Virus record (IMG/VR): IMGVR_UViG_3300025872_000278
Location: 1 to 25,350 of that record
Source of the DNA: a virus
Strand: one strand, 5' to 3'
DNA: 25,350 bases
Under the pieces are notes generated by a model that did not search any database, was not told where the DNA came from, and saw only the letters and a program-made list of their open reading frames with translations. Shown one piece after another: positions 1 through 25,350 of this stretch (the stretch's first letter is position 1; every line of letters begins with the position of its first letter). The translations under genes were made by a program, and so were the position numbers.

Positions 1-78
1 ATGGGTCTGGGGGGGGGGGGCGGCTCTGAGACGGGCCTTGAGCTTCGAGAATGCCATCTTGATGGGATTGAGGTCGGG
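1..78 (-). pseudogene. IS630-family transposase C-terminal remnant
   Basis: On the minus strand the sequence reads P-D-L-N-P-I-K-M-A-F-S-K-L-K-A-R-L-R-A, the hallmark block at the end of the DDE domain of IS630-type transposases, where the family has NPIE with Glu as the third catalytic residue. Here that Glu is Lys. The codon just before the Pro (79-81) is TAG, in place of the usual Ser, and upstream similarity is lost. Downstream the frame runs into a poly-C tract read as prolines. This is a dead fragment. It marks the flank as a site of past IS activity. The family call rests on one short motif. Confidence 0.6.
9..20. repeat. Run of 12 G
   Basis: Twelve consecutive G residues lie inside the transposase remnant near the window edge. 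Runs this long are rare in bacterial coding DNA. It could be real slippage-prone sequence or a sequencing or assembly artefact next to a repeat copy of the IS. Confidence 0.7.
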
Positions 79-287
79 CTACCGGTTTCCGCTCCATGCG
101 GCCGCGCGAATTGCCGCTGAGACCATCAGAAGTACGGAGACGAAGCTCAGGACGTAACCTTTGTCTGCTTCGATCAGGCAACAAAGGACGCCTACGAGGA
201 GGCGCTGACGACCCGCATTGAAAGCTAGTTGTGTTCCTGATATGTCCCCCCTCGGCCATCCACCTGCGGGATCGTTCTGCTGAGCAT
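79..287. other. No intact gene; possible 3' end of a broken ORF
   Basis: No complete gene is visible. On the plus strand 121-228 is an open stretch of 35 codons, running from just after a TGA to a TAG, with coding-like composition and ending E-E-A-L-T-T-R-I-E-S. It may be the tail of a gene whose start was lost. I do not recognise the family. Confidence 0.3.
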
Positions 288-1248
288 ATGAAAACCGTCA
301 TCATCGTCGAAAAGTCCAGCCAGGCGCGGGACCTCCGGGCGGCAATCGGAAGCCACTTCGGGGAAATCCTGCCTGCGGAAGGCCACCTTAGCCGAAGTGG
401 AAGATGGCGCAGATGGCGCTGAAACGCTCCCACCCATGAAGGATGGCGAGACCGCAACCCTCAGCGATCCAAAGGTCAGTGCCTGCACCACCGAGCCGCC
501 GCCGCGCTACAATGAAGGCACGCTGATCGATGCGATGCAGAATGCCTGGAGGTTCGTCGATGACCCGGTGCTCCGTGACCGCCTGAAGGAGGCGAAGGGC
601 ATCGGCACGCCTGCCACTCGCGCCGAGATCATCAAGGGCCTGAAAGCCCAGAACATGCTTGCCGCATCGGGAAAGCTGGTCGTGCCCACGGCATCGGGGC
701 TGAAACTCTACGAACTTCTCGCGAAGGCGGCACCGAGCCTCGTGGATCCCGGCACCACCGCCCAGTGGGAGATGCGGCTTGATGAGGTGGTGCTTGGAGA
801 GAGCGACTTCCGCGCGGTGATTGATGGTATCGCAAGCAGCGCCGCCGATCTGATCTCCCGCCTGACGCAGCAGACGGGCGTCAAGGTGGATCTCGCGCCT
901 GCCTCACAGAGGCAGCGTGCAGGCAGGAGCCGCAGGTCTCCTGCAAGTCCAACCGCCACTTCCAGGAGGCGGAGACGCGGACCGGCACAAGCTTCCGAAA
1001 ATCCGATCACCGATGGACTCGGCCCCGACTCACGGGAGCAAATCCCGCCAGGGGCTGCCCAGCCTCAGCCCGCACGCGGAAATGCGAGGAAGCCCACACC
1101 GCGCATGCTAGCGTTTGCACGGGCGCTGGCTAGAAAGAACGCGATCCTCCTGCCCCGAGCCTGCGAACAGAGCTTCGATCACTGCCGCGCCTTCATAAAA
1201 CAGCACACCGGCGACAACGGGTTCAAAGTCAGGAACAGCGAGCGATGA
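288..1248 (+). pseudogene. topB: DNA topoisomerase III, internally deleted
   Basis: Two pieces of one gene are joined with most of the middle missing. From the ATG at 288 about 34 codons encode the start of the Toprim domain (MKTVIIVEKSSQARD, then ending PAEGHL). At about 390-400 the reading jumps to another frame (ORF 397-1248), which matches the C-terminal third of alphaproteobacterial topoisomerase III, with S-D-P-K-V, RYNEGTLIDAMQNAW and KEAKGIGTPATRAEIIKG, then a basic linker and a tail F-A-R-A-L-A-R-K-N. Roughly 400 residues, including the catalytic Tyr region, are gone and the junction is out of frame, so no active enzyme can be made. TopB of this type is usual in integrative conjugative elements and plasmids of Alphaproteobacteria, so the flank is probably a decayed element. 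An in-frame downstream start could still give a C-terminal fragment. Confidence 0.8.
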
Positions 1249-1324
1249 ACCGGGCAGCAAACCGCTGCCAGCAGCTTATAGGCGATGTCATGAATTCTGA
1301 AGTTCAAAGCCGAAAGTATCTTGG

Positions 1325-1828
1325 GTGAAGATAGCTGTCGACAGCTATTGGAATGTGACAGAGGCGACAGGCCCTCTCCAACCGGATGCCGTCATATCCA
1401 TCATGGACGTCGCCCACCTCGCCCCATCGCTCTGTCTCGCTCCCGAACGCCATCTGCATCTTGGATTCCACGACATTCAAAAGCCAGAGACAGGGAAGTC
1501 ACCACCTACCCAGGACCAGATTGCCAAGCTGATTGAATTTGCAAAAGATCATCGCAAGTCAGGCGCGCGGCATCTGCTGATCCACTGCATGGCGGGAGTA
1601 AGTCGTTATCCGGCCGCTGCCTGCATTCTCGCCGTTTCCGTCCGCCGCGAAGATCCTGTGAGATCAGCCGTTCAGTTGTTCAGGGCGGCTCCGTTTGCAG
1701 ATCCCAACATGTTGATGATTCGGCATGCGGATGAGTTGGGTGGATGGAAGGGGGCCATGTTATCAGCAGTTCGGTCGGCACAAGAGGTCCTTGCAATCGC
1801 GGGACAGCAACACCCATTCATGATCTGA
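1325..1828 (+). CDS. Tyrosine phosphatase-like protein
   Basis: The 167-aa product starts at GTG; the frame is open back to 1301 but has no better start. It belongs to the small alphaproteobacterial tyrosine-phosphatase-like proteins: an N-terminal V-I-S-I-M-D strand, the L-H-L-G-F-H-D-I segment at about residues 44-51, and the P-loop H-C-M-A-G-V-S-R (CX5R) near residues 87-94. Cys and Arg are the expected nucleophile and phosphate-binding residues. After the Arg the sequence is Tyr-Pro, where relatives usually have Ser or Thr, so catalysis may be altered. No signal peptide or membrane segment is seen, so it is probably cytoplasmic. It lies 76 bp after the broken topB and on the same strand; it belongs to the flank, not to the phage late operon. 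Substrate unknown. Confidence 0.65.
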   Translation: MKIAVDSYWNVTEATGPLQPDAVISIMDVAHLAPSLCLAPERHLHLGFHDIQKPETGKSPPTQDQIAKLIEFAKDHRKSGARHLLIHCMAGVSRYPAAACILAVSVRREDPVRSAVQLFRAAPFADPNMLMIRHADELGGWKGAMLSAVRSAQEVLAIAGQQHPFMI

Positions 1829-2100
1829 CCCGTGCGCCGTAGGCCGTCGGAGTATTTCCTACATGGTGGCATGTTCCCGCTTTGATCGGAAAGAACTTGC
1901 CCTTTTTGGGAAACGACTTTCCTTGGCGTTCTGGCAATGATCTCCGTGGGGACCCGGACCTGACAAGCGCGGGGACCGCAGGAGACGCCACACGGCGGGG
2001 TGGATCGAGCATGGTGATGGGAATGGCGGCGAACCCGCCCGGAGCCCATCAAGACCGGTTCGAGGATTCGCCGGCCCACATGACCGGTTGATACGGTCAA
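1829..2100. other. Intergenic junction between flank and prophage, no gene seen
   Basis: No supported gene, tRNA or recombination site is visible. Short open frames here lack ribosome binding sites and family resemblance. The sequence separates plus-strand island genes from the minus-strand phage operon, so the prophage boundary could lie here or further left. A 10-base direct repeat (GACCGGTTGA-like, near 2051 and 2081) is too short to call an att site. Confidence 0.5.
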
Positions 2101-2141
2101 TTGACAAGGGGGCGTGCCGTTGCAGCAGGCGGCCCGCCCCC
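2101..2141 (-). terminator. Probable terminator of the phage late operon
   Basis: Inverted arms 2108-2118 and 2131-2141 (GGGGGCGTGCC against GGCCCGCCCCC) form an 11-bp stem with one G-T pair and a 12-base loop. It starts about 30 bases past the stop of the last phage gene on the minus strand and is followed in that direction by TTGTCAATTG, a weak T tract. Position and stem strength support a transcription end; the poor T run keeps it tentative. Confidence 0.55.
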
Positions 2142-2170
2142 AATTCTTCCCGAAGGAGCGATATGAAAGG

Positions 2171-3154
2171 CTAGAAAGTCCCGCCATCCAGCGTCACTCC
2201 GTCGACGCTGCCGCCCGTAATCGCCACGGCGCTTGCGCTTTGCAACGCCATGGAATCGAGCCCGAGGTTCGTCCTCGCCGTCGCGGCATCGGTGAGGTCC
2301 GACAGGTTGGACGCCTTCGCAAGTTTCCCTGCGAGGGAGCTGGTCACAGTAGCCGAGAAGTTCGCATCATTGCCGAGAGCGGCGGCGAGTTCATTCAGCG
2401 TGTCGAGGGCGCCTGGGGAGCCATTGACGAGGGCCGCCACCGCGGCCGCCACGAAGGCGGTCGTCGCCAGTTGTGTTGAACTTGTACCCGCAGTCGCGGT
2501 CGGAGCAGTCGGCGTTCCGGTGAACGCTGGTGAGGCGAGAGGTGCCTTTGCAGCCAGAGTGGCATCGAGCCCGGTCACCTCTGAGGTCGGATGCGTGTGA
2601 GCCGCCGGCGTGAAGCTGGAGGGCTTCCCCGTTACCCCCGTCCACGCCACCGCATCAGCTGTTTCCGCCGCGTCTACCTTGCCGTTGTTGGTCGTGTCAT
2701 AGACGGACTTGAGCATGTCGCCGGCGCCCACGCTGGCAAGCGCATCCTGCACGAAAGCGGTCGTGGCGATCTGGGTGGTGTTGGTGGCAGGCGCAGCGGT
2801 CGGAGCCGTCGGGGTGCCGGTGAAGCCCGGAGAGGCCAGCGGGGCCTTCGCGCTTAGCAGCGTGTCGATCTGGCTCTTGCGCACGAGGTCCGTGCTGCCC
2901 GAGGCATCCTGCGACGCCTTCGGAACGGTGGAGAATGTTTTGGCGCCTGCGACCGTCTGGGCAGTGGTGAGATCGACGAAGGCGCCCTTGCCTGCCAGCG
3001 GAATGACCGAGGTGGCGTTTCCGGAACCATCGTCGCCCTTGCCGACATAGAGCGTGTCGTCGACCTCGTTGTGGGCGAGTTCGGCCGACTTGAGGGCGGA
3101 AGGTGCTCCGGCGATACCGGAGACGCGGCGCTTGATGCGAATGACGTTCGCCAT
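2171..3154 (-). CDS. Tail fibre / collar-type protein with repeats
   Basis: The 327-aa protein has a short N-terminal block (MANVIRIKRR, then L-Y-V-G-K-G) shared with the 396-aa fibre gene at 13731-14921, which suggests a common attachment domain. Residues 103-135 and 203-235 are near-copies of K-A-P-L-A-S-P-x-F-T-G-T-P-T-A-P-T followed by A-T-T-A-F-V, a repeat common in phage tail fibre and collar proteins. Between them is A-H-T-H-P-T-S-E-V-T-G-L at 185-196 with an HxH motif. The chain ends V-T-L-D-G-G-T-F. It is the last gene of the late operon, after the lysis genes and away from the main fibre block, as if it were an added or alternative fibre. Role inferred: host recognition or a tail appendage. 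The start has good spacing after AAGGACACC. Confidence 0.75.
   Translation of the reverse strand: MANVIRIKRRVSGIAGAPSALKSAELAHNEVDDTLYVGKGDDGSGNATSVIPLAGKGAFVDLTTAQTVAGAKTFSTVPKASQDASGSTDLVRKSQIDTLLSAKAPLASPGFTGTPTAPTAAPATNTTQIATTAFVQDALASVGAGDMLKSVYDTTNNGKVDAAETADAVAWTGVTGKPSSFTPAAHTHPTSEVTGLDATLAAKAPLASPAFTGTPTAPTATAGTSSTQLATTAFVAAAVAALVNGSPGALDTLNELAAALGNDANFSATVTSSLAGKLAKASNLSDLTDAATARTNLGLDSMALQSASAVAITGGSVDGVTLDGGTF
2450..2848 (-). repeat. Intragenic fibre repeats, two copies
   Basis: Segments 2750-2848 and 2450-2548 encode near-identical 33-residue units (KAPLASP, then FTGTPTAPT). A third, diverged copy is in the other fibre gene at 14472-14570. Such shared units let fibre genes exchange parts by recombination. 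Confidence 0.75.
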
Positions 3155-3182
3155 GTGAGGTGTCCTTCAAGTTAGATTGATG

Positions 3183-3404
3183 TCAGAAGTTGCCGCCATC
3201 GAGCACGATGCCGGTGTCGAGATTTCCGGGTGGACCCTGCGGACCTGCCAGACCTTGCTGTCCAGGCTCCCCGGGAGGGCCCGGTGAACCGAGGATTCGG
3301 ATGGACACGGGAGCGGACAAAATGCGGAGCTTCACCGGACTGTTGGCATGCACCTTGAGCCGGATCGGTCCCGTGGCGATGCGGCAGATGGCGGCCACCG
3401 TCAT
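3183..3404 (-). CDS. Small collagen-like tail protein
   Basis: The 73-aa protein has about 38 residues of beta-like N-terminal sequence, then seven G-X-Y triplets (residues 39-59: GSP GPP GEP GQQ GLA GPQ GPP), then a C-terminus G-I-V-L-D-G-G-N-F. Collagen-like triplets in phage proteins usually form short trimeric rods in fibres or other appendages. The start ATG overlaps the TGA of the preceding gene (ATGA), so the two are probably coupled. Its last residues match those of the next gene (LDGGTF) and of the 398-aa protein at 14946-16142 (LDGGAY). It is unusually short for a fibre and might be an adaptor or tip piece. Family unknown beyond the repeats. Confidence 0.65.
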   Translation of the reverse strand: MTVAAICRIATGPIRLKVHANSPVKLRILSAPVSIRILGSPGPPGEPGQQGLAGPQGPPGNLDTGIVLDGGNF

Positions 3405-3748
3405 CCAGGCCCCCGCGTCACCGGCTGCACGACCGGGATTTCGAGGAGGAAGGCGAGATGACGGGGTGGCGACAGATCGGTGCGCACAAGATCCAGAACT
3501 GCGGTCCCGGGTCCCAGCGCGGCCGTGGCGGCAGGCGGCAACACGATTTCCAGAACCCGGTCCGAGCGCCGCTGCAGGGCGCCATTCCCGCTGGTCAATG
3601 TTGCCACCACGGCGGCGGCGCTTAGCTTCGTGCGCAACTGTCCGGCGAACTCGGCTCCCGCCGGAAACAGGTCACTCTCGGCCTCGATCTGCAGGCGGTA
3701 CTCGTACCCGATGATGATGGCGGGGCCATCGGCGATGGAGACGCTCAT
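3401..3748 (-). CDS. Phage protein of unknown function, fibre-associated
   Basis: The 115-aa product starts at the ATG whose first bases overlap the Rz1 stop (ATGA); a GTG three codons earlier is also possible. It has no membrane segment and reads as a beta-rich domain (I-I-I-G-Y-E-Y-R-L-Q-I-E-A-E, then V-L-E-I-V-L-P). The pattern resembles small phage proteins placed beside collagen-like or fibre genes, but I cannot name a family. It is coupled to both neighbours, lying between the spanins and the collagen-like gene, so a role with the downstream appendage proteins is the simplest guess. Confidence 0.6.
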   Translation of the reverse strand: MSVSIADGPAIIIGYEYRLQIEAESDLFPAGAEFAGQLRTKLSAAAVVATLTSGNGALQRRSDRVLEIVLPPAATAALGPGTAVLDLVRTDLSPPRHLAFLLEIPVVQPVTRGPG

Positions 3749-3945
3749 GGTTTCCACCCGCAGATCTTCGCACCCGCCTCGTTGTGAGAGACGATCTGCT
3801 CCCTGGTCTGCCGGGTCAGCACATCATGCCGGGAAGGCTTGATGGGCTGGGCCCAGTCGCAGTCGCTTTTCAGCCGCGGATCAGTCGCGCATCCAGCGGT
3901 CGAGACGGCGATCAAGAGCAGCATCGCTGCCGGTCTGTACGTCAT
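3745..3945 (-). CDS. Outer-membrane spanin lipoprotein (Rz1-like)
   Basis: The 66-aa protein starts at the ATG at 3945, preceded by CAGGAGA at good spacing. It has a short lipoprotein signal (M-L-L-L-I-A-V-S-T-A-G-C) with Cys19 as the lipidation site, followed by a short periplasmic part (C-D-W-A-Q-P-I, then S-H-N-E-A-G-A-K-I-C-G-W). The frame is open further upstream, but that part is a shadow of Rz. The start lies inside the i-spanin gene in another frame and the gene runs past its end, the classic overlapping Rz/Rz1 layout. Together the pair would link inner and outer membrane and fuse them in the last step of lysis. Confidence 0.75.
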   Translation of the reverse strand: MTYRPAAMLLLIAVSTAGCATDPRLKSDCDWAQPIKPSRHDVLTRQTREQIVSHNEAGAKICGWKP

Positions 3946-4138
3946 GCCGGATGTCTCCTGATTGGCGTTGGGCCTTCTCGCGGACCTGGGCGCGCCTGGC
4001 TTCCCAGGAGGCCTTGCCGGCCGTTCTTCCCCTGAGCCACGCGATACCGAGGGCCGCCACCAACGCGCCCGCCAGCACCGCCCAGCCCGAGAGGCGGGAC
4101 CAGGCGGCGCCAAGGATGGAAAGAAGAAGCCCCGTCAC
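3881..4138 (-). CDS. Inner-membrane spanin (Rz-like)
   Basis: The 85-aa protein starts at a GTG that overlaps the endolysin stop (GTGA). An N-terminal membrane segment spans about residues 18-35 (G-W-A-V-L-A-G-A-L-V-A-A-L-G-I-A-W-L), and the rest is a charged helix with K-A-S-W-E-A-R-R and D-R-R-L-D-R-W-M-R-D at the end. This fits an i-spanin with a short coiled periplasmic part. At 85 residues it is much shorter than lambda Rz (about 150), so it must span the periplasm with a short stalk plus its partner. The last 65 bases overlap Rz1 in another frame. Confidence 0.72.
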   Translation of the reverse strand: MTGLLLSILGAAWSRLSGWAVLAGALVAALGIAWLRGRTAGKASWEARRAQVREKAQRQSGDIRHDVQTGSDAALDRRLDRWMRD

Positions 4139-5070
4139 GGCGTCTTCCCGATGCGGAAGTCCTCGATGCGGGCGGCCTTCGCCTTACAAGCCAGCACGAT
4201 GACGATGAGAAAGATCACCGCCCCCGCCCATGGCAACAGAGGCATCAGCCAGTCCGAGAGATTAAGCAGTCCGACGGTGCGCTCGGTCACGTCCTTCGCG
4301 CGCTCGGCCGTTTCCACGGCAGGAGCGATGACGGAAGCCGCAGCCCCCGCCATGCCCACGACGCCGGTGACGATCTGCGCATCCGCAGCCTTTACGATCC
4401 GCGAGCCCTCGGGCTTGCCGCCAGCACGCTCCCGCGACACTTCTCGGGGCTTCGCCTTCTGCAGGGCCTCCACGAGAACGGGATCCACATCCGGGCTGAG
4501 ACCCAGCCCGTTGTCGGCGCGGAACGCCAGCACGGCGGCCCGGGTCCGAGGACCGTAACGCCCGTCCACAATGCCGACCTCGAAATACCCCAGATCCTTC
4601 AGCTGCTGCTGGACGACCTTCATCTCCGGGCGCTGGGGAGCATCCGAACGCAGCGGCCGCCGGATGCCGAGCAGGCGCGATTTGGCATACCGCGCAACGG
4701 TGACGCCATCCGACTGGTTGCCCCCCAGCACCTCGATCTGTGAGCCCGTGGCCTTGAGGAAGAAGGCGACATGGCCCTGCGTCGTGCTGGAGCCGCGCGT
4801 GAAGATCACGACATCGCCTTCTCGCGCCTGCTCAATGCCTGGAACCTTCTCGCCCCAGGTGAGGTAAGAGCGCGCATTGAGCTTGCGGGTGGACGAGACC
4901 CCTGCCTTCTCGAGGCAATGCCCGACGAAGGCGGCGCACCAGGCAACCTCATCATGCTCGACCCAGTCATGGCCGACGGTGCGGTACATCTCCATGACCT
5001 TCGGGTTGTCGGCGGAGCCCTTGATCTCTTTCGTGCCGAGATAGCTGCGGGCGATAGTCATGTGGTTCAT
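4135..5070 (-). CDS. Endolysin: Cys/His hydrolase, PG-binding domain, C-terminal membrane anchor
   Basis: The 311-aa protein starts at 5070, right after a strong AAGGAGG site; a longer frame to 5115 has no such site. Residues 1-140 match the TIGR02594 NlpC/P60-like family: Cys45 in V-A-W-C-A-A-F, His100 in Q-G-H-V-A-F-F, and Asn118 in G-G-N-Q as the likely catalytic set. Residues about 150-203 are a peptidoglycan-binding domain (V-Q-Q-Q-L-K-D-L-G-Y-F, then D-G-R-Y-G-P-R-T-R-A-A-V). The C-terminus holds a moderately hydrophobic stretch at 232-250 and a clear membrane segment at about 278-296, ending in basic residues. No N-terminal signal is seen. It cuts cell-wall peptides during lysis. The C-terminal anchor is unusual for a phage lysin and may replace or assist a holin. 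Confidence 0.8.
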   Translation of the reverse strand: MNHMTIARSYLGTKEIKGSADNPKVMEMYRTVGHDWVEHDEVAWCAAFVGHCLEKAGVSSTRKLNARSYLTWGEKVPGIEQAREGDVVIFTRGSSTTQGHVAFFLKATGSQIEVLGGNQSDGVTVARYAKSRLLGIRRPLRSDAPQRPEMKVVQQQLKDLGYFEVGIVDGRYGPRTRAAVLAFRADNGLGLSPDVDPVLVEALQKAKPREVSRERAGGKPEGSRIVKAADAQIVTGVVGMAGAAASVIAPAVETAERAKDVTERTVGLLNLSDWLMPLLPWAGAVIFLIVIVLACKAKAARIEDFRIGKTP

Positions 5071-5145
5071 GGGCAAAAGCCTCCTTCTTGCCAGAAGGCC
5101 CGTGGCCTTCGGCATTGGTTGGGTCTGGAGATGTGAGAGGGGTGG

Positions 5146-5171
5146 AAAATGCCTGCCGCTCAGGGCGGCAG
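5146..5171 (-). terminator. Weak terminator-like hairpin
   Basis: Arms 5153-5159 and 5165-5171 (CTGCCGC / GCGGCAG) make a 7-bp stem with a 5-base loop that includes the stop of the holin candidate. On the minus strand ATTTTCC follows. It lies before the endolysin gene and could trim or attenuate the message. Confidence 0.35.
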
Positions 5172-5474
5172 CTTGGTCAGATGCTCGAGCAGAAAGTCAT
5201 AGAGCTTGTCGATCTTGCCCTCGATGGCGTCGAAGCGCTTGGCGATCGAGGGCTGGTCGATGCGGGCGACGTCGAGTTCCAGCATGCCGACGCGGGCGCG
5301 GATGTCGTGGATGTCGGCCTTGATGATGGCGATGTCCTTGGTGACTTGGCTGGTAGCATCGGGAACGAGCGCCTCCTTCAGCTTCACCATGGCGAGAAGG
5401 GCGCCAGCGAGGCCGCCCAGCCCGACCACGAAGTAAACCACCGTGGGGATGTCCCCGGTCCAGTCCTGCACCAT
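5160..5474 (-). CDS. Small membrane protein, holin candidate
   Basis: The 104-aa protein has one membrane segment at about residues 9-31 (I-P-T-V-V-Y-F-V-V-G-L-G-G-L-A-G-A-L-L-A), followed by a long charged helix with heptad character (I-K-A-D-I-H-D-I-R-A-R-V) and an end K-L-Y-D-F-L-L-E-H-L. A good AGGAGG site precedes the ATG. The layout (N-terminal anchor then coiled coil) is like DUF2730-type phage proteins. Its place directly before the endolysin suggests a lysis role, as holin or antiholin. With a single membrane segment and no named family match, it could equally be another small membrane protein. Confidence 0.6.
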   Translation of the reverse strand: MVQDWTGDIPTVVYFVVGLGGLAGALLAMVKLKEALVPDATSQVTKDIAIIKADIHDIRARVGMLELDVARIDQPSIAKRFDAIEGKIDKLYDFLLEHLTKLPP

Positions 5475-5488
5475 GCGGGAACCTCCTG

Positions 5489-6496
5489 TTACGTATCGGA
5501 CGAAGCACCCGGCCCGGGCTGCTTCAAGCTGAGTTGCGTGACGAAGCCCCCGCCCCGCGAATAATTGTGCGTGACGCTTTCGATGCGGTACGGACCATCG
5601 ACGCCGGGGCGTGCACCCGTGACGATGCAGAGCCCGTCCGGAATGGCGGAGGTGTTGCCCTCGATGGTGACGCTGCCTTCGCCCGCGTCGCGTTCCGAGG
5701 TCGCCTTGTCGGAGACGGTCTGCTGATTAGCCTCATCTACATCAGGCTTCGCGTAGCGATGGTCGTGCCGGGCATCGACGGTGAGATAGGTGTCCTCCTC
5801 CGCCTCCTGCCATTCGGCCCTCCGGGAATCGTACCAGCGGGCCCGCACTTTCGAATACTGCGCCCGCCCGAGCGAGGGCGAGATGTCCCAGCCGTGGAGG
5901 TTACGTCCCCAGGCTGCGATGACCGCCACCGTGTAGGTCCCACCCCGCTTCGACATGATGGCGCATGTGCCCTGGATGCGGAAATTGCCGCCGATCTCGC
6001 GGGCCAGCCTCTCCCCCATGTGGATGAAGCTCTCGTCCCGCATCTCGAAATATCTGCGGGTGATCGCGGCAAGCGACGGGTCGATCTCGACGTCCGCAAC
6101 GCCGGCGGTTCTGCCCGCCACCTTCAGGATGTCAGCGACCGTGCTGTCGTCGAAATGCCGCTGCTGGCCTTCCTTCGGCTTCTTCGTAGTATCCATGCCC
6201 TTGGCGGAGATCGACAGCGTGCGTCCGCTGCCACGCGAGCCCGATGACCTCACCTCGTCCACCGTGCCGGTGAACACGACGCGCACCCCCTCGCCTTCCC
6301 AGCCCACCGCCACGACGACGGGGGCGCCGATCCGGGGGAGAACGATGCGGCCGCCAGTGTCGTCAATCTCGAGACTGGCCGTGTCGGAATGGGTGCCGAC
6401 ATTGTCGGAGACGGTGAGCGAGATCAGCACGGGCATGAGCGTCGTGGTGATGTTGATGCCCGCCACCGTCACCATGAACACCGCGCGCTTCGACAT
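5489..6496 (-). CDS. D: Baseplate hub protein gpD (late control protein family)
   Basis: The 335-aa product matches the P2 gpD family, the central hub at the tail tip (equivalent to T4 gp27). Features seen: an N-terminal beta domain ending in V-V-F-T-G-T-V-D-E-V, the S-I-S-A-K-G-M-D segment at about residues 95-102 followed by the Lys-rich K-K-P-K-E-G, the D-D-S-T-V-A-D-I-L helix, and a C-terminal part with D-A-R-H-D-H-R-Y and G-P-Y-R-I-E-S-V-T-H-N-Y-S-R-G-G-G-F-V-T. The length is near P2 gpD (387). It follows gpX after six bases, as in P2 (T-U-X-D), and would trimerise below the spike gpV. Confidence 0.9.
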   Translation of the reverse strand: MSKRAVFMVTVAGINITTTLMPVLISLTVSDNVGTHSDTASLEIDDTGGRIVLPRIGAPVVVAVGWEGEGVRVVFTGTVDEVRSSGSRGSGRTLSISAKGMDTTKKPKEGQQRHFDDSTVADILKVAGRTAGVADVEIDPSLAAITRRYFEMRDESFIHMGERLAREIGGNFRIQGTCAIMSKRGGTYTVAVIAAWGRNLHGWDISPSLGRAQYSKVRARWYDSRRAEWQEAEEDTYLTVDARHDHRYAKPDVDEANQQTVSDKATSERDAGEGSVTIEGNTSAIPDGLCIVTGARPGVDGPYRIESVTHNYSRGGGFVTQLSLKQPGPGASSDT

Positions 6497-6502
6497 TGGA
6501 GG

Positions 6503-6730
6503 TCACCACAGCCTAACAGGATCGAGGATCGCAGGCTCCCGCGGTATGGGAACGGGAAGATCGAACGCCGTGCCAAGCGGAAGATGGGATCCAGAGCCTG
6601 CCAACCCCGGATTGCGATCAAGGATCTGCTCGACGAGCCCCGGCATGGGCCGCCGGAAGCGCCGCCAGACGATAAGCGACAGGGTGATTCCGTCGCCTTC
6701 CACGGTGATACGCTCGACGACCTCGCTCAT
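6503..6730 (-). CDS. X: Tail protein X
   Basis: The 75-aa protein fits the P2 gpX family in size, content and place. Residues 10-27 (V-E-G-D-G-I-T-L-S-L-I-V-W-R-R-F) and the following L-V-E-Q-I-L-D-R-N-P-G-L-A are a LysM-like fold pattern, and the end has D-L-P-V-P. I chose the ATG at 6730; the longer frame upstream is antisense to the cargo gene. In P2, X sits between U and D. Here 586 bases including an opposite-strand gene separate it from U. Confidence 0.85.
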   Translation of the reverse strand: MSEVVERITVEGDGITLSLIVWRRFRRPMPGLVEQILDRNPGLAGSGSHLPLGTAFDLPVPIPREPAILDPVRLW

Positions 6731-6861
6731 GTGGGCCCCCTTTCGTGAACAAACGGCCTTCCGGACCGCTTTCCATTGACATGGGTCTGGATTTGACCCC
6801 GACTGTGAAGAGGCCAGTCCGGAATGTCCCGTGCGCAGCCAGACAGCGGAGAGGGAATGCC

Positions 6862-7311
6862 ATGACGGATCGCCGAAACCTGGTTCTTGGCCTCGCAGCC
6901 GGAATGTCCGGGCTTGCAGCCCTGTCGCAGGCTGCAGGGGCGCAAGCGGCGATTTCGGACGCCGAGGCCCAGGGAGCCATCGACAGCTTTCTCGAGGCCG
7001 TATTCTCGGGGGACCCAGCCAAGGTCGACCAGATGCTGGCACCCGAATTCCAGATCCTGCGCTCGGACGGGAAGAGCGATGACAAGGTGAGCTATCTCGG
7101 GGCCTTGCCCAAGCACAAGGCGCGTCCCGCGACCAGCGCCCTTAAGGTCACGGGCCATGGCAGCGTCATCGTGACGACCTATTCCATCAAGACCGATCAG
7201 ACGATCGGCGGCCAGCCCGTCGAAGCCGTCTCGCCCCGCCTGTCGGTCTTCCGCAAGGAAGAGGACCGCTGGCTGATCGTAGCGCACGCCAACTTCGCGC
7301 AGATCGGCTGA
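6862..7311 (+). CDS. Exported NTF2/SnoaL-like protein (cargo gene)
   Basis: The 149-aa product starts at 6862 after GGAGAGGGA. It opens with an export signal containing a twin-arginine-like start (M-T-D-R-R-N-L-V-L-G) and an Ala-rich core ending A-G-A-Q-A, so it is probably sent out by Tat or Sec. The mature part has the NTF2/SnoaL (DUF4440-like) pattern: A-I-D-S-F-L-E-A-V-F-S-G-D-P-A-K-V-D, then F-Q-I-L-R-S-D-G, V-T-T-Y-S-I, and W-L-I-V-A-H-A-N-F near the end. Ligand or enzyme activity unknown. It is read against the late operon, between gpU and gpX, and its stop is five bases from that of gpU. A TTGACA at 6776-6781 could be a -35 but no clear -10 follows. It has no place in virion assembly, so I read it as a lysogenic-conversion gene. 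Confidence 0.75.
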   Translation: MTDRRNLVLGLAAGMSGLAALSQAAGAQAAISDAEAQGAIDSFLEAVFSGDPAKVDQMLAPEFQILRSDGKSDDKVSYLGALPKHKARPATSALKVTGHGSVIVTTYSIKTDQTIGGQPVEAVSPRLSVFRKEEDRWLIVAHANFAQIG

Positions 7312-7316
7312 TCGCC

Positions 7317-7739
7317 TCAGGTGAAGAGGCCGGAGAATAAAGAGAAGTAGGATCCGTTCGACGGCTTCGCCGAGCGCCGCACCGAGATGTCGACGTCGAT
7401 GACCCGGCCGATGCCTTCGGCATCGAGATAGCTGGACCGCTCGGACACCCTCTCGATCACCACCCAGCCCATCTGTGCCCCGTCGCCCCGCATGAGGTAG
7501 AGCGGGCGTCCGGCGGCGCGGGCCTGGTAGAGCTTCTTGAGGTCGCCAAGACCGCCGAAACGGTGCGGGAAGATGATGGCCCGGATCGACCAGCTCTCCG
7601 CCCCCTCGCCCACCCATTCCAGCGGCGGCCTGGCCCCGAGAACCGGCTTTTCCACGAAGCTCGTCTCGTGGCCGTGGTCGTATTCGGTGGCGTTGAACGG
7701 GTAGACCTCGAAGCGGATCGGCCCCAGCGTCATCAGCAT
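7317..7739 (-). CDS. U: Tail protein U
   Basis: The 140-aa protein matches the P2 gpU family (tail terminator/completion): L-G-P-I-R-F-E-V-Y-P, then a R-P-P-L-E-W-V-G-E-G segment at about residues 38-47, an I-I-F-P-H-R-F-G-G motif at 55-63, and L-Y-Q-A-R-A-A-G-R-P-L-Y-L-M-R-G-D-G. The ATG overlaps the stop of the tape-measure gene by one base (TGATG), a strong sign of coupling. In P2, gpU closes the tail tube at the head-proximal end. Confidence 0.9.
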   Translation of the reverse strand: MLMTLGPIRFEVYPFNATEYDHGHETSFVEKPVLGARPPLEWVGEGAESWSIRAIIFPHRFGGLGDLKKLYQARAAGRPLYLMRGDGAQMGWVVIERVSERSSYLDAEGIGRVIDVDISVRRSAKPSNGSYFSLFSGLFT

Positions 7740-10060
7740 CAGGCGAACCGCAACCCGGCATCGGCATAGACACCGCGGAAGGTCTCGCGCACCTCGTCGC
7801 GCAGCACGCGGCGGATTTTCTCGACAACATCCTCGTCGGCTCTGCCGGTGATGTTGAAGCTGATCGTCTGATTGACCGTCATGCCGCCGCCGGCAGCCGA
7901 TCCGGCCTTGTTGACGTATCCAGACCGCCCGGCGGTGATCAGCTCGGGACCGCGCTCGCCCACCATGTAGGTGGAGCCGCGGGAGACCGGACCGCCGGCG
8001 GCCCTGCCCGGTGGCTGCTCTGCCGGGGCGGGCCTCGCTTCTCCGCCTCCAAGCCACGACGGCATGGACGGCCACTTGATGAGGCTCGACACGTCGATGC
8101 TGCCAATGGCGGAGACAATCCGGGAGGGCAGCGTCGAGAACCATGCGAGGAGGCCATGGAAGGCGCTCTTGATGGCCTCGATCATGGCGTTCGCCAGATC
8201 GGAACCCGCCTGCGCATAGGCCGCCTTCTGGCCCTCGTTCAGGACCTCGCGGGAGAAGAAGGAGCCGATCCAGGTCCCGAACTCCTGGATCTTCTGATAG
8301 GCCCAGGAAAACCCGTCACCGATCGCCCTGCCCAGCCCGGCAAGCGGGCGCATGACCGGCTCAAGTGCTGCAAAGGCCGGTTGAAGCTGGGTGAGCAACA
8401 CGCTCGCAAAGCCGCCGGCAAAGGACGAGATGCGATCCCAGTATTTCCAGAGGGTGTAGGCCGCCGCGGCAACAGCAGCGACCGCCACCGCGATGGTCCC
8501 CCAGACCGGAGCCGAGACCGCCGCAAGAGCAGCGCCGACGGCCGTCATCGCCGTGGCGAGGCCGGAAACGCCCGGCACGGCCAGCGCCATGCCGCGAAGA
8601 CCGGCGACCGCGGTCTGGAGTCCCGTCATCTTCATGCCTTCCATATTGGCGAGGGCCGTCTGCAAGGCGATCATGCCCGAGGCCCCCGCCTTGAGTCGCA
8701 TCAGCGAGCCTCCCAGCGTATTGACCGCAAACGAGAGTGCAGTCAGCGCCCCGCCACGGCCCATGAGGCCGAGGTACGACAGACCGGCCAGCGCCGCCTT
8801 GAGCCCGACGAACCCGGCCGTAACGGCAATGAGGCTGCCCGACAGCCGCGGAAACGCCGCGACCAGCGCCGTGGCAGCCTCCAGCACGGGCTTGAGAGCG
8901 CCGGCGATGCTTCCCAGAACCGGGACGAGTGCCGCGCCAATGCTCGTCTGGAAGTTCTGCATGGCAATCTGGAACTGCTTGATCTGCTCGACGCCGGTCT
9001 GCATCATCCGGGCAAAGTCGGTGCTGATGACGCCATCGGCCCGGGCCGCCTCGTCGCGCAGGCGGATATAATCCTCGAGCCCGGTCAGGAGCGGGATGAG
9101 ACCCTTCTGGACCTGGGCGTCGGCGAAGAGTTCGCCGAGCCTCGACATGTCGCCGTCGAGTGCCGTGTTGATGGCGCGGAGCGAGGCCTCCAGGGGATCG
9201 GTGCCATTGGCCCTGGCATCCTTCAGGACTTTCTGGATGTCGATTCCGGCTTCCTTGAAGTTCTTTATCGCGTCGTTGGAATTGATCTTCTGCAGGATGT
9301 TGTTGAAGTTGGTGGCGGCCTCGGAGGCATCGCCCGCACCGCGCCGCACGATCTGCAGGGCGGCGGCGATCTGGGAGAGGCCGCTTCCCCCCGTCATGCC
9401 CTTGGCGCTGGCGAGTGCCGTGATCGAGGGCAGATACTGTGCCATGTCGCGGAGCTCGAAGCCGCCCGCCTTGCCGGCGGCGGCCATGATGTCGAAGGAC
9501 TTGCCCAGGTCCTCGGCCGCAAGTCCGAGGTTGGACATGGCGGCGAAGCCAGCCTTCGAGAGGTCCTCGAGGCTTGCTCCCGTGGCGGTGGCGGCCCTTG
9601 CGATCGAGGGCATGGCTTTGGTCGCCCGGTCGACATCGAGACCCATGCCGACGAGGAAGTCCTGCGCGCGCACAATGTCCGTGGCGAACTGGTTCATCTG
9701 CGAGGATGTCGCCTTTGCAGCATCCCCAATGGCCGACATCTGCGCCGCGGTGAGATTGCCCTTGGCACCCAGTTCCGCCAGCGCCCGGTCGAATTCCTGG
9801 GCCGCCTGCACCGGCGCGGTGAGCGCAGCCTTGAGCACATAGAGTGTTCCGACCGCATCGAGCATGCGCCCGCGCGCCGCATCGATGGCCCGGTTGTTCC
9901 GGGTGATGGCGGCGTCCAGCCTGTCGGCCATGGTGATCGGGCCGGATGTCGCCTCCTTCACCGTGCGGGTGATGCCACGCAGGCTGTTCGAGACGCTCCG
10001 CGCCGGGCCCGAGACCCGGTCGAGCAGTTCGACAATGAGCTGGGTGGTCTGGCTTGCCAT
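7739..10060 (-). CDS. T: Tail tape measure protein
   Basis: The 773-aa protein sets tail length and is carried in the tube lumen. After an N-terminal helix region, residues about 90-290 match the TP901-type tape-measure core (D-L-S-K-A-G-F-A-A-M-S-N-L-G-L, then D-M-A-Q-Y-L-P). Hydrophobic helices follow at about residues 400-540, including a strong A-V-A-A-V-A-A-A-A-Y-T-L-W-K-Y-W segment, and the C-terminus holds S-T-Y-M-V-G-E-R-G-P-E-L, common near the end of such proteins. Its length is close to P2 T (815), which suggests a tail of similar length. GGAGAGACAGGGA precedes the ATG. In P2 the gene directly follows E/E'; here a cargo gene on the other strand lies between. Confidence 0.92.
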   Translation of the reverse strand: MASQTTQLIVELLDRVSGPARSVSNSLRGITRTVKEATSGPITMADRLDAAITRNNRAIDAARGRMLDAVGTLYVLKAALTAPVQAAQEFDRALAELGAKGNLTAAQMSAIGDAAKATSSQMNQFATDIVRAQDFLVGMGLDVDRATKAMPSIARAATATGASLEDLSKAGFAAMSNLGLAAEDLGKSFDIMAAAGKAGGFELRDMAQYLPSITALASAKGMTGGSGLSQIAAALQIVRRGAGDASEAATNFNNILQKINSNDAIKNFKEAGIDIQKVLKDARANGTDPLEASLRAINTALDGDMSRLGELFADAQVQKGLIPLLTGLEDYIRLRDEAARADGVISTDFARMMQTGVEQIKQFQIAMQNFQTSIGAALVPVLGSIAGALKPVLEAATALVAAFPRLSGSLIAVTAGFVGLKAALAGLSYLGLMGRGGALTALSFAVNTLGGSLMRLKAGASGMIALQTALANMEGMKMTGLQTAVAGLRGMALAVPGVSGLATAMTAVGAALAAVSAPVWGTIAVAVAAVAAAAYTLWKYWDRISSFAGGFASVLLTQLQPAFAALEPVMRPLAGLGRAIGDGFSWAYQKIQEFGTWIGSFFSREVLNEGQKAAYAQAGSDLANAMIEAIKSAFHGLLAWFSTLPSRIVSAIGSIDVSSLIKWPSMPSWLGGGEARPAPAEQPPGRAAGGPVSRGSTYMVGERGPELITAGRSGYVNKAGSAAGGGMTVNQTISFNITGRADEDVVEKIRRVLRDEVRETFRGVYADAGLRFA

Positions 10061-10091
10061 TCCCTGTCTCTCCTGACGGGGGGACCCCGGT

Positions 10092-10119
10092 TTGGCGGAA
10101 CGTCGTGCCGTGGTATGGT
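10092..10119 (+). promoter_or_regulatory. Probable promoter of the SH3-domain cargo gene
   Basis: TTGGCG at 10092-10097 and TATGGT at 10114-10119 are separated by 16 bases, a fair sigma-70-type promoter, with an expected start near 10126 and the ATG at 10152. It lies in the 91-base gap between the divergent tape-measure start and the cargo gene, so the latter can be expressed in the lysogen. Confidence 0.5.
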
Positions 10120-10151
10120 CATGCAGTTTCTATGGGAGAACCGGAACCACG

Positions 10152-10826
10152 ATGCCGAGACACCCGCTGATCGCCTTGCTTCTTCTCGCGGCAGCGATCC
10201 TGCCAAAGCCTGCGGCCCTCGGACAGGACTTCATCCCCCCGGAAGCTCTCTCGCCGGATCCTGGCGCGGCATATGCCGTGAAGGATGTCGCCGCGAATGA
10301 CAGCCTGAATGTCAGGTCCCTGCCCGGGACCCGGTCCGACATGGTCACGCGCCTGCCGCACGATGCGCGTGGCATTCTCGTCACCGGCAAAAGGATGACG
10401 GAAGGCTCGTCGGTCTGGTGGGAGGTGATCACGACGGGCGTGCAAGGCAGAACCGGATGGGTCAATCACCGCTATCTGGCGGTTGAACCGGACGGCGTTC
10501 AATCAAGCTATCCTCTCCAGTGCGGGGGCACGGAGCCCTTCTGGTCGCTGAGGCTGGAAGACAGTCATGCAGCCTATTCCGACCCCGAAACCGAAACGGT
10601 CACGCTGTCCGCCAGCGGCTGGATGAGATCCCGCAACAGCCCAGGCGTCTTTGCCATTCAGTTGCGCAGTGAAGACGACGATCCAGGTACCGATGGCTAC
10701 GCAACCATCGACCGGACCGCATGCAGCGACGGCATGTCCGATTTCGAGTATCCCTTCGAGGCCACGGTCATCCTGCCGGACCAGACCGTTCTCGACGGCT
10801 GCTGCAGCAGGCTGGCAGTGCCCTGA
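10152..10826 (+). CDS. Exported SH3-domain / GTEPFW protein (cargo gene)
   Basis: The 224-aa protein opens with a Sec signal (L-I-A-L-L-L-L-A-A-A-I-L) ending near A-L-G-Q. Residues about 41-110 form a bacterial SH3 domain (V-A-A-N-D-S-L-N-V-R-S-L-P-G, then G-W-V-N-H-R-Y-L). From 124 comes a second domain starting C-G-G-T-E-P-F-W-S-L, known from COG3650-like periplasmic proteins of Alphaproteobacteria, with Cys at 124, 191, 217 and 218 that could form disulfides. The frame opens further upstream but the signal supports the start at 10152. It sits against the late operon between E' and T, its stop three bases from that of E', and has its own promoter. A cell-envelope role in the lysogen is inferred; exact function unknown. 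Confidence 0.75.
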   Translation: MPRHPLIALLLLAAAILPKPAALGQDFIPPEALSPDPGAAYAVKDVAANDSLNVRSLPGTRSDMVTRLPHDARGILVTGKRMTEGSSVWWEVITTGVQGRTGWVNHRYLAVEPDGVQSSYPLQCGGTEPFWSLRLEDSHAAYSDPETETVTLSASGWMRSRNSPGVFAIQLRSEDDDPGTDGYATIDRTACSDGMSDFEYPFEATVILPDQTVLDGCCSRLAVP

Positions 10827-10829
10827 GGC

Positions 10830-10964
10830 TTATCTTCCACCTGAGATGCGCCGCGCCTCCGCATGCCACAGCAGCAGCTCGGTCCAGTCCATGTCCTCGA
10901 AGGCTGTCACTGGCGTCGACAGCACATGCGCGGTGTCCGCAACGACCCCGCGCCAGCCGCTCAC
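10830..10964 (-). CDS. Tail assembly protein GpE' (frameshift extension)
   Basis: The 44-codon frame reads V-S-G-W-R-G-V-V-A-D-T-A, then D-M-D-W-T-E-L-L-L-W-H-A-E-A-R-R, matching the P2 GpE' family (short, with a W-x-E-L-L-x-W core). It can start at a GTG overlapping the stop of the upstream chaperone gene, or be reached by a -1 shift at 10979-10985, giving a 133-aa fusion. In P2 the E' part is made only as E+E'. The frame is too short to stand out as an ORF, but its sequence, order and spacing are right. Confidence 0.8.
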   Translation of the reverse strand: MSGWRGVVADTAHVLSTPVTAFEDMDWTELLLWHAEARRISGGR

Positions 10965-11230
10965 ACCGGGGCCTTGGGCAAAAAACCCGAGAGTACCTCG
11001 GAGATGCTGGCGAAGTCCGCCGCATCCATCTCGTCCATGGCGTCGGGCGGCAGATCACAGAGTGTGGCTGTCATGACGATACTCTGGTCGAGCTCCGTAG
11101 CGCCGGGTTCCCGGATCCTCTCCAGCGCCCGGAGGTCTCTCACCTTGGGGCGGCGGATGGTGACTTCGGTGATCGTCCGATCTTCGACCTTGAAAGGGCG
11201 AACAAGCTTCACGCGGGCTGTATCGGTCAT
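10961..11230 (-). CDS. E: Tail assembly chaperone gpE
   Basis: The 89-aa protein belongs to the phage tail assembly chaperone family that includes P2 gpE (about 91 aa): K-L-V-R-P-F-K-V-E-D-R, then I-R-R-P-K-V-R-D-L-R-A-L, then C-D-L-P-P-D-A-M-D-E-M-D-A-A-D-F, and F-L-P-K-A-P-V at the end. GGAGATGAC precedes the ATG. It and the E+E' fusion guide assembly of the tube around the tape measure and are not expected in the virion. The slippery heptamer lies 16 to 22 bases before its stop codon. Confidence 0.88.
   Translation of the reverse strand: MTDTARVKLVRPFKVEDRTITEVTIRRPKVRDLRALERIREPGATELDQSIVMTATLCDLPPDAMDEMDAADFASISEVLSGFLPKAPV
10979..10985 (-). promoter_or_regulatory. Programmed -1 ribosomal frameshift site
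   Basis: On the minus strand the heptamer T TTT TTG lies in frame in gpE as Gly-Phe-Leu codons (GGT TTT TTG). Slipping back one base moves ribosomes from gpE into E' with no stop between. This is the same slippery sequence reported for P2 E/E'. Confidence 0.85.
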
Positions 11231-11256
11231 GCTGTCATCTCCGGAAAATCATGCGG

Positions 11257-11787
11257 TCAGCGCTGGACGCGCAGGATGCGGCGCTCGTCATCGTTCTGCG
11301 ACACGCCGTCGAGACGCCACTCGGTCGAAAAGAAGTCCCAGAAGAGCTTTTCCTTCTCATTGAACCAGAGTTCGTAGTGCATCACCTCGTTGATGGCGTA
11401 CTCGTGCCCTTGAAGTTCGCCGCGCTGGAAGGCGTCGGGTTCGATCTTGCCGAGGCGGCCCTCGATGATGGCCTTGGCTTCAAGGGCGATGCCGGTGCGC
11501 TTGTCGCGGATCACGCCATAGGCGGTGAAGACCTTTTGGCGGGACGAACCGAGGCCGAACTGGGTCAGGAGATCCGGATCCCAGCCGTTCAGCTTGAAAG
11601 TCGGCTCCAACTTCTGGATGCCGACCGCCACCTCGATCTGCACCCGGGAGCCTCCGGCATGGTGGTCCTGGTACATCTCCTGCAGCGTCGGCAGCTTGAG
11701 TTCGGCCAGTGTGAGATGCTTCGAGGCGGTGGGGTCGTGATCGCCGCAGAAAAGATTCCCCGCCTCCATGACAAAAAGTCCGGTCAC
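11257..11787 (-). CDS. FII: Major tail tube protein FII
   Basis: The 176-aa protein matches P2 FII (172 aa), which forms the inner tube. It has the opening N-L-F-C-G-D-H-D-P-T-A-S-K-H-L-T-L, the block E-L-K-L-P-T-L-Q-E-M-Y-Q-D-H-H-A-G-G, and G-I-Q-K-L-E-P-T-F-K-L-N-G-W-D. The N-terminal sequence favours the GTG at 11787, though the ATG at 11769 is possible. It follows the sheath gene by 45 bases. Confidence 0.92.
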   Translation of the reverse strand: MTGLFVMEAGNLFCGDHDPTASKHLTLAELKLPTLQEMYQDHHAGGSRVQIEVAVGIQKLEPTFKLNGWDPDLLTQFGLGSSRQKVFTAYGVIRDKRTGIALEAKAIIEGRLGKIEPDAFQRGELQGHEYAINEVMHYELWFNEKEKLFWDFFSTEWRLDGVSQNDDERRILRVQR

Positions 11788-11832
11788 GATGCTTTCCTTT
11801 CAGATTCGATGATGGGCGTATCGCGTGCTGCG

Positions 11833-13080
11833 TCAGCCGGTGACGGCATCGACCTGCGCAAGCAGATCGTCAAGCAGCGCGTCGAGGGCGGGCCGGTAGC
11901 GGGCCGACTGGATGCCGAGGTAGCGCAGCACGGGTGCCTCCTCGGCGGCGAAGTTTACGGTGAAGCGACCCTGCCGCAGTTCCTCCGGCGAATTCTGGTC
12001 CCGCGTGAACTTGACCTCGTAGCCCAGGATGTCGCCATCCGCCTTGAGATCCCGCATCGCGAAGCCCATGGTATTGAGCACCGCCTGGATCGTCTGCCCC
12101 GTGAGGTTGAATCGCCCGAGGTAGAAGCGCAAGGTCCGCAGGAACATCAGGTGGATGTAATCGCGGCCGCGGGTGACATTGTAGAAGCGCCAGAGATCGT
12201 CCTCTCCGGCATTGTCGGTGCCGACATAGACGAAGCCGCCTGAAGCGATGGCCGTCTCGACGCCAAGTTCGCCGCGCAGAAGCACGCCGACATTGTGCGA
12301 CAGCAGCCGCTGGCCCTCGGTGGCGCCATCGGTCAGCGAGAAGTTGATCGGCCGCGACGGCCCGACGATGCCTGAAACCGGCTGGTTGGCCCATGAGTGG
12401 AAGGGGCGGCCCTGCTTCTCGTGATCGCGGCGGACACCGATGCCGATGATGGCCGGCGACAGCGGCATCACCGCGACCTCGCTCCCGGCCATGACGCGGA
12501 CGGCAGGATCGACCGGGATCAGGCGGTTGGAGGAGAGCGTCTCCCGCCAGTCGATGGCGGCCTGCTCGGTGGTAGCAGGCCCGTCCACCACGGCATGGGC
12601 GAGGAGCTTGTTGCAGATGGCAGGCAACGCTGCGCACACTGCATTGGCATCGGCGCCCTGCCGCTGGCTGGTGAAGCCCGGCGCGCAAATGAGCCGGGGG
12701 ATGACGCCAAGCAGCGGCCCCGCCTGCACGAAGGCCTCGAGCCCGGTGGCGATGCCATCCCCAACGATATTGGCGATGGTCTCCGCGACCGTCCCGCCCT
12801 CCTCCACGCGCACGACAACGACCTTGGCGGCCACCTGGAACTCGCCCAGCTGGGCATTGATGAGGGTCAGCGCATCGGAAATGGTGCCGTCGGTTCCGAG
12901 TGCTGTGCGCTTCCCAGCATCGTCGGAATAGAGAAACACCGGCGTATCGAGCGGAAACACCGCAGGATCGGCTTCGGGCGCCGTACCGATGAGGCCCACC
13001 ACCGACATGTCGCTGTAGACGGCGGGACGCGGTTCGTTGTCGATCCGCGTGATCGAAATGCCAAAGGTCGGATCGCTCAT
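11833..13080 (-). CDS. FI: Contractile tail sheath protein FI
   Basis: The 415-aa product matches P2 FI (396 aa). It opens with F-G-I-S-I-T-R-I-D-N-E-P-R-P, has the typical V-V-G-L-I-G-T-A-P segment at about residues 27-35, a V-V-V-V-R-V strand, A-P-G-F-T-S-Q, a Y-V-G-T-D-N-A segment, and C-terminal F-A-M-R-D-L-K-A-D-G-D-I-L-G-Y and R-F-T-V-N-F-A-A-E-E-A-P. It forms the contracting outer sheath. A good GGAGA site precedes the ATG. A terminator-like hairpin stands only about 20 bases upstream. Confidence 0.95.
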   Translation of the reverse strand: MSDPTFGISITRIDNEPRPAVYSDMSVVGLIGTAPEADPAVFPLDTPVFLYSDDAGKRTALGTDGTISDALTLINAQLGEFQVAAKVVVVRVEEGGTVAETIANIVGDGIATGLEAFVQAGPLLGVIPRLICAPGFTSQRQGADANAVCAALPAICNKLLAHAVVDGPATTEQAAIDWRETLSSNRLIPVDPAVRVMAGSEVAVMPLSPAIIGIGVRRDHEKQGRPFHSWANQPVSGIVGPSRPINFSLTDGATEGQRLLSHNVGVLLRGELGVETAIASGGFVYVGTDNAGEDDLWRFYNVTRGRDYIHLMFLRTLRFYLGRFNLTGQTIQAVLNTMGFAMRDLKADGDILGYEVKFTRDQNSPEELRQGRFTVNFAAEEAPVLRYLGIQSARYRPALDALLDDLLAQVDAVTG

Positions 13081-13101
13081 GAGCGGGTCTCCTCAAAATG
13101 G

Positions 13102-13123
13102 AAAACCCCGCGCGATGGCGGGG
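13102..13123 (-). terminator. Intrinsic terminator or attenuator before the sheath gene
   Basis: Arms 13106-13111 and 13118-13123 (CCCCGC / GCGGGG) enclose a 6-base loop and are followed on the minus strand directly by TTTT, then CCATTTTG. It lies between the stop at 13151 and the sheath start at 13080. Without antitermination it would cut transcription into the tail operon. Confidence 0.6.
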
Positions 13124-13150
13124 CATGATGATTGGAAATTTGTGAAGCGG

Positions 13151-13372
13151 TCAGAACTGCAGGACGGGTGTCGAGACCTCGAGGCTCGCCCTGTCGGTGG
13201 AGGTGAGCGTCACGTCGAGCAGCAGCCGCTGCACGCCATTGACCACCGGCTCGCCTAAGAAGCGTACCGCGCGCGTGAAGCCGTCCTCGGTCGCGACGAT
13301 TTCGGTGACCACGATCGCGCGCACGTTGGTGAAGCTCAGGTGCTGGGAGAGGAATTCGAAGGTAGAGGCCAT
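13151..13372 (-). CDS. Small phage protein of unknown function
   Basis: The 73-aa product (M-A-S-T-F-E-F-L-S-Q-H-L-S-F) has no signal or membrane part and an alternating pattern typical of beta strands (I-V-V-T-E-I-V-A-T, then L-L-L-D-V-T-L-T-S-T). It lies between the fibre-associated 112-aa gene and the sheath hairpin, and reads with the operon after GGGAG. No family recognised; a structural or fibre-assembly role would fit the location. Confidence 0.55.
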   Translation of the reverse strand: MASTFEFLSQHLSFTNVRAIVVTEIVATEDGFTRAVRFLGEPVVNGVQRLLLDVTLTSTDRASLEVSTPVLQF

Positions 13373-13390
13373 ACTGAACTCCCGACGTTG

Positions 13391-13729
13391 CTAGATCGAA
13401 GCGGCAGCGATGAAGAATTCATCAATCTGCTGGGCGGAGAGCCCGAGATTGGCGCCAAGTGCCACCAGAAACGCGTCATTTCGCCGGAACTCGCTGGCAA
13501 ACTCCCAGGTGATCTGGGTCTGCCGGTCCTGCAGGGCAATCATTGCCTCAACCTCGTCCAGCAGTCCCTTGGACAGCAGGAGGAGACGCACTTGCCGGGG
13601 GGTGACACAATCCGGCACGACTGCACGGGCCAGCGCTTCGGTCTTGGCTGCCGCTTCTTCCGCGGTGAAGGCGCGCATCGTCACCTTCCCCGTTCGGGCA
13701 TCGGTGATCGCCTCGAAATAGTCAGCCAT
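13391..13729 (-). CDS. Fibre-associated phage protein, unknown
   Basis: The 112-aa protein has an N-terminal part of about 45 residues with R-A-F-T-A-E-E-A-A-A-K, then a helical domain: V-T-P-R-Q-V-R-L-L-L-L-S-K-G-L-L-D-E-V-E-A-M-I, then I-T-W-E-F-A-S-E-F-R-R-N-D, and L-G-L-S-A-Q-Q-I-D-E-F-F-I-A-A. This last pattern is familiar from small proteins found after tail fibre genes in many phages, with no settled function (fibre assembly or chaperone is often suggested). It follows the fibre gene at once (TAG, one base, ATG), so the two are coupled, which supports a fibre chaperone role. Confidence 0.6.
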   Translation of the reverse strand: MADYFEAITDARTGKVTMRAFTAEEAAAKTEALARAVVPDCVTPRQVRLLLLSKGLLDEVEAMIALQDRQTQITWEFASEFRRNDAFLVALGANLGLSAQQIDEFFIAAASI

Positions 13730-13730
13730 C

Positions 13731-14921
13731 CTACTTCACTCCGTAATAGGCGACCGTTCCGTTGCCCGCGAAGTTTCCGGCCGACGTCGTGATCGTGATG
13801 CTGGTAGAGAGATTGGAGATGCTCGAGGCGCCTTCCGCCCCGGTGTGGGTGAAGAGGTAGCCTGACGACAGCTCTATGATCGCGAAAATGCTCTTCGCCA
13901 CCATCGCGGAATACAGAACCACTCCGCCGATGGAGACAGAGGCCGAATTTACAGTGGACGATGTGGGATCGACGTTCTTCACGACTGCGAGGACAAACTT
14001 GTATGACGACAAGTCAAGTCCGGACAGTGTGAAGGACGGAGAGGTGTTGTTCGTGGCGACAGAGCCAAGGAGGTAGCAGCCGACAATGCTGTCGCTGGTC
14101 GTCAGGATGCGACTGGCGGCGTTACCTGCCATGTTGGCAATGCTGAGATAGGCGCCCCGCCACGGGGAGGCATTTTCCAGGAAGCGGATCTGATCAAAGG
14201 CCATCTCGACCAGGAGATTGCCGTTCAGAATTGAGTTGCCGTGCTTCTCGAACAGCAGCGCTCCGCCGTAACTGATGTCCGTTGATTTGGCGATGAGCGG
14301 TGCGCGTGCGATACCACCATTGAAGGTCTGCTGCAGTGAGAACGCATTCTGCGAATCGGTCCGGGCATAGCTCCCGGCGGCCTGCTTTGCATCGAGCGCG
14401 GCCTGAAGGCCTGACACATCGGCGACGGCATGCACATGGGTGGCATTTGCCTTTGTTGCGCCGAGCGTGTCGACATAAGCGGTGGTCGCAAGCCTTGTGG
14501 AATTGTTACCCTGTGCCTGGGTGGGCGCCGTGGGTGTGCCAGTCAGCGCCGGAGATGCGAGGGGCGCCTTGACGTCGAGCGAAGTCTGAAGGCCTGATAC
14601 ATCGGCAATGACATGGGAATGAACGCTGCTCGCCTTCCCGTTGAGAGCCACCTGGGCTGCTGCGGAGACCGGTTTTGCCGTATCGGACGTATTGTCAACG
14701 CTGGAGAGCCCGACATCACTCTTGGTCAGGGTGACCTGACCCGTGCGGCCGGCAACGGTTGTAACAGCGCCAACCTCGACGATGACCTCGCCGCCATCGC
14801 TTTTCTTCAGATAGAGCTTGCCGTCTGTCGTATTGACCGCGAGTTCGCCCAGCGCCAGATCGGCGGTGGCAGGCGCCTTGCCGGCGACAGCCGAGCGCCG
14901 GAGCCGGATGAGATTGGCCAT
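13731..14921 (-). CDS. Tail fibre protein
   Basis: The 396-aa protein shares its N-terminal block (MANLIRLRRS, then K-L-Y-L-K-K-S-D-G-G) with the 327-aa protein at 2171-3154, so the two are paralogous at their attachment end. Then come V-G-L-S-S-V-D-N-T-S-D, two H-x-H segments (HSH at residues 101-103 and HVH at 162-164, each followed by A-D-V-S-G-L-Q), and one copy of the K-A-P-L-A-S-P repeat at 118-150. The last 200 residues form a separate, less repetitive domain ending G-T-V-A-Y-Y-G-V-K, probably the receptor-binding tip. GGAGG precedes the ATG. The 112-aa gene downstream may be its chaperone. Confidence 0.8.
   Translation of the reverse strand: MANLIRLRRSAVAGKAPATADLALGELAVNTTDGKLYLKKSDGGEVIVEVGAVTTVAGRTGQVTLTKSDVGLSSVDNTSDTAKPVSAAAQVALNGKASSVHSHVIADVSGLQTSLDVKAPLASPALTGTPTAPTQAQGNNSTRLATTAYVDTLGATKANATHVHAVADVSGLQAALDAKQAAGSYARTDSQNAFSLQQTFNGGIARAPLIAKSTDISYGGALLFEKHGNSILNGNLLVEMAFDQIRFLENASPWRGAYLSIANMAGNAASRILTTSDSIVGCYLLGSVATNNTSPSFTLSGLDLSSYKFVLAVVKNVDPTSSTVNSASVSIGGVVLYSAMVAKSIFAIIELSSGYLFTHTGAEGASSISNLSTSITITTSAGNFAGNGTVAYYGVK
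14472..14570 (-). repeat. Third copy of the fibre repeat
   Basis: This stretch encodes K-A-P-L-A-S-P-A-L-T-G-T-P-T-A-P-T, then R-L-A-T-T-A-Y-V, a diverged copy of the two units at 2450-2848. It places a short stretch of shared sequence in two genes more than 11 kb apart in the same orientation, so recombination between them would delete the DNA between. Confidence 0.7.
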
Positions 14922-14945
14922 GTAGCCTCCGGGAATGGATTGGGA

Positions 14946-16142
14946 TCAGTAGGCGCCGCCGTCGAGAAGTGACGTGGGCATCAGGAAGCGGGCATCGGCT
15001 TCAGGTCTCGACCAGACGTCGGAGAGGATGAAGATCGACTTCTCGACCTCTATCAGGTCGCCGGCCAGGGTGGGCGATGCGAGTGTCAGCGTCGTGCCAT
15101 TGCTGGCGGTAAAGCCCGTGCCGGCGATGAGCCGCAACCCGTTGCGATAGACGGTGAGGCGCCCGACATCGTATCCGCCCGACACCACGAAGCTCATCTG
15201 GCCAGCAGTCGCCGTGAAGGTCTCCGTTGCAGACGACCGGAACACGCTCGAGGCCGCGACGATCCAAACGGCTCCGGTATAGACCTTCATAAGGTTGGAG
15301 CCGGTATCGAACCAGAGGACCCCTGGGGTCAGGGCGTTTCCGAGTGCGTCCGACGTCGGCGCCACGCTCGATGCCCCGGCATACTTGCTGCCCAGCCCCG
15401 CCAGCATGGTCTGGGCGGTGGCCGCCGCAGAGGACGCCACATCGGCGCTCCCCGCCGCGGCAATGGCAGAGACATTAGCCTGGGCCTTCGACGCAGCCGC
15501 AAGGTTTGCCGAATTGGCAGCGCTCGCCGCCTGGGAGGCGGCTGCCTGCTGGCTGGTCGCCGCCTGCTGGGCACTCTGCGCCGCGGCCGTCACCGAGACC
15601 GACATGCTCATGGCCGCATCGAGAATGGCCGAGGCCAGAACCGGATCAGTGGTCGCAGTGATGAACCAGTCGGAACGGGTCCCTGCCCCGCCCGTGGCCG
15701 TGACCAGAATGGAGAGCTCGCCCGACCACGGGTCGTAGGCATTGAGCCTGCCCGCCAGCCAGTTCTCCGGCGCGATCTCGCTCGTCACCACCAGGAAGCC
15801 AGCCGGCGCAAAGCGCTGCCGGTCATCCGGACCGATGACAAGGCTTCGGATTCCTGCCTCCACGGCGAGCTGACTATTGGAGCGCGCCGTGAACAGCGCT
15901 CCCAGATGGGAGGCCGTCTCGATCCGCTCGCGGATGACGATCGCTTCCTGCAGGATCGGCAGCAGCGCCTCGTCGATCTTGCCCAGCGCCACGTCCTCGA
16001 AGCGCTCCACCTGCTCGTCCCAGCCGACGGCTTTTTCCTCGACGGCGTGGAGGCGCAGGTCGACGTCCTCATGGACGCCGTTGAAGTAGCTGGCCTGGAC
16101 CTCGTCGTCGTCGGCGACGCGGTAGCGGTCGAAGCGGCGCAT
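14946..16142 (-). CDS. Tail appendage / fibre protein with Ala-rich coil
   Basis: The 398-aa protein has an N-terminal domain of about 165 residues (M-R-R-F-D-R-Y-R-V-A-D-D-D-E-V, then D-P-W-S-G-E-L), an Ala/Ser/Gln-rich stretch at about 175-245 (A-A-Q-S-A-Q-Q-A-A-T-S-Q-Q-A-A-A) typical of trimeric coiled-coil stalks in phage fibres, then G-V-L-W-F-D-T-G-S-N-L-M-K-V-Y-T-G and a C-terminal domain with D-V-G-R-L-T-V-Y-R-N-G. It ends S-L-L-D-G-G-A-Y, like two other appendage proteins in this prophage. The order (DUF4815-like, 60-aa, this, fibre) suggests it joins baseplate and fibre. Confidence 0.75.
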   Translation of the reverse strand: MRRFDRYRVADDDEVQASYFNGVHEDVDLRLHAVEEKAVGWDEQVERFEDVALGKIDEALLPILQEAIVIRERIETASHLGALFTARSNSQLAVEAGIRSLVIGPDDRQRFAPAGFLVVTSEIAPENWLAGRLNAYDPWSGELSILVTATGGAGTRSDWFITATTDPVLASAILDAAMSMSVSVTAAAQSAQQAATSQQAAASQAASAANSANLAAASKAQANVSAIAAAGSADVASSAAATAQTMLAGLGSKYAGASSVAPTSDALGNALTPGVLWFDTGSNLMKVYTGAVWIVAASSVFRSSATETFTATAGQMSFVVSGGYDVGRLTVYRNGLRLIAGTGFTASNGTTLTLASPTLAGDLIEVEKSIFILSDVWSRPEADARFLMPTSLLDGGAY

Positions 16143-16146
16143 CGGG

Positions 16147-16329
16147 TCAGACCTTCGTGAAGGTGTTCACCGAGGCCCTGATCGTCTCGAGGATCGTGCC
16201 CGACACGGTGACGTCAGGATCGTTGGGGTGAAGGGCGATGCCAACCACACGGACGGGGCGCGCGAGCTCCACCCGGTACATGGCCTCCGGATCGATGGTC
16301 TCGGCTTCGGGTTCGGTTCGCTTTGCCAT
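16147..16329 (-). CDS. Small phage protein of unknown function
   Basis: The 60-aa product has an acidic start (K-R-T-E-P-E-A-E) and a short beta-like core (Y-R-V-E-L-A-R-P-V-R-V-V-G-I-A-L), ending V-N-T-F-T-K-V. AGGAGG is well placed before the ATG, and the gene is tightly packed between the 814-aa and 398-aa genes. The pattern of a polar head and a core around a P-V-x-V segment recalls small baseplate or fibre partner proteins, but no family can be named. Confidence 0.6.
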   Translation of the reverse strand: MAKRTEPEAETIDPEAMYRVELARPVRVVGIALHPNDPDVTVSGTILETIRASVNTFTKV

Positions 16330-16342
16330 GCCTTGAGCCTCC

Positions 16343-18787
16343 TCAGATGGCGGTGTCGATGCGCTGCTCGATGTGGAAAAGCTGGCCGGCGGAACTCGCC
16401 CCGCCCGTCAGTTTGATCTTGAAGGCGGAGATCGCGGTGGCGAAAGTGAAGAGGTATTCCTTCTCGAGGTCGTTGGCGCGGTCAGAGGCCGGGACATTGC
16501 GGGTGACGACGGCAGCGGGCGAGACACTCGTGCCGTAGCTCGCACCCGTCAGCAGCGTCACGCCCACCGTGTGCTGGGCAGCGACGAAGGGATAGGCCCG
16601 GATCACCACCCGCACCTGCTTCGTCGTCATGCCGACGGGCAGCGTGCGTGGCGTCGAGACATGGGTGAAGGCAGTCTTCGCTCTGGAGACACGTACCTGG
16701 CTGTCGGTCGCGTGAATGACCGGCATCAGCTCCGGGGTTCCTGTCATGACCGCCCGCATGGGAAGAACGGCGGGCAGGCTCCCAAGAAAATCGGGCGTGG
16801 TCTCCGAGATCGAGTACCAGGTGTCGTCGACCCGCACCTGGTAGGTGAGGTTCGTGGCATCGGGCACGATCTGCGGCGCCAGGATGTCGATGTCGGCAAT
16901 GCCGCCCGCGAGCTGCAGGGGTTTCAGCTCGACCGAGACCCGCGTGGCGGCGAACTTCGCCACATGAACCTTGAAGCGGATGTCCTTGGTGAGATCGCCG
17001 AGGAGATACTGCCCGTCGGTCGAGAAGAACAGCGTGCCTGAGGTGAAGTTCGAGCCGGAGACGGTGCCAATGTAGTGGGCGCCACCGGTGATGACGAGGA
17101 GCGCATAGCGCCCGCCCTGCTTGAGAAGTGTCGGGCGGAAGGGAAACAGCGTCCATTCCGGAAAGCGCTTGAGATTGGCTTGCGCCAGGGTCGACTGGGC
17201 GAGCACCCGGTTCGGATTGGGGGTGCCATCGGAGCGCGTCTCGCACAGCGCCACCGTGACATTGCCGGTAGGACCGATCTGGGTGAGGCCGAGTGACAGG
17301 CCGGTGCAATAGCGCGCCTGGCCGTTGACGAAGGTCTGGCCGATCTGGACACCCTGGACGGTCGAGAGGATGGGCTGGTAGTCCCAGTAGATCTCCTCGA
17401 AGGTGTCGGTCCAGAATTGCCGCACCCGGTACCAGGCATGGGCGGCGTGGCGGCCCACGGCGGTCGGGATGTTGCCGTTGGCGTCCCGGACCTCGAAGGT
17501 CTCGCCGTTCTTGGTGAATATGCCCGTCACCGAATTGTACTGCCCGCCCGACCAGAAGCTCGAATTGGTGCAGACATTGCGGGTGACGCCGTAGCGGATG
17601 CGGGTGCGGCTGATCGAGCGCTGGATCAGCTGGTGGGAGGCGAACTGGTAATCCGCGAGCGGGATCGCCTGCACGGTCTCGTTGGCGACCGGCGCGCCCA
17701 CCACAAGCGAGTCGATGCTCGTATAGTTGGGGACCATCAGCCCGTCGGCCGTCATGGTGACGGAGCCGTTGATCGGATTGTCGAGCTGTAGAGCGGAAAG
17801 AGCCGTCGCCGCCCAGGGGAAGCGCACGCCTTCCTCGATCAGGGCGTCGTAACCTGCCACGGTGTCATCGCTCTCGTCGTCCGTGAGGAACTGGTCGGCG
17901 CCATAGAGGGAATTGAGATCGGAGAGGTCGAGGTTCTCCTTCACGATGGCGAGGTTCGAGGCAATGGCGGTGATCTGGCCGGCCACCAGGTCGGCGAAAG
18001 CCTTCATCTGGGCCTTGATCACCGAGAGATCGGCCTCGATGGATGCCGTGATGTTGCGGCGGAGCTCGTCGAGGGCTCGCCGCAGCGCTGCGATCTGGGC
18101 GGCGAGGTCGGCGAACTCCGCCCGGGTGGGGAGGCTGTCGACGCGGCGGCCAAGAGTGGCAAGGTCCGACAGGAGCCCATCCAGCACCTGCCCGACCCTG
18201 AGCTGCCAGGATGTGATGGCATCAAGGCGCTCCTTGGCGGCATCGAGCTCCGGAACGGCAAAGTCGGTGCGCATGGTGACGGAGACGATGCCGGCCGTGC
18301 CGATCAGCACATCGGCCAAGGGGACATAGGCTTCAGGAACAGCCGGGCGCTGTGGATCGGCACTTTCCGAGCCCGGCACCACCGACACCTGCGCCACCCG
18401 CTCCTGCACCATGGCGACCGACTGCGGCTCGGTGGCCCTCGTCGTCACGTTGATGAGGAAGTCGCGGGGCTCGATCTCGGAATCGATGGTCTGGCCGTAG
18501 GCGACGAGCGTCACGATGCGCTGGGCCGCGGCCGGAAGATAGGTGGACAGGCTCACGGCCTGGGTCACGTCATGGGCGAAGATCTTGCCTGCCGTATAGA
18601 GACGTCCCGCCCCCACCTGCACGGTGGTGGCGCTGTCGCGCGTCGACAGGAACCCGGCATAGCCCTTGCCGCTGACGAGGAGGTCGTTGACCACGTCCTC
18701 GAAGGTCCGGGACGCATAGGTCTGGATAGAATTGAGATCGCTGAAGGTCACGTTCTGGCGCGACCGGAAGATGCGTTGCTTTTCCAT
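16343..18787 (-). CDS. Large baseplate/appendage protein, DUF4815-like
   Basis: The 814-aa protein opens with R-Q-N-V-T-F-S-D-L-N-S-I-Q-T-Y and an N-terminal half resembling DUF4815 phage proteins. Residues about 190-290 form a long helical coil (L-A-A-Q-I-A-A-L-R-R-A-L-D-E-L-R-R-N). A beta-rich C-terminal half follows with W-S-G-G-Q-Y-N, F-W-T-D-T-F-E-E-I-Y-W-D-Y-Q, and a C-terminal K-I-K-L-T-G-G. It directly follows gpI, where P2 has the fibre gene H. It is probably a large structural appendage of the baseplate that carries the other fibre proteins. P2 has no counterpart I can name. Confidence 0.65.
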   Translation of the reverse strand: MEKQRIFRSRQNVTFSDLNSIQTYASRTFEDVVNDLLVSGKGYAGFLSTRDSATTVQVGAGRLYTAGKIFAHDVTQAVSLSTYLPAAAQRIVTLVAYGQTIDSEIEPRDFLINVTTRATEPQSVAMVQERVAQVSVVPGSESADPQRPAVPEAYVPLADVLIGTAGIVSVTMRTDFAVPELDAAKERLDAITSWQLRVGQVLDGLLSDLATLGRRVDSLPTRAEFADLAAQIAALRRALDELRRNITASIEADLSVIKAQMKAFADLVAGQITAIASNLAIVKENLDLSDLNSLYGADQFLTDDESDDTVAGYDALIEEGVRFPWAATALSALQLDNPINGSVTMTADGLMVPNYTSIDSLVVGAPVANETVQAIPLADYQFASHQLIQRSISRTRIRYGVTRNVCTNSSFWSGGQYNSVTGIFTKNGETFEVRDANGNIPTAVGRHAAHAWYRVRQFWTDTFEEIYWDYQPILSTVQGVQIGQTFVNGQARYCTGLSLGLTQIGPTGNVTVALCETRSDGTPNPNRVLAQSTLAQANLKRFPEWTLFPFRPTLLKQGGRYALLVITGGAHYIGTVSGSNFTSGTLFFSTDGQYLLGDLTKDIRFKVHVAKFAATRVSVELKPLQLAGGIADIDILAPQIVPDATNLTYQVRVDDTWYSISETTPDFLGSLPAVLPMRAVMTGTPELMPVIHATDSQVRVSRAKTAFTHVSTPRTLPVGMTTKQVRVVIRAYPFVAAQHTVGVTLLTGASYGTSVSPAAVVTRNVPASDRANDLEKEYLFTFATAISAFKIKLTGGASSAGQLFHIEQRIDTAI

Positions 18788-18793
18788 CTAGGA

Positions 18794-20035
18794 CTACCTT
18801 TCGAGCCACTCGCCGAGGCGGAGGCGTGCAAATGACTTGCCGTCGCCGAAGCGGACGGGGCTGTGGGCCTTCGAGTTCAGGAACAGCGTGTCGCGCACCG
18901 ACTGGCTGATGCGGACGGCGTCAACGGCATTGAGAAGACCGAGCGTGTCGTCCTCGACCAGGTGATCGTCGACATATTCGAGTGCGGCTTCAGGCTTCCG
19001 GCCCTCAATGCGAACGGTAAGTTCGGCCGTGTAAGGATCGAGCCGGAACCGGGCCGTGTCGACGAAATCCGTCGAAACGGGCAGCTGGGTCGCCCTGTCC
19101 ATGTCGAAGAGCCGGATGCTGTCGTAGATGCGGAACCGGGCGCGCGACTCCACCAGCCAGACAAGATCGATGGGCACATCGTCGGCGAACAGACTGACCT
19201 CGTCGGTCGATTCCGTGCTCACGCGCTCCGGCCAGGTGGTCACCGGCGTGAGCGACGGCCTCACGAGGTTGTAGGCGTAGCCGCCGATCGTCTCATCAGG
19301 CGCTGCGGCAAACGAGATGATCCGGTTCGGCGTATCGGGATCGTCGAGGAAGCCCTGAGAGGCAACATCGTCGGCAAACCACAACCCGCCCGCTTTCCCA
19401 GGCAGGATGATCTGCTCGAAGTAGCGCCCGTCCCCGGTGGAGACCTCCGACCACAGGAGAGCAACTTCAATTCCATTGCGGTACAGAATCGCCTGGCGAC
19501 CCAAGGCTTCCCCCGGGTTTAGACCGTCATCTGCAAAGAAGGCGGGACCGTCTGTTGCCCCCAGATAGGCGTCCACATAATCGGCGGGACCGGTCAGGGC
19601 GCTGACCCGGTCGAAGCCATCCTTCGCAAATGTGCGAATGCGGATCTCCGGAAACTGCCGGACCCATTCCCGGCGGTCGTCCTCTCCGAAGGCCGGAGCC
19701 GCAAAGAAGTCGGAACGTGGCGTAATGGTGCGGACCAGATCAGCGCCGACCAGCGACAGGTAGGCCCGGAAGCCTGCTTCCGTGGTCTTGAGCCGGTGCA
19801 ATCGCGCCTGTTCGGCAATGACCCAGCGTTTGCGCGCTTCCGGCCATTCCGGATCCCACAGATCGACCGAGCGCTCCAGCGCCAGGAAGGGCAGAAGCTC
19901 CGCCGGGCAGGCCCAGGGATCAGTGACGTCGGAAACCAAATAGGCCGGAAGTTCCGCCCCTTTGGCAGAGGCCAGCGAGACGGCTTTTTCAAACTCAGTC
20001 GAATTGCGCGGGAGGAGATCGGCCTCCTCAGACAT
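18794..20035 (-). CDS. I: Tail protein I, extended
   Basis: The first about 170 residues match P2 gpI (176 aa): L-L-P-R-N-S-T-E-F-E-K-A, D-P-W-A-C-P-A-E-L-L-P-F-L-A, the S-V-D-L-W-D-P-E-W-P block, and R-K-R-W-V-I-A-E-Q-A-R-L-H-R-L-K-T-T-E. The remaining about 240 residues are extra, with beta-like segments (I-L-Y-R-N-G-I-E-V-A-L-L-W) and a C-terminus L-R-L-G-E-W-L-E-R. The start overlaps the gpJ stop by eight bases. gpI forms the baseplate wedge with gpJ; the extension may provide the docking surface for the DUF4815-like protein. Confidence 0.85.
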   Translation of the reverse strand: MSEEADLLPRNSTEFEKAVSLASAKGAELPAYLVSDVTDPWACPAELLPFLALERSVDLWDPEWPEARKRWVIAEQARLHRLKTTEAGFRAYLSLVGADLVRTITPRSDFFAAPAFGEDDRREWVRQFPEIRIRTFAKDGFDRVSALTGPADYVDAYLGATDGPAFFADDGLNPGEALGRQAILYRNGIEVALLWSEVSTGDGRYFEQIILPGKAGGLWFADDVASQGFLDDPDTPNRIISFAAAPDETIGGYAYNLVRPSLTPVTTWPERVSTESTDEVSLFADDVPIDLVWLVESRARFRIYDSIRLFDMDRATQLPVSTDFVDTARFRLDPYTAELTVRIEGRKPEAALEYVDDHLVEDDTLGLLNAVDAVRISQSVRDTLFLNSKAHSPVRFGDGKSFARLRLGEWLER

Positions 20036-20888
20036 CGCGCACCGCCACGTTGACGGTGATGCCGGTGCAATAGGGCGCCTCGTCGGGCTTCACGAAGACA
20101 TCCGTGACCGGCGAAATGGCCTCGACCCGCTCGGCATTCGGCACATGGGCGGCACGCCAGAGGCCTGACGCCGCCACCGTGACGCCGATCCTGTGCCGCT
20201 CCTCCACATAGGCTTGCAGGGCAGTAGTCGCATTCGCCCTAACGGTGACGGGATCCTGCCCAAGCGCCACATGCACGGTGACAGAGACTACGTAGGGCAC
20301 GATCTTCGCCCCGACCACGGTGACGACATCCGTCGCCGGCGCTCCGTCTTCGGCCAGAAGCTTGGCTCGGACCTTCTCGATGACTGCGGATGTAACCGCG
20401 CCCTGCCTCTCATTCCCCAGCAGCACGACATCCACATGTCCACGGCCGCGCGCCACCACCCCGACATCCTTGAGGTCCGGAAACGCTGCCTGCAGGGCAA
20501 GGAAGCGGTAGGACCCGACCGTCCCGCCATGCGGCATGGCCTCCGGCGCCAGCTGGGTGCGACGGCGGAGCGAGCTGTCGGTTTCTCCTTCGAAACGGCT
20601 GACCCCGTAATAGGCAGCAATGGCATCGAGATTGGAGCCTGCCGCGAAGGCCAGCATGCGCTGCCGCGCGGCGTCGTTGATGCGGGCCCTGAGCAGGAGC
20701 TCACGGTAGGCGAAGACCTCGATCAGCTTGCGCGCCGGCTCACTCTCGAGGTCGATGACGCCGGCGATCGCCGGAAACCTTGCAACAAGATCGTCCCGCA
20801 TCGAGGTCACGATGGTCTCGATGTCCAGTGTCTCAACGACACCGGGATAGGGCAGCGAGGCGAGGTCGAAGACAGCAAAGCGTGTCAT
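20028..20888 (-). CDS. J: Baseplate protein J
   Basis: The 286-aa product matches the baseplate J family (P2 gpJ, 302 aa; T4 gp6 relative). Seen are F-D-L-A-S-L-P-Y-P-G-V, D-L-E-S-E-P-A-R-K-L-I-E-V-F-A-Y-R-E-L-L-L-R, the A-F-A-A-G-S-N-L-D-A-I-A block at about residues 75-90, a helix with R-R-T-Q-L-A-P-E, and a C-terminal domain with V-T-V-R-A-N-A-T-T-A-L-Q-A-Y. The ATG overlaps the gpW stop (ATGA). It builds the baseplate wedge ring. Confidence 0.93.
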   Translation of the reverse strand: MTRFAVFDLASLPYPGVVETLDIETIVTSMRDDLVARFPAIAGVIDLESEPARKLIEVFAYRELLLRARINDAARQRMLAFAAGSNLDAIAAYYGVSRFEGETDSSLRRRTQLAPEAMPHGGTVGSYRFLALQAAFPDLKDVGVVARGRGHVDVVLLGNERQGAVTSAVIEKVRAKLLAEDGAPATDVVTVVGAKIVPYVVSVTVHVALGQDPVTVRANATTALQAYVEERHRIGVTVAASGLWRAAHVPNAERVEAISPVTDVFVKPDEAPYCTGITVNVAVRDV

Positions 20889-21304
20889 AGGTCCTCCTCC
20901 TCGCGAATGATGAGCCCGGCGGCATTGACGTAGCCGTTGACCCGCCTCGCCCCTTCCACCGTGTAATCCCCATAAACAGCACGTGGCCGGTATTCGCCGT
21001 CGAGATAGAAGTGAAGCGCACCCTCGCGGGTCGCCTTCAACACCTTGATCTCGGTGACCCGGAAGCGCGGCTCCCACTGCTCGATTGCCGAGGTAATAGC
21101 GACGAAGAAAGGTGTCACCTCCTCCGGCGTGATCAGCTGGCCCAGCAGCGTCGGAACAAAGGACCCGTACCACTCGCGGATGACCCGCTCTCCGAAGCCC
21201 GTCGTGAAGATGTCCGAGAGGGACTGCAGCACATGGTCCCAGCCGGTGAGGATCCGGCCCGTCGCGGCATCAAGGCCGACAGAGGGATTATTGAGGCTGG
21301 GCAT
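20885..21304 (-). CDS. W: Baseplate wedge protein W (gp25-like)
   Basis: The 139-aa product starts at 21304; the longer frame overlaps the upstream gene and lacks family resemblance. It fits the P2 gpW / T4 gp25 family: G-L-D-A-A-T-G-R-I-L-T-G-W-D-H-V-L-Q-S-L near the start, I-F-T-T-G-F-G-E-R-V-I-R-E-W-Y-G at about residues 35-50, and a C-terminal domain with I-E-Q-W-E-P-R-F-R-V. It links wedges to the sheath and starts sheath assembly. It overlaps the upstream 77-aa gene by 17 bases. Confidence 0.92.
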   Translation of the reverse strand: MPSLNNPSVGLDAATGRILTGWDHVLQSLSDIFTTGFGERVIREWYGSFVPTLLGQLITPEEVTPFFVAITSAIEQWEPRFRVTEIKVLKATREGALHFYLDGEYRPRAVYGDYTVEGARRVNGYVNAAGLIIREEEDL

Positions 21305-21521
21305 CAGCCTCGGGGGCCTGGCGCTTCGGGCGGGCCTTGCGGTCACCAGCATCTTCGGCCGTGGCCGGCAGGGCAACAGCCACATCGAGAGCCGTCAGCG
21401 TGCCGAGCCGCAGCTCATGCTCGGCCTGGCGTTCGGTGAGCTCGAGGACGGTTCCGACCCCGGTGTTGCGATGGGCCGCGACGAACGGGCCCGCCCTCTC
21501 GGTGATGGCGTAGCGTGGCAT
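21288..21521 (-). CDS. Small phage protein between V and W
   Basis: The 77-aa product starts at 21521 after GAAAGGTATCAC. It has an ordered part of about 55 residues (P-R-Y-A-I-T-E-R-A-G-P-F-V-A-A-H-R-N, then L-T-E-R-Q-A-E-H-E-L-R-L-G) and a charged, Pro/Ala-rich tail. T-E-R-Q-A-x-x-x-L-R-x-G recalls short phage proteins found in tail operons, without a known role. P2 has no gene here (V is followed by W). The stretch just upstream holds a strong hairpin and the antisense BrnTA locus. Confidence 0.6.
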   Translation of the reverse strand: MPRYAITERAGPFVAAHRNTGVGTVLELTERQAEHELRLGTLTALDVAVALPATAEDAGDRKARPKRQAPEADAQPQ

Positions 21522-21561
21522 GTGATACCTTTCGAAGGTGGACAGGATTCGGAGCGCCGGG

Positions 21562-21594
21562 GGCCATTCACCGCAGGATCTGCGGAGAATGGCC
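21562..21594. repeat. Near-perfect long hairpin upstream of the 77-aa gene
   Basis: GGCCATTC (21562-21569), A, CCGCAG (21571-21576), GAT, CTGCGG (21580-21585), A, GAATGGCC (21587-21594) fold into a 14-bp stem with one A-A mismatch and a 3-base loop. Neither side has a T tract. TTCACCGCAG from this arm (21567-21576) recurs at 21601-21610. It may be an RNA-processing or binding site, or a terminator of unusual form. Confidence 0.7.
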
Positions 21595-21614
21595 GCCCTA
21601 TTCACCGCAGCCGC

Positions 21615-21677
21615 CCGAATTAACGTACGTACAAAAATGTTGACGATCGCGATTTATTGTAGTAACGGAAAATCCGG
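21615..21677 (+). promoter_or_regulatory. AT-rich BrnTA promoter/operator region
   Basis: An AT-rich stretch in GC-rich surroundings precedes brnT. It has TTGACG at 21640-21645, a possible -35 without a clear -10, and the palindromes GTACGTAC near 21624 and ATCGCGAT near 21646. BrnA proteins repress their own operon through inverted repeats at the promoter, so these are candidate operators. Confidence 0.4.
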
Positions 21678-21950
21678 ATGAAGGTCGAATTCGATGCCGC
21701 CAAGCGGACCGGAACCCTCGAGCAGCGGGGTCTGGACATGGCGCGGGCCGGCGAGGTGTTCGACGGCGCCTCGCTGACGATCGAAGACGACCGGATGGAC
21801 TATGGTGAAACCCGGTACATCACGATCGGGTTTCTGGATGAGAGAATGGTGGTCCTCGTCTGGACCCCGCGCGGTGACGTTCATCGCATCATCAGCATGA
21901 GGAAGGCCAATGACCGCGAAAAAGCCATCTACGAACCCCGCTTTCGATGA
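21678..21950 (+). CDS. brnT: BrnT family ribonuclease toxin
   Basis: The 90-aa protein fits BrnT (RelE-like fold RNase toxins, about 90 aa): an opening V-E-F-D-A-A-K-R, then the R-G-L-D-M-A-R-A-G-E-V-F-D segment, T-I-E-D-D-R-M-D-Y-G-E-T-R-Y-I-T-I-G-F-L-D, V-L-V-W-T-P-R-G, and R-I-I-S-M-R-K-A-N-D-R-E-K at the end. These cover the conserved BrnT blocks. It would cut RNA and slow growth when free. brnA overlaps its end by 41 bases, giving the usual toxin-first order. The pair is antisense to the tail operon between gpV and the 77-aa gene and probably stabilises the prophage or guards against other phages. Confidence 0.9.
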   Translation: MKVEFDAAKRTGTLEQRGLDMARAGEVFDGASLTIEDDRMDYGETRYITIGFLDERMVVLVWTPRGDVHRIISMRKANDREKAIYEPRFR

Positions 21951-22164
21951 GGACGCGCCGGACCTGTCGTCTCCGGACTGGCAGAAGAAGTTCGCGAAGG
22001 CCACGGTACGTCGCGGACGGCCTCCGCTCGAGGATCCCAAAGTGTCAACGACGATCCGTCTCTCGAAGGATGTGATCGAAAGATTCAAGGCAAGCGGTCC
22101 GGGCTGGCAGACGCGGATCGACGAGGCTCTCCGCGACTGGATCAAGAAGCACGACGCCGCCTGA
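21910..22164 (+). CDS. brnA: BrnA family antitoxin
   Basis: The 84-aa protein is the partner of BrnT. The N-terminal part (D-L-S-S-P-D-W-Q-K-K-F-A) is the flexible toxin-binding region; the C-terminal part is a ribbon-helix-helix DNA-binding domain (V-S-T-T-I-R-L-S-K-D-V-I-E-R-F-K-A-S-G-P, then W-Q-T-R-I-D-E-A-L-R-D-W). It starts inside brnT in another frame, which points to coupled translation. It should neutralise BrnT and repress the operon. Its stop is eight bases from the gpV stop, convergent. Nothing suggests decay. Confidence 0.9.
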   Translation: MTAKKPSTNPAFDEDAPDLSSPDWQKKFAKATVRRGRPPLEDPKVSTTIRLSKDVIERFKASGPGWQTRIDEALRDWIKKHDAA

Positions 22165-22172
22165 TCGTTCGT

Positions 22173-22751
22173 TCAGTTTGCGGGCACGTCCGTCAGGTCG
22201 CCGCCCGACACCACGCCGCCGTGGATGTGGCTCGAGCCGATATTCTTTCCGTCATGCGTGACCTTGCCGCCGCTGATGGCGACCCCTGATCCGCTCACTT
22301 CGAGACTGACGCCGCCAACCCTGATCGTCACGGCGGCGGAGGTGACGCGCAGGGTGGCGGCGCCAGCAACGACCTCGCAGAGGTCATCCTTGATGGTTGC
22401 GGTGATGTTTCCGTAGGTGAGGACGTTCTCGTCGCCCTTGGACGACGGCGACTTGTTGTGATCACTCCAAGTCATCGGTAGCGCCACGGCCTGCTGCCAG
22501 TCACCGTTGGGCGAGAGTGCCGTGAACTGCTGCCCCTTCGAGGGCGGTGTATGAATCTTCAGCGCCCCGGCGATCTGGGCGTAAGGAACCCATGGCGACA
22601 GAAATGATTTCCCTTCGACATCCTTGCCGAAGTTGAGCCGGATCCGCTGCTTTGCAGCGTCGACCTCCTCCACCGTGCCGTGGCGCATGACACCGGAGAA
22701 GCGGCGTTCGAGTTCGGCGATGCGGGCGGCAAGCTCGACGACCTCACGCAT
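22173..22751 (-). CDS. V: Baseplate spike protein V
   Basis: The 192-aa product matches P2 gpV (211 aa), the membrane-piercing spike: an OB-like N-terminal domain (G-T-V-E-E-V-D-A-A-K-Q-R-I-R-L, then S-P-W-V-P-Y-A), a P-P-S-K-G-Q-Q motif, and a C-terminal beta-helix with repeated V-T-I-R-V-G-G-V-S-L-E-V. The tip holds I-G-S-S-H-I-H-G-G-V, the HxH (residues 175-177) that binds an iron ion in this family. The start overlaps the previous stop (ATGCGTGA). P2 order is V-W-J-I; here BrnTA and a 77-aa gene lie between V and W. Confidence 0.92.
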   Translation of the reverse strand: MREVVELAARIAELERRFSGVMRHGTVEEVDAAKQRIRLNFGKDVEGKSFLSPWVPYAQIAGALKIHTPPSKGQQFTALSPNGDWQQAVALPMTWSDHNKSPSSKGDENVLTYGNITATIKDDLCEVVAGAATLRVTSAAVTIRVGGVSLEVSGSGVAISGGKVTHDGKNIGSSHIHGGVVSGGDLTDVPAN

Positions 22752-23553
22752 CGGCGATCCGGGCGATCGAGGTATAGCGGTTCACAATCAACGGGTCCGG
22801 TCCGCCAGTGACTTCCAGTTCCGTTGCGGGCTGCGGGTTCTGCGCGAGATCCAGCACGGGCCCAAGTCCGATGGCATCCGCCGTCTCCAGGTGAATACCG
22901 AGCATGTTGGCCACGCGGCGCCAGTCGGCGAGCGGCTGACCCCCGATCTCTGAACGCAACATCTGCGCAATGGGCGCGAGATCTGCGTCCGCGCTCATGG
23001 CTTCAAGCAATTCTGCCCATGCCGTCCCTTCGGCAATCGGAGCACCATCGGGCGGCGCCTCGATCAGATCGCATGTGAGCACGATCTGCCTCGCGGCAAA
23101 ACGCACGCCCTTCTCGACCGAGGCGCCGCGCCGCGACAGGCGCCTGGAGATACGCGGTACGAGCTTCATCCAGACGCGCGACCAATCGTTGCGCTCGCGT
23201 ATCAGCGCCGCCATGACCTGGTGCTCCATGAGGTCGAGGGCCAGTTCCATGCCCTCGTCGGTGTGCGGGATGGTGATGACACTCTCCGCCTCCCCCTCCC
23301 CATGCACATCGACCCTTGCGGCTATGGCGGTCTCGATGACGAGGTCGCAGGCAATGGTCCCATGGAACAGGTCCCGCCCCGTCACCTCCATCTCATGGTC
23401 GTCGGTGGTGACGATGAGGATAGGCTGGCGCTCCTCGGCGATGGTCTCGTCGATGGGCGCGATGGCGCTGTCGTAGACACGGGCTTCAGCCAGGGTGGCA
23501 CCCCGGAGGGCACGCGCCGCGGCAATCCGCATGGCAAGACGGGCAAGGCTCAT
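22744..23553 (-). CDS. Phage protein of unknown function, head-tail region
   Basis: The 269-aa product has no signal or membrane part. It opens R-L-A-M-R-I-A-A-A-R-A-L-R-G-A-T, followed by E-R-Q-P-I-L-I-V-T-T-D-D-H-E-M-E-V-T-G-R-D, and has a predicted mixed alpha/beta core with L-V-I-E-T-A-I-A-A-R-V and a helical C-terminal half. It follows the head-tail joining gene and precedes gpV. The place suggests a connector, stopper or tail-completion role, but no family can be named. It is coupled to gpV by an eight-base overlap, and two hairpins lie before its start. Confidence 0.6.
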   Translation of the reverse strand: MSLARLAMRIAAARALRGATLAEARVYDSAIAPIDETIAEERQPILIVTTDDHEMEVTGRDLFHGTIACDLVIETAIAARVDVHGEGEAESVITIPHTDEGMELALDLMEHQVMAALIRERNDWSRVWMKLVPRISRRLSRRGASVEKGVRFAARQIVLTCDLIEAPPDGAPIAEGTAWAELLEAMSADADLAPIAQMLRSEIGGQPLADWRRVANMLGIHLETADAIGLGPVLDLAQNPQPATELEVTGGPDPLIVNRYTSIARIADA

Positions 23554-23582
23554 GGACAGTCATCCCCGTGAAGGTGGATTCC

Positions 23583-23612
23583 GGAAACCGTTTCCGAACG
23601 GAACGGTTTTCC
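23583..23612. repeat. Palindromic hairpin, 30 bases
   Basis: On the minus strand GGAAAACCGTTCCG and CGGAAACGGTTTCC pair with one bulged A on each side, around a TT loop. It lies 30 bases before the start of the 269-aa gene. No T run follows in either direction. It may act in RNA processing or as a protein-binding site. Confidence 0.65.
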
Positions 23613-23623
23613 ATCAGGCGTGG

Positions 23624-23650
23624 GGGCATGTTCCGGACGGGAACATGCCC
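23624..23650. repeat. Perfect inverted repeat at the end of the joining-protein gene
   Basis: Arms 23624-23634 (GGGCATGTTCC) and 23640-23650 (GGAACATGCCC) are perfect, with a 5-base spacer. The repeat touches the TAG of the upstream gene. No T tract follows. With the palindrome at 23583-23612 it makes a tandem pair between two minus-strand genes. Confidence 0.7.
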
Positions 23651-24066
23651 TATTCCGCAACATCCTCCCGGACGAGAAGAAGGTTCAGGTCGCCCATGCT
23701 GGTCGGATGGACGGCCGAGATGGCGAAGCACGGCTCTCCCGGCCGGCCCGACAGCCGCAGGAGATCGCCCCTGGCTGGCCGGAAGCCCAGTTCGGCAACC
23801 TGAGCGGCCGCAATCCAGAAAGTCGATTGGGCCGCCAGTAATCGAGTCGTTCCGGCGAACTCCCCGCCCCTTGCCTGCCCCTTCAGGTCAGTAGTGGCGG
23901 CAACTGCCGAGAACACGCCCCGGACGGCAACGGCCATACGGTCGACATCGGGGGATGCTCCGACATACTGGCCGTAGCGCCGGGGGCCGAGGATGGCCTC
24001 CTCCCCGAACAAGTTCACCGAGGCTTCCGATGCCAGAGCATCGAACTCATCGAAGGTTGACGTCAC
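23650..24066 (-). CDS. Head-tail joining protein
   Basis: The 138-aa product starts at a GTG one base after the major capsid stop. It reads as a small head-completion protein of the lambda gpFII type: L-A-S-E-A-S-V-N-L-F-G-E-E-A-I-L near the start, A-V-R-G-V-F-S-A-V-A-A in the middle, and a C-terminal block with A-R-G-D-L-L-R-L. The place right after a lambda-type capsid gene fits a gpFII-like or neck role. Similarity is by pattern and position, so the family name is less sure than the role. Confidence 0.6.
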   Translation of the reverse strand: MTSTFDEFDALASEASVNLFGEEAILGPRRYGQYVGASPDVDRMAVAVRGVFSAVAATTDLKGQARGGEFAGTTRLLAAQSTFWIAAAQVAELGFRPARGDLLRLSGRPGEPCFAISAVHPTSMGDLNLLLVREDVAE

Positions 24067-24067
24067 C

Positions 24068-25099
24068 TCAGGTGCGCTTGCCGGGGATAAGCACGCGGGG
24101 GCGGGTGCAATAATGGAGCGCGTTCATCTGGAACTCCAGGTTCACGCCCTTGCCGTTCTGCATCTCCCACTGCTTGCCGTAGAGGCGCTGGCCCGGGGTG
24201 TTGACCGTCTCGATGTAGTCGGCCGGCCCATAGACCGTGCGGAACAGGCCAGGGACACCCATGGGGAACAGATGACACTTGTTGGTGTCAACGCCGACAC
24301 TGCCACCACCGCGGTAGTTGGCCCAGGTGATGCCACCGAAGTCGAAGGCGCCATGGAGGCCGCTCGCGCCGGAGTTGATGTAGGCCCCACGCAAGCTCGC
24401 CGCGTCGGCATAGCCCTTGTAGGTGTCGCGCACTTCCTTGTGGGCGATGAGATCGTCGAAGAACGTGTCCCCGCACAGCGCCATGATCCCGGTGTAGGGA
24501 ATGCCATCGAGGATCGACGCCATCTGGCGAATGACGCCCGCGCACTTCTTGCGGAACACGCCTTCGGCCGGGGTGGCATTGTCGAGATCGAAGTCGATCT
24601 CGGCGGCAGGGGTTTCTCCGAACTCGGTGAAGTAGTCGAAGAGCACCGATCCGTCAGCATCGAGGAGCTTACCGGCCTTCAGGATGTTGATGCGGTGGTA
24701 TTCTTCGGTGAGGGCGAAGAACTGCGAGGCTTCGGCCGCCCGCTCGGCGATCTTGGCCTGCAGCCTTTCGACCGCCACCTCCTCGCCAAAGGCCCGGACC
24801 TGCTGGACCTCGTCGGCATTGATGGCATCGTCCACCTGGAAGTGAGGAATGCGCAGGGTGCGCATCGAGCGCTTGCCCTTGCCGAAGGTCTGGCCGGGGC
24901 CGCCGCGGGGGCTTGCCTGGATCAGGATGCCGTTCTGGGCCTTGTCCTTCTCGATGGCGATGTCGAGCGTGTCGATGCTCACCGTCTGGAAGAGACCCAT
25001 CTGGCCGATGAGCGACGGCACATAGGAAATCTCGCGGAGGGCATCCGTGAGACGCATGACGCTGAAGGCGTCCTGGGTGAAGATGTTCATGATCGACAT
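24068..25099 (-). CDS. E: Major capsid protein E (lambda gpE family)
   Basis: The 343-aa product matches the lambda-type major capsid protein (341 aa) in length and pattern: an early F-T-Q-D-A-F-S-V-M-R-L-T-D-A-L, Q-M-G-L-F-Q-T-V-S-I-D-T, an R-M-A-like segment T-L-R-I-P-H-F-Q-V-D-D-A-I-N-A-D-E-V-Q, and a C-terminal P-V-L-I-like P-R-V-L-I. The start at 25099 follows GGAGACC at good spacing; the longer frame runs through the upstream gene. It forms the head shell. The combination with a P2-type tail shows module exchange. The symbol E here is lambda's and is not the P2 chaperone E. Confidence 0.9.
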   Translation of the reverse strand: MSIMNIFTQDAFSVMRLTDALREISYVPSLIGQMGLFQTVSIDTLDIAIEKDKAQNGILIQASPRGGPGQTFGKGKRSMRTLRIPHFQVDDAINADEVQQVRAFGEEVAVERLQAKIAERAAEASQFFALTEEYHRINILKAGKLLDADGSVLFDYFTEFGETPAAEIDFDLDNATPAEGVFRKKCAGVIRQMASILDGIPYTGIMALCGDTFFDDLIAHKEVRDTYKGYADAASLRGAYINSGASGLHGAFDFGGITWANYRGGGSVGVDTNKCHLFPMGVPGLFRTVYGPADYIETVNTPGQRLYGKQWEMQNGKGVNLEFQMNALHYCTRPRVLIPGKRT

Positions 25100-25119
25100 G
25101 GGGATTGGTCTCCTGAGGC

Positions 25120-25350
25120 TTAGCGTACGATGACGCCGAGGCTCTTCAGTGCCTCGTTGGCTGCGGTCTTCTCCGCCGCCTGGTCGCGGTCGGCGTGATA
25201 AGTGAGGCACTTGCCGTTGACCTCGGCGTCCCGGAGGATGGCGGAGACCTGGACATCGGCGGCGGACGCATCCGCGCCGTAGATGTTGATGGCGGCGGGC
25301 ACCTCGCTGCCGTCGCTGGCGCCCACGGCGCTGGCAACATACTTGCCGGT
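25120..25350 (-). CDS. Head decoration protein (lambda gpD type), 5' part outside window
   Basis: The visible 76 codons read to the TAA at 25120-25122 and continue past the window edge. They match the C-terminal half of the lambda-type decoration protein: G-K-Y-V-A-S-A-V, then I-N-I-Y-G-A-D-A-S-A-A-D-V-Q-V-S, E-V-N-G-K-C-L-T-Y, and an A-L-K-S-L-G-V-I-V-R end. It trims and strengthens the capsid lattice. The order D then E matches lambda. Confidence 0.75.
   Translation of the reverse strand, partial: TGKYVASAVGASDGSEVPAAINIYGADASAADVQVSAILRDAEVNGKCLTYHADRDQAAEKTAANEALKSLGVIVR

Follow-up and report, generated by a model that had tools for sequence, protein, structure and literature searches.

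Lysis genes of the window

The window (the whole 25,350-nucleotide stretch of viral DNA that was analysed) holds a complete lysis cassette: a candidate holin with one transmembrane (TM) helix, an endolysin, an Rz spanin and an overlapping Rz1 spanin (Table 1). Apart from the membrane tail of its endolysin, the cassette looks like a normal holin/endolysin/spanin set, and the phage or prophage that carries it is probably a tailed one of an alphaproteobacterium. The endolysin reading frame is real: its ATG at 5070 is preceded by AAGGAGG at a spacing of 9 nt. A longer in-frame start is also present at 5115.

Table 1. Positions of the features discussed, in the window unless another locus is named
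Feature	Position	Strand	Remarks
Rz1-like outer-membrane lipoprotein spanin, 66 aa	3745..3945	-	phrog_1275; overlaps Rz in a different frame
Rz-like inner-membrane spanin, 85 aa	3881..4138	-	phrog_1026; GTG start; 4 bp overlap with the endolysin stop
Endolysin, 311 aa	4135..5070	-	TIGR02594 at aa 4-137, PG_binding_1 at aa 147-198, linker, predicted two-helix C-terminal membrane tail, basic C-terminus
Parts of the endolysin tail	helices at about aa 224-251 and 272-295; basic C-terminus at aa 296-311		
C-terminal tail module, last 104 aa of the endolysin	4138..4449	-	common to lysins with other catalytic domains
Candidate holin P0002, 104 aa	5160..5474	-	one N-terminal TM helix (aa 12-30), charged tail after it
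Phage tail protein	5489..6496	-	phrog_52; encoded upstream of the lysis genes
C-terminal part of a DNA topoisomerase	397..1248	+	PF01131
Dual-specificity-phosphatase-like protein	1325..1828	+	weak match, below cut-off
DUF4440 (SnoaL-like) protein	6862..7311	+	Tat-like N-terminus by eye; strand opposite to the lysis genes; possible cargo gene
Protein with signal-like N-terminus	10149..10826	+	weak SH3_3 match below cut-off (E 0.00055); strand opposite to the lysis genes
BrnT toxin/BrnA antitoxin pair	21678..22164	+	PF04365, E 1.7e-22; PF14384, E 9.5e-22; strand opposite to the lysis genes
108-aa two-TM gene	L075 4911..5237; L077 4914..5240; L079 4908..5234		near tail-less lysins

The candidate holin, P0002, lies 89 bp upstream of the endolysin gene. 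There is no Lys or Arg ahead of its TM helix, and K31 and K33 stand behind it, so that an N-out/C-in orientation is predicted; this layout, directly upstream of the endolysin, is like that of class IV holins. P0002 matched no holin family in PHROGs or Pfam, and a tblastn search of phages with it returned nothing; its activity as a holin is something that we infer. Relatives of P0002 were found at 21 loci in viral contigs. Nineteen are on contigs that had already been found through the lysin, and at the other two (L228 and L229) a tailed lysin lies directly downstream.

The endolysin: hydrolase and binding domain

What kind of enzyme does the cassette encode? The N-terminal part of the endolysin matches TIGR02594, an NlpC/P60/CHAP-like model, with 105.8 bits against a cut-off of 70.55, and the PG_binding_1 match behind it has an E-value of 6.5e-10. 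The Pfam NLPC_P60 model scored 17.5, below its cut-off of 23; in PHROGs, the protein matches phrog_1259. Residues C45 and H100 are invariant across 102 aligned sequences, namely that of the window and 101 of the 144 relatives collected. In an AlphaFold2 model built from 102 sequences (mean pLDDT 85.6), the hydrolase and the binding domain are seen together with helices at 224-251, 259-269 and 272-307, with low confidence in the turn between the tail helices (252-258); an earlier model from 15 close sequences (pLDDT 50.3) was too poor for use. When the better model was submitted to Foldseek, the best matches in the PDB were cell-wall hydrolases of the NlpC/P60 type (7cfl_A, 9ubf_A and 4hpe_A), among them the autolysin 7cfl_A with an E-value of 7.3e-5 and a TM-score, by target, of 0.71. 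Judged by sequence and predicted structure, the product of 4135-5070 is an NlpC/P60-type hydrolase with a peptidoglycan-binding domain and a conserved two-helix C-terminal tail. An earlier note on this DNA had described a Cys/His hydrolase and a peptidoglycan-binding domain followed by a C-terminal membrane tail, and that description is borne out here.

The two-helix tail

The hydropathy of the endolysin (Kyte-Doolittle, 19-aa windows) peaks at 233-251 (1.80) and at 275-293 (2.57), close to the weaker (232-250) and strong (278-296) segments proposed in the earlier note; no other separate window of this protein reaches 1.0. Among 5000 residue shuffles of the protein, a value of 2.57 was attained somewhere in 22 and a value of 1.80 in 1135. 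Thus, helix 2 is well beyond chance, whereas helix 1, by hydropathy alone, is not. We compared the window protein with 72 relatives from a class of 300-322 aa (73 sequences in all). Helix 2 has a hydropathy of at least 1.6 in 71 of these; helix 1 reaches 1.0 in 72 but 1.6 in only 22. Conservation over the 73 sequences supports both predicted tail helices, the first of them weak and rich in Gly, Ala, Ser and Thr (0.54 of residues), the second strongly hydrophobic.

Across the 73 sequences, the net charge is positive before helix 1 in 55, negative in the loop in 69 and positive after helix 2 in 71; by the positive-inside rule, this pattern predicts a hairpin whose two ends lie in the cytoplasm. 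The catalytic domain would then be on the cytoplasmic side of the membrane, as the earlier note had supposed. At the other end of the protein, the first 60 residues of the 73 sequences have a hydropathy of at most 1.70 (mean 0.84), and the window endolysin has by hydropathy no N-terminal hydrophobic segment such as would mark an N-terminal signal-anchor-release (SAR) endolysin.

The extreme C-terminus is as well conserved as the enzyme: over 400 random pairs, mean identity is 0.66 in the last 16 residues of the tail and 0.65 in the catalytic domain. Some of this conservation may come from the overlapping start of Rz and its ribosome-binding site. A nested holin, with the tail made as a free protein from an internal start, was considered and rejected, as start codons are present in at most 44% of the 73 sequences at any alignment position from 147 to 232 (frequencies of 0.44 at column 150, 0.40 at 153, 0.33 at 165, 0.32 at 197 and 0.30 at 226).

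Relatives of the lysin and their holin partners

Relatives of the lysin were gathered as 19 viral-contig loci found by patterns, then, with a wider alignment, as the best 80 of 458 matches in genome contigs and, from viral contigs, the best 80 of 586. The survey comprised 169 loci, 72 of which, among the matches listed, form a full-length class with the tail; the organisms of this class include Aestuariivirga, Bauldia and many Roseobacteraceae and Paracoccaceae. On the basis of length and hydropathy, 26 of the 169 loci, a mixed set, were assigned a shorter "B" tail. A further 53 lack any hydrophobic window at the C-terminus, and not all of these are endolysins. Five incomplete sequences (L016-L020) were excluded from the survey. 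Outside the 72-locus class were also placed L042 (frame broken), L109 (a 335-aa frame with no tail helix), L068 and L114 (both cut), and L057, L065 and L070, which are partial matches, though their tails match the tail profile described below. One translation, at L032 3615-3923, was in the wrong frame and was disregarded. The neighbours of the endolysin recur: both Rz and Rz1 were detected at 52 of the 64 class loci having at least 600 bp downstream, and of the 68 with enough flank, 32 encode a homologue of the phrog_52 tail protein in the 1500 bp upstream of the lysin.

Does the tail require one particular holin? The gene in the holin slot was typed with profiles built from P0002 and from a LydA-type seed (PF16083, E 8.2e-18) and run on all ORFs; these searches replaced surveys of upstream genes by hydropathy only, which were noisy in GC-rich DNA. 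The assignment to LydA rests on PF16083 matches of two members (E 8.2e-18 and 3.9e-17). Among the matches listed, the 72 class loci divide into 29 with the P0002 family, 33 with the LydA family and 10 with neither; none has both. In 28 of the 29 P0002-type loci and 24 of the 33 LydA-type loci, no more than 200 bp separate the end of the slot gene from the lysin, and in the other nine of the latter the LydA gene is not adjacent, lying 403-992 bp upstream. Two of the loci with neither family (L083 and L111) have a different single-TM ORF upstream.

On a tree of the enzyme part of the lysins, a quick one without bootstrap, the partner label needs four changes, two of them forced by starred branches. 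The holin partner has thus been exchanged, and the tail was kept. It gives the impression of a general tether, neither an obligate partner of P0002 nor a replacement for a holin. The earlier note had raised the possibility of a fused holin-like release or a pinholin-dependent one, with the 104-aa protein as a partner to be tried. A strict need for that protein is unlikely, given the 33 of 72 loci that keep the tail and have a LydA-type gene instead; release by a pinholin has been proposed in published work, discussed below.

The tail as a module on several enzyme families

We then considered whether the tail belongs to any named family. Searched alone against PHROGs and Pfam, none of 36 tails matched a family at E<=0.01, holin families included. 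A profile (HMM) of the class tails matched 76 of the 9336 ORFs at 196 loci at E<=1e-3; all 76 are lysins, and the same profile had no match among the reversed ORFs. A free-standing tail gene, as might arise by gene fission, was sought among these 9336 ORFs of lysin loci and their flanks and rejected, none being found. In four whole genomes, all seven tail matches fall within open frames of at least 326 aa.

With E-values scaled to the same database size, the profile also matched proteins of Mae-JY30 (5.5e-18), S-ESS1 (1.8e-12), EBPR podovirus 2 (gp34, 6.5e-10), ctOK67 (4.6e-8), RcZahn (gp45, 3.5e-7) and BDU-MI-1 (2.2e-6). In Synechococcus virus S-ESS1, Rhodobacter phage RcZahn, Bradyrhizobium phage BDU-MI-1 and isolate ctOK67 (27.6-47.1 bits), the tail follows PG_binding_1 as it does in the window, and the catalytic domains ahead of it are unrelated to that of the window: by Pfam, a PF11860 muramidase in the first three and a PF13539 (M15) peptidase in ctOK67, which is recorded as an N-acetylmuramidase. 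In tblastn searches of phages with tails only, the tails of the window and of L060 returned nothing, and that of L078 returned six records, which are the muramidase and M15 cases. A tail-profile search of 385 genomes gave one match, the seed genome itself; in many of these genomes only 12 candidates were scored, and the result is hence no sign of rarity.

More distant tails were compared as profiles. The class tail against the B tail scored 29.9 and the B tail against that of Chivirus 29.5, and neither score was attained in 100 column shuffles; the direct score of the class tail against the Chivirus tail was weak (24.2), being attained by 2 of 100 shuffles in local and 1 of 100 in global comparison. 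By these profile and domain matches, the tail is a specific, so far unnamed module carried by three catalytic kinds: NlpC/P60, PF11860 muramidase and M15 peptidase. The catalytic domain ahead of it is exchangeable.

Relatives without the tail

Three syntenic loci that are related to one another (L075, L077 and L079) keep the LydA-type holin and the upstream phage tail gene, and their lysins, of 163-164 aa, are too short to include the tail and a PG-binding domain. Profile searches detected neither Rz nor Rz1 at these three loci. Each of the three carries a 108-aa gene with two TM helices (Table 1) that is absent from the 193 other loci searched; the L075 copy matched nothing in PHROGs or Pfam. 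This association is suggestive only. At L075, a nuclease-like gene (4422-4895; phrog_452, with SNase just under its cut-off) follows the tail-less lysin, and L077 and L079 have similar ORFs in the corresponding position. Elsewhere, at L171, a tail-less TIGR02594 lysin adjoins a lambda-type holin (PF05106).

How the tethered enzyme might reach the cell wall

The predicted topology provokes a question: how would a folded enzyme, tethered on the inside, reach the wall? We lean, at slightly better than even odds, to a membrane-tethered endolysin whose C-terminal anchor is a hairpin ending in the cytoplasm, triggered by a separate and interchangeable holin and having an exchangeable catalytic domain. 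The tail would insert with both ends in the cytoplasm, and the enzyme would presumably wait at the inner face of the inner membrane. The separately encoded holin would then trigger, opening or depolarising the membrane, and the tethered enzyme would reach the wall, after which Rz and Rz1 would complete lysis. The tail itself would position the enzyme at the membrane and perhaps weaken the membrane; such a contribution would be independent of any one partner, so that the type of holin beside it can change.

Published work on two other C-terminally anchored lysins bears on this mechanism from both sides. M4Lys is reported to lyse E. coli when over-expressed alone, without a holin and unaffected by a Sec inhibitor; lysis was lost when the tail was removed, and the TM domain (TMD) alone was bacteriostatic (PMC7143992). 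LysAP is likewise described as lysing E. coli on over-expression without a holin and as needing its C-terminal TM to do so; azide delayed this lysis, which the authors read as Sec export, and they modelled its partner HolAP as a probable pinholin (PMC8879335). The loss of lysis upon tail removal in both cases supports the tethered, holin-triggered enzyme. Lysis without a holin, on the other hand, means that the tail may give access by itself, which argues against it. Other points against this mechanism are the opposite orientation of M4Lys, predicted by its authors to be periplasmic from a single TM (PMC7143992), the azide delay of LysAP, the hydropathy of helix 1, which by itself is not beyond chance, the 10 of 72 loci with neither holin and the 9 of 33 LydA genes that are not adjacent.

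The strongest competitor, although we judge it unlikely, is that the tail is itself a holin-like hairpin; endolysin and hole-former would be fused, and the separate holin would only set the time. With its weak, Gly/Ala-rich helix, its strong one and both ends predicted inside, the tail would resemble class II holins and pinholins; its layout and charges fit this idea. So do the lysis of E. coli by full-length M4Lys or LysAP alone and not by their TMD-deleted forms, the bacteriostatic TMD, and the extra two-TM gene of the three tail-less loci. Against it stand the absence of any family match for the 36 tails, the confinement of the tail to long lysin frames with no free-standing gene, the lack of a conserved internal start ahead of helix 1, and a separate holin candidate kept at 62 of the 72 class loci. 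The broader version, which we hold to be just as doubtful, would make the tail a mobile two-helix module that turns unrelated hydrolases (NlpC/P60, PF11860, M15 and perhaps the PHA02564 type of Chivirus) into holin-like endolysins that breach the inner membrane themselves. If this were true, it would be a general route of lysis with hole-forming and wall-cutting in one chain, and the interchangeable single-TM or LydA holin would merely time the event.

Less probable again is a C-terminal counterpart of the SAR endolysins, in which the enzyme would be exported and then tethered in the periplasm through its tail, to be released when a pinholin collapses the membrane potential. SAR helices are rich in Gly, Ala, Ser and Thr, as helix 1 is. 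The pinholin model for HolAP and the azide-delayed lysis of LysAP speak for such an arrangement, as do a like speculation on SAR-like tethering and pinholins by the authors of the Enc34 study (PMC8943055) and phage P1, where the LydA holin is reported to accompany a SAR endolysin (PMC9025707). From the P1 case it follows that a LydA-type partner alone is no argument against a released tether; the mode of release is left unsettled by the LydA family. The flanking charges, however, predict that the enzyme is inside, the window protein lacks an N-terminal hydrophobic segment, and M4Lys lysis was reportedly not blocked by a Sec inhibitor. The LydA family also occurs beside the tail-less relatives; if the latter are soluble enzymes, a pinholin could be of no use to them.

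Might the tail instead be a passive anchor of minor value, with a standard hole-forming holin being enough and the enzyme equally good without it? The three syntenic loci whose lysins lack the tail and which keep the same LydA-type holin, and the tail-less L171 lysin beside its lambda-type holin, would suit this view. We nonetheless consider it quite improbable: 72 class loci retain the tail, conservation of its last 16 residues matches that of the catalytic domain (perhaps partly through the Rz overlap), and it was required in M4Lys and LysAP by the published accounts. Finally, a virion-associated or tail lysozyme would fit the best PHROG for the catalytic domain (baseplate hub/tail lysozyme), the commonness of such domains in baseplate hub lysozymes and the phage tail protein gene just upstream, but the adjacent holin-slot gene, the overlapping Rz/Rz1 and the membrane tail make it highly implausible.

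Comparison with known lysins

The earlier note took known membrane-bound lysins to be anchored at the N-terminus, a view that is now outdated. Endolysins with C-terminal TM segments have been published for Siskin (PMC6498227), Enc34 (PMC8943055), M4Lys (PMC7143992) and LysAP (PMC8879335); they are a kind already known, and the feature in the window is real. New, as far as our literature search goes, are the tail on an NlpC/P60 domain, the occurrence of one tail in several families of catalytic domain and a holin slot whose gene is interchangeable: among the open-access papers listed by that search, none describes the tail on NlpC/P60, PF11860 or M15 enzymes in its title or the abstract shown. 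The Enc34 paper states that the C-terminal TM endolysin is apparently limited to a Chivirus clade and some related viruses (PMC8943055); the architecture now extends to several alphaproteobacterial families and to phages whose hosts are different, and it involves at least three families of catalytic domain. The authors of the Enc34 (PMC8943055) and LysAP (PMC8879335) studies both leave open the route of the tethered enzyme to the wall. The loci described here offer natural comparisons on this very point: tail with single-TM holin, tail with LydA, and LydA with no tail.

Several lysins resemble that of the window in the enzyme itself. Those of EBPR podovirus 2 (gp34), Microcystis phage Mae-JY30 and Roseobacter phage CRP-403 have a homologous catalytic domain and a C-terminal hydrophobic tail, although that of CRP-403 has no PG-binding domain and a short tail of the B type. 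In EBPR podovirus 2, gp36, two genes past the lysin, is an Rz homologue (phrog_1026); Mae-JY30 and CRP-403 have Rz-like genes by eye only. By eye, a single-TM protein is encoded upstream in EBPR podovirus 2 and also in CRP-403, there at a distance of one more gene; by eye again, none was seen upstream in Mae-JY30, which has a C-terminal-TM protein downstream. N-terminal SAR endolysins such as P1 Lyz and phage 21 R are likewise membrane-tethered enzymes awaiting a trigger; the window protein differs from them in having no N-terminal hydrophobic segment.

Other lysins resemble it in the anchor. LysAP of Acidovorax phage AP1 is described as requiring its C-terminal TM for lysis and as having its partner holin, HolAP, in the adjacent gene; it differs from the window lysin in its GH24 lysozyme domain and single predicted TM (PMC8879335). 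The tails of Siskin, Enc34 and M4Lys, from Chivirus and its relatives, are linked to that of the window endolysin through the intermediate family in the profile comparison, the direct match being weak. Full-length Enc34 endolysin reportedly seemed toxic and a truncated form did not (PMC8943055); its catalytic domain is of the PHA02564 type and that of Siskin belongs to phrog_873, as against TIGR02594 with PG_binding_1 in the window. The single-TM holin of Siskin (L180, 40427-40765) belongs to phrog_7686, a family that PHROGs labels, probably in error, as an Rz-like spanin.

A close parallel in gene order is Siskin, which was announced with two C-terminal TM helices, N-in/C-in, and a proposed class IV holin (PMC6498227). 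As in the window, its genes run holin, endolysin, Rz and overlapping Rz1, the holin has one TM in an N-out/C-in orientation, and the spanins fall in the same two PHROGs, phrog_1026 and phrog_1275. The layout annotated for its endolysin is the one that hydropathy, AlphaFold helices and charges predict for the endolysin of the window.
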